The notes under the pieces: generated by a model
The model's database searches: none
Seen by the model: the letters and a program-made list of their open reading frames with translations, nothing else
Told to the model about the DNA's origin: nothing
Program-made: the position numbers and the translations under genes
Shown: piece by piece, positions 1-64,000 of the stretch
How positions within the stretch are numbered: the first letter of the stretch is position 1
How the letters are laid out: the number at the start of each line of letters is the position of its first letter
Assembly (NCBI RefSeq): GCF_004117055.1
Contig: NZ_CP026363.1
Span: 1,403,001-1,467,000, forward strand
DNA length: 64,000 nucleotides
Source: Brevibacillus agri
Lineage (GTDB): Bacteria > Bacillota > Bacilli > Brevibacillales > Brevibacillaceae
Direction: 5' to 3'

Positions 1-95
1 TTTTGTTTTGCGGTACCTTCAAAGAGATGCAGCAGCATTTTCAGTCAGATGTTTCGCTGGAGAGCCTGTTCCTGGAGCTGACGAAGCATGAATAA
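1..95 (+). CDS. ABC transporter ATP-binding protein, C-terminal end (partial)
   Basis: The reading frame entering from the left edge (codons from base 3) ends in LESLFLELTKHE and a TAA at 93-95. That ending is typical of ABC-2 type exporter ATPases. It overlaps the start of the next gene by 8 bases, so the two are translationally coupled. The ATPase most likely powers the membrane protein encoded just downstream. Only about 30 residues are in the window, so the family call rests on this tail and the context. Confidence 0.7.
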   Translation, partial: LFCGTFKEMQQHFQSDVSLESLFLELTKHE

Positions 96-1755
96 AGTCC
101 TGCTGTTATCCAAAGTGCTGCTTAAAAATGCGGGCTCGACCTGGGGGGCGAAAAAAGGAAGCGGCTGGAAGAAACTGCTGCTTGTCTTGGCGATTTTGAT
201 CGGACTGATTCCGATGATGCTCGGGGCTGTCGTCTTTATTTCCGCGATGTACGACGGGCTGGCGCTGCTCGGACAGGAAGCGGCGTTGCTCGGACTGGGA
301 GTGACGGTGGTTTCGGTGGCGATTTTCGTCTTCGGGATTTTGTACGTCCTGAGCGTGTTTTACTACTCGCAGGATGTCGAGCAACTGTTGCCGTTGCCGC
401 TTCGGCCGATGCACATTCTTGGGGCCAAATTCATTGTCGCGCTCTGCTATGAGTATCTTACGGCACTGGTCTTGCTGGGACCGCTTCTGGTAACATACGG
501 AGTGAAGAGCGGGGGAGGCTTTCTGTACTACCTGTTTGCCGTCCTCATTTTTTTGCTCGTGCCCATCGTTCCGCTTGTGATGGCGGCAGTTGTGGTCATG
601 CTGTTCATGCGCTTTACGAACATGGGCAAAAGCAAGGAGCGCTTCCGCTTAATCAGCGGCCTGTTTGCGATTTGTCTGGCAGTCGGGTTTCAAATGGTCG
701 TGCAGCGCCAGACGAGCGGCGGGGTAGACAGCATAGAACAACTGCAGGAGCTGATTGCCAGCCAGGAGAACGCGTTGTTGAACCTGGTGACGCAGTTTTT
801 CCCTGCGGGCAGGCTCGCGGCACTCGCCTTGCAAGACAGCGGCACGCTGGAATCGCTCGGCTATCTGGCAGTCTTTTTCCTGGTGGCGGTTGCCAGTCTG
901 ATCGTCTTTCTTGTGGTCGGAAACAGCTTGTACTTCGCTGGGGTCATGGGGATCAGCGACGCTGTGGCCAAACGAAAAACGGTCGGAGATGCGGCTTTTC
1001 AAAAGCTCGTGAAGCAGCGCTCAAGACTCTTGTCCTACTTCTGGAAGGAATGGAAAATGCTCTGGCGGACGCCTGCCTTTTTCCTGAACTGCACGCTCTC
1101 CGGCATTCTCGTGCCGATCCTGGCCTTGCTGCCTTTGCTCGCCCGCCGGGATAGCGGAGAGATGCTAGCGCGCCTGCAAGCGACGCTACAGGGCGAGCAC
1201 GCCGGAGCCATCAGCCTGGCGATTGCCTTTGCCGCTTTTGTGATGCTGGGTGCTCTCAACAGCACTTCGGTTACGGCGATTTCCAGGGATGGACAAGGGT
1301 TCTTTTACAACAAGACATTGCCGATTTTGCCCCAGCACCTTTTGCTGGCAAAAGTCATGCCGGGCATCATCCTCAGCACGATCAGCATGCTGTTGCTGCT
1401 GGCCGAAGCTGTCTGGCTTCTGGCGCTGTCCGGGGAGTTCATCGTCTGGGCGATCCTGTGCGGGATTCCGGGCGTGATCTTCATCAACCTGGTCGGCATC
1501 ATGGTCGACCTGCACCTGCCCAAGCTGGGATGGAGCTCAGAGCAGGAAGCGGTGAAGCAGAATCTCAATCCGCTGTTCTCGCTTCTCGTCGGCCTGGTGG
1601 CGGGAGGACTGGTTGTCGTGGCTATTAGTTTTGCGGGGACTTCTCTGTTTGCAACGGCTCTGGGACTTTTCGCTCTTTTTGCCCTTCTGGACTTCGGGAT
1701 TTACCGATTGCTTGTTGCCAAAGGACCAGGGTGGCTGGAAAAGATCGAAGAGTGA
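88..1755 (+). CDS. ABC exporter membrane subunit (ABC-2 type permease, 555 aa)
   Basis: A polytopic membrane protein with about a dozen hydrophobic segments, for example near residues 28-55, 65-92, 113-137, 145-175, 255-285, 335-352, 375-395 and two or three at the C-terminus. Size and layout fit large ABC-2 exporter permeases that pair with one ATPase. The ATG at 88 lies inside the end of the ATPase gene (8-base overlap), so both are one operon. A rho-independent terminator follows at about 1775. The substrate cannot be told from sequence. Confidence 0.8.
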   Translation: MNKVLLLSKVLLKNAGSTWGAKKGSGWKKLLLVLAILIGLIPMMLGAVVFISAMYDGLALLGQEAALLGLGVTVVSVAIFVFGILYVLSVFYYSQDVEQLLPLPLRPMHILGAKFIVALCYEYLTALVLLGPLLVTYGVKSGGGFLYYLFAVLIFLLVPIVPLVMAAVVVMLFMRFTNMGKSKERFRLISGLFAICLAVGFQMVVQRQTSGGVDSIEQLQELIASQENALLNLVTQFFPAGRLAALALQDSGTLESLGYLAVFFLVAVASLIVFLVVGNSLYFAGVMGISDAVAKRKTVGDAAFQKLVKQRSRLLSYFWKEWKMLWRTPAFFLNCTLSGILVPILALLPLLARRDSGEMLARLQATLQGEHAGAISLAIAFAAFVMLGALNSTSVTAISRDGQGFFYNKTLPILPQHLLLAKVMPGIILSTISMLLLLAEAVWLLALSGEFIVWAILCGIPGVIFINLVGIMVDLHLPKLGWSSEQEAVKQNLNPLFSLLVGLVAGGLVVVAISFAGTSLFATALGLFALFALLDFGIYRLLVAKGPGWLEKIEE

Positions 1756-1774
1756 GGATAAGGTTTGGCTGCTG

Positions 1775-1811
1775 AAAAGCCGTTCTCCCCGTGCTGGAGT
1801 GCGGCTTTTTT
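1775..1811 (+). terminator. Rho-independent terminator of the ABC exporter operon
   Basis: An AAAAGCCG arm (1775-1782) pairs with CGGCTTTT (1802-1809), followed by T residues. The loop contains a second complementary pair, CTCC/GGAG. It lies 20 bases after the permease stop. Confidence 0.75.
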
Positions 1812-2014
1812 CACATGGTCAACGCCAATTAGGAACATTTTGTGAAAAGAGGGTATAAAGAAGTGCGCGATCCATCCCGATACATGAAAGGGGGATCGTT
1901 GTTGTCCGGGACGCTCGTCGAGTCCTGGACCTTTCTGCCACAGAAACGGCAGGGAGAACTACATAGAAAAAGGGGTAAAGATTCTGGCAAAGGAGAAAGG
2001 AGTATGCGTATAAC

Positions 2015-3130
2015 ATGATGAAGCGTTTTGCTCTCTGTTTTCTCATGGCATTGCTGCTCGTGCAAACTGCATGGACGGGCGGTGCACATGCTGCAGGTGT
2101 TTTCGATGACACCGAAGGACACTGGGCAGAGCAACAAATTGAAGAACTGGCGAGCCTGGGGATTGTAAAGCGAAACAGCAGCCACGCGTTTTATCCGAAC
2201 AAGCCGATTACGCGCGGCGAAGCGCTGGCTCTGCTCAACCGCGTATTTGAGACGGCCTACGGCTCGCTTGAGCTGCCGCAGCGAAAAAGCAACCTGGACT
2301 ACCGCTTTCTGCTTCGGGGGGAAGTAGAACAACTGTTGGTCAACATGAAAGCGATCTGGCAAGTAGAAACGAATGCGCTGTCCAGCTACGATCCGGGCGA
2401 CAGAATGCTCTATTACTTGTACCTGGCCGAAAGCGGGCAACTGCTCAAAAAACAGCAAAAAGAAAATCCTGACTGGTGGCTGTCCAGCGAAGCCATGCAG
2501 CGGCCGTTGACCCGAGAAGAGGCGAGCCTGCTGTTGTTCCACGTGCTGGCGCCGCAAAAATTCAGAACGGCCAATTTGAAGCCGCAAGACGCGGTGACGT
2601 ACTTCAACAGCTTTTACGAGTGGAAGCAGGATCGGTTCTACCGCGATACATACTCTCCATACCCGCTGGCTATTCGCGAGTTTCAGTTGTTTTTGACCGA
2701 AAAGACGTTTTCACCCGAGAAAATCATGACCCGCGCGGAATATGCCGTCGTCATGAAGCGACTGCTCGATTATTACCGCACCGATATGGCAGCCCAGTTC
2801 CGCAGCACGGTGGCGCAGCAGCAAAATATCGCCCAACTGTACTTGCGCTCCGCTACTCTCGCGCTGGAGAAAAAGCAGCAGGCCCGCTTGGCCGCCGTGT
2901 TCGCTCCCGAACCGTTAAAAGCGATGACAACGCTTCCGCAAGTGCCGAAGTACAACGGCCCGGTGACGATTACAAGCAAGACAGACATGAATGACCCGAA
3001 AATTCTTTGGCTGATCGGCCACTATCGCGACCCGGTAAACGGAGACTTCCAGGTCGAATACAAGCTGGAGCAGGATGCGTCGAATGCTTATGGGCGCAAA
3101 ATCACAGCCGTTCTTTATTCGGAAAAATAG
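2015..3130 (+). CDS. SLH-domain secreted protein (371 aa)
   Basis: Residues 1-26 form a signal peptide (MMKR, a hydrophobic core, cleavage near AHA-A). Residues about 28-80 are a clear SLH motif (GHWAEQQIEEL, then ITRGEALALLNRVF). Weaker SLH-like segments appear further in, such as LTREEASLLLFHVL and MTRAEYAVVMKRLL. SLH repeats bind pyruvylated secondary cell-wall polymer, so the protein probably sits at the cell surface under or within the S-layer. The C-terminal 100 residues match no family I recognise. A GGAG at 1999-2002 is the likely SD. ATG at 2015 or 2018 may be used; the ATG at 2004 hits a stop at once. The gene stands alone, between two terminators. Confidence 0.8.
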   Translation: MMKRFALCFLMALLLVQTAWTGGAHAAGVFDDTEGHWAEQQIEELASLGIVKRNSSHAFYPNKPITRGEALALLNRVFETAYGSLELPQRKSNLDYRFLLRGEVEQLLVNMKAIWQVETNALSSYDPGDRMLYYLYLAESGQLLKKQQKENPDWWLSSEAMQRPLTREEASLLLFHVLAPQKFRTANLKPQDAVTYFNSFYEWKQDRFYRDTYSPYPLAIREFQLFLTEKTFSPEKIMTRAEYAVVMKRLLDYYRTDMAAQFRSTVAQQQNIAQLYLRSATLALEKKQQARLAAVFAPEPLKAMTTLPQVPKYNGPVTITSKTDMNDPKILWLIGHYRDPVNGDFQVEYKLEQDASNAYGRKITAVLYSEK

Positions 3131-3143
3131 GCAAGCACTATGG

Positions 3144-3177
3144 GGAGCATCTGTTGCAGGATGCTCCTCTTTGTTTT
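3144..3177 (+). terminator. Rho-independent terminator after the SLH protein gene
   Basis: An 8-bp perfect stem, GGAGCATC/GATGCTCC, with an 8-base loop, followed by a TCTTTGTTTT tract. Confidence 0.8.
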
Positions 3178-3214
3178 GAAATGGAAAAGAGGAAGAAACA
3201 TCGACAAGTGACGA

Positions 3215-3243
3215 TTGCAAATGACAGAATTTTCGATTACAAT
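3215..3243 (+). promoter_or_regulatory. Candidate sigma-A promoter of the fadNAE operon
   Basis: TTGCAA (3215-3220), a 17-base spacer and TACAAT (3238-3243), about 255 bases upstream of fadN. It would give a long 5' leader that carries the FadR-like box at 3337. A second, weaker promoter nearer the gene cannot be excluded. Confidence 0.55.
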
Positions 3244-3336
3244 AAAACTGAACGGTGACTCAGTAGGGGGTCAGCCAAAACATCTCAGGGCGGGTAACAT
3301 AGCCAACACGTGGGATGTATTTTTTGGCCCACCAAC

Positions 3337-3354
3337 TGAATGAGCATTCATTCA
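3337..3354 (+). promoter_or_regulatory. FadR-like operator
   Basis: TGAATGAGCATTCATTCA is an 18-bp site with perfect 7-bp arms, TGAATGA/TCATTCA. It agrees with the published Bacillus FadR box (TGAATGA, four central bases, TCATTCA). It lies about 145 bases before fadN. FadR of the TetR family represses beta-oxidation genes until long-chain acyl-CoA releases it, so this site most likely controls the operon. Confidence 0.8.
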
Positions 3355-3498
3355 ACAAGAGCATGAGCCTTGGCATACAGGAATATGGTTAAGAATAGTA
3401 GAACTTATGGAAATGATCTACTAATCTGAAAAGTTGAGCAAGGATGGCAGCCATTGTGATTATGCCTCGACAGAGGTTCTCTAAAGGAGGATTTGAAG

Positions 3499-5907
3499 AT
3501 GGAACGCAAAATTCGCAAAGCGGCGGTTCTCGGCTCTGGCGTCATGGGCGCCGGGATTGCCGCACATCTCGCCAACGTCGGCATCCCTACTTATTTGCTG
3601 GACATCGTACCGCGCGAACTGACGGCGGACGAGAGTAAAAAAGGACTGACACTGGCTGATCCGGCAGTGAAAAACCGCATTGCACAGGCGGGCAAAGACA
3701 GGCTGCTCAAGGAAAAGCCAGCTCCGCTCTACGATAAAAAGAACATCGAGCTGATAACGGTAGGCAACTTCGAAGACCATTTGCCGCTGCTCGCCGAAGT
3801 CGACTGGATCATCGAGGTCGTCGTGGAGAACCTCGAAGTGAAGAAAAGTGTGTTCGCGCAAGTAGAAGCACACCGCAAGCCAGGGACGATCGTCTCTTCC
3901 AATACGTCCGGCGTTTCTATCAACGAGATGGCAGAAGGCCGCTCTGACGATTTCCGCAAACATTTTCTCGGCACGCACTTTTTCAACCCGCCGCGCTATT
4001 TGAAGCTGCTGGAGCTGATTCCCGGACGCGATACCGACCCGGCCATCGTCGCTTTCATGAAGCAGTTCGGGGAGCATGTGCTCGGAAAAGGAATGGTCGT
4101 CTGCAAGGACACGCCAAACTTCATCGCCAACCGCATCGGTACATACGGATTGCAGGTTTCGATCCACGAGATGGTGCGTCTTGGCCTCGGGGTAGATGAA
4201 GTCGATGCGCTGACAGGCCCGGTAATCGGCCGTCCGAAGAGCGCGACGTTCCGCACGCTCGATGTCGTCGGGCTGGACACGTATGTGCATGTCGCAGGAA
4301 ACGTCCGCAACAAGAGCACGGACGAAGCGGAGCGCGCTGTCTTTGAGGTTCCGGATTTCGTTTTGCAAATGGTCGAGAAGCGCTGGATCGGACAAAAGGC
4401 AGGGCAAGGCTTTTTCAAACAGGTGAAGTCGGCGCAGGGCAAAGAAATTTTGGCGCTGGACATCAACACATTGGAATACCGCCCGAGCGTGAAGCCGAAG
4501 TTCCCGTCGCTGGACGCGGCCAAGACGGCGAAAACATTGCCGGAAAAGCTGCGGGCGCTCGCATACGGCAAGGACAAGGGCAGCGAGTTTGTCTGGAGCG
4601 TTTTCAAAAAAGTGCTGCTGTATTCCGCTGAAAAGGCTTACGAGATCGCCGACGACATCGTTGCAGTCGATCAGGCGATGAAGTGGGGCTTCGGCTGGGA
4701 GCTGGGGCCGTTCGAGACGTGGGATGCCATCGGCGTGGAAAAATCAGTGGCGCGGATGCGCGAGGAAAACGAGCGGATTCCCGCGCTGGTCGAGGAGCTG
4801 CTCGCGAGCGGCAAAACCTCCTTCTACCAAAAGGCAGAAGGCAAGCGCCAGGCGTTTGCGATCGGTGGCGTCTACAAAGGCATCGAGGAAAACAAGGAAA
4901 ACATCAACCTCGCCGCGCTCAAGGAGCAAGGCAAGTTGATTAAGAAAAACGCGGGCGCTGCCCTGATCGACCTGGGCGATGGCGTCGCGTGTCTGGAGTT
5001 CACTTCGCCGCACAACGCGCTCGGACTGGATGTATTGCAGATGGCGAACCAGGCGGCAGAAGAAGTGCAGAAAAACTTCGCCGGACTGGTGATCGGCAAC
5101 CAGGGCAAAAACTTCTGCGTCGGGATGAACCTTGCGATGGCGCTGATGGAAGCGCAAGATGAAAACTGGCTGGAGCTCGACATGCTCGTCAGCAATTTCC
5201 ACAAAGCGGCCAGAGCGATTCGCTACATGCACCGCCCGGTCGTGGCGGCACCGTTCGGCATGACGCTGGGCGGCGGCGTCGAGGTCACGTACCTGGCTGA
5301 CCGTGTACAGGTGGCAGCGGAAACGTACCTTGGACTCGTCGAGGTCGGCGTCGGGCTTTTGCCAGGTGGCGGCGGTACGAAGGAAATGCTGTTCCGCGCC
5401 ATGGAAAACGTGCCGGAGGGCGGCAGCGTGCCAGTCGACCCGTTCCCGTTTGTCGCCAGAGCTTTTGAAACGATTGCGATGGCAAAAGTTTCGACTAGCG
5501 GACAGGAAGCGATCAACCTCGGCTACTTGCGGCCGACTGACCGGATCAGCATCAACTCTGACCATCTGTTGTACGATGCGAAGCAGCTCGTGCTCGCGAT
5601 GGACAAAGAAGGCTATACGCCGCCCAAGCCGCGCAAAATCCGCGTAATCGGAGAGACGGGCTACGCCAACCTGCGCCAAAACATCTATGCGATGAAGAAG
5701 AGCGGGTACATTTCCGAGCACGACGAGCTGATCGCGTCCAAAATCGCCTATGTCATGTCTGGCGGCAACGTGCCGGCGGGTACGGAAGTGACCGAGAGCT
5801 ACATTTTGGAGCTGGAAAAGCAAGCGTTCCTCTCGCTGATTAAGACGCCTAAGACTCAGCAGCGGATGCAGCACATGCTGACCAAAAACAAGCCTTTGCG
5901 CAACTAG
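3499..5907 (+). CDS. fadN: 3-hydroxyacyl-CoA dehydrogenase / enoyl-CoA hydratase FadN
   Basis: A bifunctional beta-oxidation enzyme of 802 residues. The N-terminus is a Rossmann NAD site ([16 protein letters not shown]), followed by the dehydrogenase core ([20 protein letters not shown]) and C-terminal dehydrogenase repeats. From about residue 480 onward there is a crotonase fold ([45 protein letters not shown]). The AAAGGAGG at 3483-3490 is spaced correctly for ATG 3499, while the in-frame TTG at 3493 is too close. First gene of fadN-fadA-fadE, in the same order as Bacillus subtilis yusL-yusK-yusJ, with 19 bases to fadA. Confidence 0.95.
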
Positions 5908-5926
5908 GGAGAAGGAGGGTAAAACG

Positions 5927-7105
5927 ATGAGAGAAGCAGTAATTGTCGCAGGGGCCCGGACTGCGGTCGGCCGAGCGAAAAAAGGAAGTCTCAAAGACGT
6001 ACATCCCGTCGACATGGGGGCAGCCGTCGTAGCGGATTTGCTCCGCCGCGTTCCGCAACTGGACCCGGCGGATATCGAGGACGTCATCATGGGGACGGCG
6101 GTGCCGGAAGCAGAGCAGGGCATGAATATGGCGCGGCTGATCGGACTGCGCGCCGGACTGCCGACAAATGTCGCGGGCATTACGATCAACCGTTTTTGCT
6201 CCTCCGGCTTGCAGACGATTGCCTATGCCGCGCAACAGATTATGGTCGGCAGCTCGGACGTGGTCGTGGCAGGCGGAGTGGAGAGCATGAGCCTCGTGCC
6301 GATGCTCGGCCACAAGGTCGCGCTCAATCCGACACTGGTGGAGACGAAGCCTGAGGCGTACATGAGCATGGGGCATACGGCGGAGGAAGTGGCGCGGCGC
6401 TACCATGTGACCCGCGAAGACCAGGATGCGTTTGCGCTCCGCAGCCATCAGCGCGCGGTTGCGGCGATCAGCTCGGGCAAGTTCCAGGACGAAATCGTGC
6501 CGCTGACGGTGAAGCAGTACACGGTAGACGAAGCCGGAAAGGTGCATATCCGCGAGCGCATTTTTGACAAGGACGAAGGCGCGCGCCCAGATACGACGCT
6601 GGAGGCGCTCGCCAAGCTGAAGCCGGTCTTCCACGTGCAGGGCAGCGTAACGGCCGGGAACTCCTCGCAAACGAGCGATGGCGCGGCAGCGGTGATCGTC
6701 ATGTCAGCCGACAAAGCGGCAGAGCTGGGCGTTTCGCCTATCGCGAAGTTCCGCTCCTTTACCGTTGGCGGGGTGGACCCGGATGTCATGGGGATCGGTC
6801 CGGTCGTCGCGATCCCGAAAGCGTTGAAGCTGGCGGGGATCAGCCTGGACGACGTCGATTTGTTCGAGCTGAACGAAGCATTCGCGTCCCAGTCGATTGC
6901 GGTCATTCGAGAGCTTGGCCTGGACCCGGAAAAAGTAAACGTCAACGGCGGCGCTATCGCCTTGGGCCATCCACTCGGTTGCAGCGGCGCGAAGCTGACC
7001 GTCTCGCTCTTGAATGAAATGAAGCGCAGAGGCGGCAAGTACGGCGTCGTCACTATGTGTATCGGCGGAGGCATGGGAGCCGCAGGCGTTTTTGAAATGA
7101 TCTAG
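5927..7105 (+). CDS. fadA: Acetyl-CoA acyltransferase (3-ketoacyl-CoA thiolase) FadA
   Basis: Catalyses the thiolytic last step of the beta-oxidation cycle. The 392-residue length is normal. The nucleophilic cysteine is C91 ([10 protein letters not shown]), the C-terminal histidine is H348 ([11 protein letters not shown]) and the second active-site cysteine is C378 ([14 protein letters not shown]). A GAAGGAGGG SD precedes ATG 5927. It is second in the fad operon, after FadN, and 36 bases before fadE. Confidence 0.95.
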
Positions 7106-7141
7106 CACGTACGTCCATTTTCATAAAAGGAGAGGGATAGC

Positions 7142-8920
7142 ATGGCAGATACGAAAGAATTGATCCGTGGTGGAAGCTTTTTGATTGACGCAGGTTCGGC
7201 AGACGACGTGTTCGTGCCGGAGGAGTACAGCGAGGAGCAAAAAATGATCGCGAAAACGACGGAGGACTTTGTCGTCAACGAAGTTCGTCCGCATCTGGAA
7301 GAATTGGAGCAGCACAACTTCGACATTTCCGTCCGTCTGCTGAAGGAAGCAGGGGAGCTTGGCCTGTTGGCTGGCGATGTGCCGGAGAAGTACGAAGGAC
7401 TTGGCCTGGATAAAGTCAGCACGGCTTTGGTCACCGAAAAGTTTTCGCTTGCGCGCGGCTTCGCGCTGAGCTATGGCGCACATGTGGGCATCGGCTCTCT
7501 GCCGATCGTGTACTTTGGAAACGAAGATCAGAAGCAGCGCTATCTGCCTGATCTGGCGTCCGGAAAACGGATCGCGGCCTATTGCCTGACAGAGCCAGGC
7601 TCCGGCTCCGACGCGCTGGGAGCCAAAACGACAGCGACTCTCTCTGCTGACGGCAAGCATTACATCCTCAACGGAGAGAAGCAATGGATCACCAACGCAG
7701 GCTTTGCTGACGTGTTTATCGTCTATGCGAAAATCGACGGGGAAAAATTCACGGCCTTCATCGTCGAGCGCACCTTCCCTGGCGTATCGTTTGGACCGGA
7801 AGAGAAGAAAATGGGCATCAAGTGCTCCTCGACTCGCACCGTCATTTTGCAGGATGTGCCCGTGCCTGTGGAAAACTTGTTGGGCGAGCCGGGCAGAGGC
7901 CACGTCATCGCCTTCAACATCCTGAACGTAGGCCGTTACAAGCTGGCAGTCGGCGCAGTCGGCTCCGCGAAAAAAGCGCTGGAGCTGGCGACGAACTACG
8001 CGAAGGAGCGGAAGCAGTTTAAAACGCCAATCGCCAATTTCACTTTGATTAAAAACAAACTGGCGAACATGGCGATCAAAGCGTACGCCGCAGAAAGCTC
8101 CGTCTACCGGACAGTCGGCCTGTTCGACACCGCGCTCGGCCGCCTGGGCGAAAAAGCGGATGACGGCGCAGAAGTCGCGAAGGCGATTGCCGACTACGCC
8201 ATCGAATGCTCGATCAACAAAGTGTTTGCTACGGAAGTTTTGGACTACTGCGTGGACGAAGGCGTGCAAATCCACGGCGGATACGGCTTCATGTCCGAGT
8301 ACGAGATCGAAAACATGTACCGCGACTCGCGGATCAACCGGATTTTTGAAGGCACGAACGAGATCAACCGACTGCTCATCCCGGACACGTTGGTGAAAAA
8401 GGCGATGAAGGGCGAGCTGCCGCTTCTGCAAGCAGCGACGAGCCTGCAAGCCGAGCTGATGAGCTATTACCCGGAGGAGATCGAGGAAGCGCCGCTTGCG
8501 GTGGAGAAGCACCTGCTCAGCATGACGCGCAAAATCATCCTGATGGTGGCAGGCTCCGCGCTGATGAAGTACCAGCAAGCGATTTCCAAGGAGCAGGAGC
8601 TGCTGGCGTTCGCTGCCGACATGCTGATCGAGCTGTACGCAATGGACAGCATCGTGAAGCGCACGGAAAAAGCGATTGCGGCCAACGGACTGGAAGCGGA
8701 GCAGCAAAAGCTGGAGTTGACAGCGGTCTATGTGCATGAAGCGTTTGATCGCATCGAAGCGTGGGCGAAGGAAGCGCTCGCTGCCATGGAAGAAGGAGAT
8801 GAGCTGCGCCTGCGCCTCTCGATCCTGAAAAAGCTGACACGCCGTACGCCGATCAATACGGTTGCGCTGAAACGGTCGATTGCCGATCGCGTCATCGAAG
8901 CAGGCGGATACGTGGTGTAA
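7142..8920 (+). CDS. fadE: Acyl-CoA dehydrogenase FadE
   Basis: An FAD-dependent first step of beta-oxidation, 592 residues, the long form found in Bacillus FadE. Motifs include AYCLTEPGSGSDALGAKT (the acyl-CoA dehydrogenase signature), KQWITNAGFAD, and QIHGGYGFM followed by RIFEGTNEINR near the end of the catalytic core. About 190 further residues form the C-terminal extension. A GGAGAGGGATAGC SD region precedes ATG 7142. Last gene of the operon, followed by a strong hairpin shared with the convergent ger remnant. Confidence 0.94.
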   Translation: MADTKELIRGGSFLIDAGSADDVFVPEEYSEEQKMIAKTTEDFVVNEVRPHLEELEQHNFDISVRLLKEAGELGLLAGDVPEKYEGLGLDKVSTALVTEKFSLARGFALSYGAHVGIGSLPIVYFGNEDQKQRYLPDLASGKRIAAYCLTEPGSGSDALGAKTTATLSADGKHYILNGEKQWITNAGFADVFIVYAKIDGEKFTAFIVERTFPGVSFGPEEKKMGIKCSSTRTVILQDVPVPVENLLGEPGRGHVIAFNILNVGRYKLAVGAVGSAKKALELATNYAKERKQFKTPIANFTLIKNKLANMAIKAYAAESSVYRTVGLFDTALGRLGEKADDGAEVAKAIADYAIECSINKVFATEVLDYCVDEGVQIHGGYGFMSEYEIENMYRDSRINRIFEGTNEINRLLIPDTLVKKAMKGELPLLQAATSLQAELMSYYPEEIEEAPLAVEKHLLSMTRKIILMVAGSALMKYQQAISKEQELLAFAADMLIELYAMDSIVKRTEKAIAANGLEAEQQKLELTAVYVHEAFDRIEAWAKEALAAMEEGDELRLRLSILKKLTRRTPINTVALKRSIADRVIEAGGYVV

Positions 8921-8941
8921 ACCGCACAGACACGCATACAG

Positions 8942-8980
8942 AAAAAAGGAGCGAAGAGTCATTCTTTGCTCCTTTTTCTT
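8942..8980 (+). terminator. Terminator of fadNAE (possibly bidirectional)
   Basis: AAAAAGGAGC pairs with GCTCCTTTTT, giving a 10-bp stem that ends in a T-rich tract. On the minus strand it also has a flanking T tract, and it lies just past the end of the convergent gerB/gerC remnant. Confidence 0.8.
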
Positions 8981-9004
8981 TTGCCCGCAGCCAAAAAGCT
9001 TGGC

Positions 9005-10449
9005 TCAAGGCTTTTGCTTCACTTTGGAAATACCGCCGTCGTTGATGTGCACCTGCACGTTTACCGACTCCAGCATGTCGGGGCGAAGCGGGAGCGCGCT
9101 GTTTTTTTGCAGTCTGTGCCACTCATGCGGGTGCTTGCGATAGAGCGTGTGCCCGAGCTGGAGAGTGTCTGCGCCCAGCTTCAGCCCTTTTTCAAACAGT
9201 CCGCGAATCTCTTCCTCGATTTTTTTGGCTGCTTCCGTTTCGATTTCGATTTCCCGCACAGGGCCTTGGCGGAAAAGCTGGGTAATAAAGCCGGAGATGT
9301 CGACATCCACCTGAAAAACGACGTTCTCGCCGCGGAGCACCGGACGTATGGCTGCTTTTGGCTTTTCGAGCACGAGCATGGCGAGCGTCTGTTTGTCTTT
9401 TTTACCTCCAAAAGCGTACGGACTACATGCTTGTCCATCCAGCGCAAGCCGAGCAGCTCGGAGCGCGGCCAGCAAGCTGTAAAACTGGATGGCGCTGAGC
9501 GGCAGGAGCGAGAGCGTCGACGAAAGGAAAAAGAGTCCGGTCAGCCACCAGATCCGTTTTCGCCCGCCAGGTATCATCCAGATTTCCACGATCAGCAGAT
9601 GGGCGAGCGCGATTCGGGTGAAAGCCCCGCTGAACCATTGGTAAATGCTCAAAAAATCGAGATGCTCGATATAAATGCCGATATTGGCTAGCCGCCACTC
9701 TTCATAGGCCGGGTAGCGCAGCTTGGCGGCTTCCGCCGGGCCAAATTCGACGATCGCGCCAATCGTTCGGCCCCAAGGTCAAGTCAATCAGCGACATCGC
9801 CAGCAAGAAAAACTGATAGTAAGGCACTTTGCTTTTCAGATGATGCTTCAGAAACAAAAACAGGAGCAGTTCCACAAAGCCGCTTCCCGCGTACATCATG
9901 CCTTTGAGCACCGGGGCCATCCCGTTTTCCATGATCGGCAGAAGCAGGCGGTAGTCTTTGTTCTGAAAATTCGTGGACATCACGAAAAATCCTAGAATCA
10001 CGACGACTGGCAACAACACCGTCGACGTCATTGCAATGGAGCGTATCCCGAACAGAGCGTTGACGAGACACAAAGCGGCGAAGAGGACAGTGTGAACCGT
10101 CAGCGGAGTCTGGGGAGCAAAAGACAGGTTGATCCAGGTGACCGTGTCTGTTATGGTCATCTTCCCGATAATAAAGCAATAGAGAGGTCAGTAGCGCCAA
10201 CAGGCGGGAAACGAAGAAGCCGTATCGGTTCTGCAACCAAACAAAAAGGTGTTCGCGCCCGGTTCTCAGATAGATAAAGTAAAGAAAGCACGTCCAGATC
10301 AGGTAGAGAGCCCCGGCAAAAAGGACGGAAATCCACGAATCTCTCTTGGCGGAGTCGAGCATCATGGGGATGACGATGACATGGTTCATCAAGCCGTTGG
10401 CCAGCATCAGTATTGTTACGATTTGAGTAAAAGCTAGTCCGTTTTTCAT
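9005..10449 (-). pseudogene. Remnant of a gerB-gerC germinant-receptor pair, fused by deletion
   Basis: Reading from 10449 (ATG after GGGAG), the sequence encodes a GerB-type spore germination permease: MKNGLAFTQIVTILMLANGL, then a frameshift near 10165 (continuing as MTITDTVTWINLSF) and another near 9763 (LGPTIGAIVEFG after the shift). The permease reads on to FYSLLAALRA near 9470. There the sequence jumps into the C-terminal domain of a Ger(x)C lipoprotein (RSELLGLRWMDKHVVRTLL in one frame; after another shift near 9400, LAMLVLEKPKAAIRPVLRGE). It ends at 9005. The last part of gerB and the first roughly two thirds of gerC are missing. Divergent from the gerA operon at 10611. It cannot make an intact receptor. 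Confidence 0.85.
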
Positions 10450-10610
10450 GGTTCTCCCGCCAGACTGTTCCAGTTCTCTTGTCAGTATTTGCAGGTCGTC
10501 TCGATTTATGCGACAGGACAGGCGTGCCTTCGAAGGTTGCATGCATATTTTTGGAAGCTGCCACGAAAGCTAAGAGAACATACTGAGCAGAGGATGGGGA
10601 ACGGTTCGAG

Positions 10611-12144
10611 ATGACGATGAGAGGATGGCTGAGAAGGAAACGGGTGTCGGCAAAAGACAGAATTCAGCCGTCCCATGCCCACCCGATAAGCGACAGCCTG
10701 GGCGAAAATATTAGCGAACTGGAGCGCATATTCACGCTGACACCTGACCTGGTGATTCGCACGTTTGAAAGCAGTATGCTCGAAGGTTCGGCAGCGATCG
10801 TGTATTTAACTGGGCTTGTGGACAAAAACTCCATCAACAACAATGTGCTGCGGCCGATGCTGGCTCAGCGGGATCGGGGAAAAGCGGGAATTCTCGACCT
10901 GCTGTCGGTAGGAGATGTCTCGATTGCCCGCGATTTTCGCACCGTTGAAAAGGAGATTTTCGACGGCAGCTGTGTCATGTTTGTAGAAGGGCGCAACGAG
11001 GCGTTCGTTCTCGATACGCACGGCTGGCCGCAGCGGGCGATTGAGGACCCGCAACTGGAAGCGTCTTTGAAGGGCGCCCACCAGGGGTTTGTGGAGACAG
11101 GGATGCAAAATATCGCCCTGATTCGCCGCTACTTGCCTAATCGGGAGTTGAAAATCAAGGAATTTTGGATAGGGGACAGGGGAGCTACCCGGGTGTCGAT
11201 CCTATTTTTGCAAGATGTCGCACATCCGGAGGTTTTGCAAGAAATGGAGGACCGGATCAAGCAGATCAAGATCGACTCGATTCTCAATACAGGCGAGCTG
11301 GCAGAGTTGATTGAGGACAATCCGTTTTCCCCTTTTCCGCAGTTGATGATGACGGAGCGGCCCGATTCGGTGGCCTCGCACATTTTGCAAGGCAAGATCG
11401 CCGTCGTGGTAGACCGTTCTCCCAGCGTCTTGATTGGCCCTGCCACCTTTTCCTCCTTTTTTCAAAACGTGGACGATTACAGCACGCGCTGGCTTGTTTC
11501 GTCGTTTATTCGTCTGTTGCGGGGGCTGGCTTTTATCATCGCGACCTTTCTTCCGGCTCTCTACATCGCCCTGATCTCGTTTAACTACGAGGTGATTCCG
11601 CTCGACTTGATTTTATCGGTCGGAGAGTCGAGAGAGAGTGCCTTTTCCGCCTTTACTCGAAGCGATGCTTATGGAGCTGACTATGGAAATGCTGCGGGAA
11701 GCAGGGGTCAGGCTGCCAACGCCCATCGGACAGACGGTAGGCATCGTGGGGGGGATCGTCATTGGACAGGCAGTAGTTCAGGCGGGGATTGTCAGCAACA
11801 TCATGGTGATTGTGGTCGCGTTTACAGCGATCTCCTCCTTTATCATCCCGAATTACGATATGGGGTCTGCGGTTAGACTGCTCCGGTTTCTCATGATGGT
11901 GCTGGCTGCTTTGTTCGGTATCGTCGGGATTATCGTCGGGCTGATGGGCCTCATTGCCCATCTGATCCAGTTGGAATCGCTTGGCGTTCCCTACGGAAGT
12001 CCGCTCGCGCCCGCTCGTTTCAGCGACTGGAAAGATTTCTTTGTCCGCTTGCCGTTTTGGACGATGCGGGATCGGCCAGTCAGTACGAGGGCCATTCAAG
12101 CGAGAAGGCAGGGAGATAATCGTCCAAGGGGAGATGGCGAATGA
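10611..12144 (+). pseudogene. Spore germination protein GerA family, frameshifted
   Basis: This is the GerA subunit of a nutrient germinant receptor (spore inner membrane). The first frame (10611 to about 11637) gives the N-terminal soluble domain (DLVIRTFESSMLEGSAAIVYLTGLVD) and the first membrane segments, up to VIPLDLILSVGESRE. The second frame continues as VPFPPLLEAMLMELTMEMLREAG, with the remaining membrane helices and the usual tail, ending at 12144. The switch falls on a GAGAGAGAG run at 11630-11638. Restoring one GA (2 bp) would give SRERVPFPPLLEA, as in intact family members. The stop overlaps gerB by four bases. As written it makes a truncated 421-residue product. Confidence 0.85.
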
Positions 12145-13232
12145 AAAAATATGCCTTCAATGAACTGACGGTCTTCCAGTACATTTATTTGATTCACGGT
12201 GCGCAGGTAGGGATCGGGGTGTTGTCCATGCCGCGAGAGCTGGCCGAGGTGGCAGGGACGGACGGATGGCTCTCAATTTTGATTGGTTGGTTCGCGGCTA
12301 TGGCGGTCAGCCTGGTCATCATCGGCATCATGAAGCGCTATCCCGGCAAAACGATTGTGGATCTGCAGCCGTTGTTTTTGGGTAAATGGCTGGGGAAAGT
12401 CTGTGTTGCAGGAATCGCCGTCTATTGCGGTTTTGCCTCTTTCACTGTCATGGCCAACACTGCGGCCATCGTCAATACGTGGATTCTTAGTCAGACACCG
12501 ATTTACATGGTAGTTATTTTGCTGGCCATTCCGGCTTATATGGTTCTCCAAGGCGGCTTGCGGGTGCTTGGACGGTATGCCGAGCTGATCTTTTATCTGA
12601 CGCTGTGGATGCCGATCGTCTTGGTCACTGTCTTGCCGAAAACGAACTGGCTTTATTTGCTCCCTGTTTTCAAGGAAGGGTGGTGGCCGATTCTGGCGGG
12701 AACAAAATCAACGGTTCTGTCTTTTTTAGGATTTGAACTGGCTTTTTTTCTCTATCCTTTTTTGCAGAAAAAGCAGTATGCAGTCCTTGGTATCGTTGTG
12801 GCCAATACGTTGTCCATGCTGATTTTTATGAACATCACCTTGTTCAGTTTCGTGTTTTTCAACCCCGATGAAATTCTACAATATACGTGGCCAACATTGA
12901 ATTTATGGAAGGTGATTGAGTATCGATTTTTGGAACGAATGGATATTATCTTTCTCGCTTTCTATTTATTTTACTTGTCTACAACCAGCTTCCCTTATCT
13001 GTATTTTTCAGTCTTCTCGTCAAGTCAATTGTTCGGTGCAGCAGATCATCGCAAGCATTTAGGCATCGCTTTGCTGTTGGGTATTTTACTGCTTTGGCTG
13101 TATACGCCTACGTTCATGGATTTACTCAAATGGAAGCAGTGGTGGAGCACTGGCGGTTTGCTATTCGGATACGCGCTGCCCGTTCTGGCTTTTGTGCCGA
13201 TCTGGCTGCTGCGTAGGTCAGTGAAGGAGTGA
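12141..13232 (+). CDS. GerB-type endospore germination permease (363 aa)
   Basis: An APC-superfamily-like membrane subunit of a germinant receptor with ten predicted helices, which senses or binds nutrients in the spore inner membrane. It starts MKKYAFNELTVFQYIYLIHGAQVGIGVLSMPRELAE, typical of the family, and is full length. ATG 12141 overlaps the end of gerA (ATGA) and its own stop overlaps the GTG proposed for gerC, so translation is coupled across the operon. It is intact itself, but its partner genes look impaired. Confidence 0.9.
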   Translation: MKKYAFNELTVFQYIYLIHGAQVGIGVLSMPRELAEVAGTDGWLSILIGWFAAMAVSLVIIGIMKRYPGKTIVDLQPLFLGKWLGKVCVAGIAVYCGFASFTVMANTAAIVNTWILSQTPIYMVVILLAIPAYMVLQGGLRVLGRYAELIFYLTLWMPIVLVTVLPKTNWLYLLPVFKEGWWPILAGTKSTVLSFLGFELAFFLYPFLQKKQYAVLGIVVANTLSMLIFMNITLFSFVFFNPDEILQYTWPTLNLWKVIEYRFLERMDIIFLAFYLFYLSTTSFPYLYFSVFSSSQLFGAADHRKHLGIALLLGILLLWLYTPTFMDLLKWKQWWSTGGLLFGYALPVLAFVPIWLLRRSVKE

Positions 13233-14353
13233 AGGTTATAAAAAGATACGTACACGTTCTATTGATTTTGTGTGTAGTCTCCCTGCTGACGGGGTGTGTG
13301 GATCGGATTGATCTGGAAGACGCGACGATCACCCTGATGACAGGGATAGATCTGAATGAAAAAGATCAGCTTCTCGTCTATTTATCGAGTCCGGTGTTCA
13401 GCAAGGAAGCCAAGGATAAGGAAGAGGAGTACGGAGTCAAGATAGAATCGCTTCGTCAGGCAAGAGGACGGTTTGACGGGCTGGTGACGGGCCTTTCGTT
13501 ATCAGGCAAAATACAGGTGTTCGTTATCGGGAAAAAACTGTTGGAACATCCCGATTGGTTTCCCATTATGGATGTGATGTTTCGCGATGCGCGATTTACG
13601 GTGAATGCGCGAGTGATCGTTTGCGACGGGCCGGTCAAGGAGCTGTTCAATTTTAATCCGACGGATAAGCCGCGGCTTCCGCTTCACCTAACCAGGCTGC
13701 TCGATAAGGCAAGCCAAAGGAATTTGACAGTAACAACAAGGTTACAGGAATTTCATCGACAAATGTTTGAAAAAGGAGGCACACCGTTACTCGCTGAAAT
13801 CAATTCAGGACGCTCTGTTAAAGTATTGGGGACGGCACTGCTAAACAAGGGCGGCAAGTACGCTACGCTGCTCGAGCCAAGAGATACGATGCTGTTGCAG
13901 ATGCTCCGTCATCAAAAGCAGGGAGAGACATCCTTGACGCTTCCGCTTCCCGTAAACGGTGGCAGCAATCACATAGCGAGGGATCGGCTCAGTTTTTTGG
14001 TGAATGGCGTCAATCGCTCCGTGAAAACAAGCTACCGTAACAATCGGTTTCAATTCGACGTAAAAATGAAAATTCGCATTTCCATCACCGAAAGGCTGTT
14101 TTTGTTCGACATGGAACAAGACTACAGGAAAATGGAGCAAATGATTAGCGAGGAACTGCGCAAAGAGTTCGCAAATCTGGTCACAAAGTGCCAGGAGAGT
14201 GGAACAGACCCGTTTGGCTTTGGCGTGTACGCCCGTGCCTATGAGTACGAGGAGTGGAAAAAGGTACAGGAAGATTGGCCGGCGGCATTTGCCAGAGCCG
14301 ATGTCCGTATTGTGCCGGAGGTGTCGATTATAGGCGATGGCGTCATTAAGTGA
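13229..14353 (+). CDS. Ger(x)C family germination lipoprotein (374 aa)
   Basis: The third subunit of the germinant receptor, a lipoprotein. A lipobox (LLTGC) ends the signal peptide near residue 23, followed by the GerC N-terminal domain (ITLMTGIDLNEKDQLLVYLSSP) and the C-terminal domain (DPFGFGVYARAYEYEEWKKV). The start is a puzzle. GTG 13229 overlaps the AAGGAG SD itself. The codon at ideal SD distance is ATA at 13238, giving an IKRYVHVLLILC signal peptide. Either translation is coupled to gerB through the GTGA overlap, or an original ATG has mutated to ATA. The operon ends at the hairpin at 14375. Confidence 0.85.
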   Translation: MKVIKRYVHVLLILCVVSLLTGCVDRIDLEDATITLMTGIDLNEKDQLLVYLSSPVFSKEAKDKEEEYGVKIESLRQARGRFDGLVTGLSLSGKIQVFVIGKKLLEHPDWFPIMDVMFRDARFTVNARVIVCDGPVKELFNFNPTDKPRLPLHLTRLLDKASQRNLTVTTRLQEFHRQMFEKGGTPLLAEINSGRSVKVLGTALLNKGGKYATLLEPRDTMLLQMLRHQKQGETSLTLPLPVNGGSNHIARDRLSFLVNGVNRSVKTSYRNNRFQFDVKMKIRISITERLFLFDMEQDYRKMEQMISEELRKEFANLVTKCQESGTDPFGFGVYARAYEYEEWKKVQEDWPAAFARADVRIVPEVSIIGDGVIK

Positions 14354-14374
14354 GTAAATAGCAGGAAAAAGGAA

Positions 14375-14420
14375 AAGCACCTTGTCGCCAAGGCTATGGT
14401 CCAAGGTGCTTGTTTGTTTT
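14375..14420. terminator. Bidirectional terminator between gerC and mtnD
   Basis: AAGCACCTTG pairs with CAAGGTGCTT (10 bp). A T-rich tract follows on the plus strand and A-rich sequence precedes it, so it can end both convergent operons. Confidence 0.8.
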
Positions 14421-14431
14421 TGCGATACGTA

Positions 14432-14944
14432 TCAGTAGATAGCCTCCCAGCCTGCAGGAGTGACGAACAGGCGGATTGCCTTGATTTTGCGGTCGTCCAT
14501 CAAGGTGAAGTAGTGGCGGAAGTTCGGCGGTACGGAGATCAGGTCGCCTGGCTCAAGCTCGACGTCGAAGTAGCGCCCGTCTTTGCCCTTGATCGCGAAA
14601 ATGCCGTGGCCGTCTACGCAGAAGCGGCACTCGTCGTCGGTGTGATGATGCTCGTTCTTGAATTTCACGAGCAGCTCATCGAGGTTAGGGGTTTTGTCAG
14701 AGAGGACGATGATGTCGGCAGTCAGGTAGCCGCGGCGCTCGCTGATCGCGTCGATCTCCGGCTTGAAGGCGGCGAGAATCTCCTGTTTTTCTTCCTCTGT
14801 CGGGCTGTAGTTGTCGCGGTGCTTGGGATCGAGGCGGTCTACGCCCCATTTTTCGTAAATGATCTCTTGGCTGTCCAGGAAGGAAATGACTTCCTCCGGT
14901 GCGGAAATGTACTCGTTAGTGTCGTGGAAACGAATTTGTGCCAT
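14432..14944 (-). CDS. mtnD: Acireductone dioxygenase MtnD
   Basis: Oxidises the acireductone of the methionine salvage pathway, giving the 2-oxo acid precursor of methionine plus formate when iron is bound. It is a cupin fold of 170 residues. The metal ligands of the family are visible as H99, H101 and E105 (EHHHTDDECRF) and H144 (NFRHYF). Last gene of mtnW-X-B-D, 17 bases after mtnB, with a GGAGG SD. The whole arm is under the SAM riboswitch at 17560-17770. Confidence 0.93.
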   Translation of the reverse strand: MAQIRFHDTNEYISAPEEVISFLDSQEIIYEKWGVDRLDPKHRDNYSPTEEEKQEILAAFKPEIDAISERRGYLTADIIVLSDKTPNLDELLVKFKNEHHHTDDECRFCVDGHGIFAIKGKDGRYFDVELEPGDLISVPPNFRHYFTLMDDRKIKAIRLFVTPAGWEAIY

Positions 14945-14961
14945 CTTGTTTGCCTCCTTGG

Positions 14962-15615
14962 TTAATTGGTTGTAGTGGACACGACGGCTTGGCGCAGTTG
15001 CAGCCAGCGGGCGTGGTACTCGAACAGAAATTCAAATGCTTCCAGGTGGCGCTTCGCTTCAAAGTCGTTGCCGCCCCAGGCGTAAATGCCGTGGTTGCGG
15101 ATGAGCACGCCCGGAATTTCCGGGGTGATGACTTTTTCAATCGCGGCGGCCAGGGTCGGAATATCGGCAAAGTTCTCAACAATCGGAACAGTGATACGCG
15201 CGTTTTCCTCCCAAATGCCCAAGCCTTTAATCAGCTCTTGCCCCTGGATGGAGAAGGCGCGCTGGCCGAAGTACAGCTCGGAGATGAGGTTGTTCCAGAC
15301 GGTATGGACGTGGAAGCAGGCACCTGCCTGCGGGAACTTTTGATAGACGACGGCGTGGATCAACGTCTCTGCGGACGGCTTGAGCGAAGTCGCGTCTACA
15401 GGGCGGGAATCTCGATCGACTACGAGGTAGTCTTCCGGCGACAGCTTGGTCTTGTCTTTGCCGCTTGCGGTTACGGCAAATTGCAGCGGCTCGTTCTGGA
15501 TTTTGATCGAGAGATTGCCGCTGGTACCGGGAAACCAGTCCCGGCGGGCAAATGTCAGCTTGGCGTCGTCCAGACGGCGAAAAGCGTCCAGACGTTGTTC
15601 GAGTGTTGCGGTCAT
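14962..15615 (-). CDS. mtnB: Methylthioribulose-1-phosphate dehydratase MtnB
   Basis: A class II aldolase-fold, zinc-dependent dehydratase that converts methylthioribulose-1-P to diketomethylthiopentyl-1-P. It has 217 residues. Zinc ligands are visible in CFHVHTVWNN and in GVLIRNHGIYAWG. Start ATG 15615 follows an AGGAGG SD. It sits three bases after mtnX. Confidence 0.93.
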   Translation of the reverse strand: MTATLEQRLDAFRRLDDAKLTFARRDWFPGTSGNLSIKIQNEPLQFAVTASGKDKTKLSPEDYLVVDRDSRPVDATSLKPSAETLIHAVVYQKFPQAGACFHVHTVWNNLISELYFGQRAFSIQGQELIKGLGIWEENARITVPIVENFADIPTLAAAIEKVITPEIPGVLIRNHGIYAWGGNDFEAKRHLEAFEFLFEYHARWLQLRQAVVSTTTN

Positions 15616-15618
15616 GGA

Positions 15619-16287
15619 TTAGACAACCTCCTGTTTCAGTTCGGTCAGCGTGCCAATCACGTCGTGGAAGGTCGCGAATGTGCTGTGCGGCAGCGCAAGC
15701 TCCTGTGCCTTCTCGGCGAGGAAGGAGCGGGCGATGACGTAGTCGGCGATCTTTGCGCCAGCCAGGTCCGTGATCGAATCGCCAATGACGACGCGATAGT
15801 GAGTGGCAGGGTCGTAGCGGCGAATGATGGTCGTCTTGCACATGCCGCAGCCGTTTGTGCATTGCTCGTCGCAGGAGTGCGGCCACGTGATCGTGATGTT
15901 CTCGCCGGAGAAGTCGCTGCCGTTGCAGTAGATCGGGACACCGCTAAGGTCAAACGGAGCGAGAATCGGCTGGACGAAAAAGTCGATGCCGCCGCTCGTA
16001 ATCAAAAGCTCGATGCCTTCCTCGCGGCAAAAGCGGACGAAGTCAGCGAAGCCGGGGCGAATCGTAGCCTCCTGGACGATGTAGTCTACAATATCCTGGC
16101 GCAAGGAAGAAGGGAGCAACTGAAACAGCTTGCCGACGCCTTCCTGTACGCTTATTTGTTGCGAAAGAATTTGTTTGGTGAGTGCTTCCCATTCGGGGGG
16201 AGCGAACTTTTTCACAATCGCGACGATGTTGTCTTTTTCCGTAATCGTTCCGTCGAAATCGCAGAACAGCACGAGCTTTTTGCTCAT
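15619..16287 (-). CDS. mtnX: HK-MTPenyl-1-P phosphatase MtnX
   Basis: A HAD-superfamily phosphatase that removes phosphate from 2-hydroxy-3-keto-5-methylthiopentenyl-1-P to give the acireductone. The N-terminus MSKKLVLFCDFDGTITEKD carries the HAD nucleophile motif DFDGT, and VVIGDSITDLAGAK is the last HAD motif. ATG 16287 overlaps the mtnW stop (ATGA), so it is preferred over the ATG at 16302. A cysteine-rich cap insert (CDEQCTNGCGMC) is present. It follows mtnW, an enolase that uses the adjoining substrate. Confidence 0.93.
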   Translation of the reverse strand: MSKKLVLFCDFDGTITEKDNIVAIVKKFAPPEWEALTKQILSQQISVQEGVGKLFQLLPSSLRQDIVDYIVQEATIRPGFADFVRFCREEGIELLITSGGIDFFVQPILAPFDLSGVPIYCNGSDFSGENITITWPHSCDEQCTNGCGMCKTTIIRRYDPATHYRVVIGDSITDLAGAKIADYVIARSFLAEKAQELALPHSTFATFHDVIGTLTELKQEVV

Positions 16288-17498
16288 CGTGCGCCACCCC
16301 ACTTTTCCAGGGCGATGGCAAGCTCAGGCGATCCGGCAGCGGCTTCTTCCAGGCTGCGCCCGGCAGTGACGGCAGCGATTGCGTCGACAAAAGCTTTCGC
16401 TCCGGCCGTCGCGCCGCCGGGGTGGCCGTGAATGCCGCCGCCCGCGTTGACGATTTGGTCGAGACCGAAGTCCTGATACAACTGCGGCACGAGTCCGGGA
16501 TGAATGCCTGCGGACGGAACCGGGAACGAGCGGCGCACGCCCTCCAGCGGCGTCGTCAAGTTGTGGGCGAGTTGCAGCGCTTCTGTCTTGTCCAGCGCCA
16601 CGTTGCCGTACGGAGACGGGAACAGCACCAGGTCTGCGCCGGCGATCCGCATCAAGGTGCCGAGCAGAAGCGGCGTGGCGATGCCGTAGTCAGGCGACGG
16701 ATAGTACGCGCCTGCGAGCGCCGGGTGCGCCATGATCGGGACGTTGACATCCGGATCGGCTGCCAGGCGGTGCAGGGCATCGAAGCCGAAGGCCAGCACG
16801 TTGAACAGCAGGCAGTCGGCGCCCGCTTCGACCGCGCGTTTTGCCTTTTCGTTCAGCTCGTTGATCGGCCCGGTCAGGTTGGCGGCGTAGAGGACAGGCT
16901 TGCCTGTCTCGGCTTCGGTCTCCAGGGCGATCTGTTTGAACGCCTGGATGCGCTCCAAAAACGGTGCGCGGTCGTCCGCGAAGAAAATTTCGTCATCTTT
17001 GACCAAATCGACGCCGCCCTGCGCCTGTGCTTTAAATTGCGTTTTCAGATCGTCGAACGGCAGGCCGAGGCAAGATTTGAAAATGCTCATCAGGAGCGGA
17101 CGGTTTTGGGCGTCCAGTCGTCCGCGCAGTCCGTCTATGCCGAACTTCGGTCCGGGAAAAGCCTGGAGGAACGAGTCGGGAAAAGCGATGTCGACTAGCT
17201 TGATTTTTCCGTCCATCGAGAGCTTTCCGAAAATTCCGGTCAAGAGCGAAGGAATGTCGCTGGTGAAGTTGCGGGGCGGGTAGCTGACGGTAATCAGCCC
17301 GCGCACATCCCCGTTTTCCAATGTTTCCAGCGGAGTGGCGCTGACGGCTTCGCCTAGGTACGGCGCCAGCTCCGCTTGCTTGGCAGCGGGCAAGTCCGTC
17401 CAGGAGCCGACCGTCATGCCGACTGCGATGGCAGCGGCTTTTTTGTTCAAGTCTTTGGCTTGTGTCAAATAGGTGACGAGGATGCGTTGCTCACTCAT
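16284..17498 (-). CDS. mtnW: 2,3-diketo-5-methylthiopentyl-1-P enolase MtnW (RuBisCO-like)
   Basis: A RuBisCO-like protein of 404 residues that performs the enolisation step of methionine salvage; it does not fix CO2. Visible family features are the GGVDLVKDDE segment in the active-site region, the NAGGGIHGHPGGATAGAKAF phosphate-binding loop, and the N-terminal RILVTYLTQAKDLNKKAAAIAVG. It is the first gene of the mtnW-X-B-D arm, with an AGGAGG SD. The SAM riboswitch begins 270 bases upstream. Confidence 0.93.
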   Translation of the reverse strand: MSEQRILVTYLTQAKDLNKKAAAIAVGMTVGSWTDLPAAKQAELAPYLGEAVSATPLETLENGDVRGLITVSYPPRNFTSDIPSLLTGIFGKLSMDGKIKLVDIAFPDSFLQAFPGPKFGIDGLRGRLDAQNRPLLMSIFKSCLGLPFDDLKTQFKAQAQGGVDLVKDDEIFFADDRAPFLERIQAFKQIALETEAETGKPVLYAANLTGPINELNEKAKRAVEAGADCLLFNVLAFGFDALHRLAADPDVNVPIMAHPALAGAYYPSPDYGIATPLLLGTLMRIAGADLVLFPSPYGNVALDKTEALQLAHNLTTPLEGVRRSFPVPSAGIHPGLVPQLYQDFGLDQIVNAGGGIHGHPGGATAGAKAFVDAIAAVTAGRSLEEAAAGSPELAIALEKWGGAR

Positions 17499-17559
17499 GC
17501 TAGTCCTCCTTGGCAGCTTGAAAAGCTGTCGTGGTCGTTTCGAAACATGTAATCATGCA

Positions 17560-17770
17560 AAAAAGCCTCCCCACTTGAGCGGGGAGGCGGTTGTCGACTA
17601 TGAAAACGTCTCGTCTCCTCTCATCTCTCGGGTCAGTAGCCGGAACAAAAAAAGCTCCGACTCTTATCCGTTGGAATTAGCACCGTTTCGCTATTTTTGG
17701 TCGAACGCAAAAAAATAGCGCCGGTTGCCGGGCATCATAGGGCCAGTCCCTCAGCCAGCTCGCGATAAGA
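17560..17770 (-). promoter_or_regulatory. SAM-I (S-box) riboswitch of mtnW-X-B-D
   Basis: Reading the minus strand from about 17770, the leader shows the S-box core: CTTATCGCGAG, GAGGGACTGGCCC, ATGATGCCCGGCAACC, CGGTGCTAATTCC, then GGATAAGAG closing the aptamer. A GC-rich hairpin (GCCTCCCC/GGGGAGGC, about 17563-17588) with a TTTTTT tract is the regulated terminator. When SAM is plentiful the aptamer forms and transcription stops; when it is low the mtn genes are expressed. Confidence 0.93.
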
Positions 17771-17813
17771 GTTTATGTGGTTCACACGTCATCTATCCGT
17801 GTGCGATACACCC

Positions 17814-17842
17814 ATGATATGCCTTCTCGTTCCGCTAGTCAA
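17814..17842 (-). promoter_or_regulatory. Sigma-A promoter of the mtnW-X-B-D arm
   Basis: On the minus strand, TTGACT (17842-17837), a 17-base spacer and TATCAT (17819-17814). It is about 45 bases before the S-box aptamer. Confidence 0.75.
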
Positions 17843-17895
17843 TCTTTGTTTTTCCGAGAATGTGCATCTGCTCACAGGGAAAAGGAGGCAGCAAG

Positions 17896-17921
17896 TGAAA
17901 CTTTTTTACTCAGCGTGCGTG
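17896..17921 (+). promoter_or_regulatory. ECF-sigma type promoter before the sigma factor gene
   Basis: TGAAAC (17896-17901), exactly 16 bases including a T-rich start, then CGTG (17918-17921). This matches the TGAAAC-N16-CGTM pattern of extracytoplasmic-function sigma factors such as SigM and SigW. It implies autoregulation of the sigma gene that follows. Transcription would start near 17927. Confidence 0.65.
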
Positions 17922-17961
17922 GTATCGGATGAAAGGGTGTGGAGGCATTGGGAAAGTAGGC

Positions 17962-18447
17962 TTGGAGGACGTGTACCAGTTGCACGTAAACGATATATAC
18001 CGCTATCTTTTCCGGCTCACACGCGATCGGAGGCAGGCGGAAGACTTGACGCAGGAGACTTTTTTTCGCGCGTATGCCTCCCTGGATGACTATCACGGGG
18101 AAAAAGTGCGGCCGTGGCTGTTCAAGGTAGCATACCACGCCTTCGTGGACTGGCATCGCAAACAGAAGCGGCGGCCAGTCGATTACGTCGGGAGCGTGCC
18201 GGAACGACTGGATGCTTCCGCCGTCGATCCCGCTGACCAGCTCGTGAACCAGGAGTTGTGGGAGGCGGCATCCGCCTGTTTGGAGCGGCTGCCGGAAAAG
18301 CAGCGACAGGTGATTTTGCTGTCGGCGATGCAGTTTTCCTACGCGGAAATGGCGGAGGTGCTGGGAATCGAACTGGCGGATGTTAAGCGCTCCCTGTTTC
18401 GGGGACGGCAAAAGATGCGGCAACTGTGGAAGGAGGAAGGGCTATGA
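17962..18447 (+). CDS. ECF RNA polymerase sigma factor (SigM-like)
   Basis: Sigma-70 region 2 is clear (DIYRYLFRLTRDRRQAEDLTQETFFRAY), then region 4 (LERLPEKQRQVILLSAMQFSYAEMAEVLGIELADVKRSLFRGRQKMR). It is about 161 residues from TTG 17962, where the family usually begins (EDVYQLHVNDIYRYL). The ATG at 17929 is also in frame but would sit at the predicted transcript 5' end. Its stop overlaps the anti-sigma start (ATGA). The pair resembles Bacillus SigM/YhdL, which responds to cell-wall stress. The exact paralogue is an inference. Confidence 0.85.
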   Translation: MEDVYQLHVNDIYRYLFRLTRDRRQAEDLTQETFFRAYASLDDYHGEKVRPWLFKVAYHAFVDWHRKQKRRPVDYVGSVPERLDASAVDPADQLVNQELWEAASACLERLPEKQRQVILLSAMQFSYAEMAEVLGIELADVKRSLFRGRQKMRQLWKEEGL

Positions 18448-19637
18448 CGAACCAAAACGGGGATGACCGCGAGCAAAAACTGCTTGCTTACCTGAGAGGG
18501 GATTTGACGGGCGAGGAAGCGAAACGGCTGGGCGAGGAACTGGCAGACGATGAAGAGTACGGGAAGCGGCTGGAACGGCTATTGCTCGGGGAAGAACAAG
18601 GGACAGACGGCAAGCAGGAGGTTGCGCCAGGGCTTTCGGAAGCAAGACAGCGGGCGATCGTCCGCCGGGGAAAGTGGAAAAACAGGCTGACGACCTCCTT
18701 CTATGCCTTCGCGATTCCTTGCCTCGCGGGTGTGCTCTTGCTGTTCGTAAACGGCTGGGTGGGAAGGCTGATGCATGACGATTTGTTCCGGGTGGCACGG
18801 GACATGGTCAATTTTACCCAGCCTGGCGTGAGCGTGGGCAGCAGCGGCTCGCAGGTGGGGCTGTTGTACGGCAGCATCGACATGGAGCTGCGAGAGCAGG
18901 TTGGCAACGAGGCCAAAAGCGCTGGCCGCTTTCGGAGCACGAATGTGCTGTGGAACGTGAGCGCCAGACCGGAGTGGACAGGGGGCGTCCGGGAGCAAAA
19001 GCTGTTTTTCCGCTACCCGCTATCGGCCGGAGAACCGGAAGAAGACACGTCCTTTTTGCGCACGCCTGCCTGGACGACGCTGGAAAAGCTGCCGGAAGGA
19101 ACGGTTTCCCAACTGGCGATCTCGTTTGACAGCTTCCTGACGTATGAGCAGTATGTCGAGCTGGTTTCCCGCCATGTCAGCAGCTACAACCAGGAGACGG
19201 TCTGGTTTGCCGTCGACACTGGCGTGGAGGTGAAACAAGTTGACGGGGAAGCCGGCAATCTGCTACTCGGCCCGGGGGAGGTCTGGGGCTTTGCCGAGCG
19301 GGAGCTGGATTACGGAACCGCGCCGATTCAGGTGAACGGAGAAGGCGAGCGGCGAATGGCCGCCTTCATGGGCGAGATGAAGTATTTGACCGAGCAAAAA
19401 AGCTTGGCGCGCGATATGGGCTACGCGCTGCTTTCGGGCGGCAATCCGCAACTCGAGGAGCGCTATCGCTATTTGCAGGAAAAAGGCGTGCGCATCTACG
19501 GCGCCGTCCTGACCGGGCCGACGAAGGAGCTGCTCAGGCTCAAGGAGGAAAAGTCGATTACCGCCGCGTTTGTCGGCAAAATCGACTGGTGGAACTGGGA
19601 GCGCCCCGCCGCCTCGGGGACGCAGAATAGCTGGTAG
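18444..19637 (+). CDS. Membrane anti-sigma factor (YhdL-like, 397 aa)
   Basis: A cytoplasmic N-terminal domain of about 80 residues (an LLAYLRGDLTGEEAKRLGEEL zinc-finger-like anti-sigma helix region without the Cys motif), one TM helix at about 83-107, then a long extracytoplasmic domain. This layout fits anti-sigma factors with Sigma_reg_N/Sigma_reg_C domains. ATG 18444 after GGAAGGAGG is preferred over an upstream GTG and overlaps the sigma stop, so the pair is co-translated. It should hold its partner at the membrane until envelope stress. No terminator was found before the mtnK promoter. Confidence 0.8.
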   Translation: MTNQNGDDREQKLLAYLRGDLTGEEAKRLGEELADDEEYGKRLERLLLGEEQGTDGKQEVAPGLSEARQRAIVRRGKWKNRLTTSFYAFAIPCLAGVLLLFVNGWVGRLMHDDLFRVARDMVNFTQPGVSVGSSGSQVGLLYGSIDMELREQVGNEAKSAGRFRSTNVLWNVSARPEWTGGVREQKLFFRYPLSAGEPEEDTSFLRTPAWTTLEKLPEGTVSQLAISFDSFLTYEQYVELVSRHVSSYNQETVWFAVDTGVEVKQVDGEAGNLLLGPGEVWGFAERELDYGTAPIQVNGEGERRMAAFMGEMKYLTEQKSLARDMGYALLSGGNPQLEERYRYLQEKGVRIYGAVLTGPTKELLRLKEEKSITAAFVGKIDWWNWERPAASGTQNSW

Positions 19638-19667
19638 AAGGCGAGCCGTTTTTGCAAAAAAAGAGTG

Positions 19668-19697
19668 TTGACATCGTGGAACCGCAGGTTGTATGAT
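19668..19697 (+). promoter_or_regulatory. Sigma-A promoter of mtnK-mtnA
   Basis: A perfect TTGACA (19668-19673), 18 bases, then TATGAT (19692-19697). It is placed 34 bases before the S-box aptamer. Confidence 0.8.
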
Positions 19698-19730
19698 TCA
19701 AACTAAATCAAAACCGCATACGTTTGGATA

Positions 19731-19940
19731 CCTTATCCAGAGAAGGTGGAGGGACTGGCCCGATGATACCCGGCAACCGACACGACGCGATTTCAACGCG
19801 AGCAGCGATTGAAGCAAAAAGCGACGTGCACGGTGCTAATTCCTGCAGAAACAAAAGTGGTCTGGAAGATAAGGGGGACATGACACGTTATTTGTACGTG
19901 ACGACAGCGACCTCTTTTCTTCGGAAAAGAGGTCTTTTTG
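19731..19940 (+). promoter_or_regulatory. SAM-I (S-box) riboswitch of mtnK-mtnA
   Basis: The S-box core is complete: CCTTATCCAGAGAAGGTGGA, GGGACTGGCCCGATGATACC, CGGCAACC, CGGTGCTAATTCC, and GGAAGATAAGG closing P1 near 19875. The regulated terminator is GACCTCTTTT/AAAAGAGGTC at 19909-19934 with TTTTT. Expression of the kinase and isomerase is therefore expected only when SAM is low. Confidence 0.95.
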
Positions 19941-20055
19941 TATGTCACAGCACGAACGCCGATGGCCGCATGACACCGTTTGACCGCAAGGCTGGGGGAT
20001 ATGACCAGTCCGCTACAGATAGAGAGAAACTACTTAACGAGGGGAGTAATCAATC

Positions 20056-21285
20056 ATGGCATACCGCGCATTGACTGAACAGGAAGCAGTAGAGTACGTA
20101 AAAGGCTTGCCGGGTCTGTTTACAGAGGGGGCCGAGCTGACCAGCCGCGAAATCGGGGACGGGAACCTGAATCTGGTGTTCGATATTCAGGAGTCGGCTA
20201 CCGGAAAAAAAGTGATCGTGAAGCAGGCGCTGCCGTTTGCGAGAGTCGTGGGCGAGTCGTGGCCGCTGACCATCGACCGCGCCCGGATCGAGAGCGAAGC
20301 GCTTCGCATCCAGCACAAATACGTACCGGACCTGGTGCCGGAAGTGTACCACTTCGATCAGGAGCTGGCCCTGACGGTGATGGAAAACGTAGGCGACCAC
20401 ATCATCATGCGCAAAGGCTTGATTGAGGGCAAGCGCTATCCGCTTTTTCCGAAGCAGATCGGCCGTTTTCTCGCGCACACCTTGTTCTACACATCGGATT
20501 TGGGCGCGCATCCGTACGACAAAAAAGCGCTCGTCGGAACATTCATAAATCCGGAATTGTGCAAAATCACAGAAGATCTCGTCTTTACCGATCCGTACGA
20601 AAATGCGCCGACCAACGACTTCAACCCGCTGATTCGCCGGGAAGTGGAAGCGATCTGGAACAACAAGCCGCTCAAGCTGGAGATCGCCAAGCTGAAATAC
20701 GACTTCCTCACGCGCGCAGAAGCGCTGCTGCACGGCGACTTGCACACGGGCAGCATTTTCATCACCGAGACGAGCCTGAAAGCGATCGACCCGGAATTTG
20801 CCTACTACGGGCCAATCGGCTTTGACATCGGCGCGGTCATCGCCAACCTGCTGCTCAACTACGCAGGTCAACACGGATTGCAAGAAGACCCAGGAGAACG
20901 CGACTCGTACCGCGAATACTTACTGGAAACGGTGGAAGATGTCTGGAACGAATTCGTTTCCCAGTTCGTTCAGCTCTGGCACAAACAGGCAAAAGAGCGC
21001 AGCGCTCACGTCGAAGGCTTGTGGCAAAGCTACGTGAAGCGACTGATTCAGGACACGGCGGGCTATGCCGGCTGCAAAATTTTGCGCCGCGTGATCGGGC
21101 TTGCGGGAGTGGCTGATCTGAACACCATCGCAGACGATGAAAAACGGGCAGAAGCCGAGCGACTGGCGCTGGCGATCGGAGAAGCGCTGATTCTCGGCCG
21201 CAGCAACGTCGACGAATCGACAGACATCACGGACATCGTCCGCCAGGTAACCGCACGCTACTATCAGGAGGCAACGACAGTATGA
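20056..21285 (+). CDS. mtnK: 5-methylthioribose kinase MtnK
   Basis: Phosphorylates methylthioribose at C1 with ATP, the entry step of the salvage cycle. It has 409 residues with a choline-kinase-like fold. The catalytic loop is [12 protein letters not shown], followed by [16 protein letters not shown] (the metal-binding DxE-like segment). A GAGGGGAG SD precedes ATG 20056. The mtnA start overlaps its stop by four bases. Confidence 0.95.
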
Positions 21286-22322
21286 CAACCAGTACACAAA
21301 CAACGCCAGTCAAGTGGGAAGACGACGCGCTCGTCTTGCTTGACCAGACGCGTTTGCCAGTAGAGACGATTTACTTGCGGCTGACGACCGCAGAAGAAGT
21401 ATGGGGCTCCATTCGCCGCCTGGAAGTGCGCGGCGCGCCGGCAATCGGCATGGCCGCAGCATATGGACTGTACCTGGGGATTCGCGGCAGCGAGGCACAG
21501 ACGTACGAAGCGTTTTGGCAGGAGTTGAACCGCCAGGCAGACTACCTGGGCACATCCCGCCCTACCGCTGTCAACCTGTTCTGGGCGCTCGACCGGATCA
21601 AGGCGCGCGTGAAAAAAGACGCTGCCCTGCCAATCGCAGAGCTGAAAGCCGCTGTGCTTGACGAAGCGCTGGCGATTCAAAAGGAAGACGCCGAGGTGTG
21701 CCGGACGATCGGAGAGCATCTGCTCACGCTGCTGCAAGACGGCATGGGCGTTCTCACGCACTGTAATCCGGGGGCGCTGGCGACGGCAGCGTACGGAACG
21801 GCTACGGCTCCCTTTTATTTGGCCAAGGAACGCGGCTGGAATCTGAAAGTATATGCAGACGAGACGCGTCCCGTCTTGCAAGGCGCTCGCCTGACCGCGT
21901 ATGAATTGCAGCAGGCGGGCATCGACGTCACGCTGATCTGCGACAACATGGCGGCGATGGTGATGTCGCAGGGCAAAGTGCAGGCGGTCGTCGTCGGAAC
22001 GGACCGCGTGGCGGCCAACGGCGATGTCGCCAACAAGATCGGCACCTACGGGGTAGCGGTTTTGGCAAAGGCGCACGGCATTCCTTTTTACGTGGCAGCT
22101 CCCCTGTCCTCAGTCGACCTGGCAACACCGACAGGCGCGGACATTCCGATTGAGGAGCGTCCGGCCGAGGAGATCACGCACGGCCTGGGCAAACAGGTAG
22201 CACCTGACGACATCAAAGTGTACAATCCGGCGTTCGATGTGACGCCTGCCCAATACATTACGGCGATTGTCACCGAGACGGGCATTTTCAAACCGGAAGA
22301 GATTGCGAAAAGCAAACAATAA
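21282..22322 (+). CDS. mtnA: Methylthioribose-1-phosphate isomerase MtnA
   Basis: Converts methylthioribose-1-P to methylthioribulose-1-P, feeding MtnB on the opposite arm. It has 346 residues in the eIF2B-like fold. The catalytic cysteine is C161 ([10 protein letters not shown]) and the aspartate is D241 ([21 protein letters not shown]). [13 protein letters not shown] marks the substrate pocket. It is translationally coupled to mtnK (ATGA) and ends at a strong terminator. Confidence 0.95.
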
Positions 22323-22333
22323 TCACGCTCATG

Positions 22334-22366
22334 AGCGTCTGCCAGTTCGCTGGCGGGCGCTTTTTG
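22334..22366 (+). terminator. Terminator of mtnK-mtnA
   Basis: AGCGTCTGCCAG pairs with CTGGCGGGCGCT around a TTCG loop, followed by TTTTT. Confidence 0.85.
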
Positions 22367-22481
22367 CGCAAGAAGCGTCCCTGCCGCTTGCCAAACAATG
22401 GCTCCGGTCGCATAATCGAGCGTAAGCAGTCGTTTGCCAGTCTTTAGTCGCTGCATCTACATAATAAAGGAGGGCTTTTGC

Positions 22482-23036
22482 ATGAGAAGGATACCGATTA
22501 ATGAGGAGACGTTTCTCAAACAGCTTGAGCTGTCCGATGCCGCCGAAATGTTCTGGCTCACGGACACCAACAGACCCTACCTGAAGGAATGGCTGCCTTG
22601 GCTGAATTTTACGAAGCGTGTCGAGGATACGAGCCATTTTATCCAGCGAACGATCCAGCAGCATAACGACAATCAGGGCATTCACTACGGAATCTGGCAC
22701 AACGGACGGCTGGCCGGAACGCTGGGCGTGCACAATATTGACTGGATCAACAAGAAAACGGCGATCGGCTATTGGCTCGGCGCCCAGTTCCAGGGCAAGG
22801 GACTGATGACCGGGGCAGTGGCGGCGTACATGGACCAGCTTATTTTCGGCTCGTGGGGGCTGGAAAAGGTCACGATTCAGGCGGCGACGGAAAATTACAG
22901 GAGCAGAGCGATCCCGGAGCGGCTGGGCTTTCAACTGGAAGGAATCCTGCGCCGCAACGAGTTTCTGTACGACCATTTTGTCGACCATGCCGTGTACAGC
23001 ATGTTGAAGGAAGAATGGCTGGCAAGACGTAGCTGA
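22482..23036 (+). CDS. RimJ/RimL-type GNAT acetyltransferase (184 aa)
   Basis: A GNAT-fold N-acetyltransferase of the ribosomal-protein/amino-terminal acetylating type. It shows DTNRPYLKEWLPWLNF, IGYWLGAQFQGKGLMTGAVAAYMD (the acetyl-CoA binding motif A, with a Q-G-K-G core) and NYRSRAIPERLGFQLEGILR. AAAGGAGGG with an 8-base gap to ATG 22482 fixes the start. It appears monocistronic. The substrate is unknown; the closest Bacillus relatives acetylate ribosomal protein serine termini or act on small molecules. Confidence 0.85.
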   Translation: MRRIPINEETFLKQLELSDAAEMFWLTDTNRPYLKEWLPWLNFTKRVEDTSHFIQRTIQQHNDNQGIHYGIWHNGRLAGTLGVHNIDWINKKTAIGYWLGAQFQGKGLMTGAVAAYMDQLIFGSWGLEKVTIQAATENYRSRAIPERLGFQLEGILRRNEFLYDHFVDHAVYSMLKEEWLARRS

Positions 23037-23046
23037 AAAAGTTGGA

Positions 23047-23075
23047 TTGACAAAGAAAATTCAGTAAATTACGAT
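23047..23075 (+). promoter_or_regulatory. Promoter of the bmrCD-like operon
   Basis: TTGACA (23047-23052), 17 bases, TACGAT (23070-23075), about 190 bases before bmrC. Confidence 0.7.
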
Positions 23076-23087
23076 GAAGGAAGCAAG

Positions 23088-23263
23088 AAGGGGTGCGTGA
23101 TGCGCGCGCCTTTTTTATATATTAGTACAATTACGGTTTCGCCCATGGTTTGGTTTGGCGTAGCCGGGTTTGTCCATTCGCTGGAAAGGTGCAGTTGCCC
23201 AGGAGAAAAGCGCTGGCTGCAATTGAGTTCCATACAAGGCTACATCATGAGAGGGGGATCTGC
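23088..23263 (+). promoter_or_regulatory. Structured leader of the bmrCD-like operon, candidate attenuator
   Basis: The transcript would begin with a hairpin, GGTGCG/CGCGCC (23092-23110), ending in TTTTTT (23111-23116). It also carries an SD-like AAGAAGGGG before GTG/ATG at 23097/23100 that opens a short reading frame. A second hairpin (CAGTTGC..CCAG with CTGG..GCAATTG, 23192-23225) lies just before the bmrC SD. In Bacillus subtilis, bmrCD is controlled by ribosome-mediated attenuation through a leader gene. The layout here suggests similar control, but with different sequence. Confidence 0.5.
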
Positions 23264-25006
23264 TTGCATACACTCAAGGAGCTATCGTGGTTTTTTCGCG
23301 CGTACTGGAAACGGTACACAATCGGTATCTTGTTTTTATTTCTCATCGACGTCCTGATGCTTTGGCCGCCTCGTCTGATCGGAGAGACGGTCGATGCGAT
23401 GCGCAACAGCTCTTTGACGACGCAGGATTTGACCAGGACGGTTGCGATCCTGCTCTCGCTTGGTGTCGGGCTGTACGCGATGCGTTTTGCCTGGCGGCAC
23501 TTGCTCAACGGCGGTGCGCTGATTTTGGAGCGGACTTTGCGCGAGCGTCTGTTTGCGCACCTGACGCGGATGACGCCGTCGTTTTACCATCGCAAGCGCA
23601 GCGGCGATCTGATGGCTGTCGCGACCAACGACATTCCGGCGATCGAGCAAACGGCGAGTACAGGCGTGCTCACGCTGGTCGATTCGCTGTTCATGACGCT
23701 GTTGACGCTCGGGGTCATGGTGACGGTCATCGATTGGAAGCTGACGTTGGCGGCGCTGATCCCGATGCCTTTTTTGGCCTGGTCGACCGCCTACTACGGC
23801 AGACTGCTGCACGAGCGCTTTTATCTCGCCCAGGAAGCGTTTGGCGAGATGAACGACCACGTGCAGCAATCGGTTTCCGGCGTGCGTGTGCTGCGTGCGT
23901 TTGTGCAGGAAAAGGAAGACATTGAAGCCTATCGCCGGGTCAGTGAAAAAACGCTGGAGCGCAACGTGAGCGTATCGCGGATCGACGCGCTGTTCGAGCC
24001 GACGATTGCGATCATTATCGGCTTCAGCTTCCTGATCGGGCTTGGCTATGGAACATACCTCGTCTTTACGAGCGCGATTTCTTTGGGCGATCTGGTCGCT
24101 TTTAACCTGTACCTCGGGCTTTTGATCTGGCCGATGTTCGCCTTTGGCTGGCTGGTCAACGTGCTGCAGCGCGGCGGAGCGTCCCACAAGCGCCTCTCCG
24201 AGCTGTTGGTGGAACAGCCGGATGTGAAGGAAGTCGCCCACCCGGTGACGGCCGAGACGCCGAATACGGTAGAAGCTCGCCAGTTTTCTTTTGCCTACCC
24301 GGGCAGTGAAAAGCCTGCGCTCACTGACATCACCTTTTCGCTCGGGGCAGGCGAGACGCTGGGCATTGTCGGGCGGACGGGGAGCGGGAAGTCGACGCTG
24401 TGCCGCGCCCTGTTGCATCAATACGAGTTGAAGGAGCAGTCGCTGTTTGTCGGCGGAGTGCCGATTGAAAAACTGTCATTTGCAGCGCTGCGGGAAAAAA
24501 TCGCCTATGTGCCGCAGGAGCATTTACTGTTCTCGCGGACGATTGCGGAAAATGTAGCGTTTGGCCGGCCGCAAGCGACAGAGGCGGAGGTACTGCACGC
24601 GCTCAAGCTGGCGGAAATGAGCAATGATCTGGCCCAGTTCCGCGATGGCCTGCAAACGATGGTGGGCGAAAAGGGCGTGACCCTCTCCGGCGGGCAAAAG
24701 CAGCGGATTTCGATTGCCAGGGCTTTGCTGCTCGATGCAGGCATCCTCATTCTCGACGATTCGTTGTCGGCGGTCGACGCCCGGACGGAAGAGGCGATTT
24801 TGCGTCATTTGCGCGAGGAGCGCGCCGCCAAAACGACGATTATTACCGCTCACCGCCTGTCTGCCGTGCAACACGCCGAGCTGATTCTCGTGCTGGACGA
24901 AGGCCGGATTGTCGAGCGGGGAACACATGATGAGCTGATGCAGCAAAACGGCTGGTATGCGGAGCAGTATCGCAGACAGCAAATGGAGCGGGATGTTGCC
25001 GGCTAA
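23264..25006 (+). CDS. bmrC: Heterodimeric multidrug ABC transporter, BmrC-type subunit
   Basis: An ABC half-transporter, closely similar throughout to Bacillus subtilis YheI/BmrC (for example WFFRAYWKRYTIGILF, SVSGVRVLRAFVQE, YVPQEHLLFSRTIAENV). Six TM helices in residues about 15-300, then an ATPase domain with Walker A GRTGSGKST, signature LSGGQ, and ILILDDSLSAVDA, where D replaces the usual catalytic E. This degenerate site is typical of the heterodimer partner. TTG 23264 after GAGAGGGGG is the likely start (580 aa); upstream ATGs lack an SD. Three bases separate it from bmrD's first in-frame GTG. Confidence 0.9.
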   Translation: MHTLKELSWFFRAYWKRYTIGILFLFLIDVLMLWPPRLIGETVDAMRNSSLTTQDLTRTVAILLSLGVGLYAMRFAWRHLLNGGALILERTLRERLFAHLTRMTPSFYHRKRSGDLMAVATNDIPAIEQTASTGVLTLVDSLFMTLLTLGVMVTVIDWKLTLAALIPMPFLAWSTAYYGRLLHERFYLAQEAFGEMNDHVQQSVSGVRVLRAFVQEKEDIEAYRRVSEKTLERNVSVSRIDALFEPTIAIIIGFSFLIGLGYGTYLVFTSAISLGDLVAFNLYLGLLIWPMFAFGWLVNVLQRGGASHKRLSELLVEQPDVKEVAHPVTAETPNTVEARQFSFAYPGSEKPALTDITFSLGAGETLGIVGRTGSGKSTLCRALLHQYELKEQSLFVGGVPIEKLSFAALREKIAYVPQEHLLFSRTIAENVAFGRPQATEAEVLHALKLAEMSNDLAQFRDGLQTMVGEKGVTLSGGQKQRISIARALLLDAGILILDDSLSAVDARTEEAILRHLREERAAKTTIITAHRLSAVQHAELILVLDEGRIVERGTHDELMQQNGWYAEQYRRQQMERDVAG

Positions 25007-25033
25007 GCCGTGAAGAGGGAGGGAGAGCGTTTC

Positions 25034-27121
25034 GTGGGGAAAGAACACGTATGGAAGCGGCTGGCCGCATTTGCGCGGCCGTTTCAAAAGCAAATAGGGG
25101 GAGCGCTGATCCTGCTTCTGCTCGGGACGAGTGCGGAGCTGGCGGGACCATTTCTGGCCAAGGCGATGATCGACAATCACATCCTCGCCATCCAGAAGCC
25201 CTGGTACGAGTTTGAACAAAAGCCGCAGGTGCCCGAGGACCTGGTGGTTGCGATAAACGATCGCTACTATATACGGGAGGATGCGCTGGCCGATGCGGGC
25301 TTGACACCCGGCAGCATCCAGGCGAGCGAAGCGACCGTAGTTGCGGCAGGCACGACGTATTACTTGATCGAGGGAAAAATCGAGCAAAACGGCGAGAAGC
25401 AGTTCACGCCCATCGAGCCGGAAAATGGCCGGGAGCGCTTTGCGGTGACGGCGGGCGATGCGGCGGGGACAAGTGTGGCTCCGACAGGAATCCGGCTGAC
25501 GGGCGAAGAAGTTTTGGCGATGTACCAAAACGACGTGCAGCCGATCATCTGGCTGTCGTTAGGGTACGGAGCGCTGATTTTGCTGTCGGCGGGCTTCAAC
25601 TACGTGCAGATTTTGTGGCTGCAAACGATTGCCCAGCGCATCATTCAACAGATGCGGATGAAGCTGTTCGTGCATTTGCAGAAGCTCCCGGTCTCCTTTT
25701 TTGACAAGACGCCGGTTGGCTCGCTCGTCTCCCGCGTGAGCAACGACACCGAGGCGATTCGCGAGCTGTACGTGAGCGTGCTTGCCACGTTTGTGCAAAA
25801 CGGCATTTATTTGCTCGGAATCTTGATCGCGCTGTTCGTGCTCCAGCCGCAACTGGCCCTGTTCTGCTGTCTGACTGTGCCGCTGCTCGCGCTCTTGGTC
25901 TACGTCTATCAAAAGTACAGCTCCCGCTACTACGCGGTGATTCGGGCGAAGCTCGGCGACATGAACGCGACGATCAACGAGATGATTCAAAACATGGCGA
26001 TTGTCCAGGCGTTTCGCCGCGAGGAAGGCGTGCAAAAAGAGTTTGCGCAGGTGAACGAAAGCTACTTCAAGGTGCGGATGAAGGAAATCAACCTGGAGTC
26101 GCTCCTGCTGCGGCCCGCTGTCGACCTGATCTGGAAAATCGCCCTGACCTTGATTATCTGGTACTACGGCTCCGCGTCGTTTCACAGCGTCATTTCGTTC
26201 GGGGCGCTGTTTGCCTTCGTAGACTACATGGGTCGCTTTTTCGAGCCGATCAACATGATTATGAACCGCCTGTCGCAAATGCAGCAGGCGACGATCTCGG
26301 CCACACGCGTCTTCGATATTTTGGACACGGCGGCCGAATCGCAAACAGCGGGGACGCCAATCGCGCGGCCGCGCGGGGAAGTGGTGTTCGACCAGGTGTC
26401 GTTTGCTTACAACGAAGATGAGTACGTGCTGAAAAACGTTTCGTTCACCGCGAAGCCGGGCCAGACGATCGCGCTCGTCGGCCATACCGGATCAGGGAAA
26501 AGCTCGCTGATGAACCTCTTGCTCGGCTTTTATCCGGTGACAAAAGGGCGCATCCTGATCGACGGCAAGAACATGCGCAAGATCGACACGCAATCGCTGC
26601 GCAGTCATATCGGGCTGGTGCTGCAAGACCCGTTTTTGTTTACGGGCAGCATCGGCTTCAACATTCGCATGTACAACGACGCGATTTCCGATGAAAAAGT
26701 CGTGCAGGCCGCCAAGGCAGTGCGGGCCGACGAATTTATTACGCGCCTGCCGCAAGGGTACGACGAGCCGGTTGTCGAGCGCGGCATGACGTTGTCTGCG
26801 GGACAGCGGCAGCTCATTTCGTTTGCCCGGGCGCTTGTGGCCGATCCGGCGATTTTGATTCTCGACGAAGCGACGGCGAGCATCGACAGCGAAACCGAGC
26901 TGGCGATCCAGGAAGCGCTGCACGTCCTGTCGCGCGGGCGGACGACGTTTATCATTGCCCATCGGCTGTCGACGATCCAGCACGCGGACCAGATTCTCGT
27001 ATTGTCCCGCGGGGAAATCGTGGAGCGGGGAACGCATGACGAGCTGATGGCACAGGATGGACTGTATCAAAAAATGTACCAGCTTCAACAAGGGAGTCTT
27101 TCTGTTAAAGTGAATGGATAG
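25034..27121 (+). CDS. bmrD: Heterodimeric multidrug ABC transporter, BmrD-type subunit
   Basis: The second half-transporter, about 695 residues. An unusual insertion of about 100 residues (roughly 45-155) follows the first TM helix and is probably extracytoplasmic, as in YheH/BmrD. The ATPase has Walker A GHTGSGKSS, LSAGQRQ as signature and ILILDEATASID with the canonical catalytic glutamate, complementing BmrC. GTG 25034 has the GGGAGGGA SD at proper spacing; the GTG at 25010 does not. Together they should form a drug efflux pump. Confidence 0.9.
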   Translation: MGKEHVWKRLAAFARPFQKQIGGALILLLLGTSAELAGPFLAKAMIDNHILAIQKPWYEFEQKPQVPEDLVVAINDRYYIREDALADAGLTPGSIQASEATVVAAGTTYYLIEGKIEQNGEKQFTPIEPENGRERFAVTAGDAAGTSVAPTGIRLTGEEVLAMYQNDVQPIIWLSLGYGALILLSAGFNYVQILWLQTIAQRIIQQMRMKLFVHLQKLPVSFFDKTPVGSLVSRVSNDTEAIRELYVSVLATFVQNGIYLLGILIALFVLQPQLALFCCLTVPLLALLVYVYQKYSSRYYAVIRAKLGDMNATINEMIQNMAIVQAFRREEGVQKEFAQVNESYFKVRMKEINLESLLLRPAVDLIWKIALTLIIWYYGSASFHSVISFGALFAFVDYMGRFFEPINMIMNRLSQMQQATISATRVFDILDTAAESQTAGTPIARPRGEVVFDQVSFAYNEDEYVLKNVSFTAKPGQTIALVGHTGSGKSSLMNLLLGFYPVTKGRILIDGKNMRKIDTQSLRSHIGLVLQDPFLFTGSIGFNIRMYNDAISDEKVVQAAKAVRADEFITRLPQGYDEPVVERGMTLSAGQRQLISFARALVADPAILILDEATASIDSETELAIQEALHVLSRGRTTFIIAHRLSTIQHADQILVLSRGEIVERGTHDELMAQDGLYQKMYQLQQGSLSVKVNG

Positions 27122-27160
27122 AGGTTTACAGAGGATTTAGGGGAAAGGAGCTTCAACACC

Positions 27161-28345
27161 ATGTCTTCGTCGAGATACACCTTCTGGGTGTTGATCCTGG
27201 TGGTAGCCATCTCGGGCTTGAGCCAAGGCTTGAGCATTCCGCTTTTGGCTGTGCTGTTGGAAAAGCAGGGCGTGTCGTCGGTCATGAACGGGCTGAACGC
27301 CGCCGCTCTGTACGTGGGGATGGTGCTCGTCTCGCCTTTGCTGGAAATTCCGCTGAGGCGGATCGGCTACCGTTCCACGATTTTGTGGGGAATGCTGCTG
27401 CTCACGATTGCGACTGCCCTCATCCCGCTGTTCAGCCACCTGGCTGTCTGGTTTGTGTTGCGTATGCTGATGGGGATTGGCGATTCCAGCCTGCACTACT
27501 CCAGCCAGATGTGGGTGACGAAAATCGCCGCGCCGCAAACGCGGGGACGCGACCTGTCCCTGTACGGGCTGGCGTATGGCGTCGGCTTCAGCATCGGGCC
27601 GCTTGGCTTGAATTTGTTGCCGCTCGGGCTGTGGGTGCCGTTTGGCGTCTTGCTTTTTTTGTACGCCGTAGCTTTTGTGCTTTTGTCGCGGATTAAAAAC
27701 GAATATCCCGAACAGCTCAAGCAAACGGAAAAGAAACAAAACAAATACGCCACCGTGCTGCGCATCGGCTGGCTGTCGCTGATTCCTTCCTTTTTATACG
27801 GGTTCATGGAGACGTCTTTGAACGGCAGCTTTCCGGTCTACGCGTTGCGCACAGGCTTGTCGCTGGAGTGGGTTTCCCTGATTTTGCCGTCGTTTGTAGT
27901 CGGCAGCATTATTTTGCAAATGCCGCTCGGGACGCTAAGCGACCGGATCGGGCGCAGGCAAGTGATGCTCGCCTGTGCGCTTGTCGGGGGGATTGCCTTT
28001 TTCCTGTTCCCGCTGGCCGGGGAAAACGTCTGGCTGATGATGCTGCTGCTCGCGCTTGCCGGGGCGGCAGTCGGATCGTTTTACTCGCTCGGTCTGGCCT
28101 ATTCGGCCGATATTTTGCCTGCCGCCATGGTGCCGACTGCGGGGATTATTGCGGGCATCAACTTCGGGATCGCGAGCATTCTCGCGCCAAACGTCAACGG
28201 CGTGCTCATGGAGCTGTGGGAGCCGTGGACGATGTTTTGGCTGATGGGGGCGCTTCTCGTGGTCTTCGCCGCCGCCTGCCTGTTTGCCCGAAACAGCAAG
28301 TCCCAGGCAGAGGGCTATCCGCTGCCATTGCAAAAACAAGGCTGA
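27161..28345 (+). CDS. MFS transporter (394 aa)
   Basis: A 12-TM major facilitator. It has the loop 2-3 motif in variant form (RRIGYRSTILWGMLL) and the loop 8-9 copy GTLSDRIGRRQVMLA, and its length is normal for drug or metabolite exporters of the YfkF/YwoG type. ATG 27161 follows GGGGAAAGGAG. It is 39 bases after bmrD with no terminator between, so it may be co-transcribed with the exporter. The substrate is unknown. A hairpin at 28359 ends the unit. Confidence 0.85.
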   Translation: MSSSRYTFWVLILVVAISGLSQGLSIPLLAVLLEKQGVSSVMNGLNAAALYVGMVLVSPLLEIPLRRIGYRSTILWGMLLLTIATALIPLFSHLAVWFVLRMLMGIGDSSLHYSSQMWVTKIAAPQTRGRDLSLYGLAYGVGFSIGPLGLNLLPLGLWVPFGVLLFLYAVAFVLLSRIKNEYPEQLKQTEKKQNKYATVLRIGWLSLIPSFLYGFMETSLNGSFPVYALRTGLSLEWVSLILPSFVVGSIILQMPLGTLSDRIGRRQVMLACALVGGIAFFLFPLAGENVWLMMLLLALAGAAVGSFYSLGLAYSADILPAAMVPTAGIIAGINFGIASILAPNVNGVLMELWEPWTMFWLMGALLVVFAAACLFARNSKSQAEGYPLPLQKQG

Positions 28346-28358
28346 TGGATGCCAAAAA

Positions 28359-28396
28359 CGAAGCCATTCTCTGCATGTGTGGAGGATGGCTTTTTG
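28359..28396 (+). terminator. Terminator after the MFS gene
   Basis: GAAGCCAT pairs with ATGGCTTT around a long loop, followed by TTTTTG. Confidence 0.65.
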
Positions 28397-28522
28397 TGCT
28401 GCCGGGGTTTCCCAACCATTTTTGCTGAACTGTAAGTTTTCTTCGTAAAAAAGCATAAACGGGCGCAGGGGAGGGAAGCGTATTACTATAGAAGAATTGT
28501 TTTTTTGGAAGGGGTTGACCCG

Positions 28523-28663
28523 ATGCTGACTCCGTGCATATTCAAGCGGGGGATCGTCTGGATTTTGTTTTTCGTCCTCAGTCTGGTCATCATCCCGTTT
28601 TTTTCCGAAGAGGGTCAGGCTCCGCCGCCAGCTCCTGCTACGAATGCGGCTGCGCAGCAGTAA
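28523..28663 (+). CDS. Small single-TM protein (46 aa), unknown
   Basis: ATG 28523 has a GGAAGGGG SD at 8 bases and the frame closes with TAA at 28661. The product has a basic start (MLTPCIFKRG), one TM helix (about residues 11-27) and a short Pro/Ala-rich tail (PPPAPATNAAAQQ). The TM-plus-tail shape and good SD argue for a real gene. I do not recognise a family. It lies between the MFS gene and the convergent CAP gene. Confidence 0.55.
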   Translation: MLTPCIFKRGIVWILFFVLSLVIIPFFSEEGQAPPPAPATNAAAQQ

Positions 28664-28710
28664 CTTCGACTCTGTCCGTGGATGAGGCAAGAAGTCTTCG
28701 TTAGAGCAAC

Positions 28711-28748
28711 AAAAGACACGCCAAGCGATTGTGCTGGCGTGTCTTTTT
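28711..28748. terminator. Bidirectional terminator
   Basis: AAAAGACACGCCA pairs with TGGCGTGTCTTTT, with T-runs on both strands. It serves the 46-aa gene and the convergent CAP gene. Confidence 0.85.
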
Positions 28749-28758
28749 TCGCGAGCGC

Positions 28759-29769
28759 TTACTTCGAGACGAAGTTTTGCGTGTAGAACGGGCGGCCGTC
28801 TTTGATGACGACACCGACGCCCAACTGTTTGAAGTTTTGATTCAAAAGATTTTGCCGATGGCCGGAGGAGTTCATCCAGCCCATGTGGACTTCAATGCCG
28901 TCCAGTTGGCCGTAGGCGATGTTTTCGCCCGCGTAGCTGTAGCGGATGCCTGCTTTTTTCAGGCGGTCAAACGGGCTTCCCGTCGTCGGCGAGGTGTGGC
29001 TGAAGTAGTTGTGCTGCGCCATGTCGTTGCTGTGCGCCCTGGCGACAGCCGCGACCTGCTCGTCCCAGGTCAGGACAGGCAATTTGGCGCGCAGCCGAGC
29101 GACGTTCAGCAAGTCGAAATTTTCTTTCTCATAAGCGATGGCGGCTTGCTTGATCTGGGCGTCTGTCAGCTTCGGCTGTGCCGGCAACTGTGTATAGACA
29201 ATCGGGTACATCAGGCCCATGGCGATCGTGGCGAAGTGCTCCGGCGTGGAGATGCGGACACCTGCGACTTTGTTGCCGCCCAGTTGATCGATGGAAAAGG
29301 TGATGACCTGATTGTTTTGAAGATAAGTCGGATGTTTGAGCGTATTGTCCTGGATGCGCAGCGATGGAGTAATAGCCAGAGTGTTCTGTGGCGCTCCCCA
29401 TGCCTCCTGCAACGCTTTGGTGGTGGAACCGATCGTGATTCCCCCGATATTGATCTTCGCTCCGTTCGTAAACAGCGTGACGACTTTGCTGTTTTGGATG
29501 CCCACCTGTATGTAGTTGTTCAAATCTTTGTTGTAGATCCACCATTCTACTCCGGTGTGGCTCGGGTCTTTGCGTGCGGGCTTGCCCAGCTTTTGCTCGA
29601 CCTGAGCGGCGCTCATTCCGAGCTGGATGCCGTACGTGGACACCGATTTGACTGCTTGCTCTGCGGCTGCGACAGGAGCGGCGGACACACCAAAAACGGG
29701 TGACAACTGGCCGAGCAGAGCCAGTGAAAGACCTAAGGCGAGGATGCTGATTGCTTTTTTCTTGTGCAT
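28759..29769 (-). CDS. Secreted CAP-domain protein (336 aa)
   Basis: A signal peptide (residues 1 to about 30, MHKKKAISILALGLSLALLG). Residues about 45-170 match the CAP-associated N-terminal domain (IQLGMSAAQVEQKLGKPARKD, then a second copy, ITIGSTTKALQEAWGAP). Residues about 205-332 are a CAP/SCP domain (LLNVARLRAKLPVLTWDEQVAAVARAHSNDMAQHNYFSHTSP; GENIAYG; HMGWMNSSGHRQNLLNQNFKQLGVGV) with the conserved His and Glu residues. Similar to Bacillus YlbC/YkwD proteins of spores and envelopes; the biochemical role is unproven. ATG 29769 follows GGAGGTAG. Monocistronic. Confidence 0.88.
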   Translation of the reverse strand: MHKKKAISILALGLSLALLGQLSPVFGVSAAPVAAAEQAVKSVSTYGIQLGMSAAQVEQKLGKPARKDPSHTGVEWWIYNKDLNNYIQVGIQNSKVVTLFTNGAKINIGGITIGSTTKALQEAWGAPQNTLAITPSLRIQDNTLKHPTYLQNNQVITFSIDQLGGNKVAGVRISTPEHFATIAMGLMYPIVYTQLPAQPKLTDAQIKQAAIAYEKENFDLLNVARLRAKLPVLTWDEQVAAVARAHSNDMAQHNYFSHTSPTTGSPFDRLKKAGIRYSYAGENIAYGQLDGIEVHMGWMNSSGHRQNLLNQNFKQLGVGVVIKDGRPFYTQNFVSK

Positions 29770-29864
29770 ATGTCTACCTCCTCGAAGTGGAATTGCCTTG
29801 GTTGTTACCAGTATCAGTGCAAAGACGGGCCAAAAACAGAGTCAAAGGAAGCAAATCTGTTACG

Positions 29865-29902
29865 AAAAAAGGAAAAACCTCCGAATAGACGATCGGAGGT
29901 TT
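29865..29902 (-). terminator. Terminator of sppA-RDD unit
   Basis: On the minus strand, AAACCTCCG pairs with CGGAGGTTT followed by TTCCTTTTTT. The stem begins at the RDD stop codon. Confidence 0.75.
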
Positions 29903-30384
29903 CACGTTTTGCGGTCGTAGACGACGTATGTTTTCGCGAGCAAGTCATGCCAGCCTTGCTTTTGCGGATTCCATGCCACCCACAAATAGCCGAGCCCAAA
30001 AGGCAGCGTGGACAAAAACTTGCCAATCACTTCGCGCAGGATGACCTGGCCGCCCGACAGGTTGCCCCGGGACTGTCTGGCACTAATGACCCGGATTCCG
30101 GTAATCAGCTTGCCCAACGTCTGTCCCGTCCACCAGGTCAGAAGGATCATGTACAACAGTCCGAACAGTGCCTCCATCAGATCGATCAACGAAAAAAAGT
30201 CGCCGGATACGCCCATGGCGCGCCGCAGCGGATTGAACACGAGCAGGCTGACGCCGACCAGAAACAGGGAGTCCAGCAGGGAGGCCGCTACGCGTATCCA
30301 AAAGCCTGCGAAGTGGTGCTCGCGAGGCGGCTCCTGCCAGCCGTCCGGCTCTTGCCTTGCCATGAGGTCGCTCATTCCTCTCAC
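29902..30384 (-). CDS. RDD family membrane protein (YteJ-like, 160 aa)
   Basis: An RDD-domain protein. AGFWIRVAASLLDSLFLVGVSLLVF carries the family R..D pattern in the first TM helix, a second TM is at about 70-90 with WTGQTLGKLITGIRVI, and a C-terminal helix follows. It is six bases after sppA, the same arrangement as Bacillus sppA-yteJ, where YteJ and SppA act in signal-peptide clearance and lantibiotic resistance. GGAGTG is the SD for ATG 30384. Confidence 0.88.
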   Translation of the reverse strand: MRGMSDLMARQEPDGWQEPPREHHFAGFWIRVAASLLDSLFLVGVSLLVFNPLRRAMGVSGDFFSLIDLMEALFGLLYMILLTWWTGQTLGKLITGIRVISARQSRGNLSGGQVILREVIGKFLSTLPFGLGYLWVAWNPQKQGWHDLLAKTYVVYDRKT

Positions 30385-30390
30385 TCCTTT

Positions 30391-31362
30391 TTAAAACGAC
30401 GGGATGAATTGGTACAGGAGCCGCGGCGAGCTTTGGCGCTGCACGAGCTGCGCAAGCCCGAGCGGATCAGGGTTGGACCAGTGCTGCTTCAGGCTGAACA
30501 ACAGCTTGCTGATGGAGAGCTGGTCATTGTAGCGCACGACCATCGCTTCCTGCTCGCCAGAGAGCGAGAGTGCGTGCCGGGTCGCTTCTTCCAGATCGCC
30601 AAATTCGTCGATCAGTCCGAGCAGCTTGGCTTGCTCGCCGGAGTAGACGCGGCCATCGGCAATTTCTAAGACGCGCTGGCGGGAGAGATTGCGGCCTTTG
30701 ACGATTACATCGACGAATTTTCGGTAGCTCTCGTTGACCAGCGACTGGAAAATTTGCCGCTCGGGATCGGTCAAAGGGCGCGCCGGGCTGCCGATGTCTT
30801 TGTAGCGCCCGCTTTTGATCGCGTACTGTTTGACGCCCAGCTTGGCTGCGGCCTCGTTGTAATTAAACAGTTGAAAAATGACGCCGAGACTCCCGGTCAA
30901 TGTATTCGGATTGGCAAAAATCGCATCGCCAGCCGTTGCCAGGTAGTAGCCTCCCGACGCAGCGGTCGAGCCCATGCTGACGACGATCGGGATGTCGCGC
31001 AACTGCTTGAGCCGCATCAGCCGGGTATGCAACTCATCCGTAGCGACGACCTCGCCGCCAGGGCTGTCGATCCTGAGCACGAGCGCCTTGACCATGTCGT
31101 CTTCCTCGACCCGCCGCAGTTGCTCGGCGAGCAGTTCTGCCATCGAAGGCATCCCGGAAGCGTTCGGCTCCCCGGAAATGACGCCGTTTACGAACAACTG
31201 CACAATTTTGTTGCTGCCTGACCCGTACACGACGTTTTCCTCCCAGGAGAATCCGGGGGTGTCGGCCAGCTCCTTGTAGCTTCCGGCCAAGCCTTCTACC
31301 GTTATTCCCGCGACAAAGACGACCAGCACGATCAGGAGCGCCACCCATTTTTTTCGTTGCAT
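30391..31362 (-). CDS. sppA: Signal peptide peptidase SppA
   Basis: A membrane-anchored serine peptidase that degrades cleaved signal peptides. It has 323 residues from ATG 31362 (GGGAGGTGG SD). TM anchor about 7-25. The catalytic Ser is S136 (MGSTAASGGYYLA) and the general base Lys is K188 (KSGRYKDIGSPARPLT), 52 residues apart as in Bacillus SppA (S147/K199). DSPGGEVVATDEL is the oxyanion region. The longer upstream frame has no SD and is not used here. Confidence 0.92.
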   Translation of the reverse strand: MQRKKWVALLIVLVVFVAGITVEGLAGSYKELADTPGFSWEENVVYGSGSNKIVQLFVNGVISGEPNASGMPSMAELLAEQLRRVEEDDMVKALVLRIDSPGGEVVATDELHTRLMRLKQLRDIPIVVSMGSTAASGGYYLATAGDAIFANPNTLTGSLGVIFQLFNYNEAAAKLGVKQYAIKSGRYKDIGSPARPLTDPERQIFQSLVNESYRKFVDVIVKGRNLSRQRVLEIADGRVYSGEQAKLLGLIDEFGDLEEATRHALSLSGEQEAMVVRYNDQLSISKLLFSLKQHWSNPDPLGLAQLVQRQSSPRLLYQFIPSF

Positions 31363-31543
31363 GAAAACCACCTCCCCCTTAGCATGAGCCGCGAGGGGAA
31401 GAGTTACGCATCGGGCCGGGCTTGGAAAAACAGGGAGTGCAAAAACTGGGCGAGAGACTATTTGTGCAATTTTCAAACTATTGCGGTACAATATAGTTAC
31501 ATAGATTACAGCAAACGCATTTACCGCAATTAGGGGGATGACC

Positions 31544-32272
31544 ATGATTATTCAAGTGACCGATTTGACGAAAAGCTACGGAGAGCTTCAGGTGTTAAAA
31601 GGAATTACGACACAGGTGGCGGAAAAGGAAGTCGTGTGTGTCATCGGGCCGTCGGGCTCGGGCAAAAGTACTTTTTTGCGCTGTCTGAACCAACTGGAGC
31701 AAATGACGGGCGGGAGGATCGTCATTAACGGGCATGACTTGTCAGACCCCAAGACAGATATCAACAAGGTCAGGGAAGAAGTCGGGATGGTGTTCCAGCG
31801 CTTCAACCTGTTTCCGCATAAAACGGTTCTGGAAAACGTCATGCTGGCGCCGATCAAGGTCAAAAAGCTCGCGCAAGAAGAAGCGCGCAAGCAGGGTCTG
31901 GCGCTTCTGAAAAAGGTCGGGCTGGAAGACAAGGCCGACGTGTACCCGGAGCGGTTGTCCGGTGGCCAGATGCAGCGGGTGGCGATTGCCCGCGCGCTGG
32001 CGATGAACCCGAAAGTCATGCTGTTCGACGAGCCGACCTCCGCCCTCGACCCGGAGCTGGTGGGTGAGGTGCTGACCGTCATCAAAAACTTGGCCAAGGA
32101 AGGGATGACGATGGTCGTGGTCACGCACGAGATGGGATTTGCGCGGGAAGTCGGCGACCGCATCATTTTCATGGATCAGGGCGTGATTATGGCAGAAGGA
32201 AGCCCCGAGGAACTTTTTGACAACACCAGCCACGAGCGGCTGCGTTCTTTCCTCGGAAAAGTTCTGGCCTAA
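31544..32272 (+). CDS. Polar amino-acid ABC transporter ATPase (GlnQ-type)
   Basis: An ATP-binding subunit of the polar-amino-acid uptake family, 242 residues. It shows Walker [11 protein letters not shown]-loop ([17 protein letters not shown]), signature [17 protein letters not shown], Walker [15 protein letters not shown] and H-loop [15 protein letters not shown] 31544 is six bases after TAGGGGG; the ATG at 31538 is too close. A TACAAT -10 at 31487 lies upstream. No permease or binding protein gene is adjacent, so it is either an orphan or shared with a transporter elsewhere. Confidence 0.9.
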
Positions 32273-32285
32273 AAGGCAAAAGGCA

Positions 32286-32327
32286 AGGCACCAGTTGCTT
32301 CGCGAAAGAGCGAGGCGTTGGTGCCTA
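32286..32327. terminator. Hairpin between the ABC ATPase and the deacetylase
   Basis: AGGCACCA pairs with TGGTGCCT with an internal GCTTCGC/GCGAGGC helix. The T tract is poor on the plus strand (ATTACTT) and better on the minus strand, so it mainly ends the deacetylase transcript. Confidence 0.5.
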
Positions 32328-33029
32328 TTACTTGGCCTCATCGAGCAGTTGCGATACGGTGACAAAGCGGTAGCCTTGCGAGCGCAGGTCACTGATTAGC
32401 TCCTGCAGGGCGGCCACGGTTTGCTTCTGGTTCAGGCCGCCATCGTGAAACAAAATGATGTCGCCGGACGACACGTTGCTTTTCACGGTTTTCGCAATGA
32501 CAGACGCCGTTCTCGCCAGCGACCAGTCTCGCGGATCGACCGACCAGTGAATGATGTCGTACCCGCTCGCCTGGACGGCGTCCATGACGTCGTGGGTCAT
32601 GACACCCCCGGCGGGACGGTAGTATTGGGCGAGAATGCCCGTCGTCCTCAGGATGGAGCGCTCTGCTTGCTTGATGTCCTCGTACACCTCGTGCTCTGTC
32701 AGCTTGTTTAAGTCAAAATGGTGGTAGCCGTGATTGCCGATCTCGTGTCCGGCCTTGTAAATCCATTGCAGCACCTTTGGATGCTTGTCCACCTGGGAGC
32801 CGAGCACGAAAAAGGTGGCGGGCACCCGGTTTTTATGGAGCACCTCCAAAATTTTCGGGGTGTAGGTGGCATCCGGACCGTCGTCAAAGGTCAGGGCGAC
32901 TACCTTTTTGTTCGTGTCGATCCGGTGAATCGGTTCGTAAGAGGGGAGCAGTTCCCGGGCCGTAACAGGAGATATCCCGTAGCCGAGCAGGCAGGCAAGC
33001 AACAAAGCATACAGCACGACGCGGCTCAT
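32328..33029 (-). CDS. Polysaccharide deacetylase, CE4 family (233 aa)
   Basis: An exported deacetylase with an N-terminal hydrophobic signal/anchor (residues about 4-24). The catalytic motif TFDDGPD has D49 (base) and D50 (metal). The metal histidines are H100 and H104 (HEIGNHGYHH). Later motifs are RPAGG and the WSVDPRDW segment near residue 165, then ILFHDGG. The size and anchor resemble PdaB/YlxY-type sporulation deacetylases, or peptidoglycan GlcNAc deacetylases. The precise substrate cannot be told. ATG 33029 follows GGAGG. Confidence 0.88.
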   Translation of the reverse strand: MSRVVLYALLLACLLGYGISPVTARELLPSYEPIHRIDTNKKVVALTFDDGPDATYTPKILEVLHKNRVPATFFVLGSQVDKHPKVLQWIYKAGHEIGNHGYHHFDLNKLTEHEVYEDIKQAERSILRTTGILAQYYRPAGGVMTHDVMDAVQASGYDIIHWSVDPRDWSLARTASVIAKTVKSNVSSGDIILFHDGGLNQKQTVAALQELISDLRSQGYRFVTVSQLLDEAK

Positions 33030-33170
33030 GACGGACGCCCTCCTTTTGATTGAGATAGTTTAGGTTCACCCTCCGCTCTGGAAAACATGCTGCCAAAAGA
33101 AAACAGCGCCCGGTGCGCACAGGCGATATGTTAAAATGAAAGGACTGTACATGGGAGAGGAGAGAATGAA

Positions 33171-33983
33171 GTGGAACTCCGCGGTATTTTGCACGGTCTG
33201 AGCCACGATTATCACGGGAGAGAAAAGCCGGTCGACTACTATTTGAACATCGGCGAAGACCGTCTGCCTTTAAATGAATGGCTCGGCAGCGAACTGACCA
33301 TTTCCTATCTGGGCCAAAAAAATTGCATCGCCTGCGGGCGCAAAACGAACAAAACGTTCAACAGCGGGTACTGCTACCCCTGTTTTACCAAACTGCCGGA
33401 AAATGACTTGTGCATCGTCAAGCCGCACGAATGTCATTTTGACCAAGGGACGTGCCGGGACGAGAGCTTCGGCGAGCAATACTGCATGATCCCGCACTAC
33501 GTCTATCTGGCAGTTTCCAGCGACATCAAGGTCGGACTGACGCGCAAGCACAACCAGCTCAAACGCTGGGTCGATCAGGGCGCGATTCGCGCGATCCCGA
33601 TTGCGGAAGTGCCGACGCGCCGGATGGCGGGAGAACTGGAGTACCATCTTAGCCAGTTTTTGCCGGACAAGACCAACTGGCGCAAAATGCTCAAGGGCGA
33701 CGTCAAGGAAATCGACCTGATTGCTATGCGCGACGAGGTGTACAGCCATTTTCCCGAACCGTTCAAACCTTTCCAATACAGGGAAGACGAATGGGTGGAT
33801 ATTACATATCCGATTTTGGAGTCGCTGGACAAGATCAACTCGAAAACGTTGGACAAAGAGGAGCAGCTCGGCGGGCGGCTGATCGGCGTCAAGGCGCAGT
33901 ACCTGATTTTTGAGAACGGCGTTTTCCAGGTGCGAAAGCACGCCGGCTACCAGGTAGAGATCAAGGCAAGCCACTCTGCATAA
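33171..33983 (+). CDS. DUF2797 family protein (270 aa)
   Basis: A soluble protein with a Cys-rich N-terminal part: CIACGRKTNKTFNSGYCYPCF forms a four-cysteine, zinc-binding-like knuckle, followed by CHFDQGTCRDESFGEQYC. After it comes YLAVSSDIKVGLTRKHNQLKRWVDQGA, which resembles a GIY-YIG-like core with its Gly-Leu-Thr-Arg turn. These are DUF2797 features; the function is unknown, possibly nucleic-acid related. GTG 33171 has GGAGAGGAG upstream. Monocistronic. Confidence 0.8.
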   Translation: MELRGILHGLSHDYHGREKPVDYYLNIGEDRLPLNEWLGSELTISYLGQKNCIACGRKTNKTFNSGYCYPCFTKLPENDLCIVKPHECHFDQGTCRDESFGEQYCMIPHYVYLAVSSDIKVGLTRKHNQLKRWVDQGAIRAIPIAEVPTRRMAGELEYHLSQFLPDKTNWRKMLKGDVKEIDLIAMRDEVYSHFPEPFKPFQYREDEWVDITYPILESLDKINSKTLDKEEQLGGRLIGVKAQYLIFENGVFQVRKHAGYQVEIKASHSA

Positions 33984-34041
33984 GTTCAGGCAAACTCCCC
34001 ACACTTAAAAAAGCAGGCCAAGCTGAAGGGGGAGCTTTTTC

Positions 34042-34230
34042 GTGGATGGAGAAATCGAGTACACCCAGCCGTTGACGGGGACTTTGGCGGAAGCGGTAGA
34101 AGCGCAAAACGACAAGCAGCTAGGGGTGCCTTATTCGCCGCTTGCCCAGATGTGGCAGGTGAACCCCGGGGCCGAAGCCGTCGAGACGGAAGGCGCAAAA
34201 GCCGATCCGTCCAAAAGCCCGGGCCACTAA
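34042..34230 (+). CDS. Small acidic protein (62 aa), unknown
   Basis: GTG 34042 is preceded by a strong AAGGGGGAG SD, and the short soluble product (MDGEIEYTQPLTGTLAEA) is rich in Ala, Glu and Pro with no TM helix. I do not recognise a family. Its leader contains a small AAGCT/AGCTT stem with T residues over the SD. A solid terminator follows at 34248, which supports a real transcription unit. Confidence 0.5.
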   Translation: MDGEIEYTQPLTGTLAEAVEAQNDKQLGVPYSPLAQMWQVNPGAEAVETEGAKADPSKSPGH

Positions 34231-34247
34231 CAGCAAAGCAAAACGCG

Positions 34248-34286
34248 AAAAACGGCAGCCGTTGAAGTGGGGCTGTCGTTTTTTTC
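34248..34286 (+). terminator. Terminator after the 62-aa gene
   Basis: AACGGCAGCC pairs with GGCTGTCGTT (one G-T pair), flanked by A-rich and TTTTTTT tracts. Confidence 0.8.
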
Positions 34287-34369
34287 AAGCAGGCAAACAT
34301 TGTCCAGGACGGTGTGGTATTCTTTTACAAGAGAGAATGACTACATAACGAAAAGCGAGGGAATCGACC

Positions 34370-34732
34370 ATGACCATGAAAGCGTATTTGTACAGCAAAT
34401 GCGATACATGCCGCAAAGCGAAAAAATGGCTGACAGACCACAAGGTGAGCTTCGAGGAAGTGCCGATTGTCGATGCGCCGCCTTCCAAGGAAGAGCTTCG
34501 TCGGATTTGGCAGACGAGCGGGCTTGACCTGCGCAAGTTTTTCAATGTCAGCGGCGTGCAATACCGCGAGCTTGGGTTAAAGGACAAGCTGCCGACGATG
34601 ACAGACGAGGAAATGCTTGACTTGCTCGCTTCCAACGGAAAGCTCATCAAGCGCCCTCTCTTGGCGAGCGATGATACAGTGACGCTGGGCTTCAAGGAAG
34701 ACGAGCTGGAAAAAGCGTGGGGAGGCAAGTAG
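34370..34732 (+). CDS. ArsC/Spx-family thioredoxin-fold protein (YusI-like, 120 aa)
   Basis: An arsenate reductase (ArsC/YffB/Spx) family fold. The N-terminal redox motif is C11-x-x-C14 (YSKCDTCRKAKKWL). Further motifs are GLDLRKFFNVSGVQYRELGLKDKLP and the C-terminal NGKLIKRPLLASDD with the conserved Arg-Pro. It matches Bacillus YusI in size and sequence pattern. YusI sits beside gcvH and fadE in Bacillus, and here gcvH is 1.6 kb downstream. The catalytic role is unproven; it is not shown to be a true arsenate reductase. Confidence 0.85.
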   Translation: MTMKAYLYSKCDTCRKAKKWLTDHKVSFEEVPIVDAPPSKEELRRIWQTSGLDLRKFFNVSGVQYRELGLKDKLPTMTDEEMLDLLASNGKLIKRPLLASDDTVTLGFKEDELEKAWGGK

Positions 34733-34735
34733 GGG

Positions 34736-35923
34736 ATGCGCCAACCGTCCAAAAGACTGCAAAACTTGTCTGCCGCGATTTTTTCCGAGATGGCTGCGCG
34801 AAAAAAAGAAGTCGCGAAGAAAAGGACCGTGTACGACTTGAGTATCGGCAGCCCGGACCAACCGCCTGAAGACCAGTTGCTCGAAACATTGCTCGCTGCT
34901 GCCAGACAGCCGGGCGCATTTGGCTACGCCTTGAGCGAGGGTACCGGAGCTTTTCGCGAAGAAGTGGCGCGCTGGTATCAATACCGCTTTGGCGTGGAGC
35001 TTGCGCCAGACGGCGAGGTTCATTCCTTGATGGGCTCGCAGGATGGACTCGCGCACTTTGCTTTGGCCTGGACCGATCCGGGCGACATCGTGCTCGTGCC
35101 TGACCCCGGCTACCCGATTTACGAGGGGAGCGTGCATCTGGCCGGGGCGATTCCTTACCGGATGCCGCTGCGCGCGGAAAACGGCTTTTTGCCCAGGCTC
35201 GCAGACATCCCGGACGAGATCGCGGCTCGTGCGAAGTTCATGATTCTGAACTATCCGAACAATCCTGTATCGGCTGTGGCCACCGTCGACTTTTTTGCAG
35301 AGGTCGTCGCATTCGCCAAGCGTCACGACATCATCGTCGTGCACGACCTCGCTTATTCGGAGATGGCTTTTGACGGCTATCGCCCGCCCAGCTTCCTGCA
35401 AGCGCCGGGAGCCAAAGAGGTCGGGATCGAGTTCAATTCGTTTTCCAAGAGCTTTAACATGGCAGGCTGCCGCATTGCGTATGTAGTCGGCAACAGCGAG
35501 ATCATCAAGCCGCTGGCCATCGTCAAGTCGAATGTCGACTACGGCGTCTTTTTGCCTGTCCAGCAGATGGCGGTCGCGGCTTTGCGCATGGACCGGGAAG
35601 CAGGCGGCAAGAGCAGCGTCGGCCCTGTCTATCAGGAGCGCCGCGACGTCTTGCTGGCAGCACTGGCCGAGGCGGGCTGGGACATTGTGCCGCCGAAAGC
35701 GACGATGTTCGTCTGGGCACCCGTGCCAACTGGCTGGACGTCCCGCGAGTTTGCCATTGCGCTATTGGAGGAGGCAGGGGTGGTCGTCATTCCTGGTAGC
35801 GCCTTTGGCGACGAAGGGGAAGGCTACGTCCGGATTGCGCTCGTGCAAAGCCCGGAAGTATTGCGCCAGGCCGCTCGCTCGATTGCGGAGTCAGGCATTT
35901 TGGCGAGAAAAACAGGGGCATAG
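34736..35923 (+). CDS. PLP-dependent aminotransferase class I/II (395 aa)
   Basis: Fold type I aminotransferase. SIGSPDQPPEDQ at the N-terminus, substrate-loop NYPNNPVSAVA, and PLP lysine K238 (FNSFSKSFNMAGCRIAYVVG), plus YVRIALVQSPE near the end. It resembles LL-diaminopimelate aminotransferase-like enzymes and also Bacillus MtnE (YkrV), which catalyses the final transamination of methionine salvage and is missing from the mtn arms here. It follows yusI by three bases, so the two are co-translated. The substrate is undecided. Confidence 0.85.
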   Translation: MRQPSKRLQNLSAAIFSEMAARKKEVAKKRTVYDLSIGSPDQPPEDQLLETLLAAARQPGAFGYALSEGTGAFREEVARWYQYRFGVELAPDGEVHSLMGSQDGLAHFALAWTDPGDIVLVPDPGYPIYEGSVHLAGAIPYRMPLRAENGFLPRLADIPDEIAARAKFMILNYPNNPVSAVATVDFFAEVVAFAKRHDIIVVHDLAYSEMAFDGYRPPSFLQAPGAKEVGIEFNSFSKSFNMAGCRIAYVVGNSEIIKPLAIVKSNVDYGVFLPVQQMAVAALRMDREAGGKSSVGPVYQERRDVLLAALAEAGWDIVPPKATMFVWAPVPTGWTSREFAIALLEEAGVVVIPGSAFGDEGEGYVRIALVQSPEVLRQAARSIAESGILARKTGA

Positions 35924-35979
35924 GCGCAGGCTGGCCGGCAAATGAGGGACGGTGTGGCAAATCGGCGTCGGCGAATGGT

Positions 35980-36243
35980 TTGAAAGTTACACGTATTCCT
36001 GTGCCGGATTTGGAAAAAGCTACAGATATTGAAGTGAGGAAACAGGCGATTGCGGAGCATGGCCTGAGGTATTCGCTTGCGGTCGTCGACGAAAAGGTCG
36101 ATGCGCTGCCGGATGGACATGTCTCTGTTTTTGGCCTGTTTGACGAGAGGCTCCAGCGCGCCATTTTCTGGCAGGCGAAAAGGGTTTCAAGCTGGTCCCC
36201 AAAACGTCTGTTCAGAATTTTGTGGAGCGAAGAGGAATCCTAG
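35980..36243 (+). CDS. Hypothetical protein (87 aa)
   Basis: An open frame from TTG 35980, beginning MKVTRIPVPDLEKATDIEVRK, with globular-looking composition and no TM. It has no clear SD and no family I recognise. It fills the space between the aminotransferase and gcvH on the same strand. It may be real but is weakly supported. Confidence 0.35.
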   Translation: MKVTRIPVPDLEKATDIEVRKQAIAEHGLRYSLAVVDEKVDALPDGHVSVFGLFDERLQRAIFWQAKRVSSWSPKRLFRILWSEEES

Positions 36244-36302
36244 AATGTTCGTCTAATTATGTATGTGTAATGGATTGTACCCGATAGGAGGATATGTAAA
36301 CG

Positions 36303-36683
36303 ATGGAATTCCCGAAAAATCTACGTTACAGTGAAGAGCATGAGTGGGTGCGAGTAGAAGGCAACAAAGCGTATATCGGAATCACCGCTTTTGCTCAATC
36401 AGAGCTGGGTGACATCGTGTTTGTCGAGTTGCCAGAGGTAGGCTCGACAATTCAACAGGATGAGCCATTTGGCAGTGTGGAATCGGTAAAGACCGTTTCC
36501 GAGCTGTACGCTCCTGTATCTGGCAAAGTAGTGGAAGTAAACGGCGAACTGGAAGACGCACCAGAACTGGTGAACTCTTCGCCTTATGAGCAGGCCTGGA
36601 TGATCGCTGTCGAGCTGTCCGACACAGCCGAGCTGGACAAGCTGCTGGATGCCGACAAGTACGAGGCAATGGTAAAAGAATAG
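36303..36683 (+). CDS. gcvH: Glycine cleavage system H protein GcvH
   Basis: A lipoyl carrier protein of 126 residues. The lipoylation site is K63 in [18 protein letters not shown], in the exact family context, and [32 protein letters not shown] is diagnostic. It carries the methylamine group in glycine cleavage and, in Bacilli, also serves lipoate assembly and relay. There are no gcvP or gcvT genes nearby, the usual case for Bacilli. TAGGAGG precedes ATG 36303. A terminator follows. Confidence 0.95.
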
Positions 36684-36696
36684 TTTGCAGACACAC

Positions 36697-36729
36697 AAAA
36701 AGCCGGGGCATTGTTGCTCTGGCTTTTTT
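36697..36729 (+). terminator. Terminator of gcvH
   Basis: AAAAAGCC.GGGGCA pairs with TGCTCT.GGCTTTTTT; T6 ends it. Confidence 0.75.
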
Positions 36730-36921
36730 AGCTTTTTGGCAAAAGCCAGTCGACCGTTGCCGCAGTGGAGGGAGGAAACAGGAGAAAACGCTACAGGTAC
36801 TTGGGCCTCTAGCGAGGAAGCGGAGACTGGCCGCCTGCGGGGAAAAAGGAAAACCGCGTCCAAAGTGGAGGATTCAGGGAAGCGGGTTCAAGGTGGACGC
36901 TTAAAGGCAGATACAAAAGAA
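36730..36921. other. Purine-rich intergenic stretch with no gene seen
   Basis: It is G/A-rich on the plus strand, with several SD-like GGAGG runs but no convincing reading frame and no known RNA motif. It lies between two terminators facing each other. Confidence 0.3.
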
Positions 36922-36963
36922 AAAAGGCTTCGCCGAGCCGCTAAAGCTTGGCGAAGCCTTTCT
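36922..36963 (-). terminator. Terminator of the chemoreceptor gene
   Basis: AGGCTTCGCC pairs with GGCGAAGCCT (10 bp); on the minus strand TTTTTTCTTTTG follows. Confidence 0.85.
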
Positions 36964-36990
36964 ATGATAAAACGTCAAAACCTCAAACCA

Positions 36991-39045
36991 CTACCTAAGC
37001 TTAAACGAGCGCACCGTATCGTTCAGCTCTTCTGCCATCTTCGCGAGCATGGTCACGGCTGCGGAAATTTCTTCCATCGACGCGTTTTGCTCTTCTGCTG
37101 CCGCTGCGACGGTTTGCGAATTGCCGGCGGACTGGATGGCGATTTGCGAAATATGGTCGATCGCTGCGACGATCGTTTGCATTTCCTGGCTGATTTTTTT
37201 CATTTCCGCCGACACTTCGTCTGTGCGGGTAAGCAAGTGGGCGGTAGAGTCGGAAATTTGCTCGAAGGCGGTTCCGGTCGCGGTGACCAGCGTCATGCCT
37301 TCCCCGAGGATGATGGAGCCGTGGCTCATGGCGGAGATGGCCGATTCGGTATCGCGCTGAATGTCCGTGACGAGGCTGCTCACCTGTTCGGCGGCCGAGC
37401 TGGACTGTTCCGCCAGCTTGCGCACTTCGTCAGCGACAACGGCAAAGCCTCGTCCTTGCTCCCCGGCTCTGGCGGCTTCGATCGCTGCGTTTAAGGCAAG
37501 CAGGTTGGTCTGGCTGGCAATCGAGGTAATCAGCGCGATCATTTGGCCGATTTCCTGGGAGCGCTGTCCAAGTGCGTTGACCACCGCTGCGGTTTGCTCC
37601 ATTTGTCCGTGAATTACCGTCATGTGCTCCACTGTCTTCGCGGCCATCTGGTTTCCTTCTGCAGCCTGGCGATTGGCATCGCGAGTAGAGGAGCTGACTT
37701 CCTCGATGCCTTTTTCCATCAACGAAATATGCTGGGCGATTTCGTTGATGACATCGCTGCCCTGATTGGTCGCGTCCACCTGCTGCTCTGTTCCGTAGGC
37801 GATCTCCTGCACAGACTGGGCAATTTGCTCCGTCGCTTTGCTCGTCTGCTCTGCGCTCGCCATCAGTTGTTCGGAAGTAGCGGCGACTTGCTGGGCGCTG
37901 TAGCTGACCTGGCTGAGCGTTTCGCGCAAGGTGGCGGTCATCGTATTGAAGCGGCTTGCCATGACGCCCATTTCATCGGCTGTCTTGACGTCCATCGTAG
38001 CGGTGAAATCGCCGGAGGAGAGAGCTTGAGAAAGCTGGTTGGCCTTGTTGATTTGTCCGGTCAAATACTTGCTGAAAAAATAAATGACGGCAATCAGGAT
38101 CAACAGCCCAAGCAGACTGACAGCGAGAAGCCGGTAAGCCAGAGCGTTCAGAGGCTTGGCAAATTCATTTTCCGGCATGACGAGCGCGATAGTCCAATTT
38201 GTGTCAGGGATTTTTTGGAAATAGACGCGATTGACGCCATTGTCATCGGAAAAAGTTGTCATGCCTTCATTTTCAGCGAGAAGAGCGGGGCCGATCTCTG
38301 CGAGCGACGCGTTGCTGTCGGTTTGCACGGATTGGACCATCAGCTTGTCCGACTGGGGATGGGACAAGTACTTGCCGTTCTGATCCAGCAAAAAGGCCCA
38401 GCCCGTCTCGCCTACTTTTGTACCCGAGACCATCGCTTGAATATCCGTGAGCGTGATGTCGTCTGTCGCTACACCCAAAAGCTTTTTGTCTGGGGAGTAA
38501 AACGGAGCTACGACTGTCGTCATGGAGACTTTGGAAATCTCGTCATAGTACGGCGGTGAGTAATTTGTCGGTTTTTGGGTCGACGCACCGATCTTGTACC
38601 ACTCTTGCTCAGGATAGTTATAGGACGATGTACTGTACTCGTACGTAATGCTCACCTTGCCGTCTTTTTTGGCAGCGTAAGTAGCAACGAACTGCTTGCT
38701 CGGATCAAAAGCGTAAGGCTCCATGAAAATTCCCATGCCAACAGACGTTTCGTTGACGAGAACTGTTTTGCTCAGCAGGGAATCCAACTGCTCCAGCGAA
38801 TAAGTAATGGGGCTCATTTCGATGACGCGCGCCATGTTCAGCGTCACCTTGCTGTGTGCTTCCAGTTCTTTCTCCACTTTGCTGCCGAGCACGTCCAACT
38901 GGTAGTTCATCTTCTCCGTCAGTTCCTTGTTCAACTGGGCGTGGGAAAACATGAAGGCCATGCTCATCAGAAGTACTAAGGTAAGGACAATGACTGGAAG
39001 GGTAATCGCAAGTGTCCGGGCGCGAAGACTTTTAAAACGAAACAT
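36991..39045 (-). CDS. Methyl-accepting chemotaxis protein with dCache sensor (684 aa)
   Basis: TM1 at about 10-30, then a periplasmic-side double Cache (dCACHE) ligand domain (about 35-300: [66 protein letters not shown]). TM2 is at about 300-325, then HAMP and a long coiled-coil signalling domain with the hairpin tip [45 protein letters not shown]. It should signal through CheA/CheW to the flagellar motor. The ligand is unknown; many dCache receptors bind amino acids or carboxylates. ATG 39045 follows AAAGGAGAG. Confidence 0.92.
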
Positions 39046-39349
39046 AAAACCGCTCTCCTTTTATTGTGACTAGCTGACTAACTATTCTCTTTATCGGCGT
39101 GATTCAAACTTCTTTGCACGATTTTTAGGCATGTACCGACAAAAACTTCAAACTAATCAGAAAACGGTGTTCAAACGCAGGCAAATCGAGTACAATGGTA
39201 TGACAATTTGTTTTGCCATAAACCGATTGGTATCTTTTTGCGGTAGAGCAGCAGAGGGATTACGGGTTACAATGCGGATACAGACAGAGAGTTTCGACCA
39301 GACGCTTCTAACGCTTTCGCTGTTTGGCGAAGAAGGAGGGAGACTATTT

Positions 39350-39784
39350 ATGAGTTTTTGTTGCGGTGCAGGAATGGTAGGTTCCGTAGGCTCAGTCCGT
39401 CATTATAAAACGCTTGTACACAATGTCCCCATCATGTTTTGTCCTGTTTGTGACAGAATTGAGGTTCATCCCGGTATTGAGGGAGAGTACGAAATTTTAG
39501 TAGAATATGCTCAAGGGGATCAGGCGCCCGAAGTCGATTTCGCCGATTTTGTGAGTGTTGACAATACATCGGAGTTGTTTGAGAATTGTACCATGACGGA
39601 TGAAGCAGCCAGCTTCGCCGATGTTTTGAAGCAGCAGATTGATATCTCCTTGGATTTGCTCGGTATTGCCAAGGAGTTAAAGGATGAAGAGTGGCGCGAA
39701 GCACTCATGATTCGTTTAAAACGGTTAAGCGAGCGACTGAAGCAGTACAATAAACGCAAGCAGGTGTCGCAAAAAAGCGCATGA
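39350..39784 (+). CDS. Hypothetical CxxC protein (144 aa)
   Basis: AGAAGGAGGG at 39331-39340 sets ATG 39350. The product starts with a Cys-rich, Gly-rich part (MSFCCGAGMVGSVGS) and a CPVC motif (IMFCPVCDRIEVHP), which suggests metal binding of a zinc-ribbon half. It continues with an acidic middle and a helical basic C-terminus. Possibly YgiT-like, but I do not recognise the family with certainty. The next gene is 28 bases downstream on the same strand. Confidence 0.65.
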   Translation: MSFCCGAGMVGSVGSVRHYKTLVHNVPIMFCPVCDRIEVHPGIEGEYEILVEYAQGDQAPEVDFADFVSVDNTSELFENCTMTDEAASFADVLKQQIDISLDLLGIAKELKDEEWREALMIRLKRLSERLKQYNKRKQVSQKSA

Positions 39785-39812
39785 CCTTTAGTTGACGTGG
39801 GAGGCAGTGTGA

Positions 39813-40205
39813 ATGTTTCATTTGAAAGGCGTTCACCACATCGCATTGAATTGCAGCGATGTCGTGAAGGTAGCTCGGTTTTTTAAGGACATTTTGGAAG
39901 TCCCCATCCCGGAAGAGAATATGGTGGAAGGAGCGCCTGTCTACTTTCAAATCGGCACATACACACGGATCGGTCTCCATCCGCACGACGGGGCGGAAGG
40001 CAAAGGCGGCGTAGGGCAGGTCGATCACCTCGCTTTCTCGGTAACGAGCCGCGCTGAGCTCGACTATCTGGTCGACAAGCTCGAGGCGGAAAACATTTGC
40101 TACCGTGGCCCGATCACGCAGCCTACGAGCTACAATTTGTATTTTGAGACACCGGATGGTCACCATCTGGAAGTCCGACTGGATAAAGACGAATTTGATG
40201 AATAA
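39813..40205 (+). CDS. VOC family protein (glyoxalase fold, 130 aa)
   Basis: A vicinal-oxygen-chelate fold, seen in two beta-alpha-beta modules: LKGVHHIALNCSDVVKVARFFKDILEVPIPEE and VGQVDHLAFSVTSRAELDYLVDKLEAEN, ending in LYFETPDGHHLEVRL. Metal-ligand-type residues H10, H69 and E123 are plausible. The reaction could be an isomerase, dioxygenase or thiol transferase; the sequence does not say. GGGAGG precedes ATG 39813. Confidence 0.82.
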   Translation: MFHLKGVHHIALNCSDVVKVARFFKDILEVPIPEENMVEGAPVYFQIGTYTRIGLHPHDGAEGKGGVGQVDHLAFSVTSRAELDYLVDKLEAENICYRGPITQPTSYNLYFETPDGHHLEVRLDKDEFDE

Positions 40206-40217
40206 CGGATGGATCAG

Positions 40218-40256
40218 AAGAGCATCTGCGGCCGCGGGTGCTCTTTTCGTTTTTGC
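40218..40256 (+). terminator. Terminator after the VOC gene
   Basis: AAGAGCA pairs with TGCTCTT around a GC-rich loop, followed by TTCGTTTTTG. Confidence 0.7.
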
Positions 40257-40390
40257 GCAACAGATGAAAAAGCCTGTCGAGAAAAAGTCGGCCGCCCTGA
40301 CAAGACCCGACAGTGGTTCTCATCCCTCGCCAAAGGATTCGACTGAGCGAGCCACGAACCCAATGGGAGAAGAGAGGGGGACGGATTTTT

Positions 40391-40732
40391 ATGATCGGAA
40401 TTGGCAGACTGCTTTACGAGGTAGGCGAGCGCCTACAAAAGAAAACGCATTTGCACTATATGACAGCAGGTTGGGAAAAGCGGATCGGGATCGTCGTCGA
40501 CGACACGCAGTCGCGCTGGCAACTCACGATATCAAAAGGCAGCATTTCGGCAGGCGTCTGGGAGGAGGAGCAGTCCGCCGATCTGATCGTCAGGGGCGGC
40601 GAGCGGCAGATGGAGATGCTGTTTGGCGGAGACGAGCTGGTCTACACCTTGGCCAAGCAGCAGGTGAAAATAGCAGGGACATTGCGCGACCAGTTGAAGC
40701 TGGATGCGATTTTGCGCTTGACGTGCAAATAA
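40391..40732 (+). CDS. SCP2-like sterol carrier domain protein (113 aa)
   Basis: ATG 40391 is the likely start, behind GAGAGGGGGACGG. The protein has a short N-terminal helix, then WQLTISKGSISAGVWEEEQSADLIVRGGERQMEMLFGGDELVYTLAKQQVKIAGTLRDQLKL. That is the SCP2 pattern, in which a beta-sheet lipid pocket is followed by a helix. It could bind lipid or acyl ligands in the cytoplasm. The call rests on pattern similarity only. Confidence 0.65.
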   Translation: MIGIGRLLYEVGERLQKKTHLHYMTAGWEKRIGIVVDDTQSRWQLTISKGSISAGVWEEEQSADLIVRGGERQMEMLFGGDELVYTLAKQQVKIAGTLRDQLKLDAILRLTCK

Positions 40733-40810
40733 AAGCTGGCTGATCCCGTTTCCAAATAAAGGCGCCCGCATGTGCTATAATGAGGAAGAAACGATGGGGG
40801 AGGCGCAAAT

Positions 40811-41971
40811 ATGTCTGATAGCTTGGCGTTGAAAGAAACAGTCGCTGCACGTGCGCGAAACATTGACGAAACATTCAGTCACTTGCACGCGAATCCGGAA
40901 ATTAGCTGGCAGGAAGTCGAGACGACGAAGTACTTGGCCGAGAGAATGCAAGCACTGGGGCTTGCAGTCACTACTTTTGCAGATTGTACAGGGCTTGTCG
41001 CGGAGTGGGGAGAAGGGAAGCCTGTCGTCGGGCTGCGCACCGATATCGACGCGCTGTGGCAGGAAGTAGACGGAGAGTGGCGCGCCAATCATTCCTGCGG
41101 GCATGACGCGCACATGACCATGATTGTCGAAACGGTAGAGGCGTTGATCGCTTCCGGGTACAAGCAGCCGGGCACGCTGAAAGTTTTGTTCCAGCCCGCT
41201 GAGGAAAAAGGAACAGGCGCCTTGAAGCTCGTGGAAAAAGGCGTCGTGGACGACATCGACTATTTGTACGGCGTCCATCTGCGCCCGATTCAGGAAATGG
41301 CGAACGGGACGGCGGGGCCAGCCATCTACAACGGCGCCGCGATGTTTTTGTACGGAGAAATTACAGGCGTATCTGCACACGGAGCAAGGCCGCACCTCGG
41401 AATCAACGCGATTGAAGTCGCGGGTGCGATCATTTCCGGGATCGGACAAATTCACATCAATCCGATGGTTCCGGCGACAGTGAAAATGACCATGCTGCAA
41501 GCCGGAGGAGAGAGCTACAACATCATTCCGGACAAAGCGAGATTCGCCCTTGACTTGCGGGCGCAAACCAACCAGGCGATGGATGAGCTAGTCGGGCGCG
41601 TCCGCCAGATGATCGAAGGGATCGAGACATCCTACCAGGCGTCGATCGAACTTACGGCCGGATCGCGAATGGTGGCGGCGGAAGTCGATGAGGAAGCGAA
41701 GGAGCTGATGGAGAAAGCGATTGTCGACGTGCTCGGGGTGGACAACCTCAAGGCGGCGCCTGTCAGCCCGGGAGCGGAAGACTTTCATTATTACACTGTA
41801 GAGCGTCCGCACATCAAGGCGACGATGCTGGCTCTCGGCTGCGATTTGCAGCCTGGACTGCACCACCCGCAGATGAAGTTCGAACGGTCGGCACTCCGCG
41901 ACGGCGTCCAGATTCTCAGCCGTGTCATCGTGCGCACGTTTGACAAGCTCGGAGAAAATGCCTCCCGCTAA
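40811..41971 (+). CDS. M20 family metallopeptidase / amidohydrolase (386 aa)
   Basis: An M20D-type dizinc amidohydrolase with an N-terminal catalytic domain and an inserted dimerisation domain. Metal ligands include C96, H98 (HSCGHDAHM), the PAEEKGTGA glutamates, and the C-terminal LHHPQMKFE His. C in place of the usual first D/H is typical of the HipO/IAA-amidohydrolase subgroup, which hydrolyses N-acyl amino acids. AGGCGCAAAT lies before ATG 40811 with a GGGGGAGG SD. Monocistronic, with a terminator after it. Confidence 0.9.
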   Translation: MSDSLALKETVAARARNIDETFSHLHANPEISWQEVETTKYLAERMQALGLAVTTFADCTGLVAEWGEGKPVVGLRTDIDALWQEVDGEWRANHSCGHDAHMTMIVETVEALIASGYKQPGTLKVLFQPAEEKGTGALKLVEKGVVDDIDYLYGVHLRPIQEMANGTAGPAIYNGAAMFLYGEITGVSAHGARPHLGINAIEVAGAIISGIGQIHINPMVPATVKMTMLQAGGESYNIIPDKARFALDLRAQTNQAMDELVGRVRQMIEGIETSYQASIELTAGSRMVAAEVDEEAKELMEKAIVDVLGVDNLKAAPVSPGAEDFHYYTVERPHIKATMLALGCDLQPGLHHPQMKFERSALRDGVQILSRVIVRTFDKLGENASR

Positions 41972-41987
41972 GCGAATGCGCTGGAAG

Positions 41988-42012
41988 ACCCGCTCATGCA
42001 GCGGGTTTTTTG
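41988..42012 (+). terminator. Terminator of the M20 peptidase gene
   Basis: ACCCGC pairs with GCGGGT around TCATGCA, then TTTTTT. Confidence 0.85.
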
Positions 42013-42247
42013 TGTAAGCCATGGCGCAGGCACCATCCAGGGCTGGCGGATCAAGGCGGGCCGCTGTCCAGGCACTTTGTCGCGCCAACTGGTCAGACCA
42101 GCGAATTTTCAAAATATCCATTCATTTACGAAAGGGTGGACATAGAGTCGAAGAACTGAAATACTGTAGGGTGGGGAAAACTACTGGGGAGGCTATTCAC
42201 ACATTCTCCACAAGAGATTATAAAATTATGTGGCTTATTTGATTGAA
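42013..42247. other. Intergenic region upstream of pckA, no gene seen
   Basis: A 235-base stretch with no supported gene. Its right-hand part becomes AT-rich towards the pckA promoter. Confidence 0.5.
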
Positions 42248-42258
42248 TGTGATATACT
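42248..42258 (+). promoter_or_regulatory. CcpN-like operator over the pckA -10 box
   Basis: TGTGATATACT matches the CcpN consensus TRTGHYATAYW at every position as I recall it from Bacillus subtilis work. It overlaps the -10 TATACT (42253-42258). CcpN represses pckA and gapB under glycolytic conditions. The upstream -35 is weak (TGGCTT), which may reflect regulation. Confidence 0.6.
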
Positions 42259-42331
42259 AATTACAAATCGAACGACATTGAGAAAAGTTACTTTACTTGG
42301 ATATACATTTTGGGAAGGAGATCGTTCACAC

Positions 42332-43912
42332 ATGGAAACCAATACGGTTCACAAGCTTTCTGACATTCTGGGAGCTACACAGGTTTACCGCAACCTGCCT
42401 GTAGCTGGGCTCGTTGAGATGGCAGTAAAGCGTGGCGAAGGGATTTTGACCGACAAGGGGGCGCTCAATGCGCTGACAGGCAAGTTTACCGGCCGTTCGC
42501 CAAAGGACAAATTTGTGGTGGACGAAGCTTCCGTACACGATAAGATCAACTGGGGTCCGGTGAATCAGCCGATTTCTCCGGAGAAGTTCCAGGCACTCCA
42601 GCAGGACGTGCTGCAATACTTGCAAGGCAAAAGCGAGCTGTTTGTATTTGACGGTTTTGCTGGTGCAGACACAACCTACCGTCTGCCAATCCGGGTCGTA
42701 ACCGAATACGCTTGGCACAGCCTGTTTGCGCGCCAGTTGTTCATCCGTCCATCTGCAGAGGAGCTGGCGACACACGAGGCTGAGTTCACCGTGCTTTACG
42801 CACCTGGCTTCAAAGCCAATCCATCTGTACACGGAACCAACTCCGAGACTTTCATCGTTCTGAGCTTCGAGCAAAAGACCGTTTTGATCGGTGGCACCGA
42901 GTACGCGGGCGAGATGAAAAAGTCGATCTTCAGCGTCATGAACATGCTGTTGCCTGAGCGCAACGTTTTGTCCATGCACTGCTCGGCCAACGTGGGCAAA
43001 GACGGGGATGTCGCGCTGTTCTTCGGACTGTCCGGTACAGGCAAAACAACGCTGTCCGCTGACCCGAACCGCTTCCTGATCGGGGACGACGAGCACGGCT
43101 GGTCTGACAATGGCGTATTCAACATCGAGGGCGGATGCTATGCAAAATGCGTCAAGCTGTCCGAAGAGGGCGAACCGCAAATCTGGAACGCGATCCAGTT
43201 CGGTACCGTACTTGAAAACGTAGATGTAGACCCGGCTACCCATGTCGCCGACTACGACAGCACGAAGTACACAGAAAATACGCGCGCAGCCTATCCGGTA
43301 GACGCAATCTCCGGCGCTGTGATTCCAGGTGTAGGCGGTCAGCCAAACGTCATCATCTTCCTGACAGCCGATTCGTTCGGCGTGCTGCCTCCAATCTCCA
43401 AACTGAACAAAGAGCAGGCGATGTACCACTTCCTGTCCGGCTACACGAGCAAAATGGCCGGTACAGAGCGCGGCGTAACGGCTCCGCAAACCGAGTTCTC
43501 CACGTGCTTCGGCTCTCCTTTCCTGCCGCTGCACCCGGTTGTGTACGCAGAAATGCTCGGCAAAAAAATTGACGAGCGCGATGTGCAAGTATATCTCGTA
43601 AACACAGGCTGGACGGGTGGCCCTGTCGGTGTTGGACAGCGCATGAAGCTCTCCTACACGCGTGCGATGGTAACGGCAGCGCTGAACGGCGATCTGGAAA
43701 AGGTAGAGTACGTGGAAGACCCAACGTTTGGCGTACAAGTGCCGACCACTTGCCCGAACGTACCGGCAGAAGTGCTTCAGCCGCGCAACACATGGGCAAA
43801 CAAGGAAGACTACGACAAGCAAGCTGCCGAACTGGCTGCACGCTTCATCGAGAACTTCCAGAAGAAGTTCCCGGATGCAACAGACATTGCGAAAGCAGGT
43901 CCAAAAGCGTAA
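42332..43912 (+). CDS. pckA: Phosphoenolpyruvate carboxykinase (ATP) PckA
   Basis: Makes phosphoenolpyruvate from oxaloacetate with ATP, the first step of gluconeogenesis. It has 526 residues. Walker A is [14 protein letters not shown] (K238), and the metal/nucleotide region is [22 protein letters not shown]. The N-terminal HGTNSETF region and the GRSPKDKF arginine/lysine motif are also visible. ATG 42332 follows GGGAAGGAG with an 11-base gap. It is a single-gene unit between the CcpN-like site and a terminator. Confidence 0.96.
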
Positions 43913-43934
43913 GCAACGGCTATATATATGGAGG

Positions 43935-43972
43935 AAACGGCTGGACAATAGCGTCTAGCCGTTTTGTTTTGT
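43935..43972 (+). terminator. Terminator of pckA
   Basis: AAACGGCT pairs with AGCCGTTT with an inner GGA/TCT pairing, then TGTTTTG. Confidence 0.8.
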
Positions 43973-44355
43973 CCAAGGCGAGAGCGGCCAGGCAACGCTG
44001 CCAATCAGCAGGCTGTGGACAGGGCCGCTATCACAGCTTTTCCATTTGACTCGCGCAAAAGGGTCAGGTAAGCTTCCATAGGAGGCTTTTTCAGCGAATG
44101 GAAACGAGCGGATTGGATACATAACCAACACGAGGCAAGCTGCTGAACTGGCTGTACGCACCTGTGCCTTTTTTTGTGGCGCTCGGGAGGCGAATCGGGA
44201 GAAAAGTTCCTGGAAAATGCCAGGCGATGTATTGGAAAAAGTTGCATGGGAGAAAATGCTTACGTGGCCGTTGTATTTGGGAAGGTTTTTGGAAGCAAAA
44301 ACGGACTTTCTAAATATAATGATATAAAAAATACAGATATGTTTCATTCCTTGAT
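43973..44355. other. Long intergenic region before the suf operon
   Basis: About 380 bases with no supported gene. Antisense frames here have no SD and no family similarity. GC content falls sharply from about 44290 onwards, towards the suf promoter. Confidence 0.4.
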
Positions 44356-44376
44356 TTATAATTATTCTTATTATAA
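44356..44376. promoter_or_regulatory. AT-rich palindrome at the suf promoter, candidate operator
   Basis: TTATAAT (44356-44362), seven bases, ATTATAA (44370-44376) form a perfect inverted repeat. The half-site TTATAAT is that of PerR-type Fur-family boxes, but the usual spacing is one base, not seven. It overlaps a candidate -35/-10 (TTGATT at 44351, TAAGAT at 44374, 17-base spacer). It is 62 bases before sufC. Confidence 0.45.
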
Positions 44377-44437
44377 GATAGTTATTGAGAATGGATTGAG
44401 AATTACCAACTCACTTTTGTGTATGGAGGGAATTCAG

Positions 44438-45226
44438 ATGACAGCAGTACCGCATTTGCAAATAAAAAACCTTCGCGCCAAGATCGAGGACAAAGAGATC
44501 CTCAAAGGTTTGAACCTGGAAATCAAGGGCGGCGAAGTGCACGCGATCATGGGACCGAATGGTACCGGTAAATCGACACTGGCATCTACGCTGATGGGCC
44601 ACCCGAAATACGAGGTAACCGATGGCGAAGTGCTTATCAACGGCGACGACCTTCTGGAAATGGAAGTAGACGAGCGCGCACGCGCAGGTCTGTTCCTGGC
44701 GATGCAATACCCATCCGAAATTAGCGGCGTAACCAACTCCGACTTCCTGCGTTCTGCGATCAACGCGCGCCGTGGCGAAGGCAACGAAATCTCCCTGATG
44801 AAATTCATCCGCGAGATGGACAAAAAGATGAGCACGCTGGAAATGGACGATTCTTTTGCGCACCGCTACCTGAACGAAGGCTTCTCCGGCGGGGAGAAAA
44901 AGCGCAACGAGATTTTGCAAATGATGCTCCTGGAGCCAAGTATCTGTATCCTGGACGAAATCGACTCCGGTCTCGACATCGACGCGCTGAAAATCGTAGC
45001 CAACGGTGTAAACGAAATGCGTTCTGCTGACCGCGGTTTCCTGATTATCACGCACTACCAGCGTTTGCTGAACTATGTGAAGCCTGACTTCGTACACGTC
45101 ATGATGCAAGGTCGTATCGTGAAGTCCGGTGGTCCTGAGCTGGCTGAACGCCTGGAGGCAGAAGGCTACGACTGGATCAAGGAAGAGCTCGGCATCGAGG
45201 ACGAAACCGTTAACGCCAACGTGTAG
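44438..45226 (+). CDS. sufC: Fe-S cluster assembly ATPase SufC
   Basis: An ABC-type ATPase of the SufBCD scaffold complex in the cytosol, 262 residues. Walker A is GPNGTGKST (39-47), with signature [11 protein letters not shown] and Walker [17 protein letters not shown]; all are the specialised SufC forms. ATG 44438 follows ATGGAGGG; the longer upstream frame is not used. It leads the five-gene operon sufC-sufD-sufS-sufU-sufB. Confidence 0.97.
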
Positions 45227-45247
45227 GAAGAAGGAGGCAGCAGTGAA

Positions 45248-48196
<2,949 letters not shown>

Positions 48197-48236
48197 CAGT
48201 CAGGTATGGACATGAATGAAGAAGGAGTGAGCAACG

Positions 48237-49634
48237 ATGGCTAAAAAAGCCCCTGAGATACAGGATTACCAGTACGGCTTTCACGACAAGGACGTCTCTG
48301 TATTCCGGACGAAAAAGGGTCTGACCCGCGAAATCGTCGAGGAAATTTCCAAGATCAAGGATGAGCCGGCGTGGATGCTGGAATTCCGCTTGAAAGCCCT
48401 GGACATTTTCAACAGCATGCCGATGCCGAAATGGGGTGGCGACCTGGACGACCTCGATTTCAACAGCATCACGTACTACGTAAAGCCTTCGGAAAAGCAA
48501 GGCCGTAGCTGGGATGAGGTGCCGGAAGAAATCAAGGCGACTTTTGACAAGCTGGGGATTCCGGAAGCAGAGCAAAAATTCCTCGCGGGTGTATCCGCTC
48601 AATACGAATCCGAGGTCGTTTACCACAACATGCAGGAGGACCTGGAAAAACTGGGCGTTCTGTTCTGCGACATGGATTCGGCAGTGAAGCTGTACCCGGA
48701 TATCGTGAAGGAATACTTCGCGACCGTCATCCCGCCAGCAGACAACAAGTTTGCGGCGCTGAACTCGGCTGTATGGTCCGGCGGCTCCTTCATTTACGTG
48801 CCAAAAGGCGTAAAAGTGGAAACTCCGCTGCAAGCGTACTTCCGCATCAACTCGGAAAACATGGGCCAATTCGAGCGCACGCTGATTATCGCTGACGAAG
48901 ATTCGTTCGTGCACTATGTAGAGGGCTGTACAGCTCCGATCTACAGCACGGATTCCCTGCACTCCGCCGTTGTAGAAATCATCGTGAAAGAGCGCGCACG
49001 CTGCCGCTACACCACGATCCAAAACTGGTCGAACAACGTTTACAACCTCGTGACCAAACGCGCGGTTGCTTACGCAGACGCGAACATGGAATGGATCGAC
49101 GGCAACATCGGCTCCAAGCTGACCATGAAATACCCTGCAGTTATCATGAAAGGCCCACGCGCCAAAGGTACTGTCCTGTCCATCGCGGTAGCAGGCAAAG
49201 GCCAGCACCAGGACGCAGGTGCGAAAATGATTCACTTGGCACCGGATTGCACATCGACCATCATTTCCAAATCGATCTCCCGCGACGGCGGAAAAGTAAC
49301 CTACCGCGGTCTGGCCCAGTTTGGGCGCAAGTCGGAAGGCTCCAAGTCCAACATCAAGTGCGACACGCTGATTCTGGATAAACTGTCCACGTCCGACACG
49401 ATCCCGTACAACGAGATCATGAACGACAACATCACGCTGGAGCACGAAGCGACTGTCTCCAAAGTGTCCGAAGACCAGCTCTTCTACCTGATGAGCCGCG
49501 GCCTGACAGAAGCCGAAGCGACCGAAATGATCGTCATGGGCTTCATCGAGCCATTCACGAAGGAACTGCCGATGGAGTATGCGGTGGAGATGAACAGATT
49601 GATTAAGTTTGAGATGGAAGGCAGTATTGGGTAG
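48237..49634 (+). CDS. sufB: Fe-S cluster assembly protein SufB
   Basis: The scaffold subunit on which clusters are built, 465 residues. Typical blocks are FSNMP-like [57 protein letters not shown], and [21 protein letters not shown]. It also has the C-terminal [29 protein letters not shown] precedes the ATG. Last gene of the operon, followed by a terminator at 49726. Confidence 0.97.
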
Positions 49635-49725
49635 GAAACGATAAAACGTTGTTGCCCCAGCATTTTATAAGTGGCATACGTGTTTTAAAAAATAATCGTG
49701 CCGATTCAAAATGTTCCTTTGGTGT

Positions 49726-49762
49726 AGAAGGCGAACTTTTATGTTCGTCTTCTTCCATTTTT
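49726..49762 (+). terminator. Terminator of the suf operon
   Basis: AGAAGGCGAAC pairs with GTTCGTCTTCT (one G-T) around TTTTAT, followed by TCCATTTTTT. Confidence 0.8.
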
Positions 49763-49842
49763 TCGGCGATGGACCAGGAGCGAGAGAAGCAGCTCACTGC
49801 GCTGCGAACGCTTTGCGTGACGCGGGGTATCCTGAAATATGA

Positions 49843-49885
49843 CGAAGCCCTCCTTCAGAATTCTAGTCTGGAGAGGGCTTCCCTT
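49843..49885. terminator. Second hairpin downstream of the suf operon
   Basis: GAAGCCCTCC and TTCAG pair with CTGGAG and AGGGCTTC, a long nearly perfect stem. A moderate T tract (CCCTTGTTT) follows on the plus strand. It sits just past the stop of the minus-strand AbrB-like gene. Confidence 0.65.
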
Positions 49886-49910
49886 GTTTATTCTGATTCA
49901 TGTTGCTTCA

Positions 49911-50081
49911 CTAGCACAGGAATACACATGCCAGTTCATACTTCTTCAATATGTTACATTCATCAACAACGTAAATCTCCAATGGATCTTTGAGGATAAT
50001 ATCAAAAATGGCTCGTAGCTCCTTTGGAAGCACAATGCGTCCAAACTCATCGACTTTTCTAACAACCCCGGTTGCATTCAT
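49911..50081 (-). CDS. AbrB-family DNA-binding protein (56 aa)
   Basis: ATG at 50081, TAG at 49911-49913. The product begins MNATGVVRKVDEFGRIVLP and goes on KELRAIFDIILKDPLEIYVVDE, the SpoVT/AbrB swapped-hairpin domain with the classic GRIVLPKELR core. It continues CNILKKYELAC, also family-typical. It is complete but shorter than AbrB/Abh (about 90), lacking the C-terminal multimerisation region. No strong SD is seen. It is a likely transition-state-type regulator, possibly of the adjacent AT-rich island. Confidence 0.8.
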   Translation of the reverse strand: MNATGVVRKVDEFGRIVLPKELRAIFDIILKDPLEIYVVDECNILKKYELACVFLC

Positions 50082-50194
50082 CGTTTATTACTCGAAACTG
50101 AATAAAAATTGAGCAAAAAAGTGGAAATAAATCTAAAATTACGCTAAATTTTAAAAAGGGGTATATGGGTAATATTGTAAAATTAGGGTGATGG
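50082..50194. other. AT-rich intergenic region upstream of the AbrB-like gene
   Basis: Strongly AT-rich, with several TATA-like stretches, which mark the beginning of the low-GC island. No gene or defined motif seen. Confidence 0.35.
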
Positions 50195-50395
50195 TTAATT
50201 TTTTGAGAGATAATTGAAAAGCCAAAAAAAGAAGATTATTGATGTTGGAAATACAATGATAAAAATTATTAGTGTCTCTTTTGGATTCTTAATCGAATCA
50301 CGAATAAAATTAGAGAAACCAAGTGTAAAGAAAAACGTGATATTTTCAAAAGCTTTGTCTGCAAGGCTTTTGTTTTGATCATCATTGTTTTTCAA
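50195..50395 (-). CDS. Small membrane protein (66 aa), unknown
   Basis: TTG 50395 has AGAGG seven bases before it; the GTG at 50404 is too close to that SD. The product is a charged N-terminus (KNNDDQNKSLADKAFENI), then an aromatic hydrophobic segment (about 22-33), and a strong TM helix at about 44-62 (ETLIIFIIVFPTSIIFFFWLF). It is divergent from the secreted protein at 50474, 78 bases apart. No family recognised. The position would suit an immunity or partner protein, but this is inference. Confidence 0.55.
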   Translation of the reverse strand: MKNNDDQNKSLADKAFENITFFFTLGFSNFIRDSIKNPKETLIIFIIVFPTSIIFFFWLFNYLSKN

Positions 50396-50473
50396 AGTAA
50401 ACACCTCTTTTGGGTTTATTACACAATATTACCATTTATTTCACTGTTAATAAATAGTAAAGGGTCATGAATA

Positions 50474-51529
50474 ATGAAGAAAATTACAAGCACACTGTTA
50501 GCTTTATCGGTTGTAGGAATGTCTATATTTTCGAATTTTGCTGTAGTACCTACAACTTTCGCGAAAAGTAGCAAGGCTTATGAAAAAATTCCTCAGCCTA
50601 AATTTGATTCTTATAAGATTGAGTTAAATGATGGATATAAAATTGTTTCCGAAAGTGTTGAAATAAACAAAAATGATGATTTCATCGAGACATCAGTTTA
50701 TTCAAGAGAGGATTTTTTTGATAATGACGGTAAATATCAAAATACTGTCCTTGAGATTTCTTCTTTCCACAATGATTTCGAGACTGGAGAGGCAAAGAAT
50801 AAATTCCTAACTAAAACGGTTCATGATGAAAAAGGAAGAAAGACGTTGTCAAGTAAAAAAACTGTCTCTTTTGAGATTACTGATTTTGAAGCAGAGATTG
50901 AAAGTTATTTTGAAGATGAAGAGGGGGCATTTGATAAAATCGAGGGGTATACTCTAGAAGACGTTAAAGAAGAGAAGGAAACAATAAATAAAGAAATTGA
51001 AAAGAATAATAATTCCATTGGTTTAAAGGCTGTTTTAGCCAGAGGAGCTTTTGACAATTATTACAACCATGATAATAAATCGGGAGACTTTGAAATTCAG
51101 GCTTTGAGTGCCTCAGCACATGAATATATTAGGATTACAGGTAATGAAGATGATGGGGATAACTCTGACTCTTTGTCGAATTTCAAGAGCTATATAAAAG
51201 CTTATGAAGATGCAGTTATTACAAAAATGGATCGAGAAGAGTTTAGAGATGAGGTAAATGCTTGGGCTAGCGGTATTTCTTCCTTCCTTACTATTGGCCA
51301 ATACGGAGGAGAATATTTAAAAGGACCAGCGGGATGGGTTAAAGGAGTTAAGTACCTTGGAAAAGCGTTCATGGTTGCTAAGTTAGCCCTTTGGACAACA
51401 CAAGCCTATGCTTCAGGGGCGGTCTTGGGTTACTCAAATATTGCAGCAGAAAATCTAGATAACGCTAGAAAAGAATTGAATTACAAAAACTGGACGAATG
51501 TAAGAATGAAGATTGTTAGCGGATACTAA
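50474..51529 (+). CDS. Secreted protein of unknown function (351 aa), candidate bacteriocin-like
   Basis: A signal peptide (MKKITSTLLALSVVGMSIF, cleavage near residue 30, TFA-KS). The middle, about 35-210, is acidic, Lys/Glu-rich and probably helical. The C-terminal part, about 250-351, has a hydrophobic Gly/Ala-rich stretch (FLTIGQYGGEYLKGPAGW, then LGKAFMVAKLALWTTQAYASG) that could insert into membranes. AAAGGG precedes ATG. Base composition is far more AT-rich than its neighbours, a sign of transfer. The overall plan, a long secreted precursor with a hydrophobic C-terminal peptide, recalls large bacteriocins such as geobacillin 26. I cannot verify homology. A strong terminator follows. Confidence 0.7.
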   Translation: MKKITSTLLALSVVGMSIFSNFAVVPTTFAKSSKAYEKIPQPKFDSYKIELNDGYKIVSESVEINKNDDFIETSVYSREDFFDNDGKYQNTVLEISSFHNDFETGEAKNKFLTKTVHDEKGRKTLSSKKTVSFEITDFEAEIESYFEDEEGAFDKIEGYTLEDVKEEKETINKEIEKNNNSIGLKAVLARGAFDNYYNHDNKSGDFEIQALSASAHEYIRITGNEDDGDNSDSLSNFKSYIKAYEDAVITKMDREEFRDEVNAWASGISSFLTIGQYGGEYLKGPAGWVKGVKYLGKAFMVAKLALWTTQAYASGAVLGYSNIAAENLDNARKELNYKNWTNVRMKIVSGY

Positions 51530-51599
51530 GAGTGTGGAGGGTATTTATTAGACTCTCAAATTATTACTCATGCGAGTTTAAGACAATGTAGGCGTAGCT

Positions 51600-51640
51600 T
51601 CCCTCCCTAATCTAATCGATGTAGGGAGGGGTGTTTTTAT
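51600..51640 (+). terminator. Terminator of the secreted-protein gene
   Basis: CCCTCCCT pairs with AGGGAGGG around a 14-base loop, then GTGTTTTTAT. The insertion sequence begins directly after it. Confidence 0.85.
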
Positions 51641-51641
51641 T

Positions 51642-53120
51642 TGAGCCTTTTGCAGATTTCTGAGCCCTTTCGTATCAAGCACTTGAAAAGCATAAAAAAG
51701 GACTTCACCCCAAGAAGGAGAAGTTTTCAAGCAACCACACACGAAAACTTTTCGAGGAAGGTGAAGTCACTTGTATATTCTCCAGCCATCACTTTTTTCC
51801 TTTGAGGAACTGCAAAAACTTGAATCGAAAGAACGTCTGCCCTTATTTTTTTCGGTTCTGGACTTACGCCCGTACGCCAAAGAATTGAGAAGCATTACGC
51901 CCCAAGGGGCAACGGGACACAGCCGCGAAGCGATTTTACGGTCTTTGTTGGCGGCTCCTTTCGAAGGAATTTCGCAATTTACTGCTCTTCATCTGAGACT
52001 CACAAGTGATTTACGCTTTCGTTACCAGTGTGGGTTTCCCATTGATCGACCCGTTCCATCCATTGCAACGTTTAGTCGCGTATTTGCTCAAATTGTCCAG
52101 AAAAGCGTTGCCGAGAAGCTGTTTTACGACCTCGTCATGCAATGCCGTGAAGAGGGAATCATTACAGGAACGACCATTGCCATCGACAGCACGGCGATTG
52201 ATGCGTATGAAAAAAAGCAACCGAAATCTCGCTGCCAAGGAACAGGAAACGCCACCTGGGGAGCCAAGTTCGACTCCTTTGGCAATAAAATCACGTGGTT
52301 CGGTTACAAAATTCATCTGGCAGTAGACGCGGACAGCGAATTGCCTGTTGCTTTAGAAGTCACTCCTGCTCACGTCAACGATGGAGACATGGCTCCTCCT
52401 CTCCTGGCACAAGTGAACAACCAAGCCAAGGAAGTGTGTAAGAATTACGTGATGGATGGTGGATACGATCATCTCAAGAACTACGAAATCGCTCATCAAT
52501 ACAAGGCACAGGCTATCATTCCTCTAAACCTCCGAAACGAGAAAGAGCCACCTGCTGGTTATACGTCAAACGGAACGCCTCGATGCAGCATGGGATTTGA
52601 AATGGTGTACGCAGGTGCTGACGGAACCCATCTCAAATTTCGTTGCCCGCATGTGATGGGAAAAGTAGAGTGCCCACACGGCTCAGCTTGGTGCTCTTCC
52701 TCCAACTACGGAATGGTCGTAAAAGTGAACGTCCACGATGATCTCCGCAGATTTTCTTTGCCACATCGGGACACAAAGAATTGGAAGAAGATGTATCACA
52801 AACGGACGAGTGTAGAGCGATGCAATGCCCGTTTAAAGGAAAACCTGACAGCGAATGATCTACATGTCGGTGGCATTCAAAAAGTGAAAACGTATGTGTA
52901 TTTGAATGCTATCGTATTATTGGTGTCTGCTCTGGCAGGAAAGAAAGCCAAGCCATCCAAAAAAACGGCCTAAGCACTCTTTTGAAAAAAGCAGCATCGC
53001 AAAATTCTGTCCGAATGCCCATCTTGCTTTTAGGCTTTACCTTATAAAAGTGGCATTTCCCACTTTACGTACCATTAAACTTCATTTTTTAAACGAAAAC
53101 CTAATTTTGCAAAAGGCTCA
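51642..53120 (+). mobile_element. Insertion sequence, 1.48 kb, DDE transposase
   Basis: The ends are perfect 13-bp inverted repeats, TGAGCCTTTTGCA at 51642-51654 and its complement at 53108-53120. They enclose one transposase gene. TTAT lies at 51637-51640, one base outside the left end, and directly after the right end, a possible 4-bp target duplication. Nothing looks degenerate, so it may be mobile. Confidence 0.85.
51771..52973 (+). CDS. Transposase of the insertion sequence (400 aa)
   Basis: An N-terminal DNA-binding region of the DUF772 type (LRPYAKELRSITPQGATGHSREAILRSLLAAPFEGISQFTALHLRLTSDLRFRYQCGF), then a DDE catalytic core: D in AIDSTAIDAYEKK, D in VMDGGYDHLKNY, and E in HKRTSVERCNARLKE. 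A Cys-bearing insert (FRCPHVMGKVECPHGSAWC) lies between. It resembles IS5/IS1182-type elements; the exact family is not settled. The start is as given (MYILQPSLFSFEELQ, GTG-TTG-type start region after GGAAGGTGAAG). Complete. Confidence 0.88.
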   Translation: MYILQPSLFSFEELQKLESKERLPLFFSVLDLRPYAKELRSITPQGATGHSREAILRSLLAAPFEGISQFTALHLRLTSDLRFRYQCGFPIDRPVPSIATFSRVFAQIVQKSVAEKLFYDLVMQCREEGIITGTTIAIDSTAIDAYEKKQPKSRCQGTGNATWGAKFDSFGNKITWFGYKIHLAVDADSELPVALEVTPAHVNDGDMAPPLLAQVNNQAKEVCKNYVMDGGYDHLKNYEIAHQYKAQAIIPLNLRNEKEPPAGYTSNGTPRCSMGFEMVYAGADGTHLKFRCPHVMGKVECPHGSAWCSSSNYGMVVKVNVHDDLRRFSLPHRDTKNWKKMYHKRTSVERCNARLKENLTANDLHVGGIQKVKTYVYLNAIVLLVSALAGKKAKPSKKTA

Positions 53121-53126
53121 TTATAC

Positions 53127-53162
53127 AAAAACAGCACGATTGTTAAGCGTGCTGTTTTTTTC
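53127..53162 (+). terminator. Terminator next to the insertion sequence
   Basis: AACAGCACG pairs with CGTGCTGTT (9 bp), followed by TTTTT. It lies outside the right inverted repeat. Confidence 0.8.
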
Positions 53163-53236
53163 TGAAATCGCAAATATTAGTTATATTATAGTGTAACTGG
53201 AAAAACAGGTTAGGAAAACTAAAGGAAGTGACAAGC

Positions 53237-53812
53237 TTGGACGCAAAGAACGCGCATTACTGGATCACTGTGATATTCGCGGGGCTGGTATTTTTGTTAG
53301 TGCTCAACTACATCCCCGCCCAAGACACTGTACAAGAACAAATCTTTGCAGAGAGAGGATATAAGATTGTAAGCCAATCAGAAAGCATCGCTACTGAGTT
53401 TATTTTCGACCCAACATGGGTTCCCCAAGCAGGAGAAAGCAAAACTATTGACTTCATTTTTTACGATGCTAACAATACTCAAATCTATGTTAGCGAGGTC
53501 AAAAATAATGGACAAATGACATATGTAAATTTGAAATTCAGCTCGAATTACAATAAAGAGGGAGGGAAGTTTGTCACTTCTACTGTGATTCACAAAGACA
53601 ACGGCCAATTGAATTATTCGGGTGTTCTAATCAAGCCGCGCTTTTATGATGTGCAAAACAACGAAGAACTTGCCATGGAGTATAGCACTGGGATAGGGCC
53701 AGATGACTTGATAACGCTAGGTTTTGGGAAAAAGGAAATGGAACAATTTAGCGGGAAGAAAATAGCTGTAAAACTAAGTAATTTAAACTTGGTTCAATAT
53801 CGAAAAATATAG
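53237..53812 (+). CDS. Membrane-anchored hypothetical protein (about 191 aa)
   Basis: TTG 53237 follows AAAGGAAG at suitable spacing; the in-frame GTG at 53228 abuts the SD. One N-terminal TM helix (WITVIFAGLVFLLVLNYI, about 9-26) anchors an exported domain of beta-rich look (YVSEVKNNGQMTYVNLKFSS). It contains GYKIVSQS, close to GYKIVSES of the secreted protein at 50474. AT-rich. No family recognised. Confidence 0.6.
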   Translation: MDAKNAHYWITVIFAGLVFLLVLNYIPAQDTVQEQIFAERGYKIVSQSESIATEFIFDPTWVPQAGESKTIDFIFYDANNTQIYVSEVKNNGQMTYVNLKFSSNYNKEGGKFVTSTVIHKDNGQLNYSGVLIKPRFYDVQNNEELAMEYSTGIGPDDLITLGFGKKEMEQFSGKKIAVKLSNLNLVQYRKI

Positions 53813-54012
53813 CTTTTCAAGGAGGAACGGAATCGCTGTCTTGTCAGTGAAACAGTCGCCACCGTTTGACCACAGATGGCGGAAGCAAAACTAAACGGTC
53901 CTTTTTTCAACTGTTGCCCACCGAGATCAGAGTTTTAAAGTCTGACTTTAAAACCCCGAATATGCGAGAGTATGTTGCTGCCACTTCCTTCGCAAAGACA
54001 GCCCCTTACCAA
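53813..54012. other. Intergenic region, no gene seen
   Basis: 200 bases between the anchored protein and the convergent sensor gene. A short frame exists but has no SD match or family similarity. Confidence 0.4.
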
Positions 54013-54055
54013 AAAAAGCGCCAAGAAGAAGGCGCGTTATGCCCCCCTCCTGGCG
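54013..54055 (-). terminator. Terminator of the globin-coupled sensor gene
   Basis: On the minus strand AGCGCCA pairs with TGGCGCT, with an inner GCGCC-like fold, then TTTTTTGG. Confidence 0.7.
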
Positions 54056-54074
54056 CTCTCCCATCGAAACAACA

Positions 54075-55097
54075 CTACCCCCTGCCCTGCAACCGGCTGC
54101 ACAGCTCATCCAGCGTTTGAATAATTGATAATAATTGCTCCGAGGATGAATCCAGTTGGTCGGCGGACTGGGAGAAAAGCGTGACTTGCTCCTCGATCTT
54201 ATGCAGTTGCTGATTGATGCTGGATAGCGATTGGTTGATTTCTTTGGAAGAAGCGTTGGACTTGTCGGCGAGCTTGCGCACCTCGTCGGCGACGACGCCG
54301 AAGCCGCGGCCGTGCTCTCCGGCTCTGGCAGCTTCGATGGCGGCATTCAGGCCGAGCAGGTTGGTTTGGGCAGATACGTCGGAGACGAAGCGGCTTAAGC
54401 TTTCGATTTCTTCGTTTTGCTGCTTGAGCACGCGCATCGATTGGACGATTTCCTCATTGTATTCCGCTAGCGTGGTGGCGGATTGGGCGAAGACGGAGGA
54501 GATTTGCAGCGCGGCTTGGGTAGTCGTTGCCAGTTCGGCGGCCATTTGCTCCATGTTGTTGCGGTAGGCGGCGTTTTCGCGCATCGTTTCGCCGATGTAC
54601 TGCTCCAAAATGATAGCCGAGTCGAAAAACACCCTTTTGGACAGCGCCTGGTAGAAGGCGTCTGGATCGGGGAGGGCGTGCAGCCGTTCTGCAAATAGCC
54701 GCAAATAAAGAGAATAGCCTCCCAAAAACCAGGAGGCAGACAAACCGATCCGGGCATGCGTCGAGCCGATGCGTTGACGGCTGGCGATATAACTTTCGTC
54801 AATGACATGGCTCGCCAATGTTTCGATGTAGTCGTACTGCATGCTTTTCAATCTGTCTACCGCGGCATTGGCGTGAATCAGTTGCCGCAGGTGCGAATGC
54901 CGCTCCAGCTCCTCGTAAAAACAGTCCACGATTTCGTGCAAGTGAGCCTGAAAAAACCCCTTCTGACTGGCTAACAGATCCAAATCCGCCTCTGTCAAAG
55001 CGTAAAACTCCAGTAATTCTCTCCACTTCTGTTCTACTGTAACTATGTTGACGACCCCTTTTTCTTGTCTGCTTGTCTGATATGTTTTGGTAAACAC
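54075..55097 (-). CDS. Globin-coupled chemotaxis sensor (HemAT-like, 340 aa)
   Basis: An N-terminal sensor globin (residues about 25-180) with proximal His at H114 ([22 protein letters not shown]), the family motif that binds heme and senses O2. It is followed by a soluble MCP signalling domain with tip [39 protein letters not shown]. There are no TM helices, so it acts in the cytoplasm with CheA/CheW. The start is doubtful. GTG 55097 has no SD, while AAAGGGG stands eight bases before an ATA at 55046. Single-gene unit. Confidence 0.88.
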
Positions 55098-55162
55098 TAT
55101 TCAAATTCTATCAGAAAATTCATGGGAGAATGAAGGGATTTTGAGAATGGTTTGCTAATTGG

Positions 55163-55294
55163 TTGAAAAAAGTCCGGGAAAAACGCTTCGGAAGCGTCGA
55201 AAAGGGCCAGAAACCGAACAAAAAAAGCGAACCTAAACAAGAATCTAAAGACAAACCAAAAAGCAGGTCATCCGAGGAAGGCATCCCTCCGTGA
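55163..55294 (+). CDS. Possible small basic peptide (43 aa)
   Basis: An open frame from TTG 55163 to TGA 55292-55294 in an otherwise empty stretch. The product is Lys/Glu/Ser-rich (KKVREKRFGSVEKGQKPN), the composition of a charged disordered tail. There is no SD, so it may be chance or the end of a lost gene. Confidence 0.2.
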   Translation: MKKVREKRFGSVEKGQKPNKKSEPKQESKDKPKSRSSEEGIPP

Positions 55295-55349
55295 GCATGT
55301 CTTTTTGCGGGAGACACTTGCTTGACCGAGGGCAGCACCAGCGCTTGGC

Positions 55350-55379
55350 TTGTACATTCCTTTGGGGCAGTGCTAAAAT
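55350..55379 (+). promoter_or_regulatory. Extended -10 promoter of the SUFU-like gene
   Basis: TTGTAC (55350-55355), 18 bases, TAAAAT (55374-55379) preceded by TGC (extended -10). Transcription would start near 55386. Confidence 0.65.
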
Positions 55380-55385
55380 AAATAA

Positions 55386-55602
55386 GTATGGTTGAACACG
55401 CTGCATCGCCAATAAGACACGCACGCAAAGTATGCTTACTTTTACGGGCATGCTTTTTTGGGGCGATCACGCTTGAGAAAAATCCATCTCGACATAAAGG
55501 CAACGGAGAAAGACTGCGGAGGTCCGGGCAAAAAGACTGGCGAAGCCAAGTTTTCGCCTGGGGAACCGCACATTTTTTTCTTGTTGAAGCGGGGATATAC
55601 AT
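55386..55602 (+). promoter_or_regulatory. Structured 5' leader with two T-run hairpins
   Basis: The first hairpin is AAAGTATGC/GCATGCTTT (55426-55453), ending in T6. The second is a long imperfect stem pairing TGCGG..GGTCC..GGGC (55515-55529) with GCCT..GG..ACC..CCGCA (55556-55570), then TTTTTTT (55573-55579). A competing local hairpin, GGCGAA/TTCGCC (55539-55558), uses part of the same 3' arm. Two successive terminators and mutually exclusive folds suggest attenuation control. No known riboswitch consensus fits. Confidence 0.45.
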
Positions 55603-56139
55603 ATGCTAGTAACAGGGCAACTGATGCAACATTGCGAGCGTTTTTGGGGGAGCCGGGGAGAGCTGTATCAGGCGGAAGAGGCGGATGTGCTGATTGGCGT
55701 CTATCCGGCGTCGCGCAGGCGCGGATGGTGGACATACGTTACGCTGGAGCTGCACAAAACGGGAGCGAGCGAATGTATGCTGTATTCCTACCGCTTTCAA
55801 AAGGAAATGATTGCGCACCTCGCAACGATCGCTTCGCAGGTGATTCGTCAGTGGGAAAAAGAGCGGACGCGCGTGCAGGCAGGAGATGTGTTTATGCTTG
55901 CCGACGCTATTGTGGAGGGCTCTGTGCTGAATCACGCGGTTCTTACTCCAGCCTTTTTTGAGGAAGTCGGCTTTGAATATTATACAAACGGTACGGATGT
56001 AATCCGGTTTATGATGCTGCATGCGATTGCGGAATCGGAAGCCCGGTATGTAGAGAGCTTTGGACTGGATGCACTGCAGGAACGGTTTGCGGACGTTGGT
56101 GTCGATTCCCTGCATGTATTGCGTCCCCCTGCCATCTGA
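55603..56139 (+). CDS. Suppressor-of-fused (SUFU) domain protein (178 aa)
   Basis: SUFU-like domain: an early YVTLELHKTG strand region, the middle FMLADAIVEGSVLNHAVLTPAFF with Ser/His residues usual in the family, and the closing FMMLHAIAESEARYVESFGLDALQERF helix. Bacterial SUFU proteins are often immunity proteins of polymorphic toxins or of unknown role, and here no toxin gene is adjacent. AAGCGGGG precedes ATG 55603. The NUDIX gene follows 16 bases later on the same strand. Confidence 0.75.
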   Translation: MLVTGQLMQHCERFWGSRGELYQAEEADVLIGVYPASRRRGWWTYVTLELHKTGASECMLYSYRFQKEMIAHLATIASQVIRQWEKERTRVQAGDVFMLADAIVEGSVLNHAVLTPAFFEEVGFEYYTNGTDVIRFMMLHAIAESEARYVESFGLDALQERFADVGVDSLHVLRPPAI

Positions 56140-56155
56140 GAAGGGAGCGAGCGGG

Positions 56156-56620
56156 ATGAAAGAGATTCGGTTGAGAGTGACCGTAGTGGTTTGGCATGAA
56201 GGCAAAATTTTGGTGATCCGGGAAAAGAGCAAGAAAGGGATTTTTTACAGTTTGCCGGGCGGAAACGTGGAGTATTTGGAAGCGATACCAGATGCGACGA
56301 GAAGAGAAGTGTGGGAAGAAACGGGATTGCTCGTCGAAATGGAGCGTCTGCTGTGGGTGGATGACCGGATTGACCAGGAAGGCAACGGAAAGCACACCGT
56401 AGGGATTGCCGTGCTGGCCAAACTGGTTGGCGAGGAGACGACGCCAATCCCCGGTGGGCTGGAGGATGAGGAAATCGACTGGGCTGGCTGGGTGACGCTG
56501 GAGGAGTGGCGGGCGCTGCCGCAGTACCATAGCGCGCGGCCTGACCAGGTTTTGCAAGCGTTGAGCGACCCGGTTTATCGTCCGGGGTATATGGGGAACA
56601 TGCTGGATCAGACCAATTGA
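56156..56620 (+). CDS. NUDIX hydrolase (154 aa)
   Basis: Hydrolyses a nucleoside diphosphate linked to another group. The Nudix box is complete, from G36 through E42 to R50-E51 and E54-E55 (GNVEYLEAIPDATRREVWEETGL). AAGGGAG precedes ATG 56156; the ATG at 56060 lies inside the SUFU-like gene and is not used. The substrate is unknown. A terminator follows. Confidence 0.88.
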   Translation: MKEIRLRVTVVVWHEGKILVIREKSKKGIFYSLPGGNVEYLEAIPDATRREVWEETGLLVEMERLLWVDDRIDQEGNGKHTVGIAVLAKLVGEETTPIPGGLEDEEIDWAGWVTLEEWRALPQYHSARPDQVLQALSDPVYRPGYMGNMLDQTN

Positions 56621-56635
56621 ACGAAAAGACGCGTG

Positions 56636-56671
56636 AGCACCGTCCTGCAAAAGCGGGACGGTGCTTTTCGT
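56636..56671 (+). terminator. Terminator after the NUDIX gene
   Basis: AGCACCGTCC pairs with GGACGGTGCT (10 bp), then TTTCGTTG. Confidence 0.8.
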
Positions 56672-56729
56672 TGTTTCCCGGGTTCTCGCCGAGGAGCTGC
56701 TTGTGCGCCCCGCCCCGTCTGACCGGAAG

Positions 56730-57914
56730 CTACTTGTTATTCGCCGTTTTGCCGTTAGTCGACGGCGCTTTTTGCTTTTGCTGTATGGACGCATTTTTCC
56801 CTCTGGCAACGGCGAAAACGACGATGACGGCGGCCAGCACGGCTCCCGGCGTGAACGGCTCGGAGAGGAGCAGCCAGGCGGCGAGGATTGAGAGAAACGG
56901 CTGCAAGTACTGGGTCTGGCTGACTCGCGCAACTCCGCCCAGCGCCAGTCCGTGGTACCAGGCAAAAAAGCCGAGGAACATGCTGACGACGCTGATGTAG
57001 CCGAAGCCTGCCCAAACGGTCCAGGTGGCGTGCTGCAATTGCTCAAGCAGCGGCCCGGCGATGGGCACGACGAGAAATGGAAAGGCGATGAGCAACGACC
57101 AACTGATGACTTGCCAGCCGCCCATTGTTTTGGAAAGCTGTCCGCCAACTGCATAGCCGACTGCAGCGGAGATGACGGCGCCGAGCAGGGCGAGGTCGGC
57201 CCATTGCAGGGCGCTGAAGCCGGAGAAGACGGCGTAGCCGATAATCGTCAGGCAGGCGACGCCGCTGGAGATCCAGTACATTTTCGCAGGGCGCTCTCCG
57301 GAAAAAAAGGCGGCGGCTCCTGCGGTCGCAAGCGGCAGCAGGGCGATAATGACCGCCCCGTGGGTGGCGGGGACGCGCTCCATCGCCCACGAGGAGAAAA
57401 ACGGAAAGCCGATGACGACCCCTGCCGAGACGAGGACTAGCTGCTTGAGCTGTGCCCAGGTTGGCAGCGGAACGCGTTTCAGCCAAAGAACGAGGGCGGC
57501 GAGCAGCGCGGCAATGAGTGCGCGGCCGAGGCCGGCTGACACGGGCGACAGGGTGGTGACGACGACTTTTGTCGCGGGCAAGGTCAAGCTGAAGCTGCAC
57601 ACTCCGAGCAAGCCGTAGAGCAAGCCTGCTTTTTCGGGGGGCATGCTGTTGCCTGGAATTGGTGGTTTGGATGGCGGGCATGTGCTCGTGCTTGGTAGCA
57701 TCGTGTCGCTGTTTGACTGTCCCTGCACACCTCTGTCCGCTGCCGACTTGCCACTCAGTTGTACGGGCAGGCGACTGTTCCATATCGAGTCACCGCTCGA
57801 CTGCGCCAGCGCACTCATTTTCAACAACTCGCCATCATCCATCACTGCCCGAGCCCCCACACCCGCCACATTCCGCATCCAGCCAGCTCTCCCCAGCGAA
57901 CCTCCTGCTTTCAT
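56730..57914 (-). CDS. EamA/DMT family transporter (with an unusual N-terminal extension)
   Basis: Ten TM helices in two EamA repeats from MPPEKAGLLYGLLGVCSFSLTLPATKV (ATG 57644) to the end, a normal 304-residue DMT transporter. An AAAGGA SD fits ATG 57914 instead, which would add about 90 polar, disordered residues (MKAGGSLGRAGWM). No SD is seen for 57644 or 57701. Divergent from the MocR regulator, as in Bacillus ycxC/ycxD-type pairs, so the regulator probably controls it. The substrate may be an amino acid or related amine. A short Lys/Gln-rich C-terminal tail ends it. Confidence 0.8.
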   Translation of the reverse strand: MKAGGSLGRAGWMRNVAGVGARAVMDDGELLKMSALAQSSGDSIWNSRLPVQLSGKSAADRGVQGQSNSDTMLPSTSTCPPSKPPIPGNSMPPEKAGLLYGLLGVCSFSLTLPATKVVVTTLSPVSAGLGRALIAALLAALVLWLKRVPLPTWAQLKQLVLVSAGVVIGFPFFSSWAMERVPATHGAVIIALLPLATAGAAAFFSGERPAKMYWISSGVACLTIIGYAVFSGFSALQWADLALLGAVISAAVGYAVGGQLSKTMGGWQVISWSLLIAFPFLVVPIAGPLLEQLQHATWTVWAGFGYISVVSMFLGFFAWYHGLALGGVARVSQTQYLQPFLSILAAWLLLSEPFTPGAVLAAVIVVFAVARGKNASIQQKQKAPSTNGKTANNK

Positions 57915-58063
57915 CTGTATCCCGTCCTTTGCTTGTAAAAAATGCGAACTGTTTTTCCAGCTTAGTGGAGGACAGTCAGGAACGGTAGAGCCAATTGGCG
58001 GCAGGAGGAGTAAGCCAATTTGTCGAAGCAGTGGCACAAAGACATGGGGGGAGGCGTAGGAGG

Positions 58064-59500
58064 ATGGAATGGAAGCCTGACAAACATGCGGGAGCCCCGG
58101 TGTATCAGCAAATTACGAAGAGACTGGAGCAGCAAATCGTTTCCGGCGAGCTGCCGCCCGGGGCGTCCCTGCCTCCCGAGCGGGTATTGGCGAGGCGATA
58201 CGGCGTCAATCGCGGGACGGTGTCGGCGGCCTATGAGGAGTTGCGCGCGATGGGGCTGCTGCAATCGTGGCAAGGGAGCGGGACATGGGTAAGCCGCCAT
58301 TTGTGGGGAGTCCGGCAGATGCCGAATTGGTACAAGTACACAAATGGCGGGGCGTTTTTGCCTGCCTATCCGCTGGCGAAGCGCATCCAGGAAGCGTGTC
58401 TGGACGAGGGGATTATCAATCTGGCAAAAGCAGAGTTGCACAGTTCGATGATCCCGTCGCTGTCCGCAGAAAAATTGGGTGGGCTACAGCACATGAACCT
58501 GGAGCTTGGATACGCCCAGCCAAAAGGCGACCCGGCGCTGCGCGAGGTGCTGGTGGCGCATTTGGCGGAGAACTACGGGATCGAGGCATCGAGCGAAGAG
58601 ATTTTGGTGACCTCGGGTGGGCAGCAGGCACTGCACCTGATTTCGCAATGCCTGCTGAATCCGGGAGATGCCATTGCCATGGAGGGGCCTTCTTACTCGT
58701 ATTCGCTTCCGCTGTTCAGCTCCGCGGGCTTGCGCCTGTATCGCCTGCCGCAAGATGAGCAGGGCATCATCACAGAGGCGGTTTCGGCGCTGCACCGCGA
58801 GCAGCGCATTCGTATGGTGTTTGTCAACCCGACCTATCACAATCCGACCGGGATCGTGATGAGCGAAGCCAGGAGAGCGCAGCTTCTGGCCGTATGCCAG
58901 GAGCAGCGGATTCCGCTGGTGGAGGACGACGCCTACGGGGCGCTTACGCTGGCGGGCCAACCCCGGCCTCCCAAGCCAATCAAGGCAATCGACCAGTCCG
59001 GCAACGTGCTGTATGTAAACAGTTTGTCGAAGACGATCGCGCCCGGGCTGCGCATCGGCTGGCTCGTCGGGCCGCGCTCTGTGGTAGAGCGGCTGGCCGA
59101 TGCCAAGCAGCAGATGGATTTCGGCACGAGCAGCATTTCCCAGCAGTTGGCGCGGCATTTTTTGCAGGAAGCATGCTGGCGCGGCCAGTTGCAAAAGCTA
59201 TCGGCCTACTTGCTGCAGCAGCAAAAAGCGATGCACACCGTACTCGAAACCGAAATCAAACAGTTTGCGGCATGGAACAGGCCAGGCGGGAGCTATCACA
59301 TCTGGTGCCGACTGCACGAACCGATCGAGGAAAAAGAGCTGCTGGATGCGGCGATCAGAGAAGGAGTCGTCTTTACACCGGGCGGCGTGTACGGCGCCGA
59401 GCCAGGCTGGCTGAGGCTGACCTATTCGTGGGAGGACGCGGAAAAGATCGAGGAAGGGATTCGCCGCCTGAAAAAAGTGCTGCAAACAAGCAGGCGTTAA
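58064..59500 (+). CDS. MocR/PdxR-type GntR-aminotransferase transcription regulator (478 aa)
   Basis: An N-terminal winged helix of the GntR family (residues about 10-80: PVYQQITKRLEQQIVSGELPPGASLPPERVLARRYGVNRGTVSAAYEEL), a linker, and a fold-type-I aminotransferase domain. The PLP lysine is K323 (VNSLSKTIAPGLRIGW) and the substrate loop is NPTYHNPTG. MocR proteins use PLP and an amino compound as effectors. ATG 58064 follows GGGGGAGGCGTAGGAGG; the GTG/ATG further upstream overlap the divergent promoter area. It is the likely regulator of the EamA gene. Confidence 0.9.
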   Translation: MEWKPDKHAGAPVYQQITKRLEQQIVSGELPPGASLPPERVLARRYGVNRGTVSAAYEELRAMGLLQSWQGSGTWVSRHLWGVRQMPNWYKYTNGGAFLPAYPLAKRIQEACLDEGIINLAKAELHSSMIPSLSAEKLGGLQHMNLELGYAQPKGDPALREVLVAHLAENYGIEASSEEILVTSGGQQALHLISQCLLNPGDAIAMEGPSYSYSLPLFSSAGLRLYRLPQDEQGIITEAVSALHREQRIRMVFVNPTYHNPTGIVMSEARRAQLLAVCQEQRIPLVEDDAYGALTLAGQPRPPKPIKAIDQSGNVLYVNSLSKTIAPGLRIGWLVGPRSVVERLADAKQQMDFGTSSISQQLARHFLQEACWRGQLQKLSAYLLQQQKAMHTVLETEIKQFAAWNRPGGSYHIWCRLHEPIEEKELLDAAIREGVVFTPGGVYGAEPGWLRLTYSWEDAEKIEEGIRRLKKVLQTSRR

Positions 59501-59559
59501 GGAGCGCTTCCCTGGACCATACTAGGAAAATCACACCGGTATGGAAAAGGGGGAGTTCC

Positions 59560-59771
59560 ATGGGATTTTCGCTCATCATCGGTTTTATCGAATCCTGACC
59601 TCGTATTATTTGGCGCTTCTGCTTTGGTAATCGGACTGATCCTGCGTTTCGCTACTATATCGCCTACCGCAATCGGCAACTGACCCGCGATGCGGCCTTC
59701 GCAAAAGGGGGAGGCTACGCGCTCATCATCTTGTCAGGGGTCGTGATTATCGCCCATATGATCGTTATTTG
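59560..59771 (+). pseudogene. Broken two-TM small membrane protein, candidate ger D subunit
   Basis: After a good AAAGGGGGAG SD, ATG 59560 reads MGFSLIIGFIES then a stop. Two frameshifts, near 59597 and 59645, join DLVLFGASALVIGLIL and RYYIAYRNRQLTRD with ALIILSGVVIIAHMIVI. The result would be a roughly 70-residue protein with two TM helices. Such proteins accompany germinant-receptor operons as D subunits, and the ger remnant lies convergent, overlapping by seven bases. Confidence 0.6.
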
Positions 59772-61338
59772 AATTGGCCGAAGCGGCGGAGGTACGTTTG
59801 CACATGTACGCGGATTTCCGCCTGCGCGAACAAGTCATCCCACTCGTCTTTGTGCGCTTTCCAGTAAGCGTACTGATGCCTGCGAAATTCTTCGCCAAAG
59901 CCGAAGATGTCGGTCGCGTATTTTTTTGCATCATGGCAATCAGATTTTCCGCCCGATGCTTGAGCGTGTGGTTAATTTGTTCTTCTTTCTTCCTGATTTT
60001 TCCAGAGTAGGGCGATGGTCGAAGCTGTTTTCGGCCACGTTGCCCTCGCCGCGAATCAACAGCGTAATTACCGGCTTCCCGTTTTCGACCGATGTTTTGA
60101 CGGTAGAGCGGGCGCCCTTTACTTCCATCGTAATGAAATGGGGCCTCTTGTCTTTGTCCAGTTGCTTGACGATCACTTCATCGCCTGCCAAAAACGTTCC
60201 GTTAATCCAGCGGAGCGTTTTTACTTCCTGATCGCTCAGCCAGCCGATGAGACGATCTCCTTTCAGGATCGCGCCCCCTGCACAGGGCTGACGATGCCTG
60301 CTTCTACGGCAGCTTGTCCGATGACGAGACCGCCGACGATGCCGATCGTCTGGCCCATGATCTTAGGCAAACGCAGCCCGGCTTCCCACAACATTTCCAA
60401 CGTTACCTCCATGAAGAATGCCTCCATAAGTGAAGGAAACGGCACTTCCGCTCTGGCGGAAGAGATGGTGAGCGCAAGCTGGGTCGGGATCATTCCCGGG
60501 TGGTAGGAAATAAGCGCAATGTACAAGGAAGGCAAAATGAGAGCGATACTGGCTCCGAAAATGCGGACGAGGCGGATGGCCGAGCCGATCATCCACCGTT
60601 CGTAATAATCGTCGGGCACCTGAAACAGCATCGAAAATGTGACAGGGACGATCAGCACAAACGGGGTGCCGTCTACCATGATGGCAATGCGCCCCTCCAG
60701 CAGCATGTGCAAGACTCGCGCCGGATTCTACGAGTATTGCGTCTGCGGAAAAGGAGTGTACCAGCTATCCTCAATCCACTGCTCCACTGTTCCGCTGTCC
60801 AGCACCCCGTCGATCTCCATGGTCGAGAGACGGGTTTTCACTTCATCGAGAATGACCGGGTTGACGATGCCGTTTATGTACAGGAGCGCGACTTTTGTTT
60901 TCGTTCGCCTGCCGATTTGCCGAATGTCCACTTTCAGTTCCGGGTATCTGCGCCGGACGAGCGAAAGGTTGGTGCTCAACGATTCCACGAATGCGTCACG
61001 AGGGCCACGGAGCGTACTTTCATTTTCCAACTCTTGCACGCTGCGCTGCTCCATCCCGGTTCCGCTTGCCCGATACCATTTTTGATCTGCACGACTGTAG
61101 ATCGCGACATTGCCGTATAAAACCGCTTCTATGGCCTCCTGGGCTGTTTCCAAAGAGCGAAAAGGAAACGGGCAATCCGGAACCGCCAGTTTTTCCACAA
61201 TTTTATCCTGAATATAGTTGCTATCGACCAAGCACTCTAAAAAAATAAGCTGTAGTCATTTTCCCCGCACTGTAGCTGCCGCTTTACATAATCAAAGCTG
61301 CCATTCATTTTCTCTGTGATTTCTTGTTCCCAATTCAA
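59765..61338 (-). pseudogene. Remnant of a gerA-(gerB)-gerC germinant receptor operon, collapsed by deletion
   Basis: Starts at TTG 61338 with an AGGAGG SD (LNWEQEITEKMNGSFDYVKR). An A-run of seven (61239-61245; T on the coding strand) is one base short and shifts the frame. The GerA frame resumes as CLVDSNYIQDKIVEKL. An in-frame TAG at 60728-60730 follows QTQYS, where E is expected. GerA continues to [12 protein letters not shown] at about 60285. It then joins a GerC middle part ([25 protein letters not shown]), and two further homopolymer shifts (near 60000 and 59928) precede DIFGFGEEFRRHQYAYW and the true end at 59765. All of gerB is gone. Confidence 0.85.
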
Positions 61339-61437
61339 AGCAAAACCTCCTGAAAAGGAATACGAGTAGTGTTTTAACAAGCGTCCAAATATATGCAGGA
61401 GAAGAAAAAAGACGCAAGCAGAAATGAACCGCAGCCA

Positions 61438-61465
61438 TTGCAAAAGGCCACGATCGGAGTATAAT
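61438..61465 (+). promoter_or_regulatory. Promoter of mntH
   Basis: TTGCAA (61438-61443), 16 bases, TATAAT (61460-61465). A second TATAAT at 61472 lacks a good -35. Confidence 0.6.
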
Positions 61466-61475
61466 GAGAAATATA

Positions 61476-61490
61476 ATTTGCTAGGTAAAT
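61476..61490. promoter_or_regulatory. MntR-like operator
   Basis: ATTTGC TAG GTAAAT is a 15-bp near-palindrome (one mismatched pair) just downstream of the mntH -10, where binding would block transcription. The arms resemble the TTTGC...GCAAA-like halves of manganese-responsive MntR boxes, and the gene is the classical MntR target. Confidence 0.6.
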
Positions 61491-61583
61491 ATTTGCGTCG
61501 AAGGCTCGTGCCTATATTTTTTTGTCGAAAAGTTGCCTTCGGGCAAAAAAAGTGACTTGATGCACAAATTGGGGTGAGGACAT

Positions 61584-62939
61584 ATGCTAACCAGATCAAA
61601 TTCGAGCGAAGCGGCCCAAAATCAGCAAGGCTGGAGAAATGAGGCTGCTGCGCCATCGCTGCCGGAGGTCCACCGCTCCATGAAAATCCCGGCCAAAGGC
61701 TCCTGGATTCGCAAGTTCCTTGCTTTTGCCGGCCCGGGCTATCTCGTGGCAGTCGGCTACATGGACCCGGGAAACTGGGCGACGGACATTGCAGGCGGCT
61801 CGCTTTTCGGCTATTCGCTGCTGTCGGTCATCCTGCTGTCCAACCTGATGGCGATCTTGCTGCAGGCATTGGCCGGCAAGTTGGGGATTGTGACCGGACG
61901 GGACTTGGCCCAGGCGTGCCGCGATCACTACAGCAAGCCTGTCGCCATGGGGCTGTGGGTGCTGTGCGAGCTTGCCATTGCGGCGTGCGACCTCGCGGAA
62001 GTCATCGGCGCCGCGATCGCGCTCAACCTGCTCTTCGGGATTCCGCTCGTGTACGGGGTGCTCATTACAGCTCTCGACGTGATGATCGTGCTGTTTTTGC
62101 AAAACAAAGGCTTTCGCTACATCGAATCGCTCGTAATCGCCCTGATTGTGACGATTGGCGCCTGCTTTGCGTTTGAGATGATTTGGTCGCAGCCGGATAT
62201 CGCAGGCATTTTCGGGGGCTTTATCCCGACGGCCGAGATTGTGAAAAATCCGGAGATGCTCTACATCGCCATCGGGATTTTGGGAGCGACGGTCATGCCG
62301 CACAACCTGTATCTGCACTCGTCCATCGTCCAGACGCGCCAGTACGAACAGACGACATTGGGGAAAAAAGAAGCGATCAAATACGCGACGCTCGATTCGA
62401 CGATTGCCCTTGTGTTCGCGATGGCGATTAACGCCGCGATTTTGATCTTGTCGTCCGCGACCTTTCACAAGGCAGGCATGACGGACGTGGCCGATATTGC
62501 CGATGCATACCATTTGCTGGCGCCGTTGCTCGGAACTACGCTCGGAAGCATTTTGTTCGGCGTCGCGCTGCTTGCGGCGGGCATGAACTCGACTTTGACC
62601 GGGACACTCGCCGGACAGATCGTCATGGAAGGTTTTTTGAACTTGCGGATTACGCCTTGGCTGCGCAGGCTGATTACCCGCCTGATCGCGATTGTGCCAG
62701 CCGTCATTGTCACCGCGCTGTACGGCGAGAGCGGGGCCACTGACTTGCTGATTTTGAGCCAGGTCATCCTCTCCTTGCAGTTGTCCTTCGCTGTTGTGCC
62801 GCTGGTCCAGTTCACTAGCGACAAGGCGAAGATGGGCGAGTTTGCCAACGCCGGATGGCTGAAATGGCTGGCCTGGATCGTGGCCACAGTCATCATGGGG
62901 CTGAACCTGTATTTGCTTTTTCAAACGTTTTTCGGATAA
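61584..62939 (+). CDS. mntH: NRAMP-family manganese/divalent metal transporter MntH
   Basis: A proton-coupled Mn2+/Fe2+ importer with 11 predicted TM helices, 451 residues. The metal-site motifs are DPGN (D61-N64, [15 protein letters not shown]) and M238-P-H-N ([13 protein letters not shown]). GGGGTGAGGAC precedes ATG 61584. A 45-residue cytoplasmic N-terminus is somewhat long. Monocistronic, with the MntR-like site upstream and a hairpin downstream. Confidence 0.95.
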
Positions 62940-62944
62940 ACAAC

Positions 62945-62981
62945 GGAAATCCTCTCTGTTTGCCAGGGGGGATTTTCCTTA
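62945..62981 (+). terminator. Terminator of mntH
   Basis: GGAAATCCTC pairs with GGGGATTTTCC-type sequence across a loop, then TTATTT. Confidence 0.65.
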
Positions 62982-62986
62982 TTTAC

Positions 62987-63011
62987 GCAACCTTTTCCCG
63001 GCTGGCTCGTA
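62987..63011 (+). promoter_or_regulatory. ECF-type (SigW-like) promoter of nfeD-floT
   Basis: GCAACC (62987-62992) with AAC at the right place, a CTTTT start to the 16-base spacer, and CGTA (63008-63011). It matches the SigW pattern TGAAAC-N16-CGTA. Bacillus yuaF-floT is a SigW target. Confidence 0.7.
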
Positions 63012-63049
63012 TGAAAAATAGAAGCATTTTTTGAAAGGAGTGACAGGAT

Positions 63050-63571
63050 ATGGACGTGCTTGAAACCGTCTACATGGTTTGCCTTGTGAGTGGCATTATT
63101 TATACCGTCATATCGCTTTTATTCGGCGATACGGTCTCGGATTGGCTCGACCAGCTTCATCTGCCGCTGTTTCAGCCAATCACTTTTGTAAGCGGCCTCA
63201 CCGCTTTTGGCGGCGCCGGGTATATTATGTCCCGGTTTACCTCCTTGTCTGATCTGGTCGTGTTTGCTTTGGCCGTGGTCATTGGGGCGGGGCTTGCGGT
63301 CTTCGCGTACTTCCTCTGGGTGAAGCCGATGAGCAAGGCGGAAAACTCGACGGGCTATTCGATGGCCCAGCTAGGCGGAAAGCTTGGCGAGGTAGGGACG
63401 ACGATTCCGGCAGAAGGCTTGGGCGAAGTGTTGCTGCCTATGATTAGCGGGACGACCTACCACATGGCAGCCAGTCTGGAAGGAAAAAGCATCCCGCAAG
63501 GAACCCGTGTCGTGGTGGTCGAAGTGCGCGACCATGTCCTGTACGTAATCCCTTTCTCTACTGACTCATAA
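63050..63571 (+). CDS. NfeD-family membrane protein (YuaF-like, 173 aa)
   Basis: Three TM helices (about 5-25, 45-62, 66-92) and a C-terminal OB-fold-like beta domain (GEVGTTIPAEGLGEVLLPMISGTTYHMAASLEGKSIPQGTRVVVVEVRDHVLYVIPF). This is the short NfeD form. It stands directly before floT, the usual pairing in which NfeD and flotillin share membrane microdomains. GAAAGGAGTG precedes ATG 63050. Confidence 0.88.
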   Translation: MDVLETVYMVCLVSGIIYTVISLLFGDTVSDWLDQLHLPLFQPITFVSGLTAFGGAGYIMSRFTSLSDLVVFALAVVIGAGLAVFAYFLWVKPMSKAENSTGYSMAQLGGKLGEVGTTIPAEGLGEVLLPMISGTTYHMAASLEGKSIPQGTRVVVVEVRDHVLYVIPFSTDS

Positions 63572-63588
63572 AAAGGAGCTGAGCGAAC

Positions 63589-64000
63589 ATGTTTGAACCT
63601 GGCATTTTGACAACGGTCGGTGTCGTCGTCGCAGTCTTTCTCGTGTTAGGTATCGCGTTTTGGGCGCGGTATAAAACGGTTGGCGCCGATGAAGCCATGA
63701 TCGTGACGGGAAGCTACCTGGGCACGAAAAACGTGCTGAGCGACGAATCCGGCCGCAAGATGAAGATCGTCCGCGGGGGCGGCGCGTTTATTCTTCCGAT
63801 TTTTCAACAGGCCAATTTTTTGAGTCTTCTGTCTCATAAGCTCGATGTGTCCACTCCGGAGGTTTACACCGAGCAGGGCGTACCCGTCATGGCGGACGGC
63901 GTGGCGATCATCAAGGTAGGCGGCTCCATTGAGGATATTGCCACAGCAGCCGAGCAGTTCATGGGCAAATCAGACGAAGCGCTCCGCGCAGAGGCGCAGG
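63589..64000 (+). CDS. floT: Flotillin FloT (partial, 5' end)
   Basis: The frame opens at ATG 63589 after AAAAGGAGC and runs off the right edge. It starts MFEPGILTTVGVVVAVFLVLGIAFWARYK, the membrane-inserting segment, then the PHB/SPFH domain VGADEAMIVTGSYLG and GGGAFILPIFQQANFLSLLSHKLDVSTPEVYTEQGVPVMADGVAIIKVGG. A scaffold protein of functional membrane microdomains. 17 bases after nfeD, so it is in the same operon. Confidence 0.95.
   Translation, partial: MFEPGILTTVGVVVAVFLVLGIAFWARYKTVGADEAMIVTGSYLGTKNVLSDESGRKMKIVRGGGAFILPIFQQANFLSLLSHKLDVSTPEVYTEQGVPVMADGVAIIKVGGSIEDIATAAEQFMGKSDEALRAEAQ

What the first reader, a model, noticed from the sequence alone, without database searches (positions are those of the whole stretch)
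50195..51529. Divergent pair: secreted protein with a hydrophobic C-terminus plus a small membrane protein in an AT-rich island
The 351-aa product has a signal peptide, an acidic middle and a C-terminal Gly/Ala-rich hydrophobic segment. It is divergent from a 66-aa single-TM protein and is far more AT-rich than the surrounding chromosome. Secreted effector plus small membrane protein is the shape of a bacteriocin with immunity. Large bacteriocins such as geobacillin 26 have a comparable plan, but I cannot show homology.
Basis: partly seen in the sequence, partly recalled or inferred. Interest (0 to 1): 0.65.

Follow-up and report, generated by a model that had tools for sequence, protein, structure and literature searches.

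The report
Probable bacteriocin gene with immunity partner
A Brevibacillus-type bacterium carries a small mobile gene pair that very probably makes a secreted protein that kills related bacteria, plus a small membrane protein that protects the maker; the protein belongs to an undescribed family distantly related to the antibacterial protein geobacillin 26.

Summary
Window 50474-51529 (+) encodes a 351-aa secreted protein, and 50195-50395 (-) encodes a 66-aa membrane protein. They lie divergently in the most AT-rich stretch of the window (34% GC against 54%). The 351-aa protein matches nothing in Pfam, NCBIfam, PHROGs, PADLOC or the PDB, but genome searches find an undescribed family in several families of Bacilli.

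Evidence for toxin plus immunity:
(i) the genes sit in one cassette whose divergence differs from its flanks and which lies elsewhere in one sister species;
(ii) every intact homologue has a 66-99 aa membrane-protein gene within 140 bp, of several sequence types and in all orientations;
(iii) a near relative keeps the small gene intact while its toxin gene is a short remnant, an orphan-immunity pattern;
(iv) profile comparison links the family to the geobacillin 26 family (90-96% probability; shuffled controls at most 1.6%), whose genes, alicyclobacillin 24 included, usually have a similar small neighbour.

It fails the NCBIfam geobacillin-26 membership model, so I call it a new sister family of Sec-secreted class III bacteriocins. 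Killing and immunity are inferred, not shown.

The parts
50102..51642 (.). AT-rich mobile cassette (approximate limits)
   Evidence: 94.8% identical in G002 while the sufB-side flank is 82.6%; 85% identical in G001 (49844-51644) at a place without sufB within 16 kb; 33.7% GC
50195..50395 (-). small membrane protein, 66 aa, TTG start, candidate immunity protein
   Evidence: RBS AAAGAGGTG, one TM segment, conserved in G001, G002 and as an orphan in G013
50396..50473 (.). 78-nt divergent promoter region between the two genes
   Evidence: sequence; a promoter-like site for the small gene at 50450-50423 (-), only 9 of 12 matches, not above chance in number
50474..51529 (+). 351-aa secreted protein, candidate class III bacteriocin
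   Evidence: ORF, RBS AAAGGG, conserved family
50474..50563 (+). signal peptide, residues 1-30 (by inspection)
   Evidence: basic start, hydrophobic core, TFA at the likely cleavage site
50609..50824 (+). N-terminal beta-strand domain, residues 46-117, shared with stand-alone lipoproteins
   Evidence: profile hits to about 155-165 aa lipoproteins at E down to about 1e-26; predicted strands (low confidence)
50825..51043 (+). variable acidic linker, residues 118-190
   Evidence: poorly conserved and of varying length in alignment A4
51044..51526 (+). C-terminal candidate killing domain, residues 191-351: GAFDNYYN, NAxSLxxFKxYI, GPAGW and the C-terminal VSGY
   Evidence: most conserved part of the family; matches the geobacillin 26 profile around the SxNAxxLxxF motif
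51236..51484 (+). predicted two-helix hydrophobic region, residues 255-337, with the GPAGW turn at 284-288 (51323-51337)
   Evidence: AlphaFold helices, low pLDDT; alignment
51601..51640 (+). probable intrinsic terminator of the toxin gene
   Evidence: CCCTCCCTA/TAGGGAGGG inverted repeat followed by T-run; near the right end of the cassette in all three species

Best explanation
The pair is a bacteriocin-immunity cassette. The 351-aa protein is exported by Sec and loses its signal peptide. It consists of an N-terminal beta-rich domain, an acidic linker and a C-terminal domain that ends in a helical hairpin with an invariant G-x-x-GW turn (GPAGW here). As in geobacillin 26 and alicyclobacillin 24, the C-terminal part probably inserts into or perturbs the membrane of closely related Gram-positive cells. 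The divergently transcribed 66-aa single-TM protein stays in the producer's membrane and blocks that action. Shown here: the genes, their conservation, the family, its distant link to geobacillin 26, the constant small-membrane partner, transfer of the cassette, and survival of the small gene after loss of the toxin gene. Inferred: secretion, killing, membrane target and immunity.
For: Profile-profile match to the geobacillin-26 family, probability 90.4% local and 95.7% global, against at most 1.6% in 60 column-permuted controls and at most 8.5% in 40 unrelated window proteins. The match lies at the same point of both families, the SxNAxxLxxFxxxI motif just before the C-terminal helices. Predicted order of elements is the same in both: signal peptide, beta-meander, second beta set, two long C-terminal helices (low confidence). 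22 of 24 genes of the two families have a 40-100 aa TM ORF within 150 bp, against 6 of 32 control genes with AT-rich flanks (p = 7e-8, not corrected for relatedness). All 12 intact loci of the new family have one, of several sequence types and in divergent, convergent and co-directional order. In G013, at the same sufB-side site, the small gene is intact (83% identical protein, dN < dS) but only about the first 25 codons of the toxin gene remain. The cassette is more similar between G000 and G002 than its flanks are, and less similar between G000 and G013 (85.5% against 95.6%). Distribution is patchy: 4 of 39 genomes of the order.
Against: No activity data. Direct HMM search of the protein against the geobacillin-26 model gives nothing. 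A single-sequence comparison with alicyclobacillin 24 also gives nothing; only profiles see the link. The C-terminus of this protein is less hydrophobic than in homologues. Structure models are weak (pLDDT 50 and 58). The small-ORF control is small and the families are phylogenetically related.
Confidence: 0.74

Rival explanations
1. The 351-aa protein is a secreted toxin or adhesin aimed at something other than bacterial competitors (for example a eukaryotic grazer or an insect), and the small protein helps its export.
For: The N-domain is shared with non-toxic-looking lipoproteins; no activity is known.
Against: The small gene survives alone in G013, which an export helper would not. Partner genes are of unrelated types, and the distant kinship is to bacteriocins.
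Confidence: 0.1
2. The small protein is the active agent (holin-like or type I toxin-like peptide) and the large secreted protein is a separate cell-envelope protein; they only travel together.
For: Small single-TM peptides can be toxic; the partners show no sequence likeness across some loci.
Against: Partners occur beside homologous large proteins in every intact locus and in geobacillin-26-family loci. The small gene is kept under apparent constraint without the large one.
Confidence: 0.08
3. The 351-aa protein is a house-keeping sporulation, coat or signalling protein acquired by transfer, with no antagonistic role.
For: Lipoproteins with the same N-domain are widespread in Paenibacillaceae and Bacillaceae-type genomes and have no known role.
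Against: Patchy distribution, a mobile cassette, remnants and frameshifted copies in several genomes, and the geobacillin-26 link.
Confidence: 0.08

Closest known systems
Geobacillin 26 / alicyclobacillin 24 (class III bacteriocins; NCBIfam NF035925 Geo26A_fam)
   Same: Sec-secreted protein, beta-rich N-terminal part, C-terminal hydrophobic helices, SxNxSxLxxFxxAV-like motif before them; adjacent small 1-2 TM gene, including an unannotated 2-TM ORF 64 bp after the alicyclobacillin 24 gene.
   Different: 351-411 aa against 238-245 aa; extra acidic linker; GxYDNYYN and GPAGW motifs and a C-terminal VSGY absent from the Geo26 alignment; no match to the NF035925 model; N-domain not detectably related to the Geo26 N-domain.
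Unnamed lipoproteins of about 155-165 aa in Paenibacillaceae and Bacillaceae-type genomes
   Same: Homologous N-terminal domain (E down to about 1e-26).
   Different: Lipobox instead of plain signal peptide; no C-terminal domain; not seen next to the toxin genes here.
Small membrane immunity proteins of bacteriocins (general kind)
   Same: Small, membrane-spanning, next to the toxin gene, sequence-diverse, kept alone after toxin loss.
   Different: No sequence match to any named immunity family.

Membership tests
Geobacillin-26 family (NCBIfam NF035925) | Score above the curated cut-off of 40 bits | tested here: not met
   No match at E up to 1 for the window protein or its homologues, while alicyclobacillin 24 scores 123.6 bits
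Geobacillin-26 family (NCBIfam NF035925) | Homology in the C-terminal domain | tested here: met
   hhalign 90.4% local, 95.7% global; C-domains alone 70%; controls at most 1.6%
Geobacillin-26 family (NCBIfam NF035925) | Sec signal peptide | tested here: met
   Read by eye from the sequence; no predictor was available
Geobacillin-26 family (NCBIfam NF035925) | C-terminal transmembrane helix | tested here: inconclusive
   Window protein KD19 maximum 0.97; homologues 1.42-2.05; helices predicted at low confidence
Class III bacteriocin | Heat-labile antibacterial protein of high mass | not testable with these tools
   Predicted mature mass 36.3 kDa fits; activity needs an assay
Bacteriocin immunity protein | Gene constantly beside the bacteriocin gene | tested here: met
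   All 12 intact loci of the family; 22 of 24 with the Geo26 family
Bacteriocin immunity protein | Can persist without the toxin gene | tested here: met
   G013 C47: intact small gene with a toxin remnant
Bacteriocin immunity protein | Protects a sensitive cell | not testable with these tools
   Needs expression in a sensitive strain

The most novel reading that the evidence does not exclude
Geobacillin-26-like proteins and this family form one large superfamily of Sec-secreted bacteriocins, each with an exchangeable small membrane immunity protein that has so far been overlooked. In this branch the toxin's N-terminal domain is shared with widespread lipoproteins that could act as receptors, decoys or orphan immunity factors against it.
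Probability: 0.2. Interest if true: 0.65.

Novelty: new variant of a known kind. Interest (0 to 1): 0.52.

Why it matters
Only two members of the geobacillin 26 class are named in the papers found, and the one I could read in full (alicyclobacillin 24) never mentions immunity. A sister family with several genomic examples, conserved motifs, and a natural toxin-loss/immunity-kept case gives a testable immunity gene for this class and new candidate antibacterials against spore-formers. It also raises a new question: why the N-domain is shared with common lipoproteins.

Tried and rejected
Pfam, NCBIfam, PHROGs, PADLOC and PDB searches: no match. Plasmid and phage collections by tblastn: no match; one viral-contig hit covers only the N-domain at E 4e-6 and was not pursued. 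Rfam: nothing in 49-55 kb. Structure models of both families came out at pLDDT 50 and 58, too weak for a fold search, so none was run. P0003 (53228-53812) shares GYKIVSxSxxI with the N-domain, but the profile score is only 7.3 bits: rejected as a homologue. The IS1182-like transposase downstream was considered as the cassette's carrier and rejected, because the matching stretch in G001 and G002 ends before it. L047 as a sequence bridge to the Geo26 family: single-sequence comparison gave nothing.

Full report
WHAT IS THERE. The window lies at 1403001-1467000 of a 5.37-Mb single-contig genome. Two of its closest relatives there are a 6.2-Mb genome (G001) and one deposited as Anoxybacillus sediminis NZ_CP064048 (G002); from general knowledge I take the genus to be Brevibacillus, which was not tested. 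The 351-aa ORF (50474-51529, +) and the 66-aa ORF (50195-50395, -) are divergent over 78 nt, each with a ribosome-binding site. The pair is 33.7% GC over 50190-51642 in a 53.9% window, and the lowest-GC windows of this size all overlap it. The protein has a signal peptide, a net charge of -15 over residues 32-185 and a Gly/Ala-rich C-terminus. Neither protein matches Pfam, NCBIfam, PHROGs or PADLOC, and the family profile finds no solved structure.

A MOBILE CASSETTE. G002 carries the pair at the same place after sufB. The cassette is 94.8% identical while the sufB-side flank is 82.6%, and G001 has it 85% identical at another place. In G013, whose flank is 95.6% identical to the window, the cassette part is only 85.5% identical. 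Cassette and flanks therefore have different histories, which indicates transfer or recombination of the unit. Between G000 or G002 and G001 the toxin shows dN/dS of 0.23-0.25 and the small gene 0.31-0.39; between G000 and G002 there are too few changes to judge.

THE FAMILY. Profile searches find full-length relatives (28-44% identical for the distant ones) in G013 (C87), Chengkuizengella marina, G308, G787, G878, G840, G662, G631 and G953, and damaged or partial copies in G381, G744, G541, G518, G436, G838 and G002. Invariant or nearly invariant motifs are GxYDNYY (GAFDNYYN here), Fx(x)Q, a NAxSLxxFKxYI stretch, GPxGW and a C-terminal G-aromatic end. Only some genomes carry it: 4 of 39 of the order.

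THE PARTNER. All 12 intact loci have a small membrane-protein gene of 66-99 aa at 33-138 bp. Order is divergent in the window, G001, G002, G308, G662, G631 and G953; co-directional in C. marina, G787, G878 and G840; convergent in G013 C87. They fall into several sequence types: the window type; the G308/G787/G878/G840 type; the G631/G953 type with a QPxTGAVGDG loop, to which G013 C87 and G662 are weakly similar; and C. marina. With the geobacillin-26 family, 22 of 24 genes have such a neighbour within 150 bp, against 6 of 32 control genes with AT-rich flanks and 12 of 152 of all control genes. The loci are related to one another, so the p-value of 7e-8 is indicative only. Decisive in kind is G013 C47: at the sufB site the small gene is intact (83% identical protein, dN below dS), and what follows is only about the first 25 codons of the toxin gene. 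A gene kept after loss of its toxin is what an immunity gene looks like.

LINK TO GEOBACILLIN 26. Alicyclobacillin 24, a proven homologue of geobacillin 26 with membrane-damaging activity on Alicyclobacillus (PMC13176240), was read from its plasmid and identified NCBIfam NF035925 as the family model. P0001 and relatives do not match that model. However, hhalign of the two family alignments gives 90.4% (local) and 95.7% (global), 70% for the C-domains alone, nothing for the N-domains, and at most 1.6% for 60 permuted controls. Adding L047 gives 92%. Unrelated window proteins stay at 8.5% or below. A 271-aa protein of G396 (L015) matches the new family's profile over its first 81 residues, signal peptide included (65%), and the Geo26 profile at its C-terminus (94%), as an intermediate would. 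Predicted element order is alike in both families, but both models are low in confidence.

THE N-DOMAIN. The same searches return many stand-alone lipoproteins of about 155-165 aa that align only to the N-terminal part. The N-domain is thus an independent module. Its role (pro-domain, receptor binding, or target of a lipoprotein decoy) is open.

MECHANISM AND VERDICT. Most likely the protein is exported by Sec and kills close relatives through its C-terminal helical domain at the membrane, while the small TM protein protects the producer (0.74). Secretion, killing and protection are inferred. It works like geobacillin 26 but is not a member by the family's own model, so it is best called a new sister family: a new variant of a known kind.

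Noticed in passing
L047:1249-2013 (G000:C1 near 1899007), same genome outside the window: A second candidate: a secreted protein of about 254 aa weakly matching the geobacillin-26 model (19.6 bits, cut-off 40), with a 69-aa 2-TM ORF 83 bp downstream.
   Followed up: partly
L024:1234-1422 (-), plasmid of Alicyclobacillus acidoterrestris DSM 3922: An ORF of about 50-60 aa with two TM segments, 64 bp after the alicyclobacillin 24 gene and absent from the PLSDB gene table, is a candidate immunity gene for that bacteriocin.
   Followed up: partly
L059, L061-L063, L066-L068, L078-L090 and others: A widespread, apparently unnamed lipoprotein family (HIEVFxIETxEENxEG...TGYKKVNAIT...IEDFYD) in Paenibacillaceae and Bacillaceae-type genomes is homologous to the toxin's N-domain.
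   Followed up: partly
window 49911-50081 (-): A 56-aa AbrB/SpoVT-type DNA-binding domain lies beside the cassette; its counterpart at the G001 locus reads in two frames. It may be a truncated regulator.
   Followed up: partly
window 51771-52973 (+): An IS1182/IS5-like transposase gene directly downstream, absent from the cassette in sister species.
   Followed up: partly
window 53228-53812 (+): A 194-aa protein with one N-terminal TM in a second AT-rich patch (39% GC), no family match; the best, but not significant, of the window proteins against the toxin profile (8.5%).
   Followed up: partly
L015:1501-3012 (G396): A 271-aa Geo26-like secreted protein followed by two near-identical tandem 4-TM proteins on the opposite strand, possibly duplicated immunity genes.
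   Followed up: no
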